Shown here: piece by piece, positions 1 through 64,000 of the stretch
How positions within the stretch are numbered: position 1 is the first letter of the stretch
Layout of the letters: each line of letters opens with the position of its first letter
NCBI GenBank assembly: GCA_012729475.1
Contig: JAAYDB010000021.1
Location: 1 to 64,000, forward strand
Direction of reading: 5' to 3'
Length of the DNA: 64,000 bases
Source of the DNA: Bacteroidota bacterium
Lineage (GTDB): Bacteria; Bacteroidota; Bacteroidia; Bacteroidales; VadinHA17
Program-made: the position numbers and the translations under genes
The notes under the pieces: model-generated
What the model was told of the DNA's origin: nothing
The model's input: only the letters and a program-made list of their open reading frames with translations
The model's database searches: none

Positions 1-2616
1 CCACTGGTTATAACCCCTGAGACAAATTTCGTGAATATAGGGGAAAGGACTAATGTATCAGGATCATTAAAATTTGCAAGACTGATAAGAGAAGAGAAAT
101 ATGACGAAGCCTTGTCTGTTGCACGTAATCAGGTGGAAGGCGGTGCCCAGATAATAGATATATGTATGGATGAGGCAATGATAGATTCAGAAAAGGCAAT
201 GGTGAGATTTGTCAACCTCATCATGGCTGAACCTGATATAGCAAAGCTTCCTCTGATGATCGATTCATCCAAATGGGATGTTATCGAGTCGGCTCTTAAA
301 TGCATTCAGGGCAAATCGGTTGTTAATTCCATCAGTCTTAAAGAGGGAGAACAGGTTTTTCTCGATCGTGCACTTAAAATAAGAAAATACGGTGCTGCAG
401 TTGTAATAATGCTTTTTGATGAAAGAGGACAGGCCGACACTTTTGAAAGGAAAAAAGAAGTGGCAAAAAGAGCCTGGCATCTCCTTGTCGATAAACTTGG
501 CTTCAGTCCGGAAGACCTGATCTTTGATCCTAATGTACTGGCTATAGCTACAGGTATTGAAGAACACAATAACTATGCAGTTGATTTTATTAAAGCTACA
601 GAATGGATAAAGAATAATCTTCCACATGCAAAGGTGAGTGGAGGAATAAGTAATCTTTCTTTCTCTTTCAGGGGATTAAACCAGGTACGGGAAGCTATGC
701 ATTCCGTCTTTCTGTATCATGCTATAAAGGCTGGTCTTGATATGGCCATTGTAAACCCCGGCATGTTGCAGGTATATAGTGAAATAGATAAAGAACTGTT
801 ACGCTTTACCGAGGATGTTGTGCTTAATAAGAGCAAAAATGCCACTGAGGCCCTGATAAAATATGCAGAAAGGCTTAAGACCGGGGAGAAGAGAGAACAG
901 AAAAATGATGAATGGCGTTCGGTGCCTGTCACTGAACGTATAAGGCAATCGCTTATTAAGGGCCTGGATGAACATATTGAGCAGGATATTGAGGAAGCCC
1001 GTTCTCTTTTCTCAAGGTCACTGGATATAATTGAAGGTCCTTTGATGGGAGGTATGAATGAGGTGGGAGAGTTATTCGGATCCGGGAAGATGTTCCTGCC
1101 GCAGGTTGTAAAGAGTGCAAGGGTGATGAAAAAGGCTGTTACAAAACTGGCTCCTTATATTGAAGAGGAAAGCAAAGATACTGAGATAAAGACAGCAGGT
1201 AAGATCCTTCTGGCCACTGTCAGGGGTGATGTGCATGATATAGGAAAGAACATTGTAGCTGTAGTGTTGGGTTGCAGTAATTATGAGGTCATTGATCTTG
1301 GTGTGATGGTCCCTTCGGAAAAGATCATAGACACTGCTGTCAGAGAAAATGTTGATTTTATTGGTCTGAGCGGACTTATCACCCCTTCGCTTGAAGAGAT
1401 GGTGCATGTGGCATCTGAGATGGAACGGAGAAAGCTGGATATACCTCTTCTTATTGGGGGAGCTACTACCTCGGAAGTACATGCTGCAGTCAAAATTGCT
1501 CCGGAATATTCAAAGCCTGTGATCCATGTGAGAGATGCTTCAAAGGTTGCTGGTGTCCTCTCTTCGCTAATGAAAAATGATAATGCTGGTTATACAGTGT
1601 CGTTGAGAAATAAGTACAATAAGTTGTACCAGGATCACCAGACACGAAGAACAAACATTAAACTCCTGAGTATTGAAGAAGCACGAGATAACCGTCTTGT
1701 CACTGAGTGGGAGAAATTAACTATCCGCCATCCGGAAAAACCCGGACTGATAAGTGAAGAGTTAAGTGTTGAAAAAGTGCTTGATTATATCGACTGGACT
1801 TATTTCTTTTATGCCTGGAAGATCACCGGACGTTTCCCGGAAATCTTTAATGATCCTGCCAAGGGAGAGGAAGCCAGGAAACTGTATGATGATGCACAGG
1901 TGTGTCTCGAAAAAATTATTAATGAAGGGTTTATCACCATAAAGGCTGTCTCTGGTCTTTTCCCTGCAGTGTCTGTCGGAGATGATGTGAAGGTACTGTC
2001 AGACAGTGGAGATACTAAGGCTGTTTTCAGATTCCTCAGAAACCAGGAACAGAAAGAGAGAGGTGGTCCTAATTTGTCGCTCGCAGATTTCATTGCTCCT
2101 GAGGGATCTGGTCTGGTTGACTATATAGGGGCTTTTGTTGTAACGGCAATCCCTGATGACAAAGCTTTGGAGAGCTACAGGGATGATGATTACGGTTCAC
2201 TGATGATAAAGCTTATAGCTGACAGGCTGGCAGAGGCTGCTACGGAGTTTCTTCACCTTAAAATACGTAAGTCTTACTGGGCTTATGCTCCCGGAGAAGA
2301 TCTGGCTGCTGATGAACTGTTTAAAGTTAAATATACCGGGATACGTCCGGCTCCGGGATACCCGGCTTGTCCCGATCATACGGAGAAAAAGATAATCTTT
2401 GATCTGCTTGAAGCAGAGAAGCGGGTTGGTGTTGGTTTGACTGAATCGTATGCAATGACACCTGTTTCATCGGTATGCGGATATATTTTTTCACATCCGC
2501 AGTCGGCTTACTTCAATGTGGGAAAGATAGGTAATGATCAACTTCAGGACTATGCAAAAAGAAAGGGAATAACAACAGAAGAGGCCGGGAAATGGCTGGC
2601 CCCGAATTTGAAATAA
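1..2616 (+). CDS. metH: Cobalamin-dependent methionine synthase (5'-truncated by window edge; pterin, B12 and activation domains visible)
   Basis: Frame stays open upstream of the listed GTG at 31 ([22 protein letters not shown]); B12 motif DVHDIGKN; activation-domain motif [15 protein letters not shown]. Confidence 0.97.
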
Positions 2617-2622
2617 CATATT

Positions 2623-3576
2623 ATGAGTGTAATAGAAAAGATTAAGAACGCAAAAAAACCACTTTTTACTTTTGAACTTTTGCCCCCTTTAAAAGGGCAC
2701 AGTATTGACAGGGTTTATTCTGCAATTGACAGACTGATTGAGTTCGAACCAGCTTATATTAATTTCACATCACACAGAAATGAAATAGTATATACGGAAA
2801 GGCCTGACGGTCTGGTGGAGAAGAATATAGTAAGGAAAAGGCCCGGTACTATAGCTCTTGCAGCAGCAGTTAAGTATAAATATAATATCACTGTTGTACC
2901 ACATGTACTTTGTGGAGGATTCACTAAGGAAGAAACAGAGAATGTCCTCATAGAGATGAATTTTCTGGGTATTGATGATGTGCTTGCTCTGCGTGGTGAC
3001 ATGCAAAAGGGCAGCCGGATATTTATCCCTGAGAAGAACGGGCACAGACATACCAGTGACCTTGTCGGTCAGATAGTCAATATGAACAGGGGAAGATATC
3101 TGGAGGAATCGTTGAAAGATAAATTTTCCACATCATTTTGTATTGGTGTAGCGGGCTATCCTGAGAAGCATTTTGAAGCTCCGAACAGGCAGGTTGATCT
3201 TGAAAATCTTAAGCTGAAAGTGGAGGCAGGAGCCAGCTATATTGTTACCCAGATGTTTTTTGATAATAAGAAATTCTTGAGGTTCAGGGATGAATGTCGT
3301 AAAGCGGGTATTGATGTACCGGTTATTGCAGGCATTAAACCTGTTTCTGCCCTGAATGATATCAGGATGCTTCCACAGACTTTCCATATAGATGTTCCCA
3401 ATGATCTTGTCAATGCGGTAAAGAAATGCACTAACGACGAAGAAGCCAGGGAGGTAGGTATAGAATGGGCTATTATGCAGTCAAAAGAGCTGATAAAAGA
3501 AGGTGTTCCGGGAATACATTATTATACTCTTGGCAGGTCGGATAATATTGCAAGGATAGTCAGGGCTTCATTTTAA
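2623..3576 (+). CDS. metF: 5,10-methylenetetrahydrofolate reductase
   Basis: MetF-like [14 protein letters not shown] and VTQMFFDN motifs; 6 bp after metH. Confidence 0.95.
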
Positions 3577-4909
3577 AAGCCTTTTTGATCCTGTCAACAT
3601 AATCGGTTTTTTCCCAGGCAAAGAACTCAACCTTTTTCTTCCAGGCTTGTTTGCCGTTATTATTGACAGGTCTGGGTTTACTGCCGGGAACCTCGTAATA
3701 AACTTCCACTTCTTCAACTGTACATTCCCTGCCGAAGTGACCGTATGAGGCTGTCTTCAGGAAAACAGGATTTTTCAGGCCGAACCGTTCAACAATTGAA
3801 TAAGGTCGCAGATCAAACAGTTCACCTGCTTTTTGGATTATCTGTTCGTCAGTAAGTTTATTCCCCTTACTGTCGGTGACATGGGCTGTGCTATAGGTGT
3901 TAAGGTAGAGGCCTACAGGCTGAGCTACACCTATAGCATAAGCAACCTGTATGAGAGCCTTATCACATACTCCTGCTGCAACAAGGTTCTTGGCCATATG
4001 GCGGGCAGCATAGGCAGCTGATCTGTCTACTTTCGACGAGTCTTTACCTGAAAATGCACCTCCTCCGTGAGCTCCATGGCCTCCGTAAGTGTCAACAATG
4101 ATCTTGCGTCCTGTCAGGCCTGTATCGCCATGAGGCCCTCCTATAACAAATTTACCTGTAGGATTGACAAGTAAATGGGTGTTGTCGGAGAAGAGTTTAC
4201 GGACAGAGGGGGAGAGGGATTTTTTTACTCTGGGAATGACAATGTTACGGATGTCTTCATATATCCTGTCGTGCATAGCTTTATCAGCAGTTTTCCGGGA
4301 AGCCGGAGTGTCTTTTTCCGGGAGAATAAACTCATCATGCTGTGTGCTGATGACAATAGTGTCTATCCTGACAGGATTATCATTATCGTCGTATTCAACA
4401 GTTACCTGAGATTTTGCATCAGGCCTGAGATATTTCATGACTCTTTTGTCATGCCGTATGGCAGCCAGCTGTCTGAGAAAGAGATGTGACAGCTCACTGC
4501 TCAGGGGCATTAAGTTATCCATCTCGCGACAAGCATATCCAAACATCATCCCCTGATCTCCTGCTCCCTGCTCTTCAGGTTTTTCCCGTACAACACCCTG
4601 GCGGATGTCAGGTGATTGTTCATGGATAGTGGATATAACGCCACAGGATTCAGAATCGAAACGGTATTCCGCTTTGGTGTATCCTATATCACGAAGGACC
4701 TGCCGTGCAGTATCCTGTACGTCAACCCATCCTGTTGTTTGTACTTCCCCACCACAGACCACAAGGCCTGTGGTTACAAATGTTTCACATGCAACTTTTG
4801 AATCGGGGTCCCATCTGAGAAATTCGTCCAGCAAAGCATCAGATATCTGATCGGCAACTTTGTCAGGGTGACCTTCAGAGACTGATTCGGAAGTAAATAA
4901 ATATGCCAT
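3560..4909 (-). CDS. metK: S-adenosylmethionine synthetase
   Basis: [52 protein letters not shown]. Confidence 0.98.
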
Positions 4910-4980
4910 ATTGGTAAGTTTGAAATATTTAAAATATTTATATAAATACCTGAAGTATTATAAGTTAATTATATCACTTA

Positions 4981-5090
4981 AACACCTGATGAGAAAACTG
5001 GTTGAAAAGAAAAGAGGAAGTAGCGTTTTAGCATTTTTTTCCTGTGGTTGCAATCAGCACAAATCTTTCCACCAGATGATACAGGAACAA
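4981..5090 (-). promoter_or_regulatory. Candidate variant SAM (S-box-like) riboswitch in the metK leader
   Basis: Minus strand reads TGGTGGAAAGATTTGTGCTGATTGCAACCACAGGAAAAAAATGCTAAAACG, resembling the S-box GGTGGA...GCAACC...TGCTAA core. TGGT/ACCA and AGGAA/TTCCT can pair. Lies directly upstream of metK. Not folded or searched. Confidence 0.5.
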
Positions 5091-5120
5091 AGGAAATAAA
5101 AAAAAAGCAGAAACGAAAGA

Positions 5121-6035
5121 TTAACCTTTTGTTAAATGTCTGAAAACCTCTTCAAGAGTCTTCTCTTCCTTAAGAAGAGACAAGACAGTAAGATTATTTT
5201 TTACGGCATAATTAAAGATTGCCGGCCTTATATCTTCTTCGCCTTCTGCCTCAATGAGCCATATATTATCTTTTACCATGCGGGCTTCAGTAACAGCAGG
5301 TATTTTTAACAGATCACCAGTGATTGTTTCTCTGTCAAATTCCACCCTTATGATCTGTTTATGTGAAAACTGTCTGGAATAGATTTTCTTTTTCTCGTCA
5401 TCGGCAATAATAATCCCTTTATCGATTATTATTATTCTGTCGCATATAGCTTCTGCTTCCTGCATAATATGTGTTGAAAGCATAACGGTTTTTTCTTTCC
5501 CTGCTTCTCTTATCAGGTTTCTTATCTCAACCACCTGATTAGGATCAAGTCCTGTTGTAGCCTCATCGAGGATAAGAACATCCGGATCGTGTATTAAAGC
5601 CTGGGCGAGGCCTACTCTTTGTCTGTAACCCTTTGAAAGGGATCCTATCTTTTTGTTTTGTTCGATGCTTAGTCCGGTTATTTCTATTATATCGTTGATC
5701 CTTTTTTTAACTGAAGATCTCATTTTATAAAGAGAAGCCACAAAACCCAGATATTCTCTGATATACATCTCGGGGTAGAGAGGGTTATTTTCCGGTAGAT
5801 AGCCTATTTTTTTCCTGATTTCGGTATTATCCGATGATGTCTTTATATCGTTAACTAAAACAGAACCGGAAGAAGCAGGGATATAACCTGTAATTATTTT
5901 CATCATGGTTGATTTACCTGCTCCGTTAGGGCCCAGAAATGCTACTATTTCACCGGTGTTTATCCTGAAAGACACGTTGTCGAGAGCTTTCTGAAGTCCG
6001 TACAGTTTTGTTACTCCATTTACTACTATTGACAT
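5121..6035 (-). CDS. gldA: GldA-like ABC transporter ATP-binding protein
   Basis: Walker A GPNGAGKST, signature LSKGYRQRVGLAQALIHDPDVLILDEATTGLDPNQ; GldA-type full length. Confidence 0.75.
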   Translation of the reverse strand: MSIVVNGVTKLYGLQKALDNVSFRINTGEIVAFLGPNGAGKSTMMKIITGYIPASSGSVLVNDIKTSSDNTEIRKKIGYLPENNPLYPEMYIREYLGFVASLYKMRSSVKKRINDIIEITGLSIEQNKKIGSLSKGYRQRVGLAQALIHDPDVLILDEATTGLDPNQVVEIRNLIREAGKEKTVMLSTHIMQEAEAICDRIIIIDKGIIIADDEKKKIYSRQFSHKQIIRVEFDRETITGDLLKIPAVTEARMVKDNIWLIEAEGEEDIRPAIFNYAVKNNLTVLSLLKEEKTLEEVFRHLTKG

Positions 6036-6107
6036 TTAAGGCAGATGTTGTAATATTTCAAATGCTAAAATAGCATTTATTAAGTTAAGGAGTAACTATT
6101 AAAAAGA

Positions 6108-6139
6108 TTTGGTCATTTTCAGGGGCATTTATAATTTTG
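6108..6139 (+). promoter_or_regulatory. Bacteroidetes-type promoter: TTTG, 20 nt spacer, TAATTTTG
   Basis: TTTG at 6108-6111 and TAATTTTG at 6132-6139 match the -33 TTTG / -7 TAnnTTTG consensus, upstream of the symporter start. Confidence 0.65.
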
Positions 6140-6165
6140 GTAAGCATTAAAAAAAACCTTTGTAT

Positions 6166-7860
6166 ATGGAAAACCAGGTAATGATTCTGACGGTGATGAT
6201 TATTTATATTGGTTTGTTGGTTGCCTGGGGGCTTTTTCAGGGAAGGAGGGTAAAGACGGGGGATGAGTATGCAATAGCGGGCCGCAGGTTACCGGGGTGG
6301 GTAGCTGCATTATCGGAGAGAGCGACGGGCGAGTCATCATGGGCATTGCTGGGTCTTCCGGGAGCAGCTTATGCTACAGGATTAACCGAGATATGGACTG
6401 CTGCCGGATGTGTTACCGGAATAATCTTTGCATGGATACTTATCGCACGGAGACTGAGGGATGAAGCAGAGAAATATGAAGTCTCAACCTTTACACAATA
6501 TCTTGAAGCAAAGCATGGAGATACAGGAAGGAAGCTGAAAATTGTATCAGGCTTGGCTATTGTTTTCTTTTTCTTCTTTTATGTTGGCGCCCAGTTTCTG
6601 GGAGGAGGCAAGACCCTCCATACTTTATTTGGCATTGACCCTGGTATAGGTGTTATTCTGACTGCGGCAATCATAATTCCGTATACTGTTTATGGAGGAT
6701 TCAGGAGTGTGGTTTACACTGATGTTGTCCAGGCTGTTGTTATGATAATCACTCTTATCATCGGTCCCATAGCTGGAATTATATATCTCAGAAACAATCC
6801 CGGGGTATATGCATCAAATATATCAGAGGCGCTGGCAATGTCGGGCGATTCTTATTCGTCACTTACAGGGATGGCCGGAGGATTTGTGGCGGGGCTGGTG
6901 ATTGTGGGGGGCTTTAGCTGGTTTTTTGGTTATCTGGGGGGACAGCCACAGTTAAGTATCAGATTTATGGCGATAAAAGATGTGAAAAATGCTGTCAAAG
7001 CCCGTAATATTGGTATTATTTGGACAATAATAGCCTATACGGGAGCATTGATGATAGGTTGGATAGGCCTTGCAATATTTGGTCCCACAGGCCTTAGTGA
7101 TCCTGAATATGTTATGCCTGACGTGATTTTAACACTCTTCCATCCCGCCCTGGCAGCTGTCCTTATTACCGGAGCTATTGCCGCCATGATCTCGACAGCA
7201 GACTCATTGTTGATCCTTTCTGCAACTGAGTTATCCGACAGTGTGTTGAGAAGCAGGAAAAATTCCTCAGAGTGGGACAGAAAGAAAAACAATTCCCTGA
7301 AAAAGCATCGTATCACCACAGCTGTGCTGGCTGTTGTTGCTCTGGGCTTGTCTTATCTGACACCTTCAAAACTGATATTTACCATTGTGAGTTATGTATG
7401 GGCCGGTATAGGTTGTACTTTTTCCGTAGTCATCCTCCTTACACTCTTCTGGAAGAAGTATAATGGAAGAGCAGCTCTTGTTACCGTAATATCGGGTATA
7501 CTATTTACTATTATCTGGATAAGCGGAGGCTATGAACAACATTACAGGGTAACAGAGTCACAGCTTGATTTTCTTGTGAGAAATGAGATTATAAATCAGG
7601 AAGAGAAAGCACATCTTTTGTCTCTGGAAGGGAAAAAATTTGTAAGCAGTGCGAAATTTGAGCTTGCCCTAAGGGATAATACAGGAGCAGATACCGAAGC
7701 AGATAAAATAACTGTTTTATCCACTTCTTTTATCAGTAAGGGGATCCCTGCAAGACTGACTACCTTTCTGTTCTGTCTGCTTGTAGCAGTATCATGCACT
7801 TGTCTTTTCCCGGGTTGCCGGAGAGAAGACTCCGGAGTTAATCCCCCCAGCCTCCCATGA
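6166..7860 (+). CDS. Sodium:solute symporter family protein (PutP-like)
   Basis: Multi-TM protein with SSS motifs (GRRLPGWVAALSERATGESSWALLGLPG; AAMISTADSLLILSATELSD). Listed ORF start at 6160 is TTG; ATG is at 6166. Confidence 0.85.
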   Translation: MENQVMILTVMIIYIGLLVAWGLFQGRRVKTGDEYAIAGRRLPGWVAALSERATGESSWALLGLPGAAYATGLTEIWTAAGCVTGIIFAWILIARRLRDEAEKYEVSTFTQYLEAKHGDTGRKLKIVSGLAIVFFFFFYVGAQFLGGGKTLHTLFGIDPGIGVILTAAIIIPYTVYGGFRSVVYTDVVQAVVMIITLIIGPIAGIIYLRNNPGVYASNISEALAMSGDSYSSLTGMAGGFVAGLVIVGGFSWFFGYLGGQPQLSIRFMAIKDVKNAVKARNIGIIWTIIAYTGALMIGWIGLAIFGPTGLSDPEYVMPDVILTLFHPALAAVLITGAIAAMISTADSLLILSATELSDSVLRSRKNSSEWDRKKNNSLKKHRITTAVLAVVALGLSYLTPSKLIFTIVSYVWAGIGCTFSVVILLTLFWKKYNGRAALVTVISGILFTIIWISGGYEQHYRVTESQLDFLVRNEIINQEEKAHLLSLEGKKFVSSAKFELALRDNTGADTEADKITVLSTSFISKGIPARLTTFLFCLLVAVSCTCLFPGCRREDSGVNPPSLP

Positions 7861-8716
7861 ACTGACTGCTCTTGGTAAAGGAAGCTCTCGGGTTAACACA
7901 GCAGACAGGTATCTTTGAACTGTTGGCAATGATATATTGTTCCGATGCACCAAGCATGTAATCGGCAAAACTGATGTTCTTTGTCGTAACAATAAGAATG
8001 AGATCGGCATTCATTTTCTGAGCAAAATCGATTGTCTGCTGAGCAAAATTCCCTTTTGGAACCTCATGGACCTCATATTCGATATTATTCTGGATAAGAT
8101 ATTTTATCGAGAAAGACAGGTTGATCTTTGTTCTTTTGCTTAGGCTTTTATCAGAAGTAGAAGCAACAAGTATATGGACTTTGGAGTCGAAATATTTCCC
8201 CATGTATATAGCCATTTTAGTCTTCTCCTTATTTTCTCTTCTGAAATCAACCGGGAACACTATATTATGATATCTTCCATGATCCGGTGGAGGATCCTGA
8301 ACAACGATGAAAGGAACTTTTGACCTGACCAATACTTTAAGAGCCCAGCTGCCGGTAAGTTTTTGCATGCCTTTTATACCATGAGTTCCCATAACGACCA
8401 GGCTTGCATCTTTCTCATTGACAAATTCGGCTATGGAGGTAAAAATAGTTCCTTTGGCTATATGAGAAGTAATCTTAATATTATATTTCCTTCCATTTTC
8501 ATCGGCTACATGCTGAAGCAGAATCTTTTTTTCACCAAGAACATTCTTTTTGATACCCGGATCCACTATATGGAGAAGACTGATGCTGTCTCCAACCATA
8601 CGGCTGATCTTAACTGCATGTTCAAGTGCATTTTCTGCAACAGGAGTGAAATCCCACGGCACTACAATAATTTTCTGATTATCTTCCATAGCTGGTCTCT
8701 TTACAAATAATACCAA
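7838..8716 (-). CDS. Universal stress protein, two UspA domains
   Basis: Tandem Usp fold; VVMGTHGIKGMQKLTGSWALKVLVRSKVPFIVV. Confidence 0.88.
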   Translation of the reverse strand: MVLFVKRPAMEDNQKIIVVPWDFTPVAENALEHAVKISRMVGDSISLLHIVDPGIKKNVLGEKKILLQHVADENGRKYNIKITSHIAKGTIFTSIAEFVNEKDASLVVMGTHGIKGMQKLTGSWALKVLVRSKVPFIVVQDPPPDHGRYHNIVFPVDFRRENKEKTKMAIYMGKYFDSKVHILVASTSDKSLSKRTKINLSFSIKYLIQNNIEYEVHEVPKGNFAQQTIDFAQKMNADLILIVTTKNISFADYMLGASEQYIIANSSKIPVCCVNPRASFTKSSQFMGGWGD

Positions 8717-9000
8717 ATGTATTTAGTTTTTGATAAATTTCAAACCGTTAAGATAGTGAAAACGTATTTTTTAGAAATAGATTATAAAAAAGGCACTCAT
8801 TTGCTCAAAAATAATGCCATATATGAATAAAAGAGAAGCATATTCTCTTAAGCGATCAACAATTTATTATTTTTGCATGAAAAATTTGCAGAACTGATAT
8901 AAACAAAGCTACGTTTGTTGTTTGCCGGTATCTGAGACAGCATTTAAAGATGTTGTTCTTATATTTGGGGCACAGCAATAAGTTAAACATTTAACAGGAA

Positions 9001-10389
9001 ATGAAACGGATCAAAATCAAGGAATTATTATCATCTACAGAGAAGGGGAAAGAAGTGCTTGTCAAGGGTTGGGTAAGGACAAAGCGTGGGAGTAAAAATA
9101 TTATTTTCATTGCACTCAATGATGGTTCAACGATCAATAATATCCAGGTTGTTGCTGATGTTTCCTTGTTTGATGCAGAGATGGTTAAAAACATCACCAC
9201 AGGGTCTTGTCTTTCTGTTCAGGGCATCCTGGTTGAGTCTGAAGGGAAGGGACAGAATGTGGAGATACAGGCATTCTCAATTGAGCTTTATGGCACCTGT
9301 GATTCTGAAACTTATCCTCTTCAGAAGAAGGGCCATTCAATGGAATTCCTGAGGGAGATTGCACATCTTCGGCCCAGAACCAATACTTTCGGAGCTGTTC
9401 TGAGGATTAGGCATGCCATGGCCTTTGCAATACATAAATATTTCAATGAAAGAGGCTTTTACTATCTTCACACCCCTGTCATAACAGGTAGTGATGCAGA
9501 AGGGGCAGGTGAAATGTTCCATGTGACTACCCTTGATCTGACAAATATTCCTTTAAACAAGGACGGATCAGTGGATTTTTCTGAGGATTTTTTTGGTAAA
9601 CAGACGAATCTCACTGTATCAGGCCAGCTGGAAGGAGAGCTGGGAGCTCTTGCTCTTGGTGAGATATATACTTTTGGTCCCACTTTCCGCGCAGAGAATT
9701 CAAATACCCCGCGTCATCTGGCCGAATTCTGGATGATAGAACCGGAGATGGCTTTTTATGACCTGACAGATAATATGGACCTGGCAGAAGATTTTCTTAA
9801 ATACCTTATACGGTATGCTCTGGAAAACTGCAGTGAAGATCTTCAATTCCTCAATAATATGATAAATAAAGGTCTTCTTGATCGTTTACAGTTTGTTATC
9901 TCAAATGATTTCATCAGGCTGACTTATACCGAAGCTGTAGAGATACTCGAAAAAGCAAGTAGAAAATGGGAATATCCTGTCGGATGGGGAAGAGATCTTC
10001 AGGCTGAACATGAGAGGTATCTGGTTGAAGAACATTTTGAAAAACCGGTCATCCTTACCGATTACCCGAAATCGATCAAGGCTTTTTATATGAAGCAGAA
10101 TGATGACGGGAAGACTGTACGGGCTATGGATGTTCTGTTTCCGGGTATAGGAGAGATCATCGGAGGATCACAGCGCGAAGAGGATTATACCAGATTGCTA
10201 AACCGCATCCGCGAACTGGGGTTGCCGGAAAAAGATCTCTGGTGGTATCTTGAAACAAGGAAATTCGGAACCGCTCCTCATAGCGGATTCGGTCTGGGCT
10301 TTGAAAGAATGATAGTGTTTATTACCGGTATGGCCAATATACGTGATGTGATACCTTTCCCAAGAACACCAAAAAATGCGGAATTTTAA
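9001..10389 (+). CDS. asnS: Asparaginyl-tRNA synthetase
   Basis: Class II motifs [27 protein letters not shown] and [29 protein letters not shown]. Confidence 0.95.
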
Positions 10390-10424
10390 ATTGTCTGTCC
10401 TCATTTCTTAACGGCAAAGAATAA

Positions 10425-11879
10425 ATGTTAAAGCAGAAACTGCAACAGAAATTATTACAAAAGCTTTCACCCCAGCAAATTCAAATGATCAAATTGCTGG
10501 AGGTGCCTACTTTGCAGATTGAACAGAGAATAAAAAAAGAACTGGAAGACAACCCGGCTCTTGAAGAGGGTAATGACGAAGAAAATGTGTCTCCGGAAGA
10601 ACAGGAAGAAGAATATGAGGATGATGACAAGGATCAGGACGAATTTACTCTCGATGATTATATGGAAGATGATGATATTCCTGATTACCGTCTTCAGGCA
10701 AATAATTACAGCCGGGATGATGACAGAAAAGCCGAAATACCTTTTTCTGCCGGATCTTCTTTTCATGAACATCTTGAATCACAATTCCATCTGAGAGCCA
10801 TAACCGACAGACAAATTATCCTGGGAGAATTCATCATAGGGAATATTGATGAGGATGGATATCTGAGGCGCGAACTATCAAGTATAGTGGATGATCTTGC
10901 TTTTCTTCAGAATATCACTGCAACGGAAGCAGAGCTGGAAGAGGTGCTTGCTGTTATTCAGGATCTGGATCCGGCAGGAGTAGGGGCAAGAGATCTCAGA
11001 GAGACACTGTTACTCCAGCTTAAGAAAAAAGACCATTCATTTAAGCCATTGGAACTGGCATACCTGATCATTGATAATTATTTTGAAGAATTCTCCAAAA
11101 AACATTATGACAAGATCATTGCGAAGATGGATATCAGCGAGCAGGATCTTAAAGCAGCTGTTGATGAAATACTTAAGCTGAATCCTAAACCGGGAGGTAT
11201 TTACAATGATCCTTTCAGCAGGATTGCTCAACCCATAATACCCGACTTTATTCTGGAACATTCCGAAGAAGGTTTTGACCTTCACCTAAATTCACGCAAC
11301 CTTCCCGAATTACGACTTAGTACATCATATAACCAGATGCTTAAGACTTATAGCAGGAATAAGTCAATCAATAAGGAGATGAAAGATACGGTCATGTATG
11401 TAAAACAGAAGATCGAATCGGCAAAATGGTTTATTGATGCTATTAAACAAAGGCAGAACACCCTTCTGCTTACCATGAATGCAATACTGGAATACCAGTA
11501 CGATTATTTTATTGATGGAGATGAGACTAAATTAAAACCAATGATACTCAAAGATGTTGCAGAGATGACAGGTCTGGATATCTCCACCGTATCAAGAGTT
11601 GCTAACAGTAAGTATATACAAACACATTTCGGTATTCTGCCACTTAAGTTTTTCTTTTCAGAAGGACTTCAGACGGATAGCGGAGAAGAGGTGTCCACAA
11701 GAGAGATAAAGAGGATATTACAGGATTGTCTGGATAATGAAGATAAGCGAAAACCATTGACAGACGAAAAACTAACAGCCATACTTCAGGATAAAGGATA
11801 TCAGATAGCACGGCGTACTGTAGCCAAATATCGTGAACAATTGAATATACCGGTAGCACGGTTAAGAAAGGAAGTATAA
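10425..11879 (+). CDS. rpoN: RNA polymerase sigma-54 factor
   Basis: LKQKLQQKLLQKLSPQQIQMIKLLEVPTLQIEQRI N-terminus; RpoN box ARRTVAKYREQLNIP. Confidence 0.97.
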   Translation: MLKQKLQQKLLQKLSPQQIQMIKLLEVPTLQIEQRIKKELEDNPALEEGNDEENVSPEEQEEEYEDDDKDQDEFTLDDYMEDDDIPDYRLQANNYSRDDDRKAEIPFSAGSSFHEHLESQFHLRAITDRQIILGEFIIGNIDEDGYLRRELSSIVDDLAFLQNITATEAELEEVLAVIQDLDPAGVGARDLRETLLLQLKKKDHSFKPLELAYLIIDNYFEEFSKKHYDKIIAKMDISEQDLKAAVDEILKLNPKPGGIYNDPFSRIAQPIIPDFILEHSEEGFDLHLNSRNLPELRLSTSYNQMLKTYSRNKSINKEMKDTVMYVKQKIESAKWFIDAIKQRQNTLLLTMNAILEYQYDYFIDGDETKLKPMILKDVAEMTGLDISTVSRVANSKYIQTHFGILPLKFFFSEGLQTDSGEEVSTREIKRILQDCLDNEDKRKPLTDEKLTAILQDKGYQIARRTVAKYREQLNIPVARLRKEV

Positions 11880-12511
11880 TGACCGGGAATAATTCAAAAT
11901 CATACGGACCCATGCTTGCAAAAATAATATCTGTCGTTTTTCACCCTATCCTGATGCCTCTTTATGGGTTACTTGTTATCTTTTTTACCCCGACAATACT
12001 TGCTTATCTCCCTCCGGCTGCCAAACGGATTCTCTTTTTAATAGTGTTGATTGATAATGTAATTATACCTCTTTCTCTCATACCATATCTGAGATACAGA
12101 AATATCATCACATCATGGGCTATAAGCGAACGGAAGGAGAGAGTTCTGCCTTTGATAATTACTTCCTTATTGTATGCTTTTACTGTATATCTTCTGCATA
12201 GATTCAGTATACCGTTTTTTATCAAGTCATTCACTCTTGCCACATTAATCGTGTCAGTATCCTTAACTTTAGTGAATTTCCGGTGGAAAATATCTATCCA
12301 TTCTGCCGGTATGGGAGGACTTATATCTCTTATTGTAGTCCTCTCACTGAAGATGCATGTATCACTTATTGGCTGCCTTATTGGTGCTATACTGCTGGCA
12401 GGTATTGTAATGACTTCAAGGTTGTATCTTAAATCCCATTCTCCTGCAGAGGTATGGTCAGGCTTTTTCCTGGGTCTGTTGGTAGCAGGCGGTGTGCTTA
12501 TGACCTTCTAA
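11879..12511 (+). CDS. PAP2-like integral membrane protein
   Basis: Several TM segments; SIHSAGMGG and SHSPAEVWSGFFLG resemble PAP2 motifs; start overlaps the rpoN stop. Confidence 0.65.
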   Translation: MTGNNSKSYGPMLAKIISVVFHPILMPLYGLLVIFFTPTILAYLPPAAKRILFLIVLIDNVIIPLSLIPYLRYRNIITSWAISERKERVLPLIITSLLYAFTVYLLHRFSIPFFIKSFTLATLIVSVSLTLVNFRWKISIHSAGMGGLISLIVVLSLKMHVSLIGCLIGAILLAGIVMTSRLYLKSHSPAEVWSGFFLGLLVAGGVLMTF

Positions 12512-13594
12512 CAGTTCTGTGAGGGATTCCTCAAATAGCTTACAGCTCCGTGAAATGATTTCATCCCTCTGTGAAATAGCTGTCTTTACAGAAAAACGAG
12601 AGGAGTCAATATCTCTTTGCAAAACACTGGTGAACCATCCTTTTTCCGACAAAAAGGCTGCAAGATATTCCTGTTCTGTCTGACCCGGAGTAGGGATCAG
12701 TATGCCACTGCATCCCAGACTGATAAGTTCCATGATAGTGGTGTAGCCTGCCCTGGTTATGACCAGATCACTTCCTGTAATAATCTCTTTCATGGCAGCT
12801 GCCGGTAAATGATTAAACCAGATAATATTTCCTTTCCGGACTTCCTTGGCAGGTCCCCCGGGTTTTCCTCCAAGTATTATTGTCACAGGTTGTCTGTCAA
12901 TAAATATCTCTGAGAGCTTTTCCTGAAGAATCTCAGATTGAGGAGGAGGTCCTGAAATAATTATGGTGTTATGGCTGAAACGACCTGGCTCTTCACATGA
13001 AGCCATACCCTGTATGGTAAATCGTGACAGGATACCGATGAATCTTACATTTGACGGGAGTTTTCCGGTATGTGACAGTCTGCCGGATATATTAAGATGG
13101 CCCGGAAGATCGGGAATGAAACAGTAATTATATTTCTTTATTACTGCCCTGTGTAGTAACATGCCTGCAATTTCCATGAAACGAAATGCCTTCGGCATCG
13201 GAATAACAAGCATGTGTGTAAGATAAACCGTTACTATTTCATTGTTCCATAATCCGAAACGGTTATCACTGATAAGTATATTGATATGGTATTGCCGGAT
13301 AATCTTTTTTACCCTGTAATGTTCACGGATAACATGGAAGATAAGAGATGGCACTTTTGCCAGTATAACCAGGTATTGTGGCAGGAAGCCGGAATATCTC
13401 GGATTGAATCCCGGGAATTTTATCAAAGAAAAACCCTTTGTTTCTTTCTTGAAGAAAGAGAGATGTTTTTCGCCTGCGCCAAGAAAAACATTATGTCCCA
13501 ATTCACGGAGTCTCACCGCCAGTGGGATTATACGTCCGGCATGTCCCAATCCCCATTCGAGAGGGCAAATAAGGATGTTGTATTTTTTATTCAC
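12458..13594 (-). CDS. Glycosyltransferase, MurG-like GT-B fold
   Basis: CPLEWGLGHAGRIIPLAVRLRELGHNVF N-terminus; SDLVITRAGYTTIMELISLGCSGILIPTPGQTEQEYLA. Confidence 0.78.
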   Translation of the reverse strand: MNKKYNILICPLEWGLGHAGRIIPLAVRLRELGHNVFLGAGEKHLSFFKKETKGFSLIKFPGFNPRYSGFLPQYLVILAKVPSLIFHVIREHYRVKKIIRQYHINILISDNRFGLWNNEIVTVYLTHMLVIPMPKAFRFMEIAGMLLHRAVIKKYNYCFIPDLPGHLNISGRLSHTGKLPSNVRFIGILSRFTIQGMASCEEPGRFSHNTIIISGPPPQSEILQEKLSEIFIDRQPVTIILGGKPGGPAKEVRKGNIIWFNHLPAAAMKEIITGSDLVITRAGYTTIMELISLGCSGILIPTPGQTEQEYLAAFLSEKGWFTSVLQRDIDSSRFSVKTAISQRDEIISRSCKLFEESLTELLEGHKHTACYQQTQEKA

Positions 13595-13596
13595 AA

Positions 13597-14379
13597 TCAG
13601 CCTGAAACCTGAGTCTTAATTCCTGTTTCCCTTACTCTGTCAGCTATCTTATTGAGTTCGTCAAGTGGTACTTTTTCCAGCTGCCCCGTCTCCGGAGTAT
13701 CTCTCGAAATAGTATATATCATTACTTCAGAAGGCTTGATGGATTTCAGTGCTTCCAGCCAGGCTTCAATTTCGGAAGGTGTTGTATTATCGACCACCCT
13801 GCCCCTGAATCTGCCGCGGACAAACATTGTTTGTACAATAAGGTTCCCTTTAAACTTTTTCAGGTTTTCAATAAGGGTGGCGACATGAAAATCGCCATGA
13901 GGCTGGTTGTGTATCTTAACTGTAGGATCGAAAGCTGAATCGAGCTTTAGTATATTCTGGTCAACTTTCATAAGAGCTTTTCTTACAGAGGGTTTATGAA
14001 TGGTTGTTGCATTGGATAATACTGCTATTGAGGCTTCAGGGAAATATTTATTTCTCAGTTCAATGCTGTCATCAATTATCCCGGTAAATTCGGGATGAAG
14101 AGTGGGTTCTCCATTGCCAGCGTAGGTAATTACATCAATATTCTGGTTTTTTTCTTTCATTGATGATAGTCTCTCTCTGAGGGCCTCATAGACCTCTTTA
14201 CGCGAAGGTAAAGGTTCACCTTTGACTGTTGAATTCATTGTAAGACCACACTCACAATATATACAGTTGAAATTACAGATCTTGCAGGTAGCAGGCAGCA
14301 GATTGATGCCAAGTGAAACACCCAGCCGACGGCTTTTTACAGGGCCAAATATTATCTTATCGAAGAGGAAAGTAGGCAT
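13597..14379 (-). CDS. Radical SAM protein
   Basis: CNFNCIYC (CxxxCxxC) and GNGEPTLHPEF. Confidence 0.88.
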   Translation of the reverse strand: MPTFLFDKIIFGPVKSRRLGVSLGINLLPATCKICNFNCIYCECGLTMNSTVKGEPLPSRKEVYEALRERLSSMKEKNQNIDVITYAGNGEPTLHPEFTGIIDDSIELRNKYFPEASIAVLSNATTIHKPSVRKALMKVDQNILKLDSAFDPTVKIHNQPHGDFHVATLIENLKKFKGNLIVQTMFVRGRFRGRVVDNTTPSEIEAWLEALKSIKPSEVMIYTISRDTPETGQLEKVPLDELNKIADRVRETGIKTQVSG

Positions 14380-14523
14380 ACAGTTTTTTATTGAGGCAAA
14401 ATTAACATATTAATTATTTAATATTCATAAGTATGTACAAAAGACTGTCAGGTCATACAGAACGGACTATCAGATTTTGTTTTGTAATCAGGATAATGTG
14501 TATGCAGTGTGAGGAAGGAAGAA

Positions 14524-15699
14524 TCAGATCAACCGGGTTACAGTAGTCTCCGGCAGGAGTTTGAGATTGACAAGATCGACATCCTTCAGGAGAAGCAGTC
14601 CGGGTTTAAGTCCGGGTTCTATTTTACCAAAAAGATTTTCTTTCCCAAGAGCTTTTGCCCCATTAATAGTTCCCCAGCGAATAAGATTTTCCAGACCAAT
14701 ATCCGGAAAATGTTCCTGTAATATTTTTAGTTCTGAGAGGATACTCAGCTTGCTGTTTGAAGCAAGACTGTCGGTTCCTGTTACGATTTCACAGCCCTCT
14801 TGCCAAAGCAGTCCGGCAGGAGGGATGGCATTATCTATAAAAATATTTGAACCTGGACAGAGGCACCAGAATGTATTTTCTCTTTTATTAACAGAATGGA
14901 GAATATGTTTGTTGACACAGGTATTATGGACCAGGATCAGGTTTCCGGAATTTGTTGTTTCGGTCAGGATGCCGGAGACATGGTCTCCGACTGTCTTAAG
15001 ATAAGGAGGCATGATCCCGCTTTTCCGGTATGAATCAATTAGTGGTCCTTTGTGATGTCTGAGAAAAGGTATTTCGTCTTTTGTTTCGAGAAAATGGATT
15101 GAACTGACCTTGTTATGTGCACTTTGTCTTTTAATCAGCTGAAGGAGTGGAAGAGAGACAGAATAAAGAGAATGAGGTGTTATATAACCTTCAAGACCGT
15201 ATTTTCCGGATTCTTCTGCCAGTACAGCAGCTTCCAGCATCCGGTGTCCGGCTTTGTCAGGATCTATACCGAAGACTTCCAGCATATTGATGTATTGTAT
15301 TGGGCTTTCTTTTTTCACCGGGAATGTAGCAGGTGTGTTACAGATATCGGCACACAGGTTTATACCCTCATGATACATTTCACTGTCTGCAGTTAAAGCT
15401 GAAGAAACAATATCTTCCTGTCTTGTTTCACGGCGGGAGCGTATCTGGGAGATAAAGTCGGGCAACCCTGTCTTTTCAGGAATAAGCCCCCTGAGATGTG
15501 AAAGTTCCAGATGGCAGTGGCAGTTAACGAAACCTGGGATAATTATACCGTTAAAGAACTCAACGGATTGTTTTTCTTTAAGATCTCCACAGGTATCTTC
15601 AACGCTTATTATTGTCCCGTCATCACCTGTTTTTACCAGAGATCTTTTTAAGGGAAGGCCTGTATTGGTAAAGATATATTGAGCAGAAAAGGATCTCAT
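14524..15699 (-). CDS. Amidohydrolase family protein, possibly aminodeoxyfutalosine deaminase-like
   Basis: PGFVNCHCHLELSHLRG metal motif, SIHFLE, GTDSLASN. Confidence 0.7.
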   Translation of the reverse strand: MRSFSAQYIFTNTGLPLKRSLVKTGDDGTIISVEDTCGDLKEKQSVEFFNGIIIPGFVNCHCHLELSHLRGLIPEKTGLPDFISQIRSRRETRQEDIVSSALTADSEMYHEGINLCADICNTPATFPVKKESPIQYINMLEVFGIDPDKAGHRMLEAAVLAEESGKYGLEGYITPHSLYSVSLPLLQLIKRQSAHNKVSSIHFLETKDEIPFLRHHKGPLIDSYRKSGIMPPYLKTVGDHVSGILTETTNSGNLILVHNTCVNKHILHSVNKRENTFWCLCPGSNIFIDNAIPPAGLLWQEGCEIVTGTDSLASNSKLSILSELKILQEHFPDIGLENLIRWGTINGAKALGKENLFGKIEPGLKPGLLLLKDVDLVNLKLLPETTVTRLI

Positions 15700-15705
15700 A
15701 TTGTA

Positions 15706-16500
15706 TCAGGGCGAATAAAAAAGAGAGATTCCCTTAATAGTGGCAAGAGGGATCATGTTTTCAGGATTATTATCGTGATCATAGAGAAAAACCCTTAAGT
15801 ACAGGGGCTTATTCTTTTCTACCAATAAAAATGTTCTGTACTGATATTCCCGGCCATCTTTTATATACTTAAATTCCGGAAGAACAGTTCTCACTCCGTT
15901 GCCAACACTGTCGGCGTGGCAGGTAAAAGCACTGAAATGCGGGTTGAATGACTGGTCGCAGGGGTAAACAGTTGTTGAAAATTCAAGTGTATACCGGCCC
16001 GGAGACCGCAATTCATAACCGAAGCATAGCTTTTTGTTGCTTGTAGTATCAGGAAGATAATATGTTGTTTCATTTTTCCACAGATCTTCCCTTCCGTCAG
16101 GAACGATCGTATTGTCGTAACGTATAATGGAAGACATTTCTGACATCTTCCCTATGGCTTTATCGTAAAGCCTGATCAATTTCTTGGGTTTTCGTGTAAA
16201 ATAATACCGGAGGGTATTTTCCATTTGTTCTACGGAATAACCGTAATTTTCAACTATATCATAATAATGTCGGGCAGTATCTCTTCCTGAAAAGGTGTTT
16301 CTTACCTCAGGTACTATCATAAGTCCGTTTGCCAGAGACACCTCGTAGAGTATTTCATAAAAGTCATCTTCGGGAATGATTTTGTTCTTTTCTGATCTTG
16401 AACAGCAGGGGAGGAACAGAAGGCTCATTATTAGAACAATGATCATCTTCCTGTGATAATATGTTATATTTTTTTCAGACTTGTTTTTCATCTTTATCAA
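15706..16500 (-). CDS. DUF4296-like lipoprotein
   Basis: Lipobox-like LLFLPCCS; DDFYEILYEVSLANGLM N-terminal domain. Confidence 0.65.
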   Translation of the reverse strand: MIKMKNKSEKNITYYHRKMIIVLIMSLLFLPCCSRSEKNKIIPEDDFYEILYEVSLANGLMIVPEVRNTFSGRDTARHYYDIVENYGYSVEQMENTLRYYFTRKPKKLIRLYDKAIGKMSEMSSIIRYDNTIVPDGREDLWKNETTYYLPDTTSNKKLCFGYELRSPGRYTLEFSTTVYPCDQSFNPHFSAFTCHADSVGNGVRTVLPEFKYIKDGREYQYRTFLLVEKNKPLYLRVFLYDHDNNPENMIPLATIKGISLFYSP

Positions 16501-17707
16501 GGTATTTCCTTGTGAGATATCTGACGGGATACCAGGCGGCCCAGTAGCCTATTGCAAGGACAGTCAGGGGGACAATAATAAAATCTTTCATTTTCATTAC
16601 AACAGGATAAGCATTCAGCAACAGGGAGTCGCTATTCAGTTTGACCAGGCCGTATGTCTGCTGAAGCCAGCAGACAAAAAACCCCAGTGTCAATCCGATA
16701 AGGGCTCCGATGATAGAAATCATCCAGCCTTCAAAGATAAAAATCCTGCGTATAAGGTCTCTGTCTGCACCAAGACTTTTGAGTATTTCTATGTCACGTT
16801 CTTTTTCAATTATCAGCATAGTGAGTGAACCGATAATATTAAAAGAAGCAATAATAATGATAAGAGTAAGTATTAGAAATATTGCCAGTCTTTCAGAGCG
16901 CATGACCCGGTAGAATATTTCCTGTTGTTCAAAGCGGTTTTTTACAACAAAGTCATTGCCGAATATGTTCTCCACATCTCTTTGTACAGTTTTTTCGGAA
17001 GCATTTGGGGATAACTTTATTTCTATAGTACTTACTCCGTCTCTGTTGTCGAACAGATCTCTTGCAAAGTTGACAGGCACATAAATGTACTTTGAATCGT
17101 AGGATTGTTCCACCTGGAAAATCCCTGACGGAAAGATAAAACTTCTGTTAAAAGCATCGTCGGGATTGATTGTGGCTGAGGCCGATCGGCGGGGAACATA
17201 TATATTGATAGGGTATATGAAATTTAATCCCACCCCCAGATAATTGGCGATGCCTATTCCCGGTATTGCATAATCCCTGCCCTTATCTGATTTAAGAATG
17301 AAATCCCCATCCCACATTGAGCTGTCAATACCTGTCACCTGAGCATAATTATCGTCAACTCCCTTAACGGTTGCGATTGTTTGCCGGTCATCGTATCTGA
17401 GCAGGGCATTTTCCTCAATAGTAAGGGAATAACAGGAAACACCATTTACGTTTGACAACAATTGAAGCATCTGCTGATCAGGAATGAAGGTCTTTCCTTT
17501 TGCGGGTGTTATCTTAAGGTCGGGATCAAAAGTATTGAAAATAGATCTCACCATTTCTTCCAGTCCGTTAAAAACGGAAAGTATAATTATCAGGGCCATG
17601 GTCCCGACAGCCACACCGGTAACAGAAACTCCCGAAATAACATTTATCGCATTACGCGATTTCTTCGCGAAAAGATATCTTTTGGCTATGTACAGCGAGA
17701 GTTTCAT
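16475..17707 (-). CDS. ABC transporter permease, FtsX/LolE-type
   Basis: SLYIAKRYLFAKKSRNAINVISGVSVTGVAVGTMALIIILSVFNGLE; MLIIEKERDIEILKSLGA. Confidence 0.88.
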   Translation of the reverse strand: MKLSLYIAKRYLFAKKSRNAINVISGVSVTGVAVGTMALIIILSVFNGLEEMVRSIFNTFDPDLKITPAKGKTFIPDQQMLQLLSNVNGVSCYSLTIEENALLRYDDRQTIATVKGVDDNYAQVTGIDSSMWDGDFILKSDKGRDYAIPGIGIANYLGVGLNFIYPINIYVPRRSASATINPDDAFNRSFIFPSGIFQVEQSYDSKYIYVPVNFARDLFDNRDGVSTIEIKLSPNASEKTVQRDVENIFGNDFVVKNRFEQQEIFYRVMRSERLAIFLILTLIIIIASFNIIGSLTMLIIEKERDIEILKSLGADRDLIRRIFIFEGWMISIIGALIGLTLGFFVCWLQQTYGLVKLNSDSLLLNAYPVVMKMKDFIIVPLTVLAIGYWAAWYPVRYLTRKYLDKDEKQV

Positions 17708-18519
17708 TATGCTTTTTTTGCAGTAATCAGTAAGCCTGTCCCTGTCTTATGTCCGAGACAGAGATCAAAAATGTTAAGGATTATTGAAATTGGAAAAAAA
17801 ATAAGGTAATAAAATGGTAATACAAGAAAAAACAGATATGACCGGTTAAGCATTGTGACAGGGTATTTCATTGTCAGGTGCCAGGATATATTACCAGGTT
17901 TCCCGTAGGTATATTTCCCTTCTATGTCAATGAATCCGGCTGATGACAGTTTGTCTTTGATTTCCTTCATATTGTACCCGTCTCGCACATGTTCTGAAAT
18001 AAATGATTTATCGTCACCGGAGTGAACATCTGATCCTCCCAGGTCTGAAGGTGTAGAGATGAGGAGGATACCTCCTGATCTCAAAGATCTGAAAAAATTA
18101 TGAAATACAGTTTCATCTTCCTGGATGTGCTCCATCACATCGATTGAGATAATAAGATCAAATCTATCCGGTTCGGTAAATGTTTCAAGACCGGATGTGA
18201 TAAATCTTACTCTTCCTGATAAAGAAGTCTTGCTAAAAAATTTCCGGCACTCATCTGTCATGCTACTGTCTGTATCAACACCTGTTATTGTCCAGAGTCT
18301 GTTTTTACGACCCATGAACCAGGTGTATTGTCCCGGACCTGATCCGGCATCGAGAACAGAGGAGTTGACAGGAAGATGCCCGGATATTTTTTTCAGAGCT
18401 TTTTTAACATGCCATGTACGCAATAAAATAATATCAAGGATAGTATAGTAGATGATCCTCATGCACACAGGACCGGAAAAAAACCTTCCAAGTAATCTCT
18501 TAATTGGTTCGTATTGCAT
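17707..18519 (-). CDS. Class I SAM-dependent methyltransferase
   Basis: VLDAGSGPGQYTWFM; DLIISIDVMEHIQEDE. Confidence 0.85.
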   Translation of the reverse strand: MQYEPIKRLLGRFFSGPVCMRIIYYTILDIILLRTWHVKKALKKISGHLPVNSSVLDAGSGPGQYTWFMGRKNRLWTITGVDTDSSMTDECRKFFSKTSLSGRVRFITSGLETFTEPDRFDLIISIDVMEHIQEDETVFHNFFRSLRSGGILLISTPSDLGGSDVHSGDDKSFISEHVRDGYNMKEIKDKLSSAGFIDIEGKYTYGKPGNISWHLTMKYPVTMLNRSYLFFLVLPFYYLIFFPISIILNIFDLCLGHKTGTGLLITAKKA

Positions 18520-18524
18520 CAGGA

Positions 18525-18866
18525 TCAGGTTTTCAACAGCTTATCGATATTATCAATATAGTCAAGACTATCGTCGATAAAAAAGGCAATTTCGGGAACG
18601 ATCCTCAGCTGTGACCTTATTTTTTGCCCGAGATCGAAACGTATCTTTGAAGAGTGATCCTGTACAGATTTAAGAACATGATTATTATCTGTTGACGGAA
18701 AGATGCTCAGATAAACTCTGGCGAAAGAAAGATCCGGACTTATCCTCACTTTGGTAATTGAAACCAATTTGCCGGGAGCAAATTCTTTTCCTTTCCGTAA
18801 AAAGATATCGGCTATTTCCTTTTGTAATAATCTGGAAACTTTTTTTTGTCTTGTCGATTCCACCAT
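18525..18866 (-). CDS. rbfA: 30S ribosome-binding factor RbfA
   Basis: ESTRQKKVSRLLQKEIADIF...VSITKVRISPDLSFARVYLSIF. Listed ORF starts at 18986, but family homology begins at the internal Met at 18866. Confidence 0.9.
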   Translation of the reverse strand: MVESTRQKKVSRLLQKEIADIFLRKGKEFAPGKLVSITKVRISPDLSFARVYLSIFPSTDNNHVLKSVQDHSSKIRFDLGQKIRSQLRIVPEIAFFIDDSLDYIDNIDKLLKT

Positions 18867-19146
18867 ATCTGTTTTTAATGCCACAAAGGTACAAATAATT
18901 TGGCAGTAAGCTCTTCCCGTGAAATCAACTGTACATTCTTTGTCCCTCTCTCTGTGGCCGGATTGTAACTGTACATTATACATCATAAAGACTAAGCTTT
19001 AGGAGTATGATGATTGCACAGGCAGAAAAAACAATTAGTTTTGTATGAAATTTACATGAGCAGAAACTCACAAAAAAGTATGATTATTTATCATGTAAAT
19101 CCCATACGCTCAAATAAATAAACGTATGAAAATTTAGGAGTACAAA

Positions 19147-20136
19147 ATGGAAACAGTAGTAAGTGGTATAAGATCGACAGGTAATTTGCATCTGGGGAAT
19201 TATTTCGGGGCACTCAGTAATTTTTTAAAAATGCAGAAAGAGAACAGATGTTTCTTTTTTATTGCAGATTATCATGCTCTTACTACTCACCCAAAACCGG
19301 ATGACCTGCATGGAAATATTAAGCAGGTACTGGCAGAATATCTGGCCTGTGGTATTGATCCTGAGATAGCAACTGTTTTTATACAGAGTGATGTGCCGGA
19401 GGTGATAGAATTATATCTTCTTCTTAATATGAATGCCTATGTTGGTGAGCTTCAGCGGACGACATCCTTTAAAGAGAAGATACGCAGGCACCCCGATAAT
19501 ATTAATGCGGGTCTTCTGACCTATCCTGTTCTAATGGCTGCCGATATAATCATACATAAGGCAAGCAAAGTACCTGTAGGAAAGGATCAGGAACAGCATC
19601 TGGAGATGACCAGACGGTTTGCAAGACGTTTCAACACTATGTATGGAGTTGATTATTTCCCGGAACCTGATGCTTATAATTTCGGGAAGAAACTGGTTAA
19701 GGTGCCCGGACTTGATGGTACTGGTAAAATGGGCAAAAGTGAAGGGAATGGCATTTATCTTTTCGACAGCCCTGAGGAAATACGGAAGAAAGTGATGCGT
19801 GCTGTCACTGATAGCGGCCCCAAAACACCCGGAGAAAAACCTTCAGAGCCGGTTAAAAATCTTTTCACTCTGATGAAAATTGTATCCGATCCTTCTACCG
19901 TAAAATATTTTACTGAAAAGTATGCTTCCTGCGAAATACGTTATGGAGATTTGAAGAAACAACTGGCCGAAGACATAATAAAAGTAACAAGTCCCATACG
20001 AGAAAGAATTCTGGAGATACTCTCCGATAATCAGTACCTGTCAAAAGTTGTTGCAAGGGGAGCGGAAAAAGCAAGGGAGAGTGCCTCAAAAACAATCAGA
20101 GAAGTAAGAGAAATAATAGGCTACCGGTCTTTCTGA
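19147..20136 (+). CDS. trpS: Tryptophanyl-tRNA synthetase
   Basis: SGIRSTGNLHLGNYFGAL; GKMGKSEGN (KMSKS-type); VPVGKDQEQHLEMTR. Confidence 0.97.
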   Translation: METVVSGIRSTGNLHLGNYFGALSNFLKMQKENRCFFFIADYHALTTHPKPDDLHGNIKQVLAEYLACGIDPEIATVFIQSDVPEVIELYLLLNMNAYVGELQRTTSFKEKIRRHPDNINAGLLTYPVLMAADIIIHKASKVPVGKDQEQHLEMTRRFARRFNTMYGVDYFPEPDAYNFGKKLVKVPGLDGTGKMGKSEGNGIYLFDSPEEIRKKVMRAVTDSGPKTPGEKPSEPVKNLFTLMKIVSDPSTVKYFTEKYASCEIRYGDLKKQLAEDIIKVTSPIRERILEILSDNQYLSKVVARGAEKARESASKTIREVREIIGYRSF

Positions 20137-20143
20137 AAAATAA

Positions 20144-20164
20144 AGCCAGGCTTTTGGCCTGGCT
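20144..20164 (+). terminator. Hairpin downstream of trpS
   Basis: AGCCAGGC-TTTTG-GCCTGGCT, perfect 8 bp stem, 5 nt loop; no strong U-tract follows. Confidence 0.5.
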
Positions 20165-20367
20165 GGACTTGAGGGATCAAGTATATATTTGAGATTGCCT
20201 GTGTACTATCATAAAAACAAATAACGTGCCAAAAAACAAATCTCGTAACAAGCAGCAAGACAGCAGGATAGTAATGTATCGCCAAGACCGGGACACTGGC
20301 TGGTTGGGAATGCCGGTTCATTAAAATTTATTGTTACTTTTGAAGTTGAACCAAACAGTAAGACATA

Positions 20368-23052
20368 GTGGGTAAACGATTTGCCATATTTATAGTTGTA
20401 CTGCTGGTTTCAGGGCTTGCAATTATGGTTTATTTTCTTCATCAGGGAAGAAAAACAATATTGACCGATCCCTATAAAGCAGTTCCTTCAGATGCTTTTC
20501 TCATCATTGAAACAATAGATCTTCAGAGTTTTCTTAATTCAGTCACTTCAGATAAGGGTATAATGGCAGAGGTGGGAAATGTAAAAGATCTTGACAGACT
20601 GAATACAAAAATAAGGTTTCTGGCCGGGCAGGTCAATACGACCGAGTATCATAAGATTCAAAGTGGCAGCTCGGCAATTATTTCCTTCTCTTTTTCAGAA
20701 AAAGGTAATACTGAAGCCCTACTTTCACTCGCAGTTATAGCCGGCACAAAAATACGCCATCTTAAAGAGATCCTTATATCATCAGGGATAAATACGATAC
20801 AGGATAATAAAATATTTGGGACGAAAGTTCTGGAACTTCCTTATAACACGGATAACAGAGAAGATACAGTATATCTTGCTCTTAAATCGGGTTTGCTCAT
20901 TTGTACTCATTCTGTGGACCTGATGAAAACAACGATAGCCAGGACTTCTATTGGGTCTGATGACATACGCGACAGGCCCGGATTTTCGAGAATTTTTGCA
21001 GCTTCAGGGAAAAATGAGGATAAGATATTTCTGGTTTTTGATAATCTTAAACCAGTTATTAATTCTGTCTTCAGAGACGACTATGTTTCGGCAAGAGGAA
21101 TAGAAAAACTAACTGAATATGCTGTTGGGGATATATATATTAAGGATAACGGGGTTGTTGTTAACGGCTATACAGAGTGTACAGATACATCAAGGATACT
21201 TTATAAATACAAGACAGGAAATGCTACAGCTTTTGATACTTATAAAATATTACCATCAGCTACAGCATTGTTTGAGTCACTTGTTCCGTCATTCAGGTCA
21301 GGTGATGAAAAAGCGGATAATGTTTCTCCCGCTGTGGCAGAACTGGCTTCTTCACTGTCGGAATATACAGGAAATGAAGTTACAAGGGCATATATCAACA
21401 TAAAAGGAAGTAGTGCGGATGAAAATACACTGATAATATATGAACTGACAGACAGGGTATTTGCCGAAAAGATTTTTCTGGATCATTTTTCACAGCAGGA
21501 AAAGGGTACAGCTATCACTTATTTCCATCCGGATAATCAGATAAATATCCCTGTATATAAAACAACTTTCAGGGGCTTTGCTGATGCCATTATTCCCGGA
21601 TTCTCAAGAAATTTTGATGATTCTTATTTTGCTTTTTACAGCAATTATCTTATTACAGGCAGTTCTGATAATACTATTTTCAGTGTCCTTTATGATAATA
21701 TGCTGAAAAAAACTCTGGCAAATGATCTTATCTATAAAGAATTTGAGAGTACACTGCCCAGCGTGTCAGCTTATTACTTCTATTGTGTTCCTTTTCTTAT
21801 AACAGATTATCTGAAGAAATATCTCAGTGATGATATAATCAGTTTCATGGAATCGAATGAGGAATCGCTTAGTAAAATCCAGGCTACAGGGTATCAACTT
21901 ACGCCGAGTAATAATATGATTTATAACAGTCTTTCCGTCTTGTATAAAGAAGAGCCGCGGAAAGAATCGATAACTGACTGGGAGACTCTGCTTGATACCA
22001 TCGCCGGGATAAAACCCTTTTTCTTTACAAATCATATTACGGGAGAAAAGGAGGTTTTTATTCAGGACCTGAAAAACAATGCTTACCTTATAAATGCTGC
22101 AGGGAGGATTTTATGGAAAGTTCCATTGAGAGAGAAGATACAGAGTGCAGTTTATATGATAGATTATTTTCGTAACAATAAGTATCAGTTATTATTCTCA
22201 GGAAAGAATCATCTCCATCTTCTTGACCGTAATGGCAATTACGTTGAGAGATATCCTGTACGCCTCAGGTCGCCGGCTACTAATCCCCTTGCCTTGTTTG
22301 ACTATGATAATAATCAGAATTACAGGCTCCTGATAGCCGGTGAGGATAAGATGGTTTATGCCTATGATAAATCAGGCAGTATAGTAAAGGGATGGAGAAC
22401 ATTCAGTACAAACAGTGTTGTCAGTTCAGAAATATGCTGGTTCAGGATCTCCGGGAAGGATTATCTGATTACAGCAGATGAAACCTCTTTGTATTTCACT
22501 GACCGTACAGGTAAAACAAGGCTCACATTAAAAGAGCACGTAACAAAAGCGAGGGGATCATCGATCAGACTTGATCCAGGGTCCAATCCCTGTGTTATAT
22601 GTTCAGGTCCTGACGGAACTATTCAGCATATATATTTCGACGGTAGTGTGAAAAAATCAAAGAAACGGGAATTTTCAATTGACCATTCGTTTGATTTTTT
22701 TGATGTAGACGGGGATGGTTTTGGTGAATATATTTTTATTGATAATGGCATATTGTATCTTTACGACAATAACGGATCCGAATTGTTCAACAGAAAATTC
22801 GGCTCGGATGAGCTCGGTGGACCGATAAATTTTATTTTCAGTTCATCGGACAGGAAGATAGGAGTATTTGACATACAGAATAAACAGATATTCCTGGTTG
22901 ACAGTGAAGGTAACACAATGAGCGGCTTCCCCTTGCGGGGCGCTTCAATGTTTTCCATAGGAAGGCTCACCGGCTCGAATGACTGGAATCTTATAGTAGG
23001 AGGCACAGACAGGTTCCTTTACAATTATAAGCTGAATACCAGGATCAAATAG
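20368..23052 (+). CDS. Large DUF3352-like envelope protein with C-terminal beta-propeller-like repeats
   Basis: GTG start; N-terminal signal anchor; DPYKAVPSDAFLIIETIDLQSF; C-terminal repeated YAYDKSG / LYDNNGSELF / FDVDGDGFGEY motifs. Confidence 0.6.
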   Translation: MGKRFAIFIVVLLVSGLAIMVYFLHQGRKTILTDPYKAVPSDAFLIIETIDLQSFLNSVTSDKGIMAEVGNVKDLDRLNTKIRFLAGQVNTTEYHKIQSGSSAIISFSFSEKGNTEALLSLAVIAGTKIRHLKEILISSGINTIQDNKIFGTKVLELPYNTDNREDTVYLALKSGLLICTHSVDLMKTTIARTSIGSDDIRDRPGFSRIFAASGKNEDKIFLVFDNLKPVINSVFRDDYVSARGIEKLTEYAVGDIYIKDNGVVVNGYTECTDTSRILYKYKTGNATAFDTYKILPSATALFESLVPSFRSGDEKADNVSPAVAELASSLSEYTGNEVTRAYINIKGSSADENTLIIYELTDRVFAEKIFLDHFSQQEKGTAITYFHPDNQINIPVYKTTFRGFADAIIPGFSRNFDDSYFAFYSNYLITGSSDNTIFSVLYDNMLKKTLANDLIYKEFESTLPSVSAYYFYCVPFLITDYLKKYLSDDIISFMESNEESLSKIQATGYQLTPSNNMIYNSLSVLYKEEPRKESITDWETLLDTIAGIKPFFFTNHITGEKEVFIQDLKNNAYLINAAGRILWKVPLREKIQSAVYMIDYFRNNKYQLLFSGKNHLHLLDRNGNYVERYPVRLRSPATNPLALFDYDNNQNYRLLIAGEDKMVYAYDKSGSIVKGWRTFSTNSVVSSEICWFRISGKDYLITADETSLYFTDRTGKTRLTLKEHVTKARGSSIRLDPGSNPCVICSGPDGTIQHIYFDGSVKKSKKREFSIDHSFDFFDVDGDGFGEYIFIDNGILYLYDNNGSELFNRKFGSDELGGPINFIFSSSDRKIGVFDIQNKQIFLVDSEGNTMSGFPLRGASMFSIGRLTGSNDWNLIVGGTDRFLYNYKLNTRIK

Positions 23053-23059
23053 ATAGAAT

Positions 23060-24541
23060 ATGAATGTTAAAATGAAATTATTACTGACTTTACTGTTGAT
23101 ATCAGGTATTTGTACCGAAGCATTATCCCAGAACAGCCAGGTAATGTATTACATGAATCTGCCCCAGAATCATTTTTTGAATCCTGCTCTGCGGCCAACA
23201 AATAAAGTATATATAGGTCTTCCTGTCATATCGGGTATTAATATGAATATGAACAATAATATTCTGAATTTCAAAGATATGTTTTTTGAAGGGCAGTCTG
23301 CTGATTCCATTGCTCTCATAAGTGAAGGCTTTGATGCTGCACGTTTTCTGTCAGAAAGAGGGGATAATAATTTTTTAAGGGAGGAAGCCTCTGTCCAGGT
23401 TTTTGGATTGGGATTCTCAGCAGGTAAGGACATGTATGTTTTTATTGACTACAATATCCGGGAGGAAGGTAATTTTCTTTTTCCAGGAGATCTGTTCCGC
23501 CTGGCTTTTTATGAAGAAGAAGTGCTGGCCGGAAATTCTTACGACCTGGCTGGATTAAACCTTGGAGCACAATTATATAATGAGTTTGGCATTGGGTTTT
23601 CGAAAAATATCACCGACAGATTCAGAATAGGAGTGAAAGGAAAACTCCTTACCGGCATTGCGGATGTGAGACTGACAACCCACAGGTTCAATGCCGCGAT
23701 AGCTGCTGATTATTCTCAGACATGGGATTCAGAAATGACTATGGATGTCAGTGGACCGGTGACCATTGAATGGGATGAAGAAGAAGACGTGCCTTCCGGG
23801 ATAGTGTTTGATGAAAGCCGGTTTGAATCACCGGAAGATATTGTAAAAAATGTCCTCAGTACCGGGAACAAAGGATTCGGACTTGATATAGGTGCATTAT
23901 ATAATATTAATGATAAATTATCTGTTTCGGCTGCTGTAACCGATCTGGGTTTTATCAGCTGGAAAGAGGATGTAACCAATATACAGGCAGAGAGTGAATT
24001 TGTGTTTACAGGAGAAAATCTTCAGGATGTGTATGAAGGTTCGACAGACTTTGAAGATATTGCTGAAGCTTATATCGATTCCCTGATGAATTCAATAATT
24101 TTTTCCAGAACTTATAATCAGTATAAAACCAGCCTTTCATACGGCATAACAGCTGGTGGCAGCTATAAGCTCTCCAAATCATTCTCTGTAGGATTATTAT
24201 CCCATACAAGATACAGGGATAACAGATATCACGAAGCCCTTACACTATCGGCGAATCTGAATATCAGAAATATGTTTTCTACCAGTATCGCTTATACCGC
24301 TACTAATTACCGACAGAATAATATTGGTCTTGGTCTGGCATTTAGGGCGGGCTGGTTTCAGATCTATGCAATGGCTGACAGAATTCCACTGAGCTGGAAA
24401 CATGTAACAGATATCGATGGGGGAAAGATCCCTTTGCCGGAAATATGGAATACTGCTCATGCCAGACTTGGAATAAACCTGTGTTTCGGTAACAAAGAGT
24501 TTTCCGGAAGAAATGATAAACCAATGATCCAGATACAATAA
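23060..24541 (+). CDS. DUF5723-like outer-membrane beta-barrel protein
   Basis: Signal peptide; NLPQNHFLNPALRPTNKVYIGLPVISGINM; GIGFSKNITDRFRIGVKGKLLTG barrel-type strands. Confidence 0.65.
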   Translation: MNVKMKLLLTLLLISGICTEALSQNSQVMYYMNLPQNHFLNPALRPTNKVYIGLPVISGINMNMNNNILNFKDMFFEGQSADSIALISEGFDAARFLSERGDNNFLREEASVQVFGLGFSAGKDMYVFIDYNIREEGNFLFPGDLFRLAFYEEEVLAGNSYDLAGLNLGAQLYNEFGIGFSKNITDRFRIGVKGKLLTGIADVRLTTHRFNAAIAADYSQTWDSEMTMDVSGPVTIEWDEEEDVPSGIVFDESRFESPEDIVKNVLSTGNKGFGLDIGALYNINDKLSVSAAVTDLGFISWKEDVTNIQAESEFVFTGENLQDVYEGSTDFEDIAEAYIDSLMNSIIFSRTYNQYKTSLSYGITAGGSYKLSKSFSVGLLSHTRYRDNRYHEALTLSANLNIRNMFSTSIAYTATNYRQNNIGLGLAFRAGWFQIYAMADRIPLSWKHVTDIDGGKIPLPEIWNTAHARLGINLCFGNKEFSGRNDKPMIQIQ

Positions 24542-24556
24542 ATAAAATTTTTTGAG

Positions 24557-24745
24557 ATGGTCATCTTAGTACGACTGATATTAATTGTAATTATTATAAT
24601 GCTTCTTTTCCGTTCTTTTTCAGGGTTCAGGATTGTTGATAAGAACAAGGAGAGGGAAGCTGAAGCTGATCGCATAAGGCGTCAGAAAGACAAAAAAGTA
24701 TCAAAAGATACGGGAGAGTTTGTTGAATACGAAGAAGTGGACTGA
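24557..24745 (+). CDS. Small membrane protein (DUF4834-like)
   Basis: 62 aa, single TM then charged tail, 15 bp after the preceding gene. Confidence 0.5.
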   Translation: MVILVRLILIVIIIMLLFRSFSGFRIVDKNKEREAEADRIRRQKDKKVSKDTGEFVEYEEVD

Positions 24746-24748
24746 TTC

Positions 24749-25516
24749 TTAAACGGAATTATTATTTTCTGTTGATTTTAATTGCTTTGCCAGGGAATTG
24801 GCAAAGACAAAATCGTTCAGGATCTGGTTATCGGAATGGAGTATTTCTTTGTTGGTCCCTTCCCAGCACTTAATCCCTTCATGAATAAATATTACCTTTT
24901 CGCCTATTTCAACGACTGAATTCATGTCGTGTGTATTCACTATGGTTGTCATTGAATATTCTTCAGTCAGCTCTTTTATCAGTTCATCAATAAGTATTGC
25001 AGTAAGAGGATCAAGACCAGAATTTGGCTCATCGCAGAAAAGGTACTTCGGGTTTAGGGCTATGGCCCGCGCAATGGCTACACGTTTCTTCATGCCACCC
25101 GACAGCTCTGAGGGATACAGCTTATTTGAATTAATAATATCAACTCTTTTAAGGCAGAAATTTACTCTTTCAGTTTTTTCTTCAAGGGTTTTGCCGGTGA
25201 ACATATCAAGAGGAAATCTCACATTCTGTTCAACTGTAAAGAAATCGAACAATGCACTTCCCTGAAAGAGCATTCCCATCTGTTCCCGTATCTTTTTCCT
25301 TTCTTCAAAATCAAGGTTATTAAACAGGATATCTTCAAACCATATCTCACCATTGTCCGGTTCATGAAGGCCCACAATTGATTTCAGCAGAACAGTTTTG
25401 CCGGATCCGCTACGGCCTATGATAAGATTTGTTTTTCCCGTTTCAAAGGTGACAGATATATTATCCAGAACTAATCTGCCATCAAATGTTTTGTTAAGAT
25501 TTTCTACCCTGATCAT
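24749..25516 (-). CDS. mlaF: MlaF-like ABC transporter ATP-binding protein
   Basis: Walker A GRSGSGKT; LSGGMKKRVAIARAIALNPKYLFCDEPNSGLDP; overlaps mlaE by 4 bp. Confidence 0.82.
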   Translation of the reverse strand: MIRVENLNKTFDGRLVLDNISVTFETGKTNLIIGRSGSGKTVLLKSIVGLHEPDNGEIWFEDILFNNLDFEERKKIREQMGMLFQGSALFDFFTVEQNVRFPLDMFTGKTLEEKTERVNFCLKRVDIINSNKLYPSELSGGMKKRVAIARAIALNPKYLFCDEPNSGLDPLTAILIDELIKELTEEYSMTTIVNTHDMNSVVEIGEKVIFIHEGIKCWEGTNKEILHSDNQILNDFVFANSLAKQLKSTENNNSV

Positions 25517-26256
25517 GATAACAATAATTGGGTAAGAATTACATTAAAAAGGAGGATCAGAACACTGCTGTATACAACGGCTTTCGTACTTGCACGTCCC
25601 ACTTCGAGTGAACCTCCTTCAACAAAATAGCCATGGAAGGCTGAAACACTTGTGATAATAAAGGCAAAAAACAAAGTTTTTATTATTGAATAAGTAATAT
25701 AATAAGGGATAAATGCATACTGAATTCCGTATATGAAATCCTCTGAGGTTATTACTCCGGCTGTTGTACCCGCAAGCCAGCCTCCAAGGATTGCTACAAT
25801 AATACTGATGAGGGTAAGGAGGGGGTTGAAGAGAAGAGTCGCTATGATTTTCGGAAGAATAAGGTAAGAAGCCGAATTGACACCCATCATTTCAAGGGCG
25901 TCAATCTGTTCTGTGACTCGCATGGTCCCAATTTCTGATGCAATATTAGAACCCACTTTCCCAGCAAGAATGAGAGCAGAGATAGTGGATGAAAACTCAA
26001 GTATTATAGAGTCGCGGCATCCAAGTCCGATCAGGTAAGTAGGGTATATGGGATTCTCAGTATTGTATGCTGTCTGAAGTGTAATTACAGCACCCATGAA
26101 GAAAGAGATGATAGAAATGATTCCCACAGAATTTACCCCAAGATAAACCATTTCGTGCATGGTTTGCTGGTAATAGATCAAGGGTTTTTCAGGTTTTGAA
26201 AAAACCTTTTTCAGCATAATAAAATATAATCCGAGTTGTCTTAGAAAAACTAACAT
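25513..26256 (-). CDS. mlaE: MlaE-like lipid-transport permease
   Basis: GAVITLQTAYN...LAGKVGSNIASEIGTMRVTEQIDALEMMGVN. Confidence 0.88.
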   Translation of the reverse strand: MLVFLRQLGLYFIMLKKVFSKPEKPLIYYQQTMHEMVYLGVNSVGIISIISFFMGAVITLQTAYNTENPIYPTYLIGLGCRDSIILEFSSTISALILAGKVGSNIASEIGTMRVTEQIDALEMMGVNSASYLILPKIIATLLFNPLLTLISIIVAILGGWLAGTTAGVITSEDFIYGIQYAFIPYYITYSIIKTLFFAFIITSVSAFHGYFVEGGSLEVGRASTKAVVYSSVLILLFNVILTQLLLS

Positions 26257-26373
26257 GTAGTATAAATTGAGTTCAAAATTACAAATTATTGCTCTATTTC
26301 TTCAATCAGACTAAAAAAGCCTAAGCAATAATTATATATTTGTAAATAAATATACCTTTATAATTCATAGGAT

Positions 26374-27459
26374 ATGGATAACCGCTATGTGATTATAATG
26401 GCTGGAGGCATAGGCAGTCGTTTCTGGCCTCTCAGCCGACGCGAAAAACCCAAGCAGTTTATTGATATACTCGGCACCGGAGAGACCTTTATACAGCAAA
26501 CGTTCAGGCGTTTTAAAGCACTTTGCCCACCGGAAAATATATTCGTTGTTACAGGTGACCGGCATAAAGATATTGTTCTTGAGCAGCTTGATATTGATCC
26601 GTCAAATGTACTGGCAGAACCTTTCAGGCGTAATACAGCACCCTGTCTGGCTTATGGTACCTTCAGGATCTTACAGAAGGATCCCCGGGCAGTAATTACT
26701 GTCACACCCGCAGATCATCTTATATTAAAAGAAGAAGAGTTTGGGAAAGTGATTGGTGAAAGCATTGATTTTGTAAGAGAAAATGATGTTCTTCTAACAT
26801 TAGGTATTAAGCCTGACCGCCCTGAAACAGGGTACGGTTATATACAGGCTGATTATAAAAAGAAAATGGAAGGTTTCGATAATTTGTATAAAGTGAAAAC
26901 ATTCACTGAAAAACCAGATATCGAACTTGCAGGGAAATTTATTCAAAGTGGTGATTTTTACTGGAATTCAGGGATCTTTATCTGGAATATAAGCAGTATT
27001 GTGGCGGCCTTTGAGAAGCATCTGCCAGATATGTTTACAGTGTTTGAAGAGGGTAAAAATATGATAGGCACTGATAAGGAAATGAATTTCATACGACGCA
27101 CCTATGCCGAGTGTAAAAATATATCTATTGATTACGCGATAATGGAAAAAGCAGATAATGTGTATGTTAAATGCACTGATATAGGCTGGTCTGATCTTGG
27201 TACATGGAGTTCTCTGTACGAACATTCAAGGACTGATAAGGATGGGAATTCGGTGATCAGTGGAAATGTATTTTCTTATAACAATAAAAGGAATATAATA
27301 AATATATCCGGCAGTAAGGTTGCCATAATAGAAGGGCTGGAGGATTATATAATTGTTGAATCTGATGATGTCCTTCTAATTGTCAGAAAAGAGGAGGAAC
27401 AGAATATCAAGAATTATCTTGAGGATATAAAGAAGGAGACAGGGGAGAAGTATTTATAA
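26374..27459 (+). CDS. manC: Mannose-1-phosphate guanylyltransferase
   Basis: IMAGGIGSRFWPLSRREKPKQF; EKPD; DIGWSDLGTWSSLYE. Confidence 0.92.
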   Translation: MDNRYVIIMAGGIGSRFWPLSRREKPKQFIDILGTGETFIQQTFRRFKALCPPENIFVVTGDRHKDIVLEQLDIDPSNVLAEPFRRNTAPCLAYGTFRILQKDPRAVITVTPADHLILKEEEFGKVIGESIDFVRENDVLLTLGIKPDRPETGYGYIQADYKKKMEGFDNLYKVKTFTEKPDIELAGKFIQSGDFYWNSGIFIWNISSIVAAFEKHLPDMFTVFEEGKNMIGTDKEMNFIRRTYAECKNISIDYAIMEKADNVYVKCTDIGWSDLGTWSSLYEHSRTDKDGNSVISGNVFSYNNKRNIINISGSKVAIIEGLEDYIIVESDDVLLIVRKEEEQNIKNYLEDIKKETGEKYL

Positions 27460-27462
27460 AAA

Positions 27463-27488
27463 CATCCCCTTCCGGTTGGGAGGGGATG
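27463..27488 (+). terminator. Hairpin after manC
   Basis: CATCCCCTTCC/GGGAGGGGATG arms with a short loop, 3 bp after the manC stop. Confidence 0.55.
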
Positions 27489-27535
27489 AAATCAGGGCTT
27501 AAATGGCCCTTATTAATTCCTGTTTCAGTTTAATT

Positions 27536-28399
27536 CTAGTATTCCCAGAGGTCATGTTCGAGGTTGAACAATTCGGTTTTAAGCCTTTCTGATTCAAAAA
27601 GAGAAGCCTTACCGACAGTATATTCATTTATTGTTCTATCGTTAAATACATTTGACTCACCCCAGATGATGCTTCCAAATCGTCTTTGCATGAAGAGGTC
27701 ATCGAATGATAATCTTTGGGCATCGTTATTTGAAACAACAGCTTCATTTTTAGCCAGTATATCTCTTATTTCATCAAATTTAACCCAGAAAAGGGGTTTC
27801 CTCATGGCTCTTTGAAGTTCGGGGTCTACACCCATCCAGTAGGGGCATACTGCAATTATTCTGACATCCAGCTTGGAGAGTTTTTTATCAAAGAACCATT
27901 CTTCGTAGATGAGTAATTGTTTTACATCTTCCGGTTTAGCTTGTTCTGTTATAGTGGAGTCGCGTGTATCACCGGCAGCATTTATTTGTATCTGCTGTGT
28001 TCTTGTTGTGGCTCCCATATTACTTTCGATATCCTGATATGTAGTTGGTACATTGATATCAAGTACGGAATATGCGGTTATATTACCTGCTTTTATCTCG
28101 TCAAGAAGGATATTGATAAAACTCTTTCTGCCATCGCGGGTTGCGAGAGTGGGATAATAGAGAGGATGGTTGATCTTTTCACGAAGATCAATAAGCCTGT
28201 AGTATCTGTTCGACCAGATAACATCTGCCTCTCTGAGGAATGCATAATTGATCTTTTGTGTCTCCGGAATAGATTTCTGGTAAATATCGCCGAATGATTG
28301 CACCTGGGCATAGGATATCCCACCAAACAGCAATACGATAATTCCCAAAATTATTTTTTTACTCATAGCTATATTATTTTTTCTATTTCTATTCAACAA
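27536..28399 (-). CDS. gldN: T9SS ring protein GldN/PorN
   Basis: YAFLREADVIWSNRYYRLIDLREKINHPLYYP; downstream of gldM. Confidence 0.92.
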   Translation of the reverse strand: MLNRNRKNNIAMSKKIILGIIVLLFGGISYAQVQSFGDIYQKSIPETQKINYAFLREADVIWSNRYYRLIDLREKINHPLYYPTLATRDGRKSFINILLDEIKAGNITAYSVLDINVPTTYQDIESNMGATTRTQQIQINAAGDTRDSTITEQAKPEDVKQLLIYEEWFFDKKLSKLDVRIIAVCPYWMGVDPELQRAMRKPLFWVKFDEIRDILAKNEAVVSNNDAQRLSFDDLFMQRRFGSIIWGESNVFNDRTINEYTVGKASLFESERLKTELFNLEHDLWEY

Positions 28400-28402
28400 A
28401 TA

Positions 28403-30004
28403 TTATTCAATCTGCAGTATAATAGGACTCAGGTCAACAGTTTTTTTATCCGGGCCTACTGCTTTAATATCTTTAATAGTAAGGTATTTTCCTCTGGTAA
28501 GGCGGCTCAGGAGTTCTTTTTGCTGAGCTGTAAGGCTACTGCTGGAACTTTTTTCTTCGAAGTCGCCCATTCTGTCTGAGTAGAGTACAGTGAATCCTGT
28601 AACATACCATTGCAGGTCGAAATCAAAATCGGGTAATACGGCAAAGACACCCTGTTGTGCCACAGCAACGTTTCTTGAAATGGATCCGGAGTTTTTACCT
28701 GCAAACCGGGCTTCAGGTCTTGGAACAGGTTTTACTCTGAATTCGTAAGGAGCGTAGGTCATTGTTTTTCCGCTGGCATCGGTAGAAGAAACAATTACCT
28801 GGACATTCTGTCTCTCAGCAGATGGTCTTACTGACCAGCTGCCCCTGAAATTTTCACCTTTGGAATTCTTGACTTTTTCTGTAGATATAGTACCGTTAAC
28901 GACCCTTATCTTTATATTATTAGGACTTACTCCGGGAACAGATACGTCAATAGGATTGGGGATACCGTAATACATCACGTTCATTGCGGTAGGAGAGCAT
29001 ATTACATTGGGCTCACCTACAGAGTAGGATGAACTGAAAGGATATTCTCTCATTGTACCGTCGGGAGCTTTTATTGAGATTACTCCGCCCCAGGTTCTTG
29101 AACCGGTTGTAGAAGGTTTGACACTATAGATACCTTTTCCTGTCTCGTCGAGGGGAAGTTTCTGTTCGCCTACAGTGATCTCCGGTTGCTGTGTAGTGTC
29201 TGTTGCTGAAAGGAACACCCGGGCATTGTAACTGGAGCCGAGGGTGATATAACTTGCGTCGGGTATAACAATAGCACTCAGTTTATTGAATTTAAATGAA
29301 GATGCATCAATCTGGGTATAGAGGTGATTGATAACTTCAGTTTCTGCATTTCTTACGTCTACCTGTATTTTGGACAGAAGAGCAGTAGCTCCTACAACAG
29401 GCATCGTTTGAAACATAAGGTTAACCCATGGTTCTGTTTCTCCGTCTTCATTTTTGGAATCATCTGTATTCAGTGTCTGGCGAAGAGCGTCCTCTGCTTC
29501 AGGGAATTTCCCTTCGAGGACAGAAATAAGAAAATCGCGGTAATCATCTATTGCTGCTTTCAGGTGATATCCTTTTCCTGCTTCATTGGAACCGACAAGT
29601 ATTTCTGAAGGGACATTGTTTTCATCATATCTTTTGACTTGTGTGATATCGATAGATGTTCCTGAAATTGCAGGAGGGTTTTCCTCTTTCTCAGCTGTTT
29701 TTATTATTTCAATTTTCAGATCCTGGATAAAATTATAAAGCTCATCGGCACGTTCTTTAACCTGAAAGGCTTTGTCTTTATAAGGGCCTGCTTTTGTAGG
29801 ATTCTCAGCTGCGGCTCTGGTAAACTGCTCGTAATAGATATTATTTTTCTTAACATAGTTTTCGACGGTAAGAGTAAGACCTTTGTCGACCTGCATAAAT
29901 GCTTTCACAGCCTCTTTTGATACGTTAAGAGCAAGCATGGCAGTCAGCACCAGGTACATCATACCTATCATTTTTTGTCGCGGTGATAGCTTTTCGTGAG
30001 CCAT
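28403..30004 (-). CDS. gldM: T9SS motor/periplasmic protein GldM/PorM
   Basis: LSPRQKMIGMMYLVLTAMLALNVSKEAVKAF N-terminus. Confidence 0.95.
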   Translation of the reverse strand: MAHEKLSPRQKMIGMMYLVLTAMLALNVSKEAVKAFMQVDKGLTLTVENYVKKNNIYYEQFTRAAAENPTKAGPYKDKAFQVKERADELYNFIQDLKIEIIKTAEKEENPPAISGTSIDITQVKRYDENNVPSEILVGSNEAGKGYHLKAAIDDYRDFLISVLEGKFPEAEDALRQTLNTDDSKNEDGETEPWVNLMFQTMPVVGATALLSKIQVDVRNAETEVINHLYTQIDASSFKFNKLSAIVIPDASYITLGSSYNARVFLSATDTTQQPEITVGEQKLPLDETGKGIYSVKPSTTGSRTWGGVISIKAPDGTMREYPFSSSYSVGEPNVICSPTAMNVMYYGIPNPIDVSVPGVSPNNIKIRVVNGTISTEKVKNSKGENFRGSWSVRPSAERQNVQVIVSSTDASGKTMTYAPYEFRVKPVPRPEARFAGKNSGSISRNVAVAQQGVFAVLPDFDFDLQWYVTGFTVLYSDRMGDFEEKSSSSSLTAQQKELLSRLTRGKYLTIKDIKAVGPDKKTVDLSPIILQIE

Positions 30005-30043
30005 TTTTTAAAGTTGTTTAATAGTGAGAAATAAATTACTATG

Positions 30044-30925
30044 CTACTTGACATTCATAGCAGCAAGCATATTTCCATAAACATTATTAAGAGCTGACAG
30101 GTTATCGTTGAGTTTTGTTATTTGTTCGCGGTATTTCGTTGTATCACCTGCTGAATCAGTAAGATTTTTCATAAGATCCTGCACTCCGTTAAACAGTTTG
30201 TCAGACTCTTTAAGATGTTCATCAGCACCTTTTTTCTGAATTTCGTAAACTGCATTAAGGGCTGACAGATTTTTATTAAGGGCTTCCAGTTGTTCCTGGT
30301 ATGATTTCCCTCCCATTTCGATCACGGAAAGAGAATCAGCTATATTTTTGTAGTTAGAGCCGGTTTCATTAATTACATTTGTAGTATTCTGGTATGATTC
30401 AGCAAGTTTGCCAAGGGATTCATTTGCATAGGCAATTGTATCCTTGTATTTTGCTGATGCAGCTGAGATATCGCCCATAGCGTTTATGTTGGATGTTGTT
30501 TCACTCAGTTTTTTCATACCTACTCCAAGATTTTGAAATAATTCCGGTGTGATATCTGCTTTTTCGAGCATCTCATCAAATTTTGCCAGAGCTGCTGATC
30601 CGGCTCCGCCACCGCCACCGGCTTCATATCCTCTTCCGCGGAATCTTGAACTTTGAACAGGCAATTCATCCATGTCATCGTCAGGGATACCTGCAAGTTC
30701 AGGATAAACTAAAGTCCAGTCTACTTCCTCATGAAGAGGTTCGAAAGCTGAGAAGAAGAAAATGACAGCTTCTGTTAAAAGGCCTACTGTAAGCATTGTT
30801 CCTGCCAGTGGCCAGTGCTGTATCTTGAACAGTGCACCGACGATTACTACGGAAGCTCCTAAACCGTAAAGTTTAGCAATAAAATTCTTCCACCCGCTGC
30901 TTTGTACTAATTCTGCTAGGCTCAT
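30044..30925 (-). CDS. gldL: T9SS inner-membrane motor protein GldL/PorL
   Basis: KLYGLGASVVIVGALFKIQHWPLAGTMLTVGLLTEAVIFFFSAFEP. Confidence 0.95.
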   Translation of the reverse strand: MSLAELVQSSGWKNFIAKLYGLGASVVIVGALFKIQHWPLAGTMLTVGLLTEAVIFFFSAFEPLHEEVDWTLVYPELAGIPDDDMDELPVQSSRFRGRGYEAGGGGGAGSAALAKFDEMLEKADITPELFQNLGVGMKKLSETTSNINAMGDISAASAKYKDTIAYANESLGKLAESYQNTTNVINETGSNYKNIADSLSVIEMGGKSYQEQLEALNKNLSALNAVYEIQKKGADEHLKESDKLFNGVQDLMKNLTDSAGDTTKYREQITKLNDNLSALNNVYGNMLAAMNVK

Positions 30926-30963
30926 ACCTGATATTTTTAGTTTTGGTTATTTCAATTGAATAT

Positions 30964-32310
30964 TTATAACTGGGCTCCTATATAGGACCTTACATTACGG
31001 AAACCAACGTATGGTTTTGTAGAGTCCTGATATTCATAATCCCTTGTACTTGTTTGAAGGAAATAAGCAATATCTTTCCAGGAGCCTCCGCGAATAACTT
31101 TACGCTTAAGGACAGGAGGATCCTGAGGTGTTGCATTATATTCATAATTTGGCTGGAGGTCGTGCTGGAAGATATAGGCTGAGGGATGATATGCGCAACA
31201 TGTCCATTCTGCAACGTTTCCGGCCATATCATATAAACCGTATTCATTAGGTTCATAGGAACCAACTTTTCCTGTATATACATTCCCGTCATCGATGTAG
31301 TTACCTCTCAGAGGTTTGAAGTTTGCCAGGAAGCAGCCTTCGTAATTACGTGTATAAGGGCCTCCCCAGGGATACATTGAAAGGTCAAGACCTCCTCTGG
31401 CAGCATATTCCCATTCTGTCTCAAGAGGGAGCCTGTAGGCCATTACATCCACAACTCCGTTCTTTCTGAGGGCATTGTTCATATAGTCAGTTCTCCAGTG
31501 GCTGAAAGCATTTGCCTGAACCCATGACACCCCTACAACAGGATAATCGTCAAAAGAAGGATGCCAGAAATACAGATCAGCCATGGGATCATTGAAGGAA
31601 TAAGTAAAGTCTCTTATCCAGCATAGTGTGTCGGGATAAATATTTACCACAATGTGTTTGATAAATGAAGAGCGGTCCCTTACTTCGGTGCGTGAACCAT
31701 CAAGATTAGTGACCTGACCTTCATAACGACCGGTGTTATTCTCATAATCCTGTACATAATTGACTCTGGCGGCAGACTGATAATCAACCCAGTAATATGA
31801 GTAATTCAGTTTACGTATGTCAACTTGTTTCTTACTGTTAAACCTTTCCTCCGGAGGATAATACATTTCTTCCATCACCTCTCTGGTGATTTCGTCGTTG
31901 AGGTCTATCTTTTCATTCCAGTTAATGACATAGGGTTCAATCATATTTCCGTCATCATCAACAAGGAAATAATCTCTGTCGGGTATGCCGGCATTACCAA
32001 GTTTGGTCCGGAATATTGAGTCGCGTACCCAGTATACGAACTGACGGTATTTATTGTTAGTGATCTCTGTCTGGTCCATCCAGAATGCATCAACAGTAAC
32101 TGATTTTGCCAGACTGTTCATTGAGAACAAAGCATCCTGATCACTGGGGCCCATCATGAAACTTCCGGCAGGGATAAATGCCATTTCCATAGGTTCAGGT
32201 TCGAAGAATTTTTTTCTTCCCGGAACACCTGTCAGTTCTCCATTGTCTGAGGTGCTGCACCCACTAAAAAAAATTACGGTTATCAGGAGAGTTAGAATTA
32301 CATTTTTCAT
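30964..32310 (-). CDS. gldK: T9SS ring lipoprotein GldK/PorK (FGE-sulfatase fold)
   Basis: Lipobox FFSGCS; FIPAGSFMMGPSDQD; YRLPLETEWEYAARGG; VIRGGSWKD. Confidence 0.92.
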   Translation of the reverse strand: MKNVILTLLITVIFFSGCSTSDNGELTGVPGRKKFFEPEPMEMAFIPAGSFMMGPSDQDALFSMNSLAKSVTVDAFWMDQTEITNNKYRQFVYWVRDSIFRTKLGNAGIPDRDYFLVDDDGNMIEPYVINWNEKIDLNDEITREVMEEMYYPPEERFNSKKQVDIRKLNYSYYWVDYQSAARVNYVQDYENNTGRYEGQVTNLDGSRTEVRDRSSFIKHIVVNIYPDTLCWIRDFTYSFNDPMADLYFWHPSFDDYPVVGVSWVQANAFSHWRTDYMNNALRKNGVVDVMAYRLPLETEWEYAARGGLDLSMYPWGGPYTRNYEGCFLANFKPLRGNYIDDGNVYTGKVGSYEPNEYGLYDMAGNVAEWTCCAYHPSAYIFQHDLQPNYEYNATPQDPPVLKRKVIRGGSWKDIAYFLQTSTRDYEYQDSTKPYVGFRNVRSYIGAQL

Positions 32311-32356
32311 AATTCCTTAGAATTTATATTGCAAGTAAGTTATTTTTTTTAATTAA

Positions 32357-33301
32357 TCATAAAAAGCGTATACTTTTATATCTCATCGGACTCTTGCCGA
32401 AACTGAGGTCAAAACAATAGTTTACCATAAACTCATGCGATCCTAATGTGCTCTTCCTGATATCAGAAAGAGGGAAGTCATAACTGTATCCGATACGGAT
32501 ACCGTTGAACAGCTCAATGCCAACAATACCGGATACAGAGTCTCCGGCTCTGTATGAAACGCCTCCCCATACCTTTTTATTGTATCTTACTAAAGAAGTA
32601 ATACTTGCCTGAAATATCCTGCCATCACTGTAAGCAAAAACCGATGGAAGTATTTCTATGGCCGGATTGGGAAGTTGAAGGGTATAACCTGCTGTAATAT
32701 AATAATGACGGCTTATGTAGGATGATCCCTGCGTGTAATTTATCTCAGGCTGATTGATATGGGTTACAGAAGCCGCAATATAATATTTGTCTGAATTAAG
32801 ATAAAGGCCTGCTCCGGCATCAAATAATACAACACTCTCTTTATTTACCGGTATGTTGGGATCGAGGTCAGGAGGAGTAAAACCTACTCCGTCGGGTATG
32901 TACCAGCTGGGATCAAGTGTTTTGTTGACCATCCCGAAGTATGCTCCTATCCCGAGCCTGGCTGTACCCATATCCACAAGATATGAATATACGGCAGAAA
33001 GATTGATGTCGGTGTCAAAACCGATATTATCACTCTCAATAACCATTCCCACTCCGCTTTTAATATTGAAAACAGAAACAGGAGCGCTTATATTGAAAAC
33101 TGTGGTCGAAGGTGATCCTTCAAATCCCAGCCATTGTTGCCTGTTGACGGCAGTGGCACAGATCATCCCGGATGTTCCTGCAAAACCCGGATTAAAAGTC
33201 AATGTATTGTACATATACTGACTGGTAAGCGGATCCTGTTGGGCTATGCCTGTGTTGCTCATCAAAACGGATATTAAAATTAACACGCAAAATCTCTTCA
33301 T
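32357..33301 (-). CDS. porP: PorP/SprF-family T9SS membrane protein
   Basis: AQQDPLTSQYMYNTLTFNPGFAGTSG; GIRIGYSYDFPLSDIRKSTLGSHEFMVNY. Confidence 0.92.
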   Translation of the reverse strand: MKRFCVLILISVLMSNTGIAQQDPLTSQYMYNTLTFNPGFAGTSGMICATAVNRQQWLGFEGSPSTTVFNISAPVSVFNIKSGVGMVIESDNIGFDTDINLSAVYSYLVDMGTARLGIGAYFGMVNKTLDPSWYIPDGVGFTPPDLDPNIPVNKESVVLFDAGAGLYLNSDKYYIAASVTHINQPEINYTQGSSYISRHYYITAGYTLQLPNPAIEILPSVFAYSDGRIFQASITSLVRYNKKVWGGVSYRAGDSVSGIVGIELFNGIRIGYSYDFPLSDIRKSTLGSHEFMVNYCFDLSFGKSPMRYKSIRFL

Positions 33302-33504
33302 TTCTTTATATCAGTATGCAAAATCAACCTATATCGAAGGGTTAAAATTACATAAAAAAGTATAACGAAGAAAACAGTGCATTTATTTATTAATCTTTTA
33401 AAAATTATCCTCTTATACGCACAAATATTTTTTTTGATACACTATAAACGAAAAAATGATTTTCGGTATACTGTAAAAAGCAGATAAACAGTGCGATGCA
33501 TGAG

Positions 33505-34674
33505 TTAATTTTTTGATCTGCCAGATCCCTGAACCCATCTGTCCGGTATTTCATCATGGTTAGCCTTCAGATAATCTTCATGTGAACAGGCTATATAGAA
33601 TGGTTTATTATCGGAGCTTTTTAATTCCATCCACCATCTGTCGGTAAGTGTACTCTTTATAAAGATCAGATCATCCTCGAGATCAGTGATCCTGACGTGA
33701 TACCTGATAAAACGTCCGGAGTTGTTGTTACTAAGGGCAGGTACTTCATATTGTTTCTGGGAGAAACCTTCAAGGAAGAACCACAGGATCTGTGCTGCAA
33801 GGCCCGTTGTCTGGTTCCTGATATCAAATTCAGGGTCTACGTCGAAGAGACAGAATATTTTGAGCTTATCAGAGATGCCTGCATATCTGGCCAGCAGACA
33901 GATCTCTTCTCCATAAAAACCGTTAGGAGAGGGACAGATGCTTCCTGGTGCATCACATTGCCTTACAGCTGACATATCAAAGACAGCTACTTCGGAATCG
34001 CGGAAAAGAGGCTCGGTAAGATGAATAGCCTTTCGCGCATCTCCTACCCTTAACATTTCTGATTTCTGCTTATTGAAACGGTTTATGACCTGTTGGTCGT
34101 TCAGATAGGTCTGGTAACCTATATTGATATAGTGGCTGAGATAACTTTTTTGTTTATGGAGTATTGTATTAAGATAACTGAAAGAGTCGGGGGCTTTTTT
34201 TTCATTTATATAATCTATTCTTGAGTCAACACCGGCGAGAGTGTAATTAATGTCCAGATCCGACATTGCTTTGTCAACAGCCAGGGTTAATGCACTGCTT
34301 CCTCCCAGCACTACAGGAAAGATTTCCTGCCGAATCAGGTAGACCAGAACATCGCGGAGACCTGTTACAGTATCATTAAATGTGACTCCGTTTTTCATAT
34401 TGCCCAGGTCAATTATTTTTGATTTACCCGGGATTCTTGTCAGGCGGTATAGTTCGGTTCTCACTAAATCCGGAGCTTTCATTGTACCTGTCCCGGGAGA
34501 ATTCCTGCCGTCAGGAACTCCTAACAATGCCACTTTGTAATTACCGGTATTTTTGATAGCCATACTTGCAGTATGAACTGTAATATTATGAGGGAAACCA
34601 GACTGTTCTGCTATGAAATTAAAATCAGGTCGCTCAATACTTACCGGGCTGAAATAGTCATTCAGATCTATCAT
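33505..34674 (-). CDS. Arginase/ureohydrolase-fold protein with degenerate metal ligands
   Basis: GGSSALT, GVDSRID, AVFDMSAVRQCDAPG and FDVDPEFD align by eye to ureohydrolase motifs GGDHS, DAHxD, SxDxDxxDPxxAPG and ExNPxxD. Confidence 0.78.
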   Translation of the reverse strand: MIDLNDYFSPVSIERPDFNFIAEQSGFPHNITVHTASMAIKNTGNYKVALLGVPDGRNSPGTGTMKAPDLVRTELYRLTRIPGKSKIIDLGNMKNGVTFNDTVTGLRDVLVYLIRQEIFPVVLGGSSALTLAVDKAMSDLDINYTLAGVDSRIDYINEKKAPDSFSYLNTILHKQKSYLSHYINIGYQTYLNDQQVINRFNKQKSEMLRVGDARKAIHLTEPLFRDSEVAVFDMSAVRQCDAPGSICPSPNGFYGEEICLLARYAGISDKLKIFCLFDVDPEFDIRNQTTGLAAQILWFFLEGFSQKQYEVPALSNNNSGRFIRYHVRITDLEDDLIFIKSTLTDRWWMELKSSDNKPFYIACSHEDYLKANHDEIPDRWVQGSGRSKN

Positions 34675-34682
34675 AATCAGGT

Positions 34683-36995
34683 TCAGGATTTCTTATGAGT
34701 TTTATTGTTTTTCTCAATTATCTCAAGACAGTCATGTTTTGTAATTTTCTCTGTATCAATTCCCTTGGGCAGCCTGTAGTTTTTCTTGTCCTTTGTCAGA
34801 TATGGGCCAAATCTTCCATTTAGCACAAGGATATCACCAAAATCCTTTATTATTTTTTTTCTGTCGTTTTCATTTTTCTCTCTGATAATCTCAACAGCTC
34901 TTTCAATAGTTATTGTATAAGGGTCATCGACTCCTTTTTTCAGTGAGTAGAATTTTCCCTCATGCCTCACGTAGGGTCCGTATTTTCCTGTTCCGATAAC
35001 TATTTCCCCGTCCTGGTGCATTCCGAGGGATCTGGGGAGACGGAACAGATTAAGAGCTTCTTCGAGTGTTATCGTTTCAATAAGCTGGTTTTTGGACAGA
35101 CTGGCGAACCTTGGCTTTTCATCGTTATCAGAGTCCCCTATCTGTGCCAGGGGACCAAAACGGCCCATTCTGACCGATACAGGTTCTCCCGTTTCAGGAT
35201 GATTACCAAGTATTCTTATCCCTTTCTTCCTGTTACTTTTTTCCAGTGTGTTTTCAATACTTTCATGAAATGGTCCGTAAAAATCTTTCAGCATACTGGT
35301 CCATTTCATTTCTCCGTCAGCTATCTTATCAAACTGTTCTTCAACTTCTGCAGTGAAATTATAGTCGACAATATCAGGAAAATATTCAACGAGGAAATCA
35401 TTAACGATCATCCCTATGTCCTGAGGGAATAGTTTGGATTTCTCTTTCCCTGTTATTTCGTTTTTTACAGCGGGAGTGATCTTGCCGTTTTCCAGTTTCA
35501 GTGTTTTTATCTTTCTGGCTTCACCCGGTCTGTCCTCTTTGCTTACATATCCCCTGTTCTGTATAGTAGATATAGTAGGTGCGTATGTTGAAGGGCGACC
35601 TATGCCCAGTTCCTCAAGCTTTTTGACAAGACTCGCTTCAGTATATCTTGGCGGAGGTATTGTGAATTTTTGTGTTGCACTGATAGTATTATAATAAAGA
35701 GGAGTATCCTTTTTTACAGGCGGAAGGATATATTTGTCATCATCGATTTTTTCCTGATCGTGTGATTCGGAATACAGTCTGAGGAAACCATCATATTTAA
35801 TAAGCTCTCCGGTTGCAGTGAAGCCGGCAGGAGACCGGCTGACGCTTATGGAGATTGCCGTTTTTTCTATTTGAGCATCTGCCATCTGTGAGGCGATGGT
35901 TCTTTTCCAGATAAGATCATAAAGTCTCTTTTCGTTCTGGGTGCCCTGAATTGTTTTATTGTCGGGATAGGTAGGCCGTATTGCTTCGTGGGCTTCCTGG
36001 GCTCCTTTGGATTTTGTCTGGTATTGTCTTGTTTTTGCATACCGGTCACCAAACAGTGAGATAATGACTTCCCGTGATTTTGCCAGGGCCACTTTTGACA
36101 AGTTCGTTGAGTCTGTCCTCATGTAGGTTATTTTACCTCCCTCATAGAGCCTTTGGGCTACTGTCATAGTCTGTGAGACAGAAAAGCCCAGTTTCCGGTA
36201 GGCTTCCTGCTGAAGTGTGGATGTGGTAAAAGGAGGGGCAGGAGACCGGGTTCCCGGCTTAACAACGATATCTTCAACCTTGTAATCAGATAAACTGCAT
36301 AATTCAAGAAAATCCAGAGCACTCTTCTCATCGTGGAACCTCTGAGTAGCTTCAGCTCTTATTACCGGACTTTTAAGATCTTCTTCAAGTGTGCGGAAAA
36401 AGGCAGATATCCTGAATGTAGATTCGGGGTTAAAGGATATTATCTCTCTTTCTCTTTCAACAATAAGTCTGACAGCTACCGACTGTACCCTTCCTGCCGA
36501 AAGAGAAGGTTGTACTTTTTTCCATAGAACCGGAGATATCTCGAACCCTACAAGCCTGTCGAGAATACGGCGGGCCTGCTGGGAATTGACCAGATTCATG
36601 TCTATCGTCCGCGGATTTTCTATGGCACTTGCAATAGCATCTTTGGTGATCTCGTGAAACACTATCCTCTTTGTTAAAGCCGGGTCCAGATCCAGAACTG
36701 CGGCCAGATGCCATGCTATGGCTTCTCCTTCACGGTCCTCGTCAGAGGCGATCCATATATTTTTTGCACCGGCAGCCGCTTTTTTAAGTTCGGCAACTAT
36801 CCTGGTTTTTTCTTTTGGGATCTCATATACAGGTTCAAAATCATTCTCGACATTTATACCGAGATTCTTTTTCTTAAGATCTCTTATATGGCCAAAACTA
36901 GAGACTACATGGAAATTTTTCCCCAGAAATTTTTCTATGGTTTTTGCTTTTGCCGGCGACTCTACTATAACAAGATTTTCAATCATGTCGGGCAT
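34683..36995 (-). CDS. topA: DNA topoisomerase I
   Basis: LVIVESPAKAKTIEKFLG; ASDEDREGEAIAWHL; ITYMRTDSTNLS; GRPSTYAPTISTIQNRGYV. Confidence 0.97.
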   Translation of the reverse strand: MPDMIENLVIVESPAKAKTIEKFLGKNFHVVSSFGHIRDLKKKNLGINVENDFEPVYEIPKEKTRIVAELKKAAAGAKNIWIASDEDREGEAIAWHLAAVLDLDPALTKRIVFHEITKDAIASAIENPRTIDMNLVNSQQARRILDRLVGFEISPVLWKKVQPSLSAGRVQSVAVRLIVEREREIISFNPESTFRISAFFRTLEEDLKSPVIRAEATQRFHDEKSALDFLELCSLSDYKVEDIVVKPGTRSPAPPFTTSTLQQEAYRKLGFSVSQTMTVAQRLYEGGKITYMRTDSTNLSKVALAKSREVIISLFGDRYAKTRQYQTKSKGAQEAHEAIRPTYPDNKTIQGTQNEKRLYDLIWKRTIASQMADAQIEKTAISISVSRSPAGFTATGELIKYDGFLRLYSESHDQEKIDDDKYILPPVKKDTPLYYNTISATQKFTIPPPRYTEASLVKKLEELGIGRPSTYAPTISTIQNRGYVSKEDRPGEARKIKTLKLENGKITPAVKNEITGKEKSKLFPQDIGMIVNDFLVEYFPDIVDYNFTAEVEEQFDKIADGEMKWTSMLKDFYGPFHESIENTLEKSNRKKGIRILGNHPETGEPVSVRMGRFGPLAQIGDSDNDEKPRFASLSKNQLIETITLEEALNLFRLPRSLGMHQDGEIVIGTGKYGPYVRHEGKFYSLKKGVDDPYTITIERAVEIIREKNENDRKKIIKDFGDILVLNGRFGPYLTKDKKNYRLPKGIDTEKITKHDCLEIIEKNNKTHKKS

Positions 36996-37107
36996 AAATT
37001 TTATTTTATCAAAATCTCCGCAAAGTAAATCAATTAGGTTCCAAACTTCAAAATAAAGATTTAAGTTTCTTTAATTTTGCTATTTTTGGAGGAAATATTC
37101 CAGTACA

Positions 37108-39459
37108 ATGGCAGGTATTGAAAAGAAGAAAAAATATCTTATAGGGTTTTGGGCCTTAGTATGTTTGCCTATTCTGGCAGCCATTCTGATTTTCATCTTG
37201 ATATCCAGGGAGAAATTAGGGCCTATGCCCTCTTTTGATGAACTGGAGAATCCGCAGTATTTTCTCGCCGCCGAAGTTTATTCAGAGGATGAAGTGCTTC
37301 TTGGTACAATAAGTATTGAAAACAGGAGCTGGACAGAGTATAATGATTTATCTCCGTATCTTATCAATGCTCTTATCGCAACAGAAGATATAAGGTATTA
37401 CAGACATTCCGGTATCGACATACGCGGGATAGCACGGGCTATTGTCCGGACCATACTGATGGGACAGCGTACAGGCGGCGGAAGTACTATTACACAGCAG
37501 CTTGCCAAACAGCTCTATCCAAGGGATACAGCCAGTGTCTCCCCTTTCGTGAGGACAATGAGACTGGGGATGGCAAAATTCAAGGAATGGCAGACAGCAG
37601 TGAAGCTTGAGAGAAGCTATACCAAGGAAGAGATAATAGCAATGTATCTTAATAAGTACGACTTCAATTATAATGCAATAGGTATTAAATCAGCTTCCCG
37701 TGTTTATTTCAATACCACTCCCGATTCACTTAAGATAGAGGACGCTGCTGTGATGATAGGGATGTTAAAAGCATCCACTCTCTATAATCCCATACGTAAT
37801 CCTGAACGTATGTTAAGCAGAAGGAACATTGTTCTGTCACAGATGGCAAAATATGGTTATCTGCCAAAAGTTGTCGCAGATTCCTTAAAAGCTTTGCCAA
37901 TTGTCACTGATTTTCAGATAGAGGATCACAATACCGGTCTGGCCACTTATCTGAGGGAATACCTCAGGAATATCATGATGAGGCCGGAACCGGATCCCGA
38001 CAGGTATGTAAGGCAATCATCTTATGAAGAAGCCTTGTGGGACTGGGAGAATAACGAACTGTATGGCTGGTGTAAAAAGAATAAAAAACCAGACGGATCG
38101 GATTATGACATCTACCGCGATGGCCTGAAGATTTATACCACTATCAATTCGAAGATGCAACAATATGCAGAAGAGTCTTTAAGAGAACACCTTTCTGAAG
38201 AATTGCAACCTGCATTCTTTGAAAGGGCGAAAAGATTCAGAAACCCTCCTTATTCCAACGATCTGACAAGAAGACAGATAGATGATATATTAATGACTGC
38301 TCTGAGACAGAGCGACAGGTATTACAGCTTAAGAAGAGCAGGAGTAACAGAAGATTCTATTATGAAGGTTTTCAACACAGAATTTAAGATGAAGGTCTTC
38401 AGCTGGGATGGAGAAAAGGATACTGTTATGACTCCGCTTGATTCCATAAGGTATTATAAATATTTCATCAGATCGGGTTTTATGGTAGAAGATCCCACAA
38501 ACGGACATGTAAAAGCTTATGTGGGAGGTCCCGATTTCAGATATTTCAAATACGATGCGGTGACACAGCAGAGGAGGCAGATAGGAAGTACAATAAAGCC
38601 CTTTCTGTATACCATTGCAATGCAGAACGGCTATTCTCCCTGTTATGAAGTGGAAAACATCCCACGGTCATTTTATGATTTTGCCACAGATACTATCTAT
38701 ACTCCCCGTAGTTCGGGTCCCAAAGCCTATCACGGGAAGATGGTTACTCTTAAATGGGGGCTTTCGCAATCAGAAAACTACATCTCCGCCTGGCTCATAC
38801 AACAGTTCAGCCCTGCTACTGTAGCAGATATAATGCATAAGATGGGGATAAGAAGCTTTATTGATCCTGTAAATTCTATCTTTCTTGGTACTTCTGATGT
38901 TAAGCTTGAAGAGATGGTAGGGGCATATTCCACATTTGCCAATAAAGGTATCTACACACGTCCCATGTATGTAACAAGGATAGAGGATAAGAACGGGAAT
39001 GTTCTGGCAAGGTTAATTCCCAGGATTGAAGAAGTATTGACAGAGGAGGCTGCTTACCTTATGGTTAATCTTCTCCAGGGTGTTGTCCAGTCGGGGACAG
39101 CCATAAGGTTGCGGTATGAGCCGTATATGCTTATGAACCAGATAGGAGGTAAGACCGGGACTACCCAGGAACAGTCTGATGGCTGGTTCATGGGTGTTAC
39201 TCCAAAGCTTGTTGGAGGAGTATGGAGTGGCTGGGAGGATCGTGCAATCCATTTTGAAACCATTTCGGAAGGACAGGGAGCAAATATGGCTCTCCCTATT
39301 TTTGGCAAATTCCTTAAAAAAGTATATAATGATCCGGAGCTGGGTATTCTGGAAGCAGAGGAGTTTGAACGCCCTCCGGGTTTTAACCTGGAACTGGATT
39401 GTGAAAAACTCAAGCGGGAAAGTATGCGGCGCACAAATTCCATTAATGAAAGATATTAA
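37108..39459 (+). CDS. Class A penicillin-binding protein (PBP1A-like)
   Basis: Glycosyltransferase ALIATEDIRYYRHSGID and TGGGSTITQQLAKQLY; transpeptidase GSTIKPFLY and GKTGTTQEQSDGWF. Confidence 0.95.
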   Translation: MAGIEKKKKYLIGFWALVCLPILAAILIFILISREKLGPMPSFDELENPQYFLAAEVYSEDEVLLGTISIENRSWTEYNDLSPYLINALIATEDIRYYRHSGIDIRGIARAIVRTILMGQRTGGGSTITQQLAKQLYPRDTASVSPFVRTMRLGMAKFKEWQTAVKLERSYTKEEIIAMYLNKYDFNYNAIGIKSASRVYFNTTPDSLKIEDAAVMIGMLKASTLYNPIRNPERMLSRRNIVLSQMAKYGYLPKVVADSLKALPIVTDFQIEDHNTGLATYLREYLRNIMMRPEPDPDRYVRQSSYEEALWDWENNELYGWCKKNKKPDGSDYDIYRDGLKIYTTINSKMQQYAEESLREHLSEELQPAFFERAKRFRNPPYSNDLTRRQIDDILMTALRQSDRYYSLRRAGVTEDSIMKVFNTEFKMKVFSWDGEKDTVMTPLDSIRYYKYFIRSGFMVEDPTNGHVKAYVGGPDFRYFKYDAVTQQRRQIGSTIKPFLYTIAMQNGYSPCYEVENIPRSFYDFATDTIYTPRSSGPKAYHGKMVTLKWGLSQSENYISAWLIQQFSPATVADIMHKMGIRSFIDPVNSIFLGTSDVKLEEMVGAYSTFANKGIYTRPMYVTRIEDKNGNVLARLIPRIEEVLTEEAAYLMVNLLQGVVQSGTAIRLRYEPYMLMNQIGGKTGTTQEQSDGWFMGVTPKLVGGVWSGWEDRAIHFETISEGQGANMALPIFGKFLKKVYNDPELGILEAEEFERPPGFNLELDCEKLKRESMRRTNSINERY

Positions 39460-39467
39460 CTGGCAGG

Positions 39468-39513
39468 AAGAAAGAAGGTTGAAGAAGTTGAAGAGGTTGA
39501 GGTTGAAGGGTTA
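39468..39513 (+). repeat. GTTGAAGAA-type purine-rich intergenic repeat, copy 1
   Basis: GGTTGAAGAAGTTGAAGAGGTTGAGGTTGAAGGGTT; near-identical inverted copy at 53241-53287. Confidence 0.75.
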
Positions 39514-39605
39514 ATAGAAAAAAAACTGACTTTTGTACAAAGCAGGAAAAAGATATCACTGGTCGTGATTGTCGGGTATTTTTGATTATTAAGGAGTTGA
39601 CAAAA

Positions 39606-40967
39606 TCAGCCAAAGAGAGATCTTACAAGGTTTTCTATCTTTTCAACAGGGCAAATCTCAATATCCAGTCCTTTTACCAATATGTTTTTATGATATTTTG
39701 AAAGATATATTTTCCTGAACCCCATTTTGGAAGCTTCTTTAACTCTCTGTTCTATCCTGGAGACGGGTCGTATCTCTCCTGACAAACCTGTTTCTCCGGC
39801 AAAACAGATATTTTTTGGGATAGGTATGTCGAGGTTGGATGACAGGACAGAACTGACTATTGCCATATCGATTGCAGGATCATTTACTTTCAGACCACCT
39901 GCAATATTCAGAAAGACATCTCTTACAGCCAGTCTGAATCCGGCTCTTTTTTCGAGTACAGCAAGCAGCATATTTAGCCGGCGTATGTCAAATCCTGTTG
40001 TATTACGCTGAGGGGTTCCGTAAACGGCGCTGCTTACCAGTGCCTGTATCTCAATGAGGAAAGGCCTGATACCGTCTATTGTTGCAGCTATTGATATTCC
40101 ACTCAGAGGATCATCATGCTGATTAATGAACAGTTCAGAAGGATTACTTATTTCCTGAAGACCCTTCTCTGTCATTTCAAATATCCCCAGTTCAGAAGTA
40201 GAGCCAAACCTGTTTTTTACAGGTCGCAACAGACGGTATACATAGTTATTGTCTCCTTCAAAATAAAGTACCACATCTACAATATGTTCAAGGATTTTCG
40301 GTCCGGCAAGGGTGCCATCCTTGGTGATGTGTCCGATGAGCAAGACAGGAATACCTGTTGTTTTGGAATATTTCAGCAGTTGGGCCGCACATTCCCTGAC
40401 CTGTGATACAGAGCCTGCAGGGGATTCTAATAGTCCTGTACTCATTGTCTGTATCGAGTCAACAATGATCAGTCCTGGTTTAATATTTTCGGAATGGGTA
40501 AGTATATTTTCGATTTCTGTTTCTCCCAGAATATAGCAGGCATTAGTCGAAACCCTCAGCCTTTGTGCTCTCAGCCTTATCTGTTCACTGCTTTCTTCCC
40601 CTGAGACATATAGGATTTTGACACTCTCCATTGTAAGAGCCAGTTGAAGAGCCAGTGTTGATTTACCTATTCCGGGCTCTCCTCCGAGAAGTATAAGAGA
40701 CCCGCTCACCATGCCTCCTCCGAGTATTCTGTCCAGTTCGGAAGATCCGGTTTTGTATCTGCCCTTTTCGTCTGCCTCTATGTCATTGAGGAGTACAGGA
40801 GATCTTTTTTCTATATTTTTTATCAGTGATCTTTCATGAAGAGGAGAAGGAGTAATAATTTCTTCATGATAAGTGTTCCATTCCTGGCAGACCGGACACC
40901 TGCCGATCCATTTGGGAGACTCTGCTCCGCAATTCTGGCAGACAAATACTGTCTTTACTTTTGGCAT
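39606..40967 (-). CDS. radA: DNA repair protein RadA
   Basis: Zinc motif CQNCGAESPKWIGRCPVCQEWNT; GGEPGIGKST; KNRFGSTSELGIFEM. Confidence 0.97.
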   Translation of the reverse strand: MPKVKTVFVCQNCGAESPKWIGRCPVCQEWNTYHEEIITPSPLHERSLIKNIEKRSPVLLNDIEADEKGRYKTGSSELDRILGGGMVSGSLILLGGEPGIGKSTLALQLALTMESVKILYVSGEESSEQIRLRAQRLRVSTNACYILGETEIENILTHSENIKPGLIIVDSIQTMSTGLLESPAGSVSQVRECAAQLLKYSKTTGIPVLLIGHITKDGTLAGPKILEHIVDVVLYFEGDNNYVYRLLRPVKNRFGSTSELGIFEMTEKGLQEISNPSELFINQHDDPLSGISIAATIDGIRPFLIEIQALVSSAVYGTPQRNTTGFDIRRLNMLLAVLEKRAGFRLAVRDVFLNIAGGLKVNDPAIDMAIVSSVLSSNLDIPIPKNICFAGETGLSGEIRPVSRIEQRVKEASKMGFRKIYLSKYHKNILVKGLDIEICPVEKIENLVRSLFG

Positions 40968-40977
40968 GAGTTTATTT

Positions 40978-42006
40978 TTACCTGGTTTCCAAAGGGTTTT
41001 GTTTCCTGAATAATTTCCTTCCGAAAAGCATATAAAAAGATATTGGACCGAGTATCAGTTCGAATAATATCTGTGATTCATGAGCCAGCAGAGCATATAT
41101 CAGGCCATCTTCCAGAATGACTCCATGGACTACCGCAAGGCCTCTTGAGACAAAATAATGGAAGGCACCAATACCACCCTGGACGGGCACTGACATGGCA
41201 AGACCGCCAATAACAAGAATGAAGAACGAATCTGTAAAGGAAATATCGGAAGTACTTTCCACAGCAAAGAAGACAACCCATGTCATAAGGGCATAATTGA
41301 GCCAGATAAAGACTGTATGAAAAATGAATTCCCATTTATTTTCAAGCCTGGTAATGGTATTCAATCCATTGATAACTCCTTTGATAAGATCAAATATCTT
41401 GGCTATGAACTTGATTTTTTTCAGATTCTTCCGGTATCTGATTAATAATAAGAGAAAAACGATACAGATGAGTGCTGCTATCGCCCAAATAATCCATGTT
41501 GTTCCTAAGTTGGAAAGAATTTTTTCTCTGAAAGGTGTCAGAAAATGTGTTTTCAGGAATTCATTAATAAGTTTTCCGCTTGTAAAGATCAGAATGATCA
41601 GCAGGGCAATAACAGATAAAAGATCTATAGTCCTTTCGATGATCACTGTTCCTATCAGTTGATCGACAGGTAGTTTTTCTTTTTTCCCGAGAGCCATGCA
41701 TCTGGTTATTTCCCCCATACGTGGCAGGGCGAGATTTGCCAGGTATCCCACCATAAGGGCATGAAAAGTATGCCAGAATGAAGTGCGGTATCCCAGAGGC
41801 CGTATCAGCAATTGCCATCGCCGGGCACGGCTGAGATATGCTATCAGACCGAAAAATACAGATAACAACAACCAGTAGTAATCAGCATTTTTCAGCCCTT
41901 CTAAAAGCTTTGAGAAATCAACACTCCGGAAAGCAAGCCAGAGAAGAAGTATCCCGATAGAAAAAAGAATAATAAATTTTAATACACGGATGATCTTTCT
42001 CTTCAA
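40978..42006 (-). CDS. Lysylphosphatidylglycerol synthase TM-region / flippase-like membrane protein
   Basis: LLLWLAFRSVDFSKL...YLSRARRWQLLIRPLG...HALMVGYLANLALPRMGEITRC. Confidence 0.82.
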   Translation of the reverse strand: MKRKIIRVLKFIILFSIGILLLWLAFRSVDFSKLLEGLKNADYYWLLLSVFFGLIAYLSRARRWQLLIRPLGYRTSFWHTFHALMVGYLANLALPRMGEITRCMALGKKEKLPVDQLIGTVIIERTIDLLSVIALLIILIFTSGKLINEFLKTHFLTPFREKILSNLGTTWIIWAIAALICIVFLLLLIRYRKNLKKIKFIAKIFDLIKGVINGLNTITRLENKWEFIFHTVFIWLNYALMTWVVFFAVESTSDISFTDSFFILVIGGLAMSVPVQGGIGAFHYFVSRGLAVVHGVILEDGLIYALLAHESQILFELILGPISFYMLFGRKLFRKQNPLETR

Positions 42007-42007
42007 C

Positions 42008-42358
42008 TCAGATCAGTTTATTGGTTTTTGTATCGGGAAAAATAATGACAGGCTTGTATTTGACAGCCTCATCAGGATCCATCAGGGCATAAGACATTAT
42101 CAGCAGAATGTCGCCAGGCTGAACCAGTCGTGCTGCTGCACCGTTCAGACTTATTTCACCTGATCCTCTCTGTGCTTTAATCACATAAGTCTCAAATCTT
42201 TGTCCGTTATTCAGGTTAAGGACATGAACTTTTTCATTCTCAATAAGCTTTGCAGCGTCGGTCAGCTCTTCGTCTATTGTAATACTGCCAATGTAGTTAA
42301 GGTTTGCACCTGTAACCGTCACCCTGTGAATCTTCGATTTTAAAACCTCTATTAACAT
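42008..42358 (-). CDS. panD: Aspartate 1-decarboxylase
   Basis: [23 protein letters not shown] with Gly-Ser self-cleavage site; adjacent to panC. Confidence 0.96.
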
Positions 42359-42411
42359 TTCTAACGCATATGCTTGTAAATAATGCTACAAAGTTAATTA
42401 TCCTTTTTGAT

Positions 42412-43269
42412 TCATGACAATTCAATTTCAATATTATCAATAAGTCTGATCTTTCCTGCTTTAACAGCAATACATCCGTAATAGCGTCTGTCGTTTCCCA
42501 TTTCATCTTTTCTGTTCACAGGGATGAGTTCAACATCATCCACAATTTCGAAATATTCAATCTCAAAATCCTTATGTTTTTCAATATTATTCCTTACAAA
42601 AATTTTTATATCAGGAATATCTTTCTCTTTCATCATTGATGACACTTTTCTAAGGGTATGGTATATTACCGGAGCCTGATCACGTATTCCGGGTTCAAGC
42701 AACTGGTTTCTGCTGCTCATAGCCAGGCCGTCGGTTTCACGGATAACAGGCTTTGCCGAGATCCTGATATTGAATCCGCATTGTTTTACAAGTGCCTTCA
42801 CTACAGCTACCTGCTGAAAATCTTTTATACCAAAATAGGATATGTCGGGATTAGTTAATTCAAAAAGTCTTGATACAACTTTTGCCACACCATTGAAATG
42901 TCCCGGCCGGTGAAGAGCTTCCATTACCTTGTCGAGATTACCAAAATTGAATATGCGGGTGTCTTTTTCCGGATATATCTCTTTGTCGGAAGGGATGAAT
43001 ACCAAATCATTTCCGCGTAGTACTCCTTGAAGCATTTCAAGGTCTTTTTCAGTATTTCTGGGATAGTTTTTCAGATCTTCTTTATCATTGAATTGTTCAG
43101 GGTTTACATAGATACTTACAATCACGGTTTCACATTCTCTGATAGCACTCAGCACCAGTGATAAGTGCCCCTCATGAAGAGCCCCCATAGTAGGTACCAG
43201 CCCTACAGGAGGAAAAATAACTTTACCGAATTTTCTGCGGAGTTCTTTTACAGTAGTAACAACCTTCAT
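42412..43269 (-). CDS. panC: Pantothenate synthetase
   Basis: VPTMGALHEGHLSLV; FIPSDKEIYPE; YFGIKDFQQVAVV. Confidence 0.96.
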   Translation of the reverse strand: MKVVTTVKELRRKFGKVIFPPVGLVPTMGALHEGHLSLVLSAIRECETVIVSIYVNPEQFNDKEDLKNYPRNTEKDLEMLQGVLRGNDLVFIPSDKEIYPEKDTRIFNFGNLDKVMEALHRPGHFNGVAKVVSRLFELTNPDISYFGIKDFQQVAVVKALVKQCGFNIRISAKPVIRETDGLAMSSRNQLLEPGIRDQAPVIYHTLRKVSSMMKEKDIPDIKIFVRNNIEKHKDFEIEYFEIVDDVELIPVNRKDEMGNDRRYYGCIAVKAGKIRLIDNIEIELS

Positions 43270-43547
43270 TTTTTAAGAAAATTTAACATACAAATTTAAT
43301 AAAATAAGTTGCAGATTGAAGCCCCTGTTGTTTCGCATCCCCATGAGGCTGCCATGCATTGGCCTTATCTGACTTTTACAGCCATTTGCCCTTGTTCAGA
43401 GAAAGACCTCCAGATTGTATATTATCCTGCTTTTATATTCTTTTTCATCCCCGGGAGTATGTTTTCTGTTATTGAGTGTTAGTAAATTATCTCATTTTTT
43501 ATTATTATCTTTGCAGCTTATTAAGAAATGATATTTGAGGCAGATTA

Positions 43548-44354
43548 ATGGAAACCAGGAAGGTGTTATTCATTTCTCAGGAGATCACTCCGTATCTTAC
43601 AGAAACAAGGTTGTCAAAGGTAGGACGTTATCTTCCCCAGGGCATACAGGAAAGGGGCAAGGAGATACGCACATTTATGCCAAGATATGGTTGTATTAAT
43701 GAGCGGAGGAATCAACTGCATGAAGTGATCAGGCTCTCAGGAATGAACCTGATAATTGATGATACGGATCATCCTCTCATCATAAAAGTTGCATCAATAC
43801 AGAGCGCCAGGATGCAGGTTTATTTCATTGATAATGATGATTATTTTCACAGAAAACATATTTTCGCCGATTCAAATGGCCGGGAATTTGAAGATAATGA
43901 TGAGCGTGCTCTCTTCTTTGCCAGGGGGGTAATCGAGACGGTTAAGAAATTGAGGTGGGCTCCTGACATAGTGCATTGTCATGGCTGGATGTCAGCCCTC
44001 GTTCCGGTATATCTTCGGAGTGTATATAGTGATGACCCTCTTTTTCAGAACTATAAAATAATATATTCAATTTATAATAATGACTTTAAAACGCCATTCC
44101 GTTCAACTTTTGCAGACAAATTGCGTTTTGACGGAATAGACGGAGAAAACCTGAAACTCATAAATAATCCTGATTTTATCAATATATCAAAACTGGCCAT
44201 TAAATATTCAGATGGGATAATTATTGGAAGTGAGGATATTAACGAGGATCTGGTGAAGTATGTAAGGACGATTGATAAGCCGGTTCTCCCATATCAGGAT
44301 GAAGAGGTATATATTGATGCCTACAATGAATTTTACGACAATCTTCTGTCATAA
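43548..44354 (+). CDS. Glycogen/starch-synthase-like protein, N-terminal domain only
   Basis: VLFISQEITPYLTETRLSKVGRYLPQGIQERGKEIRTFMPRYG; DIVHCHGWMSALVPVYLR; 268 aa with no C-terminal GT-B domain. Confidence 0.8.
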   Translation: METRKVLFISQEITPYLTETRLSKVGRYLPQGIQERGKEIRTFMPRYGCINERRNQLHEVIRLSGMNLIIDDTDHPLIIKVASIQSARMQVYFIDNDDYFHRKHIFADSNGREFEDNDERALFFARGVIETVKKLRWAPDIVHCHGWMSALVPVYLRSVYSDDPLFQNYKIIYSIYNNDFKTPFRSTFADKLRFDGIDGENLKLINNPDFINISKLAIKYSDGIIIGSEDINEDLVKYVRTIDKPVLPYQDEEVYIDAYNEFYDNLLS

Positions 44355-44418
44355 TTCCATATTATTTAAACAAAATACTTAAATTCGGACCTGATTTACT
44401 AAATCCCCGGATAGATAT

Positions 44419-46254
44419 ATGTGCGGAATAGTTGGTTACATCGGATCCAAACCTGCCCGTGAAATAATCATTAATGGTCTAAAGCGTCTTGAATACCGTG
44501 GTTACGACTCTGCGGGGCTTGCTCTTGTAAATGGAGATGCCAGGATCTTTAAATGCAAAGGCAGGGTAAAAGACCTCGAAGAGATGGTCAGCAAGTCGGA
44601 TTTTAACGGCACCATTGGTATGGGACATACCAGGTGGGCTACTCACGGAGAACCTAATGAGCTGAATGCCCATCCACAGATGTCCTTTAAAGGTAATTTC
44701 ATTGTGGTTCATAATGGGATTATTGAGAACTATGCTCTTTTAAAAAAGCATCTGGAGAGCAGGGGCATTGAGTTCAGCAGCCAGACTGACACTGAAGTGC
44801 TGGCTAATCTCATGGAACATTTATATATCGAAGGCGACCTGACTGCCGAACAGGCTGTCACCCTGGCCCTCAACAGGGTTGAAGGTGCTTACGGTCTGGC
44901 TATTATTTGCACAAAGGAGCCGGATAAGCTCTTTGCCGCCAAAAAAGGCAGTCCATTGGTCATTGGTGTAGGAGAGGGAGAGAATTTCATAGCTTCCGAT
45001 GCCACTCCCATTGTCGAATATACCCAAAGGGTTATCTATCTCAATGATGACGACCTTGCTATAATAAAGAAGGAAGAACTGATGCTTAAAACTATCCGTG
45101 TTGAAAAAATAGAACCGGTAGTGAAAGAGATTGATCTGAAAATAGGAGAGATCGATAAAGAGGGATATCCTCATTTTATGTTGAAGGAGATATTTGAACA
45201 GCCAAGAGCTATTCATGATACTTTCAGAGGAAGAGTTCTTCCCGATCATTCCGGGATAATGCTGGGAGGCCTTCATCAGGTTCTGGAAACAGTATCACAG
45301 GCAGAAAGGATTATTATCATTGCATGCGGCACTTCATGGCATGCCGGACTTATTGGTGAATATTTCTTTGAAGAATATACAAGGATCCCTGTGGAAGTTG
45401 AATATGCATCCGAATTCCGGTACAGGAATCCTATTATAAAGAAAGGCGATATAGTCATTGCCATCAGCCAGAGCGGAGAGACAGCTGATACGCTGGCTGC
45501 TGTCAAACTGGCGCGATCGAAGGGTGCCATGGTGATAGGGATATGCAATGTGGTCGGGAGCAGTATCCCGCGTGAGACTGATGCAGGAGTGTATACCCAT
45601 GCCGGTCCTGAAATAGGGGTAGCTTCAACAAAAGCTTTTACAACACAGGTGACCGTTCTTGCTATGATGGCTTTTGAGATAGGCAATATAAAAGGAGTCA
45701 TTTCAGCACAACGATACAAGGAACTGATAACCGAACTGGTTGCCATACCGCGTAAGATTGAAAAAGCGCTTGAAGCCAATGAGCAGGCTGCTGAATTAGC
45801 CGGAAATTTTGAGAAAGTACATAATGCCCTGTATCTTGGCAGGGGTTACCTTTTCCCTGTCGCTCTGGAAGGTGCTCTGAAGCTTAAAGAGATTTCTTAT
45901 ATACATGCAGAAGGTTATCCTGCTGCAGAAATGAAACATGGGCCTATTGCCCTTATCGACGAAAATATGCCGGTCATAATTATCGCTACCAAAGATGATA
46001 CTTATGAAAAGATAATAAATAATATACAGGAGATAAAAGCCAGAAAAGGTAAGGTTTATGCCATCGTTACAGAGGGAGATGAGATAATAAAGAAGATGGC
46101 TGATTATGTGCTTGAGGTACCTGAAACACTCACAGCCTTCTCATGTCTTCTGGCTGTCATTCCGCTTCAACTTCTCTCATATCATATTGCTGTACTGAGA
46201 GGATGTGATGTTGACCAACCAAGAAACCTCGCGAAATCGGTTACTGTAGAATAA
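44419..46254 (+). CDS. glmS: Glutamine-fructose-6-phosphate aminotransferase (isomerizing)
   Basis: MCGIVGYIG N-terminus; two SIS domains; QPRNLAKSVTVE C-terminus. Confidence 0.98.
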   Translation: MCGIVGYIGSKPAREIIINGLKRLEYRGYDSAGLALVNGDARIFKCKGRVKDLEEMVSKSDFNGTIGMGHTRWATHGEPNELNAHPQMSFKGNFIVVHNGIIENYALLKKHLESRGIEFSSQTDTEVLANLMEHLYIEGDLTAEQAVTLALNRVEGAYGLAIICTKEPDKLFAAKKGSPLVIGVGEGENFIASDATPIVEYTQRVIYLNDDDLAIIKKEELMLKTIRVEKIEPVVKEIDLKIGEIDKEGYPHFMLKEIFEQPRAIHDTFRGRVLPDHSGIMLGGLHQVLETVSQAERIIIIACGTSWHAGLIGEYFFEEYTRIPVEVEYASEFRYRNPIIKKGDIVIAISQSGETADTLAAVKLARSKGAMVIGICNVVGSSIPRETDAGVYTHAGPEIGVASTKAFTTQVTVLAMMAFEIGNIKGVISAQRYKELITELVAIPRKIEKALEANEQAAELAGNFEKVHNALYLGRGYLFPVALEGALKLKEISYIHAEGYPAAEMKHGPIALIDENMPVIIIATKDDTYEKIINNIQEIKARKGKVYAIVTEGDEIIKKMADYVLEVPETLTAFSCLLAVIPLQLLSYHIAVLRGCDVDQPRNLAKSVTVE

Positions 46255-46273
46255 CCCTAAAATACAAACCCTT

Positions 46274-48271
46274 ATGAACAAGGCCTCCAATTATCATTCA
46301 CTTTTTGATTCGGAGATAGCTATTCTGCAACAAAATGCCTGCCGATGTGACGACTGGAACAGGATAAAAGCTTCAGCAGAATTTGATCCCGCCAGATGTG
46401 TCGGTGTAGTTTTTTCCGGAGATGTTACTCTTGGTGATTTAAGCGGATCATACACTGACAAAACAGGTGTGACTGTCAAATGCGGGATCTCAAATGCGCA
46501 TATTCACAACTGTACCATTGGATCCAATGTGTTGATAGTAAATGTAGGGGATTACATTGCAAATTACGACATCGAAGACAATGTAGTAATAAAAAACTGC
46601 GGTAAAATATATACCGAAGGAACATCATCCTTTGGCAATGGTACTGAAGTTGCTGTATTGAATGAAACAGGAGGCCGGGCTGTTAAGATATGGGATAAGC
46701 TGTCAGCTCACGAGGCTTATATCATTGCACTCTACAGACACCGGGAAAAGGCTGTCAGGAACATTGAAAACATGATCATGGAATATGCCGTTTCTGTTAG
46801 TTCTGACCGCGGTATTATCCGACATGACAGCACAGTTCTTAATTGTCGTGATATACGGAATGTGAGAATCGGTCCCTACAGTTTTCTGGAAGGGGCTATG
46901 AGACTGAATGAAGGATCTGTTAACAGCTGTAAGGAAGATCCGGTGTTCATAGGTCCCGGAGTTATCATGGATCATTTTATATTATGTTCAGGATCGGAAG
47001 TAACAGAATCAACTCTTATTGATAAATGTTTCATTGGTCAGGGTTGTATGCTGGGGAAGCACTATTCTGCCGAGAACTCTCTCTTCTTTGCCAATTGTGC
47101 AGGGTTTCACGGAGAAGCCTGTTCAATATTTGCCGGCCCTTATACTGTTACCCATCATAAGTCCACTCTCCTTATAGCCGGTATTTTTTCCTTTATGAAT
47201 GCAGGCAGTGGCTCTAACCAGAGTAATCATATGTACAAACTGGGTCCTATTCACCAGGGTATTATGGAGAGAGGATCAAAAACCACAAGCGATTCATACT
47301 TGTTATGGCCTGCCCGTATAGGTCCTTTTACCCTTGTTATGGGCAGACATTATAAGAATATTGATACTTCATCACTTCCTTTCTCATATCTTATAGAAAG
47401 TAATGATGAAAGTATTATTGTACCGGCAATAAACCTGAGAAGTGTCGGAACAATAAGGGATGCACAAAAATGGCCCAAACGTGACAGAAGAAAAGATACG
47501 GACAAGATAGACCAGGTTAATTTTAACCTCCTGAGTCCTTACACTATACGTAAAATGTTTGAGGGAAGGGATCTTTTAAGCAGGATCAGATCTGTCACAG
47601 GGCCTGTTTCAGCATCCTATGCCTACAACAACATGCTTATCAAAGGTCCTTCTCTTGAAAAAGGAATTCAGTTATATCAGATAGGAATAAATAAGTTTCT
47701 AGGTAACTCAATGATCAAACGGCTTGAGAACACGCGGTTCAGAACGGATGAAGATCTGCGGAAGAAGCTGACACCGGATAAATCCCCGGGCAATGGTGAA
47801 TGGGTTGATCTGGCAGGTCTTATTGCGCCTCAGAAAGTTATTGACAGTCTCCTCGAGGATATAGAATCAGGTAAATTATCTTCTCTTGAAAAAATTGAGA
47901 ATGCCTTCCGCACAATACACAATTCATATTACAACTGGGAATGGACATGGGCATGTGAAAGGATTGAACAGGAAGCCGGTAAGCCGGTTAGTCAGTTTAC
48001 CCGTGATGATGTACTTGACATGGTTGAGAAATGGAAGAAAAGTGTCATAGATCTTGATAAAATGCTTTATGAAGATGCCCGGAAAGAGTTCAACCTGTCG
48101 TCAAGAACAGGCTTTGGCATAGACGGGGGAGAAGATGTAAAGAAAAAAGATTTTGAACAGGTACGCGGAGAGTTCGAGTCAAACAGTGTTGTCTCTGCCA
48201 TACAGGACCATATTAAAAAGAAAACAATTCTTGGCGATGAACTGATTGAAAGAATAAATGAGATAAAGTGA
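46274..48271 (+). CDS. DUF4954-like protein with hexapeptide/beta-helix character
   Basis: Repeated short beta-helix-type motifs; 19 bp downstream of glmS. Confidence 0.65.
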   Translation: MNKASNYHSLFDSEIAILQQNACRCDDWNRIKASAEFDPARCVGVVFSGDVTLGDLSGSYTDKTGVTVKCGISNAHIHNCTIGSNVLIVNVGDYIANYDIEDNVVIKNCGKIYTEGTSSFGNGTEVAVLNETGGRAVKIWDKLSAHEAYIIALYRHREKAVRNIENMIMEYAVSVSSDRGIIRHDSTVLNCRDIRNVRIGPYSFLEGAMRLNEGSVNSCKEDPVFIGPGVIMDHFILCSGSEVTESTLIDKCFIGQGCMLGKHYSAENSLFFANCAGFHGEACSIFAGPYTVTHHKSTLLIAGIFSFMNAGSGSNQSNHMYKLGPIHQGIMERGSKTTSDSYLLWPARIGPFTLVMGRHYKNIDTSSLPFSYLIESNDESIIVPAINLRSVGTIRDAQKWPKRDRRKDTDKIDQVNFNLLSPYTIRKMFEGRDLLSRIRSVTGPVSASYAYNNMLIKGPSLEKGIQLYQIGINKFLGNSMIKRLENTRFRTDEDLRKKLTPDKSPGNGEWVDLAGLIAPQKVIDSLLEDIESGKLSSLEKIENAFRTIHNSYYNWEWTWACERIEQEAGKPVSQFTRDDVLDMVEKWKKSVIDLDKMLYEDARKEFNLSSRTGFGIDGGEDVKKKDFEQVRGEFESNSVVSAIQDHIKKKTILGDELIERINEIK

Positions 48272-48279
48272 CGGCTTAC

Positions 48280-49341
48280 TTATCTCCCGGAGTACATCAG
48301 CTCATAGTATTTTTCATAATCACCTGAAATAACATTTTCCATCCATCCGGTGTTGTTCAGGTACCATTCGACAGTTTTTTCAAGACCAGCTTCAAAATCG
48401 GGCAAAGGTGACCATCCCGTTTCTCTGCAGAGTTTAGTACTGTCAATAGCATATCTGAGGTCGTGACCCGGACGATCCTTCACAAAGGTTATCAGTTTTT
48501 CTGAAGTGCCCTCAGACCTGACCAGCTTTCTGTCCATTATTCTGCACAACATCCTGATAAGATCAATATTCTTCCATTCATTATTACCACCGATATTGTA
48601 TGTTTCTCCGGCTTTTCCTTTATGAAAAAGGATATCAATTGCTGCCGAATGATCTTCAACATACAACCAGTCACGTATGTTTTCTCCCTTCCCGTACACA
48701 GGAACGGGTTTGTTGTTTTTGATGTTGTTAATAGCCAGGGGGATCAGTTTCTCGGGAAACTGGTTTGGTCCATAGTTATTGGAACAGTTACTGATCAGTG
48801 CAGGCAAGCCGTAGGTATGAAAGTATGCTCTTACCATGTGGTCGGAACTGGCTTTGGATGCTGAATATGGACTCCTGGGATCGTACCCTGTCTCTTCAGT
48901 AAATTTTCCTTCCTTACCAAGTGTCCCGTAAACTTCATCAGTGGAAATATGATAAAATATCTTATTGTCGAAATTGTTCTTCCAGCAATTCAATGCTGCA
49001 TTAAGAAGATTTACAGTGCCTACTATATTGGTTATAACAAATTCATCCGGACTGGTTATTGATCTGTCTACATGAGATTCAGCTGCCAGATGTATTACAC
49101 CGTGAAAAGAGTATTTCCGGAACAATGCTGTAACACTGTTCTTATCGGCAATGTCAATCTTTTCAAAAATATAATTGTCTTTTTTCTCAATATCAGTAAG
49201 GTTTTCCAGATTACCGGCATAGGTCAGTTTGTCTGCGTTGACAATAAGGTATGAGGGATATTTGTTTACAAAGCGTCGTACGACGTGAGAGCCTATGAAA
49301 CCGGCTCCACCTGTGATGAGAACAGATCTTGTTGTTTCCAT
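48280..49341 (-). CDS. rfbB: dTDP-glucose 4,6-dehydratase
   Basis: ITGGAGFIGSHVVRRFVNKYP; HLAAESHVDRSI; YSASKASSDHMVRAYFHTYG. Confidence 0.92.
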   Translation of the reverse strand: METTRSVLITGGAGFIGSHVVRRFVNKYPSYLIVNADKLTYAGNLENLTDIEKKDNYIFEKIDIADKNSVTALFRKYSFHGVIHLAAESHVDRSITSPDEFVITNIVGTVNLLNAALNCWKNNFDNKIFYHISTDEVYGTLGKEGKFTEETGYDPRSPYSASKASSDHMVRAYFHTYGLPALISNCSNNYGPNQFPEKLIPLAINNIKNNKPVPVYGKGENIRDWLYVEDHSAAIDILFHKGKAGETYNIGGNNEWKNIDLIRMLCRIMDRKLVRSEGTSEKLITFVKDRPGHDLRYAIDSTKLCRETGWSPLPDFEAGLEKTVEWYLNNTGWMENVISGDYEKYYELMYSGR

Positions 49342-49369
49342 ATGTTAAAAATAATTTAGTGCCAACAGA

Positions 49370-50401
49370 TTAGTCTGTTTTTGTTCTGATATTTATTTCC
49401 CATTTCCAGGCGCTTCTCATGGCTTCGTCAAGGCTACTCACTGTTTTCCACCCCAGCTCCTGGTTAGCAAGGGAGGGATCGGCCCATATTTTTTCTATAT
49501 CACCTGGGCGCCGGCCGGCAATTTTATAATTCAGTTTTTTCCCGGATATTCTTTCAAAGGATTCTATTGCTTCAAGCACGGATGTTCCGTTACCAGTACC
49601 GAGATTGAATATTTCATAATTTGTTTTGTTTTTTCCTGAAGCCAGTCTGTTCACTGCCTCCACATGGGCTTTGGCGAGATCCACAACATGTAGATAGTCT
49701 CTAATACACGAGCCATCAGGGGTATTATAATCATTCCCATATACGAGCAGGGTTTCTCTCAGTCCGATAGCCGTCTGGGTGATAAAAGGCACCAGATTTT
49801 CCGGCACTCCCCGCGGCAGTTCGCCGATTCGTGATGAAGGATGAGCTCCGATAGGATTGAAATATCTGAGTGATACAGCCTTTAGCCTGTTATTGGCGGT
49901 TACAGTATCACGTATTATCTCTTCTCCGATCTGCTTTGTATTTCCATAGGGAGATAAGGCCGGCTGTACGGGTGTTTCTTCAGTAACAGGCAGTATGCCT
50001 GGCTGGCCATAAACGGTACAGGAGGAAGAAAAGACCAGAGATGGAATATTGTGGACGGTCATTGCTTCCAGAAGATTCATAAGAGAAAGCAGATTGTTAC
50101 GGTAATACTTAAGGGGTTTACTGACAGATTCGCTTACGGCTTTAAATGCTGCGAAATGCACTATAGCCTCAATATCACTGTTTTTCCTGAGAAAACTCTC
50201 CAGTCTTTCCGCATCACAGAGATCGAATACTTCAAGTATCGGGGTTATTCCCGTTATCTCGCCGATCCTGTCGGCAATGGAGGCTTCAGAGTTGGAAAGG
50301 TTATCTATAAGGATAACCTCATAACCTGCCGAGATAAGTTCAACAGCAGTGTGCGATCCTATATAGCCTGTTCCGCCGGTCACAATTACTTTCTTCTTCA
50401 T
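49370..50401 (-). CDS. galE: UDP-glucose 4-epimerase
   Basis: VTGGTGYIGSHTAVELISAGYEVILIDNLSNS; SSSCTVYG; NPIGAHPSSRIGE. Confidence 0.94.
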   Translation of the reverse strand: MKKKVIVTGGTGYIGSHTAVELISAGYEVILIDNLSNSEASIADRIGEITGITPILEVFDLCDAERLESFLRKNSDIEAIVHFAAFKAVSESVSKPLKYYRNNLLSLMNLLEAMTVHNIPSLVFSSSCTVYGQPGILPVTEETPVQPALSPYGNTKQIGEEIIRDTVTANNRLKAVSLRYFNPIGAHPSSRIGELPRGVPENLVPFITQTAIGLRETLLVYGNDYNTPDGSCIRDYLHVVDLAKAHVEAVNRLASGKNKTNYEIFNLGTGNGTSVLEAIESFERISGKKLNYKIAGRRPGDIEKIWADPSLANQELGWKTVSSLDEAMRSAWKWEINIRTKTD

Positions 50402-50448
50402 TAATTCAGTTATTATAATTAATAACAGTAACGATCTGAAAAAACAAA

Positions 50449-51402
50449 TTAAAGTGTTTTGAGAACAGGATGATAATTACCCTGTAATCCTATGGGCACA
50501 GCATTTCTGATAGTATAGGCAGTCACCACTGATTGCCTGGCATCATCCAGTCCGAAACCTCTGCCTTCAATAATTTCATTGTAGGTTGACGTATGGAGTT
50601 CGGTAAAACCATCGCTGAATTCAAGCTCTTCTCCTTCTATAGTGATGGAACGGAACGTCCTTTGTCCTTTTTCCCTGCATTCTGCCGGGAGATCATTAGA
50701 GTTAAGGCTGAGGAACCATCTCACCCGTGCATTTTTCAGTTCCAGATAACCACCTGCTCTGGTAGGTTCAGAGATGTTTACCACATTGTTTTTTACCTCT
50801 CCGAAGATCCATCCCAACATATCGAAGAAATGGATTCCTATGTTCGTGGCAATACCTCCTGATTTCTGTATATCGCCCTTCCAGGATATATAATACCAGT
50901 TTCCCCGGCTTGTAATGTAAGTCAGATCAACATCATAGACTTTATCTCTTGGTCCGTTAAGAATTTTCTCCCTTAGTTCCATTATCTTAGGATGCAGACG
51001 TAGCTGCAGCACAGTGTATATTTTGCGTCCGGTCTCTTTCTCAATCTCCTGAAGAGCATCGATATTCCATGGATTAAGCACAATAGGTTTTTCACATATG
51101 GCATCGGCCTGATGTCTCAGAGCAAACCGTATATGAGAGTCGTGCAGGTAATTCGGTGAACATATACTTACATAATCTATCTTGGTGCCTGTTCTTTTAA
51201 GTTTATCAAAATGTCTGTCGAAGCGCTCAAACTCAACAAAAAAATCGCTTTTCGGGAAGAAGCTGTCAAGAAGACCAACACTGTCAAATTTATCAAGACT
51301 AGCCAGCAGGTTGCTGCCAGTATCTTTTATTGCTTTCAGATGGCGGACGGCAATATAACCTGCAACACCTATGAGCCCGAAATTCTTTTGTTCACTATCC
51401 AT
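50449..51402 (-). CDS. wbpB: WbpB/WlbA-type UDP-GlcNAcA 3-dehydrogenase (Gfo/Idh/MocA family)
   Basis: KNFGLIGVAGYIAVRHLKAIKDTG; DYVSICSPNYLHDSHIRFALRHQADAICEKPIVLNPWNIDAL. Confidence 0.88.
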   Translation of the reverse strand: MDSEQKNFGLIGVAGYIAVRHLKAIKDTGSNLLASLDKFDSVGLLDSFFPKSDFFVEFERFDRHFDKLKRTGTKIDYVSICSPNYLHDSHIRFALRHQADAICEKPIVLNPWNIDALQEIEKETGRKIYTVLQLRLHPKIMELREKILNGPRDKVYDVDLTYITSRGNWYYISWKGDIQKSGGIATNIGIHFFDMLGWIFGEVKNNVVNISEPTRAGGYLELKNARVRWFLSLNSNDLPAECREKGQRTFRSITIEGEELEFSDGFTELHTSTYNEIIEGRGFGLDDARQSVVTAYTIRNAVPIGLQGNYHPVLKTL

Positions 51403-51415
51403 AATAATTTATATT

Positions 51416-52003
51416 TTATTCGTTTTTTGAAATATTTGTCACGGTTCCGTTTTCCAGTTTGTAGGTGTCTCCTCCTTCAGGACAGACGGCCAGACCCTTT
51501 TCATCAAAAAGCAGCCTGTGTCCGTATTTGCTCATCCATCCTGTCTGCCGGGCAGGATTACCCACTACCAGAGCATAGGGCTTAACATCTTTTGTGACAA
51601 CAGCACCTGCACCTATGAAAGCATAATGGCCGATGACAATACCACATATTATTGTGGCATTTGCCCCGATAGAAGCCCCTTTTTCCACAATAGTGGTTAC
51701 ATAACTGTCTTTCCTCACAACGGCACTCCTGGGATTGATGATATTAGTGAAGACCATCGAAGGACCAAGGAATACGTCATCATGGCACAAAACTCCGGTA
51801 TAGACAGAGACATTGTTCTGAACCTTAACATTATTTCCCAGTATTACACCGGGAGATACAACAACATTTTGTCCTATATTGCAGTTTTCTCCTATCTCCG
51901 ATCCTGTCATGATATGGCTGAAATGCCATATCTTTGTCCCTTTGCCAATGCTACAACCTTCGTCGACAACAGAAGTTTCATGTGCAAAATATTCATTATC
52001 CAT
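51416..52003 (-). CDS. wbpD: WbpD/WlbB-type N-acetyltransferase (hexapeptide fold)
   Basis: [58 protein letters not shown]. Confidence 0.87.
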
Positions 52004-52015
52004 AATTGCTATTTT

Positions 52016-53140
52016 TTAGAAGAAATCAAGTACAGTTGAAGTTATATATTCCAGTTGTTCCTTTTCAATATCCGGGTGCATGGGTAATGATAATACCTCT
52101 TTACAAAGATCGCTTGTTACAGGAAAATCATTTTCACTGTAGCCCAGAAATCTGTATGCCTGCTGCATATGCAGAGGCCCCGGGTAATATATCATTGATG
52201 GTATCTTAGCCTGTTCAAGGTGTTTTTTTAGTTCATCCCTTTTTCCATTACCCACTTTTATTGTGTATTGATGGAAGATATGGGCAGAGAATGCTGATCT
52301 GGCAGGGATACTTATGTAAGGACATCCTGTAAAGGCACTGTCATAAAAATCAGCGGCAGCTCTTCTGGCTGAATTGAACCGGTCGAGATATTTTAGTTTA
52401 ACGTTGAGGATAGCTGCCTGAAGGGTGTCAAGGCGGGAATTGATACCGATATCATTATAGTGATATTTCTCTTTCATCCCGTGATTAGCTATGCTTCTCA
52501 TCTTCTGTGCCAAGGTATCATCGTTGGTGAAAAGGGCTCCTCCGTCGCCGTAGCATCCCAGGTTTTTCGAAGGGAAAAAGGAAGTAGCTCCGATTGTGCC
52601 AATTGTGCCGGCTCTTTTTTTTGAGCCGTCGGAGAAAAAATATTCTGCTCCGGTGGCCTGAGCAACATCCTCAATGACATGAAGTCCATATTCTTTTGCA
52701 ATCTCCATGATGGCTTCCATATCTGCACACTGCCCAAAGAGATGTACAGGTACTATGGCTTTTGTCTTTTCAGTTATTGCTTTTCTTATAGCAGCCGGAG
52801 TTATATTGAAAGTAGCAGGATCAGGATCAGTAAGGACTGGTTTAAGACCCATAAGAGCTACTACTTCTACTGTGGCGATGAAAGTAAAGTTGGTAGTTAT
52901 TACTTCATCACCGGGCTGCAGCCCCAGTGCCATCATAGCTATCTGAAGGGCATCAGTGCCGTTGCCACAGGATATTACATTTTTTACATTCAGGTATTTA
53001 CGAAGAGCCTCTTCAAAAACTCTGACTTCCGGACCTTTAATAAAAGCTGTGGAAGAAATGACTGCCCCGACAGCTTCATCAATTTCAGAGCCTAGTTTTT
53101 CATACTGAGCTCTTAGGTCAACCATCTGTATTTCTCTCAT
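52016..53140 (-). CDS. wbpE: WbpE/WlbC-type PLP-dependent aminotransferase (DegT family)
   Basis: MVDLRAQYEKLGSEIDEAV; SCGNGTDALQIAMMALGLQPGDEVITTNFTFIATVE; FFPSKNLGCYGDGGA. Start moved from 53170 to the internal Met at 53140. Confidence 0.87.
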   Translation of the reverse strand: MREIQMVDLRAQYEKLGSEIDEAVGAVISSTAFIKGPEVRVFEEALRKYLNVKNVISCGNGTDALQIAMMALGLQPGDEVITTNFTFIATVEVVALMGLKPVLTDPDPATFNITPAAIRKAITEKTKAIVPVHLFGQCADMEAIMEIAKEYGLHVIEDVAQATGAEYFFSDGSKKRAGTIGTIGATSFFPSKNLGCYGDGGALFTNDDTLAQKMRSIANHGMKEKYHYNDIGINSRLDTLQAAILNVKLKYLDRFNSARRAAADFYDSAFTGCPYISIPARSAFSAHIFHQYTIKVGNGKRDELKKHLEQAKIPSMIYYPGPLHMQQAYRFLGYSENDFPVTSDLCKEVLSLPMHPDIEKEQLEYITSTVLDFF

Positions 53141-53240
53141 GCTGGTAAAAATAAAATACGAAGATATCATATTATGCAGAAAGAAAGAAGTAAGTTTTGA
53201 CCAACAATCCTACTGTTTACAGCAATAAAGATAATTACTG

Positions 53241-53287
53241 AACCCTTCAACCTCTCAACTTCTTCAACTTCTTCAACCCTCTTTTTT
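53241..53287 (-). repeat. GTTGAAGAA-type intergenic repeat, copy 2 (inverted relative to copy 1)
   Basis: Minus strand GGGTTGAAGAAGTTGAAGAAGTTGAGAGGTTGAAGGGTT. Confidence 0.75.
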
Positions 53288-53320
53288 GTTCAAGGAACAC
53301 ACAAAATAATCCTGATTTAG

Positions 53321-53352
53321 TTTACAGACACATATAATTTTTCTTAATTTTG
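53321..53352 (+). promoter_or_regulatory. Bacteroidetes-type promoter: TTTA, 20 nt spacer, TAATTTTG
   Basis: TTTA at 53321-53324 and TAATTTTG at 53345-53352, 20 bp before the next ATG. Confidence 0.55.
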
Positions 53353-53372
53353 CACACAGAGGTTAATTTCCG

Positions 53373-54344
53373 ATGGATATTATTGCTTTCATAAGAGATT
53401 TGTTATACAGCCATGACTGCGTCATTGTGCCTGGGTTTGGTGGTTTTATCGGCAATTATACCCCGGCACAGATTGACAAGACTACTTCTACTTTTTCTCC
53501 TCCGGTCAAACAGATATCATTTAACCGTAATCTTAATCATAACGACGGACTTCTTGTGGGCAGGATATCCGGGATTTCGGGAATTAGTTACCAGGATGCC
53601 CGTAATATTGTTGATGAATTCACTCTTTCTCTGAAAAAAAGGCTGGAGAAAGGAGAAAAGATTCAGTTTGAGGGGATTGGCAGTTTCATAAATAATCAGG
53701 AAGGCAGTATACAGTTTGAGCCGGACCGGAATGTTAATTACCATCTGGATTCTTACGGACTGGAACCATTTCAGTATCCTCCTCTCGAAGAATATGATGT
53801 AAGGAAAAGGGTAATTATGCATACAGGGAATACCCTGTCACGCAGACCTGCCAGCGCAAGGGTTCTGTGGAGGGCCGCTGTTATTGTACCCTTAGTGGTA
53901 GCAGCTGTGGCAATATCCCTGAAAACAGATATATTTAAAACCAGACTGGAGAAATCTGCCCTTAACCCTCTGTCTGCCGGTACAACAGAATACAGAGAGA
54001 GTATTTCAGAAAACAGTGATAAAGAATCTTCAGCAGTTACGGCAGATGTTGTTGATGATACCATAAAACCTGTGTTATCGTTTTCATCCTCTGATGATTT
54101 ACAGGTAGCTGTATCAGCAGAAATGACTGATTACTATCTTATTACCGGAAGTTTTCAGTTTAAGGAAAATGCTGATCAACAGGCGGATATCCTGATCAGT
54201 GAAGGTTATATTCCGGAAATTATTCCGGCTCCTAATGGTTTTTTCAGAGTCAGTGCTGCAAGATGTAATGATCTTAATGCAGCAGTGAGCATGAAAGAAT
54301 CACTATCAAAAAAATACCCGGGAACCTGGGTAAAGAAAATCTAG
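53373..54344 (+). CDS. HU-like (CCDC81-type) N-terminal domain + TM + C-terminal SPOR-domain protein
   Basis: DLLYSHDCVIVPGFGGFIGNY...FNRNLNHNDGLLV; TM WRAAVIVPLVVAAVAISL; C-terminal YYLITGSFQFKENADQQADILISEGYIPEIIPAPNGFFRVSAARC. Confidence 0.82.
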   Translation: MDIIAFIRDLLYSHDCVIVPGFGGFIGNYTPAQIDKTTSTFSPPVKQISFNRNLNHNDGLLVGRISGISGISYQDARNIVDEFTLSLKKRLEKGEKIQFEGIGSFINNQEGSIQFEPDRNVNYHLDSYGLEPFQYPPLEEYDVRKRVIMHTGNTLSRRPASARVLWRAAVIVPLVVAAVAISLKTDIFKTRLEKSALNPLSAGTTEYRESISENSDKESSAVTADVVDDTIKPVLSFSSSDDLQVAVSAEMTDYYLITGSFQFKENADQQADILISEGYIPEIIPAPNGFFRVSAARCNDLNAAVSMKESLSKKYPGTWVKKI

Positions 54345-54345
54345 A

Positions 54346-56379
54346 TTATTTTATTACACTCCCGTTATTCACTTTTTCAGCCGGAGTGACGAGTACCAGT
54401 TTTCCATCTTTGTCTTCAGCCATAAGTATCATACCCTGGGATTCAATACCTCTTATTTTCCTTGGCTCCAGATTTGCCACTATTGAGATATTTTTACCAA
54501 TAAGTGCTTTAGGTTCAAAATATTCTGCTATTCCCGACACAATAGTTCTTGTATCAAGGCCGGTATCTATTCTGAGCTTTAGTAATTTAGTGGTCCTGGG
54601 TACTTTCTCAGCTTCCAGAACGGTAGCAGTTCTTATATCGAGTTTTGTAAAATCGTCAAAAGAGATGGTGTCTTTGGCAGGAACGACTTTCTGTCCCGAT
54701 TCTTCATTTTTCTTTTTTGTTGCCAGTAATTTATTCATCTGTTTTTCGATCTCTTCGTCACTTATTTTTTCAAAAAGTAATCCGGGCTTATTGATGATAT
54801 GGCCCGGTTTTATCAGATCATGACAGCCTGCATCGTTCCATACACGTTTATCAATGTTGATCCAGCCCCTTAGTTTTTCCATGGAAAAAGGGAGAAAAGG
54901 TTCCAGTATTATTGTAAGGTTTGCCGTTATCTGGACAGCGATATTCATTATTGTCTTAACTCTTTCAGGATCAGTCTTTATCACTATCCAGGGCTCAGCG
55001 TCGGCAAGATATTTATTACCAAGGCGGGCCAGATTCATAGCTTCTTTCAATCCTTCCCTGAACCTGAATGATTCCAGGCTTGTTTCAACATTGGTACGTA
55101 TTCTGGCTATCTCATTCAGCACGTTCTGGTCGTTTTCATTTTTTTCACCTGGTTCAGGAACCTGTCCTTTATAATAATTATTGGTAAGGACAAGGGTTCT
55201 GTTCACAAAATTTCCAAGAATTGCGACCAGTTCATTATTGTTTCTTGCCTGAAACTCTTTCCAGGTAAAGTCATTATCCTTCGTTTCGGGGGCTGAGGCA
55301 CACAGTGAATATCTTAGTACATCCTGTTTCCCGGGGAAATCTTCAAGGTATTCATGAATCCAGACTGCATAATTACGGGAGGTTGATATTTTATCTCCTT
55401 CAAGGTTAAGGAACTCGTTTGCCGGAACATTTTCAGGCAGGATGAAGCTCCCCTCTGCTTTTAGCATTGCAGGGAATATAATACAATGAAAGACAATATT
55501 ATCTTTCCCGATAAAGTGAACCATTTTAGTGTCTTTGTCTTTCCAGTATTTTTCCCAGTCAGGTGTCAGTTCTTTTGTAGCGGAGATATAGCCTATCGGA
55601 GCATCAAACCATACATAGAGGACTTTCCCCTTTCCTTTTTCCAGTGGTACGGGGACACCCCAGTCGAGGTCACGGCTTACGGCCCTGGGTTGCAGCCCCT
55701 GGTCAAGCCACGATTTACACTGTCCGTATACATTGGCTTTCCATTCTTTATGATCTTCCAGTATCCATTTTCTGAGCCAATCCTCATATTTATCAAGAGG
55801 CAGGTACCAGTGAAGTGTTTTACGAAGCACAGGAGTGGTACCACTTACAGTGGAATGAGGATTGATAAGATCAGAAGAATTGAGTGAACTGCCACATTTT
55901 TCACACTGGTCGCCATAGGCTCCCTCATTACCACAGTGTGGACAAGTCCCCATTATATAACGGTCGGCAAGAAAACAGCCGGCTTCTTCATCGAAGTATT
56001 GTTCTGAAAATTTCTCTGTGAACTCACCTTTGTTGTAAAGATTCTGAAAAAACTCACTGGCTGTCTTATGGTGTGTTTCGTTGGTTGTACGGGAATAGAT
56101 ATCGAATGAAATACCAAAATCTTCAAATGATTTCTTGTTCAGAGAATGATACCGGTCAACAATTTCTTTCGGTGTAACACCTTCATTTCTTGCTTTGAGA
56201 GTGATAGGCACTCCATGCTCATCCGATCCGCATATTGAGACAACATCTTCTCCACGCATCCTGAGATATCTTGTGTAAATATCGGAGGGAATATAGGCAC
56301 CTGCCAGATGACCAATATGAAGCGGTCCGTTGGCATAGGGTAAGGCTGAAGTGACAAGGTATCTCTTAAATTTCTTCAT
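54346..56379 (-). CDS. metG: Methionyl-tRNA synthetase with C-terminal tRNA-binding domain
   Basis: [35 protein letters not shown]; zinc motif [18 protein letters not shown]; start moved from 56421 because a promoter-like element overlaps it. Confidence 0.96.
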
Positions 56380-56418
56380 GAGCTTGATAGTGAATAAGTA
56401 AGGCTTGTTAAAAGCGTA

Positions 56419-56450
56419 CAAAGATAAAAAAAATGGAGTAACAGTGCAAT
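56419..56450 (-). promoter_or_regulatory. metG promoter: ATTG, 20 nt spacer, TATCTTTG
   Basis: Minus strand TATCTTTG (56426-56419) with ATTG (56450-56447). Confidence 0.55.
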
Positions 56451-56486
56451 CGTACTGTAATAATACAGCTTCAGCATTACTGTTAC
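56438..56486. promoter_or_regulatory. Nested inverted repeat overlapping the metG promoter
   Basis: Outer GTAACAGT (56438-56445) / ACTGTTAC (56479-56486); inner CTGTA (56455-56459) / TACAG (56464-56468). Confidence 0.55.
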
Positions 56487-56698
56487 AGATAGGGTTTAGC
56501 GCTTTCTCATGTGTAAAATGTCAACAGCTGATTACATTATCAGACAGATAGAGGTATAGCAGGTGATACGGGCAGACAGATGTGATAAAAACAGCCCGGA
56601 TGATTGTCAGATAATAAGCCGGCTTTTTGTGAATAAGGCTTCATTTAATAACTTTAAGTACTCAAAATGTATTTCATAAGGGAATAATAAAATTATAT

Positions 56699-57613
56699 AT
56701 GTCAACAAAAAAGATACAGCCGCCATTTCTTAGGTCCGGTGATGAAGTTGCAATAATATCGCCCTCTTTTGCTGTGGAAGGGGAAAAGATTGAATCAGCC
56801 ACAAGGCTTCTTGAGGGTTGGGGGCTTAGAGTTCATGCCGGCACAAATGTATTAAAGACTTATGGCCCTTTTGCAGGGACTGACAGACAGCGTCTGACAG
56901 ATTTCCAGAGAGCTGTTGATAACGGCAGAATAAAAGCCATTTTCTGTTCCCGTGGCGGATATGGGATGCTCAGGATAATAGATAAGATAGATTTTTCTTC
57001 TTTGAAAAGGTATCCTAAATGGTTTGCAGGATTCAGTGATATTACAGCTCTGCATTTATGGCTGAGTGAAAGGTGTAACATAATGTCGGTACATGGTGAG
57101 ATGCCATTGAATTTTTCCGGTCATGCCAGGGACGGGATTGCACTTACATCATTGCATGATGCTTTATTCGGTAATTCATTGCAGACTGAATGGAAGGGAA
57201 AGACTGTACGTCGCCGCAATGTACGTGGTGAAGTAACAGGAGGTAATTTGTCGCTTGTAACAAGTCTTCTGGGCACTCCGGCAGAACCAGATACCAGGGG
57301 AAAGATATTGTTTATTGAAGATACTGGAGAATATCTCTACCGTCTTGACAGGATGCTTATGTCGCTCAGGCTGGCAGGTAAGCTGGAAAGTCTTGCTGCT
57401 TTAATAGCAGGTGGTTTCAGGGATATTGAAGAGACCAGGAAGCCCTGGGGAAAGAGTCCGGAAGACCTTATAAAAGAAGTAACAGCAGGATATGAGTATC
57501 CGGTAATATTTAATTTTCCTGCAGGTCATATTGACAATAACTGCTCTTTTTATATAGGGAGAGAAGCTCTTATTGAATTTAAGGGCAGGAATGTTGTTAT
57601 GGTCTATCCCTGA
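56699..57613 (+). CDS. LD-carboxypeptidase (S66 family)
   Basis: LRSGDEVAIISPSF; IKAIFCSRGGYGMLRIIDKIDF; VHGEMPLNF. Confidence 0.9.
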   Translation: MSTKKIQPPFLRSGDEVAIISPSFAVEGEKIESATRLLEGWGLRVHAGTNVLKTYGPFAGTDRQRLTDFQRAVDNGRIKAIFCSRGGYGMLRIIDKIDFSSLKRYPKWFAGFSDITALHLWLSERCNIMSVHGEMPLNFSGHARDGIALTSLHDALFGNSLQTEWKGKTVRRRNVRGEVTGGNLSLVTSLLGTPAEPDTRGKILFIEDTGEYLYRLDRMLMSLRLAGKLESLAALIAGGFRDIEETRKPWGKSPEDLIKEVTAGYEYPVIFNFPAGHIDNNCSFYIGREALIEFKGRNVVMVYP

Positions 57614-57616
57614 TGG

Positions 57617-58837
57617 TCAGAATGCGGTGAGCAGAAGATCGAGATCTTTTGACAGTATCCCGAATTTCTGTCCCAGTGTTTCGTTGGTCAGTATTCCGTT
57701 ATAAAGGTATACGCCATTGCGGACTCCCGGGTTGTTTTTCAGTAGCTGTGTTATCCCTCCGGAGTCGGCCATTGTTTGAAGCAGAGGTGCAAAAATATTA
57801 CTAAGGGCTATTGATGCTGTCCGGGCTACACGAGAGGGCAGGTTCCATGCGGAGAAGTGAATTACCCCGTGTTTCTCATAAACAGGATCAAGGAGAGCAC
57901 GGCATTCAGTAGTTTCTATACAACCACCCCGGTCAATGCTGAGGTCTATGATAACAGAACCTCTTTTCATTGTCCTGACCATGTCTTCGGTTACATGATA
58001 GAAAGGTTTAAGGTTTTCAAGATCCAGGGCACCTATTAATACATCCGCCGATTTCAGGGCTTTTTTAAGCACCTGGGGATGGAAGACCGAGGTCTGAAGT
58101 CTTTGCCCTATTATTGATTCAAAACGTTTAAGCCGCTGCAGGGAACTATCGAAGACCTTTATCTGAGAACCCAGTCCAAGAGCCGCTTTTGCAGCATATT
58201 CTCCTGCAGTGTTTGCCCCGAGAATGATTACTTCGCTTGGGGTGACTCCTGTGATACCTCCGAGAAGAACACCTTTCCCTCCATGATAATTGCTCAGATA
58301 TTCGGAGGCTATCAGAACTGATGTTACACCACTGATCTCACTCATCGATTCTATAACCGGCATTACGCCACTGCTGTCACGTATCCTTTCAAAAGCAAGG
58401 GCTGTGACTTTTTTTCTTACAAGTTTTCCAAGTGTGTCTTCTGCAAGACGAAGAACATTGAGATATGAAATAATAACCTGATTGCCTTTTAAATAATCTG
58501 AGTCCTTTGTTGTGAAAGGGGCTACCTTTATTACCACATCTGCCCCATAGACTCTGGCTGCTGAATCAGTTATTACGGCTCCGTTCTCACTGTAATCCTT
58601 GTCTGTATAGTTTGCACCTGCACCAGCCCCCTTCTGAACAATTACTTCATTATCACTCTCCACAAGCAGGTTGACAGCTTCCGGAGTAAGAGCAACTCTC
58701 TTTTCTTCATCTTTGGTGTCGCATGGAATACCGATAGTGATTTTCCGGTACCTGACAGCTGTCTCAAGTTGTTCTTCTTTTGGCATAAAAGCACTGTTGC
58801 CAAAATTCATTTTTCCGCTTTTGCCTTTTTCATTCAT
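57617..58837 (-). CDS. ald: Alanine dehydrogenase
   Basis: IGIPCDTKDEEKRVALTPEAVNLLVES; VIILGANTAGEYAAKAALGLGSQIKVFD. Confidence 0.88.
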   Translation of the reverse strand: MNEKGKSGKMNFGNSAFMPKEEQLETAVRYRKITIGIPCDTKDEEKRVALTPEAVNLLVESDNEVIVQKGAGAGANYTDKDYSENGAVITDSAARVYGADVVIKVAPFTTKDSDYLKGNQVIISYLNVLRLAEDTLGKLVRKKVTALAFERIRDSSGVMPVIESMSEISGVTSVLIASEYLSNYHGGKGVLLGGITGVTPSEVIILGANTAGEYAAKAALGLGSQIKVFDSSLQRLKRFESIIGQRLQTSVFHPQVLKKALKSADVLIGALDLENLKPFYHVTEDMVRTMKRGSVIIDLSIDRGGCIETTECRALLDPVYEKHGVIHFSAWNLPSRVARTASIALSNIFAPLLQTMADSGGITQLLKNNPGVRNGVYLYNGILTNETLGQKFGILSKDLDLLLTAF

Positions 58838-58901
58838 CTCAGAGGGGAAGTTAGGTAGTCAAAGGTATAAAAATTGAAGCATAGCAGCAAGATGGCTATG
58901 C

Positions 58902-59315
58902 TTATACTATATCCAACAAACGTTCTTCATTTTCTGCAACATCAATCCTTATTCTTAAAGTATTTTCGGGAAGCATATCCTCAATAATCTCAGGCCATTC
59001 CATAAGACAATATACTCCGGCTGAAAGATATTCTTCAATACCGAAATCAAATACCTCCTCATATTTAGTTATCCTGTAGAAATCAATGTGATACAAAGGC
59101 TCTCCGGATAGTCTGCGGTATTCGTTTACTATTGTAAATGTAGGGCTGCTGACAATATCTGATGTACCGAGGAGTTCACATATCGCTTTTATAAGAGTTG
59201 TCTTGCCTGCTCCCAGAGTGCCATAGAAAGCAAATATTTTTCTTTTTCCTGCGTAATCAAGGATCTTTCCTGCAGCCGGAAGCAGCTCTTTTGTATTTTT
59301 TACAGATATCATCAT
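58902..59315 (-). CDS. tsaE: tRNA threonylcarbamoyladenosine biosynthesis ATPase TsaE
   Basis: FYGTLGAGKTTLIKAICELLG; SSPTFTIVNEY; HIDFYRI. Confidence 0.94.
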   Translation of the reverse strand: MMISVKNTKELLPAAGKILDYAGKRKIFAFYGTLGAGKTTLIKAICELLGTSDIVSSPTFTIVNEYRRLSGEPLYHIDFYRITKYEEVFDFGIEEYLSAGVYCLMEWPEIIEDMLPENTLRIRIDVAENEERLLDIV

Positions 59316-60871
59316 TGGTTGGCTGGTTCAAGAAGAGCCACAGGGAGAACCATTTCCTGCATCGAGATACCTCCGTGCTGAAAAGTATTCCTGTAGTAGC
59401 CTGCATAATAATTATAATTATTCTGATAGATGAGGAAATCCTTGTTCAGTGCAAAGATATACTTTGAGCTGATATTTAATCTGGGGAGGCCGGCTTTCCC
59501 GGGGTCTGTTATTTCAAACACTTCCCGGGGGTCATACTGCATATTTCTTCCCAATTTATAGCGAAGATTGGGAGACGTTTTTTTATCTCCTACCACTTTT
59601 ACCGGATTCTGAACTCTGATAGTCCCGTGATCGGTACTGAAAATTATTCTTACCCTGAATGAAGATAATATCCTTATCAGTTCGAAGAGAGGGGAGTGAA
59701 TAAACCATGATCTTGTGAGGCTTCTGTATGCAGCTTCATCATTTGAAAGGTCTCTGATAAGCCCGATATCTGTTCTGGCATGTGAAAGCATGTCCACAAA
59801 GTTATATACAAGTATATTGAGGTCATTACTCAATAGCTGCTGTATTTTGTCATTTAGTTTTTTACCTTCGGGGTTACTGCTTATCTTATTATATGACCAT
59901 TTGATTTTTATGTTTTTGCGTTCGAGATGATTTCTGAAAAGTTCTTCCTCAAAATTGTTTTTCCCTTCATCTTCATCATCGTGTATCCAGTACTGTGGCA
60001 TCAGGCTGGCAATCTGAGAAGGCATAAGTCCGGAAAATATTGCATTCCTGCTGTACTGGGTTGCGGTAGGCAGGATACTGAAGTACATATCTTCTTCCGC
60101 TATACGGTAATAATCTGACATTTCAGCACTTATCAATCTCCATTGATCGTACCTCATATTATCTATAAGAATAAAAAACAGAGGTGTGTTACTACTAAGA
60201 TGTGGAAATATTTTCTCATGGAAAAGACAATGAGAGAGCAGGAGTTCCGGGTTATTCTCTTTTCTGAACCAGGAAAGGTAATTACCGGCTACGAACTTTG
60301 AAAAAGCAGCATTAGCTTCATGTTCCTGGGTGCTAAGTATTTCGGACATACCGGTGTCGGCCGATTTTTCAAGTTCCAGTTCCCATCGTACCAGCTTCCT
60401 GTAAAGATCTGTCCAGTGAGAGGAGGAGGAAGCCGATGAGATCATGTTTCCGATATGATTGAATTCCTGTCTGTAATCGGTAGCAGTTTTTTCTGTAATA
60501 AGTCTTTTCTGGTCTACGATCTTTTTAATTGCGAGAAGTATCTGCTTGGGCTTGACAGGTTTTATAAGGTAATAGGCTATCTCTGACCCGATAGCTGCTT
60601 CCATAATATCCTCTTCCTCACTTTTGGTAATCATAACAACCGGAATATCGTTCCTTGCATCTTTGATATGTCTGAGAGTCTCTATACCGCTCAATCCAGG
60701 CATATTCTCATCGAGAAAAATAATATCATAGTTATTCTGTTTAACAAGGTCAATGGTATCATTCCCGTTTGAACATGTATCAATTTCATATCCTTTTTCT
60801 TCAAGGAAAAGGATATAAGGTTTCAGAATCTCAATCTCATCATCAGTCCAGAGTATCTTTATTTTTCTCAT
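59312..60871 (-). CDS. porX: T9SS response regulator PorX (receiver + PglZ/alkaline-phosphatase-superfamily domain)
   Basis: Receiver TDDE, FLDENMPG, KPVKP; C-terminal ILIDNMRYDQW and STDHGTIRV. Confidence 0.92.
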   Translation of the reverse strand: MRKIKILWTDDEIEILKPYILFLEEKGYEIDTCSNGNDTIDLVKQNNYDIIFLDENMPGLSGIETLRHIKDARNDIPVVMITKSEEEDIMEAAIGSEIAYYLIKPVKPKQILLAIKKIVDQKRLITEKTATDYRQEFNHIGNMISSASSSSHWTDLYRKLVRWELELEKSADTGMSEILSTQEHEANAAFSKFVAGNYLSWFRKENNPELLLSHCLFHEKIFPHLSSNTPLFFILIDNMRYDQWRLISAEMSDYYRIAEEDMYFSILPTATQYSRNAIFSGLMPSQIASLMPQYWIHDDEDEGKNNFEEELFRNHLERKNIKIKWSYNKISSNPEGKKLNDKIQQLLSNDLNILVYNFVDMLSHARTDIGLIRDLSNDEAAYRSLTRSWFIHSPLFELIRILSSFRVRIIFSTDHGTIRVQNPVKVVGDKKTSPNLRYKLGRNMQYDPREVFEITDPGKAGLPRLNISSKYIFALNKDFLIYQNNYNYYAGYYRNTFQHGGISMQEMVLPVALLEPANQ

Positions 60872-60931
60872 GCAGTAAAGATACCTCTGAAATTCATACT
60901 AACAAATATGTTTTAATAAAAGGAGGCAGAA

Positions 60932-63595
60932 CTACCTGTGTCCAATGTTTTTAAGATAATTATCACTGAAGAAGAGCAGGTACTGTTCGGGATTGGCTTC
61001 CCTGTTCAGTACAGTGAGATTTTCATCGCTGATGATAAAGGAGAACATTCTTATTTCTTTATTATTTCTAATGTGTTCCCGGATATTGAAATTATGATAA
61101 TATTCTATTGCTTCGGTATAGTTTTTAAATCCTGATACATTGATCATTATGAAATCACTTCCCATCAGTGTTCCTTCGGTACGGTAATTCATGTTGGTAT
61201 ATGTATCTATGTTATAGCTAATTACATCGAAGGCTGCCTGGTTGATATCAAAAGCCGGATCGGTTATAATCAAAGAGAAGGTATGAGTGCGGGCAGTATC
61301 AATTCTGAACAGTTCACGGGCGATCTCCTTGTCTTCTTCTATTTTTAGCTCCGGCACTGACTGGTCGAGGAAGGATATTATCTCAGCTGCCCTGATACTT
61401 TCTTCACTGGAAGGCCATTGTTTTATAACCGTGGAAAGTTCTCCCCTGAAATCTCTCTCGTTACTTATACGGGCAGTGATATATGCTTTAAGAAGTTGGA
61501 ATTTAGGTGCGAGGGTTTCCTGACTGTATTTTGTCAATCCTTCTTCACAGAGAGAGAGGGCCGACGAATAATTTTCTCCGGTGTACAGCCCGTATGCTTT
61601 AGCATATAATTCTTCAGCTTCCCTGGTCTCAGCCTGTTTCTTTTTGAAATAATCCGGGTCAGACAGTATCAGGGCATATTCTGTTTCAGGATATTTTTCA
61701 AGGAGCCGTTGCCGGTATGTTTCAGCCAGGGCTTTATTACCGTCAAGATTGGTCCTGTACAGTAAGTAGAGCGCCTCAGGCACCATTGAATGTGAAGGAT
61801 ATCTTTTCAGGATATTTTCAAACATTTCTGAAGCGTTTTGCGGGTCGGATATTTTTTCTGCATAAGCTTTTCCTGCATTCAGGTAGGCATTGGCTATCCG
61901 GTCATTTGAGATGGCAAGCAGGGAATCGGTCAGAGGCAGATTACGGAGATAAAATTCCGGACTTTTATAGTCGGCAACAGCAGTCAGGGTGTCCTGATCC
62001 ATTGATTCCGGACCATTATTGTATTCATCCGTATGTGAAAGGGATACGCTTGCTTTATTTGACCTCCTCCAGTTATTTTCCAGATCTCTGTCGCCATAGC
62101 GTCTACGGAACTCAGTCCTTCCAAATGTAAGAGCCGACTGATTATAGAAATACCATTTTCCTTCCTGTTCAATGTTATCCTGAAAACGCATCTGGTTTTC
62201 GTAATACTGTCCTATGTTGAAACGGTCAGCATATTCTGAAGGTCTTCCTTCATTCTCCGATTGTATTATCTCATTTATTATGGAAGTAATATATTTATTT
62301 CTTTCATTTTCAGACATAGCAGCGACTTTTTGCAGACTGTCTTCAGTCTGTATTATGGTCAGCTGGGATACAACAGCGTTTAAGTTTTGTGATCTTGTTT
62401 TGAACATCTGGTAATCAGGATGTTGTTGATCAAGGAAATAGACAGTGCTGTCATAATACTTACCTGCCCTCATAAGATCATTTTTTTCAAAATAATGATT
62501 TGCGAGAGAGAGATATGAACGTCCTTTCTGATTCTCATTACCAGATGTGGATGCAACAGATTTTCTGAGGTAGGCTATGGCTTCCTGTTCCTTGCCTTCT
62601 TTCATCGACAGATTGGCAAGAGCATAATATATCTGGTCAAGATAATCCTTATTCTTGCTGTTTTTCAGCATTTTTTCAAGCTGTTTGCGGATATCTGCAG
62701 GATTCCCGGTGTTGACGTCAAAGACTCCGGCGATATTAATACGGGCATTAAATTCAACATCGTAGGGAGGATTCATCCGTGTTACTTTCTTATACAGATC
62801 GATAGCACGCAATGAATTTCCTTCAAGTCCGTTTATCTGGGCAAGGAGGTAAGTAAGTCTGTATTTCTGTCTCTTTCCGGAAACCAGTCCGCTTGCAATA
62901 TCGAGAGGTTGAATAGCTTCTGAATATTTCTTTTGTTTTATGAAATGATCTGCCAGGGTTGTATAGTACATCGCCCTTAAGGGCTTTTTGGCTTTTTCCG
63001 GAATGGCCAGTTCATTAAGCAGGCGAAAAGCCTCAGGGTATTTTCCTGCTTCGTTATATATTCTTGCAAGCCATATAGTTGCTTCCGTTCTTATAAGCGG
63101 GTCGTTTGCCTCTCTTATGGAATAGCTAAAAACTGTTTCAGCTTCATCGAATTCATGTTTATAAAAGCGCGCTTTCCCTATCAGAAGGTAACTGTCGTCA
63201 ACCCATTCATTGTATTCTTTCCGGTTGAGGAGATCAGTTTCTATATCTGATTCTCTCCCTTTTGTCTCAGGCCGTGCAGTAATGGATTTAAGAGAGATAA
63301 GCTTTGAAGCTTTCTGAATGGCAATTTCCATGTCTGCTGCACACAATGAAGCAGTGGAAGGATCACTGAATTCAAAAACCTTCAGAAGGTCTCCATAATC
63401 ATCCTCATATTGATTGGAAATTTTCAGCAATCCAGCCTTAAAGCTTTCATTTCCATTGAAATAGATATTGTATTTAGCAGTCAGGCCATGGTACAGACGT
63501 GTTGCACTGGTATTTTTCTCTACTGAACAGCTAACAGGCAGGAGAAGTAACAACGACCAGGCAAGTAACTTATATGATGCTTTGACAAAAGTCAA
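60932..63595 (-). CDS. porW: PorW/SprE-type TPR lipoprotein of the T9SS
   Basis: Lipobox LLPVSCS; TRLYHGLTAKYNIYFNGNESFKAG; multiple TPR-like repeats. Confidence 0.85.
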   Translation of the reverse strand: MTFVKASYKLLAWSLLLLLPVSCSVEKNTSATRLYHGLTAKYNIYFNGNESFKAGLLKISNQYEDDYGDLLKVFEFSDPSTASLCAADMEIAIQKASKLISLKSITARPETKGRESDIETDLLNRKEYNEWVDDSYLLIGKARFYKHEFDEAETVFSYSIREANDPLIRTEATIWLARIYNEAGKYPEAFRLLNELAIPEKAKKPLRAMYYTTLADHFIKQKKYSEAIQPLDIASGLVSGKRQKYRLTYLLAQINGLEGNSLRAIDLYKKVTRMNPPYDVEFNARINIAGVFDVNTGNPADIRKQLEKMLKNSKNKDYLDQIYYALANLSMKEGKEQEAIAYLRKSVASTSGNENQKGRSYLSLANHYFEKNDLMRAGKYYDSTVYFLDQQHPDYQMFKTRSQNLNAVVSQLTIIQTEDSLQKVAAMSENERNKYITSIINEIIQSENEGRPSEYADRFNIGQYYENQMRFQDNIEQEGKWYFYNQSALTFGRTEFRRRYGDRDLENNWRRSNKASVSLSHTDEYNNGPESMDQDTLTAVADYKSPEFYLRNLPLTDSLLAISNDRIANAYLNAGKAYAEKISDPQNASEMFENILKRYPSHSMVPEALYLLYRTNLDGNKALAETYRQRLLEKYPETEYALILSDPDYFKKKQAETREAEELYAKAYGLYTGENYSSALSLCEEGLTKYSQETLAPKFQLLKAYITARISNERDFRGELSTVIKQWPSSEESIRAAEIISFLDQSVPELKIEEDKEIARELFRIDTARTHTFSLIITDPAFDINQAAFDVISYNIDTYTNMNYRTEGTLMGSDFIMINVSGFKNYTEAIEYYHNFNIREHIRNNKEIRMFSFIISDENLTVLNREANPEQYLLFFSDNYLKNIGHR

Positions 63596-63674
63596 TATAC
63601 AACTTTTAATACTATAAACTGACTAATCACAGATTATAGTATTCAAAGGTAATTAAATTTGGAGTGTTGTTATA

Positions 63675-63914
63675 TCAGACGGAGACAACTCTTTTTATTT
63701 CGGGTACTTCTTTTATCACTGCCTGTTCAACCCCGGCTTTAAGTGTCTGCATACTGAAAGGGCAACCCTGGCAGGCTCCTTTAAGCTTAACCTTCACTTC
63801 CAGATCATCGGTGACTTCTATTAATTCAATATCGCCGCCATCTGACTGAAGATAAGGTCTTACTTTGTCGAGCACCTCTGTGACGCGTTCTTTTATTGTT
63901 TTGGTTTCTGACAT
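63675..63914 (-). CDS. NifU C-terminal-domain Fe-S scaffold protein
   Basis: VRPYLQSDGGDIELIEV; LKGACQGCPFSMQTLKAGVE (CxxC). Confidence 0.93.
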   Translation of the reverse strand: MSETKTIKERVTEVLDKVRPYLQSDGGDIELIEVTDDLEVKVKLKGACQGCPFSMQTLKAGVEQAVIKEVPEIKRVVSV

Positions 63915-64000
63915 TTTTTATCTGTTTATTTATTGATATTTACTTTTTCTGTGGGTTTTTCTTCAAGGTTTCTTTTATTGACTCTTTTAACCAGTTCTCC

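Follow-up and report, generated by a model that had tools for sequence, protein, structure and literature searches.

Why should the same short purine-rich block occur, in opposite orientations, in two gaps between unrelated genes of one bacterium? The question arises from a window of 64,000 nucleotides (the whole stretch of DNA analyzed here) from the 2.97-Mb, 187-contig draft genome of an uncultured Bacteroidales bacterium. A first-pass annotation had described a block downstream of a penicillin-binding protein (PBP) gene together with a near-identical inverted block 13.8 kb away, distinguished by a 2-nt indel and one substitution, and had read the pair as a dispersed element. The second block is present exactly as described, at 53241-53278 on the reverse strand. 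The first is equally real, but its start had been placed at 39468, thereby including nine purine-rich upstream bases; the array proper begins at 39477, 18 nt downstream of the end of the PBP stop codon (39459). The two copies, each delimited by direct reading and an exact core match, occur in the following setting.

37108-39459, forward strand: bifunctional penicillin-binding protein (transglycosylase and transpeptidase; Pfam PF00912, PF00905), upstream of copy 1
39460-39605, no strand assigned: convergent PBP-radA gap, host of copy 1; in congeners often the site of other tandem words or hairpins
39477-39512, forward strand: copy 1, stand-alone GTTGAAGAA array of 36 nt
39606-40967, reverse strand: RadA-type ATPase (Pfam AAA_25, zinc ribbon, ChlI), convergent neighbor of copy 1
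52016-53170, reverse strand: DegT/DnrJ/EryC1 aminotransferase (Pfam PF01041), left of copy 2
53171-53372, no strand assigned: divergent DegT-HU/SPOR gap, host of copy 2
53241-53278, reverse strand: copy 2, stand-alone GTTGAAGAA array of 38 nt
53373-54344, forward strand: HU-CCDC81 and SPOR protein (Pfam PF18174, PF18175, PF05036), right of copy 2

Copy 1 (in full, GGTTGAAGAAGTTGAAGAGGTTGAGGTTGAAGGGTT) is composed of the units GTTGAAGAA, GTTGAAGAG, GTTGAG, and GTTGAAGGG, in that order, and copy 2 (GGTTGAAGAAGTTGAAGAAGTTGAGAGGTTGAAGGGTT) of GTTGAAGAA, GTTGAAGAA, GTTGAGAG, and GTTGAAGGG. The former lies between convergent genes (PBP forward, radA reverse) and the latter between divergent genes (DegT reverse, HU-CCDC81 forward), which argues against a single role at the level of the transcript. 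An 18-mer core shared by both, GGTTGAAGAAGTTGAAGA, occurs exactly twice in the window; in dinucleotide-shuffled versions of the window searched at up to 3 mismatches, the mean was only 0.05 matches, and no shuffle reached 3. The window copies are neither a product of chance nor generic coding low complexity.

Genome-wide, the core has 40 matches with at most 1 mismatch, and their mixed orientation (19 versus 21) rules out a marker of the replication strand. Clustering of GTTGA[AG] units delineated at least 35 arrays of at least three units, with a unit consensus of GTTGAAGAR and a period of 9. The commonest unit, GTTGAAGAA, accounts for 49 of 134 units and is followed by its one-base variants; exactly four units are present in 16 of the 35 arrays. 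Variation around GTTGAAGAA takes the form of single bases and small indels, as expected of slippage. Arrays of GTTGAAGAR were also the strongest of those not made of A+T only in the 464 kb sampled, and the core has 100 matches in IMG/VR. By simple ORF calls, 32 of the 35 arrays fall outside predicted ORFs, compared to ~9% intergenic DNA in the genome, which was read by sampled regions; a generic coding Val-Glu-Glu repeat is thereby ruled out for the source genome. A control in which the unit was read backwards is itself enriched, since a unit so rich in purines reads much alike in either direction, and was excluded as a null. The counts and the non-coding bias, both observed directly, uphold the earlier claim of a dispersed sequence. 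The outcomes that the first-pass annotation had named as speaking against that claim, namely two copies only without relatives, or equal frequency inside genes, were not found in full.

We consider it probable that the window copies belong, as stand-alone arrays, to a dispersed and imperfect minisatellite of 9 nt, which has expanded in this lineage by slippage and occasional copying and is tolerated between genes without a detectable job. Arrays would lengthen and shorten via replication slippage, and from time to time a short array would be copied to another intergenic gap in which selection tolerates it. The order of units provides a limited view of such copying. Both window copies contain several units in matching order, one of them a short unit of the GTTGAG or GTTGAGAG type that is rare overall (4 of 134), which hints at direct copying over separate birth. 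The irregular shared order had been taken to favor an element over independent slippage, an argument that proves weak; two random four-unit arrays drawn from the genome's own unit pool are as alike as the window copies ~10% of the time (p ~0.10), and the shared order is thus not decisive as proof of one transposed ancestor. This modest p value accords with the alternative that each site's array was born independently by slippage from purine-rich DNA of the gap, without any exchange of copies among sites, as does the occupation of the same gap by different words in different species (see below). We nevertheless regard independent birth as exceedingly improbable, because a single word dominates the arrays of the source genome and separate births should have yielded many.

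In the same genome, the array also occurs inside an element of ~430 bp. Its ends, TCCTGTTTTGTGCG and CGCACAAAACAGGA, are inverted, its GTAG-tagged arms carry CCAGTAGCCCGGG...CCCGGG palindromes, and the array sits in the middle; the element thus combines terminal inverted repeats, a non-coding body, an internal tandem repeat, and many intergenic copies. A search with the element returned 51 matches across the genome, some whole and some partial, with many of them cut by contig ends, and diverged versions with 70-80% identity are present on contigs C80, C18, C12, and C179. Recognizable arms surround ~20 arrays; the remaining arrays, both window copies included, are armless. On contig C103 (L317, 14-752), arms at positions 14-94 and 655-752 surround the ORF of a Y1/IS200-type transposase (Y1_Tnp, PF01797; 47 bits compared to a cut-off of 23). 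The right arm on this contig carries no array, and related arms in the congeners G033, G068, and G080 are likewise free of it. Judged from sequence, the C103 arms and transposase are likely to represent the autonomous parent of the array-carrying element. Insofar as array-bearing arms occur alongside the same arms, array-free, around the transposase gene, it appears that the minisatellite was captured by a RAYT-type miniature element, which disseminated it in the source genome. In the simplest reading, a derivative would have lost its transposase, trapped the minisatellite, and then multiplied; mobilization by the transposase would make this a non-autonomous RAYT/IS200-type miniature element that multiplied the word further.

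Two other features of these loci were recorded. Several ~430-bp copies (L293; L299/L319; L297/L315; L301/L303; L310/L311) have imperfect direct repeats of 25-70 nt in both flanks, unusual for a transposon, and no short exact duplication; most copies are broken by contig ends. Contig C18 (L057) carries a second, different Y1/IS200-type transposase gene at 2470-2769 on the reverse strand (PF01797, 59 bits), with CCCCGGGC...GCCCGGGG palindromes of its own on either side.

Could the window copies derive from the ~430-bp element, or from an earlier form of it, through decay and loss of both arms, such that all arrays go back to transposition? Many arrays in the genome do lie within the element or its diverged relatives, the 70-80% identity versions provide candidates for older forms, and 3 of the 19 BrickBuilt copies of Porphyromonas gingivalis are also without leader and tail (PMC4596501). 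At the window copies themselves, however, a search for element arms (a leader or tail match) revealed no trace at either, and neither inverted ends nor a convincing target duplication was found. The GTAG palindrome GTAGCCCGGG is no more frequent in the window than expected by chance, and the window copies show no REP. Furthermore, the congeners G025, G034, and G009 are rich in stand-alone arrays of the word, and their element matches, among those listed, are to the array itself. Descent of the window copies from the element is therefore unlikely. The mobile remnant suggested earlier retains its basis elsewhere in the genome, where a mobile-type element carries the array, but not at the two copies for which it was proposed.

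The suggestion of a structural role is not supported. Both window copies fold less well than shuffled sequence, with z = +1.2 for the gap of copy 1 and z = +1.8 and +0.9 for the arrays with short flanks of copies 1 and 2, respectively. An intrinsic terminator hairpin with a T-run was sought at both copies, and no fold was better than shuffled for either. An Rfam covariance search of 39000-53600 revealed no family at gathering score at these copies or elsewhere in the region, where two matches remained below threshold. The lack of a fold and the opposite gene contexts rule out a terminator, hairpin, or 3′-UTR element for the window copies. The more general proposal, that the arrays are functional 3′-end or RNA elements, either terminators or binding sites acting within the transcript, draws on the convergent gaps of congeners, which often hold long hairpins, some of them formed from inverted word arrays. 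Copy 1 has no inverted partner, however, and copy 2, placed between divergent genes, marks no 3′ end; together with the positive z values and the Rfam result, this makes an RNA-level function very unlikely.

The word is sparsely distributed among relatives. With loose settings, at least one match was obtained from 27 of the 62 congeneric genomes searched, and clear multi-copy expansion was seen in only 4 of the 62 (the source genome, G009, G025, and G034); variants of the word, GTTGAAGGG and GTTGAAGAG among them, are also present in the expanded genomes. In an order-wide sample, 4 of 295 genomes gave a match, and a search of ~85,000 species genomes for exact matches to a 24-mer yielded no more than 21 stretches. 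Among these, several from Chitinophagaceae and Saprospiraceae are arrays located between genes, and several others encode Val-Glu-Glu repeats, although further ORF calls in such distant genomes may be spurious. The recurrence of the word in intergenic DNA of the two distant families could indicate that the sequence itself matters. Presence in several Bacteroidota, together with the dispersal, non-coding location, and strong purine/pyrimidine asymmetry of the arrays, is also what might be expected of DNA sites for a protein of chromosome organization, segregation, or recombination, spaced around the chromosome. The small number of expansions in the genus and of matches in the order argues against a core chromosome function, which would be conserved. 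Moreover, the window copies are oppositely oriented without a clear GC-skew switch in the 13.8 kb between them, and orientation is mixed throughout the genome. We thus consider a role as protein-binding sites highly improbable.

The gaps orthologous to those of the window provide a further opportunity to evaluate conservation. After the PBP stop codon, the PBP-radA gap of congeners contains tandem arrays of other words: GGTGTAACG-type words in G077, CACGACT in G029, AGAGGCTAT in G070, GAATGACAATC in G004, and AAGGCAC in G071. Approximately 11 of 24 such gaps carry a tandem signal at p ≤ 0.025 when compared with shuffled sequence; at other loci, the same test gave p < 0.02 in 4 of 16 gaps between convergent genes, in 5 of 36 between divergent genes, and in 9 of 91 between genes in tandem, all small numbers. 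Strong folding (z < –3) characterizes 12 of the 24 PBP-radA gaps in congeners, compared to 40% of other convergent, 7% of tandem, and 8% of divergent gaps. The occupation of the gap by different words rules out a conserved site at this position.

Some of these congener arrays can be located individually. PBP-radA gaps with differing short tandem words lie at L269 8822-9005, L341 4482-4709, L336 11990-12108, and L338 10852-10967, and several of the words in this gap are inverted pairs that fold as long hairpins between the convergent genes. Further intergenic tandem words, ACCCACTC, GCAAGACCT, GGGAGAGC, and GGGTTTCGC, form a lineage-specific vocabulary in congeners (L333 9276-9482; L262 2126-2464; L264 11655-11835; L324 2187-2589).

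At the DegT-HU gap, the blocks beside both start codons are conserved in congeners and resemble promoters, and the array occupies the unconserved middle; alignment with the closest relative, G025, holds to GAAC and diverges beyond. Placed outside conserved promoter-like and coding blocks, the window copies appear to do no job, as far as the lack of pattern in the sequence suggests. The arrays look like lineage-specific filler born in, or arriving at, tolerant gaps rather than occupants of a conserved site. A different account of the same turnover would be a sequence-independent process that seeds gaps across the genus with short tandem arrays (units of 7-11 nt). Words would differ from lineage to lineage, and an orthologous gap would be refilled differently from species to species, often with inverted pairs between convergent genes, through a kind of templated copying open to any short word and not classical transposition of a single element. 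Such a process is conceivable, if improbable. The turnover of words within a single orthologous gap is the most interesting feature left by the analysis, and it makes the birth of such repeats testable. In practical terms, our preferred reading of a dispersed minisatellite allows the window copies to be annotated as such, and not as a regulatory element.

Comparable repeats help to place both forms of the array. Cyanobacterial STRRs are dispersed short-unit repeats comparable to the GGGNATC repeats. A literature search identified BrickBuilt, GGGNATC repeats, and GTAG REPs, and retrieved no description of the GTTGAAGAR word. BrickBuilt consists of a minisatellite with 23-nt units enclosed by a Porphyromonas gingivalis MITE, with both flanks in 11 of its 19 copies, one flank in 5, and neither in 3 (PMC4596501). 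It shares with the ~430-bp element the Bacteroidales host, the minisatellite within a miniature element bounded by leader and tail, the many intergenic copies, and the occurrence of copies with both, one, or no flank. The likeness is one of anatomy; the unit measures 23 nt in BrickBuilt as against 9 nt in the present array, the ~430-bp element has arms with GTAG palindromes that are also found around a Y1 transposase, and the window copies are armless. GTAG-tagged REPs and REPINs go together with RAYT transposases (PMC3733652, PMC3116915), and the arms of the ~430-bp element are correspondingly GTAG-tagged palindromes that flank a Y1_Tnp gene on C103, although the array itself is non-palindromic and without a GTAG tag. 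The element is therefore BrickBuilt-like in its working and REP-like in its arms. It constitutes a second Bacteroidales minisatellite trapped in a miniature element, after BrickBuilt, here with the arms also found around a transposase gene of the same genome.

For the window copies, the closer comparison is with the dispersed 7-nt GGGNATC repeats found in Xanthomonas and Nostoc. These favor arrays of four units and positions close to stop codons, and no role is known for them (PMC4692102). Common to these repeats, the STRRs, and the present arrays are a unit of 6-9 nt, genome-wide dispersal, a strong non-coding bias, a predominance of four units, variation between related species, and no known function. 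Three differences stand out: (i) the present array is not of the quadruplex type and does not belong to that subtype, its units in the window copies having, by inspection, GG or GGG at irregular places and no four regular G-tracts; (ii) some copies here ride in a mobile-type element; and (iii) the divergent gene setting of copy 2 is under-represented in the genomes with GGGNATC repeats or STRRs. By anatomy, the window copies group with the GGGNATC/STRR kind, without its quadruplex feature. With them, the few dispersed intergenic repeats of 6-9 nt described to date gain an example from Bacteroidales.
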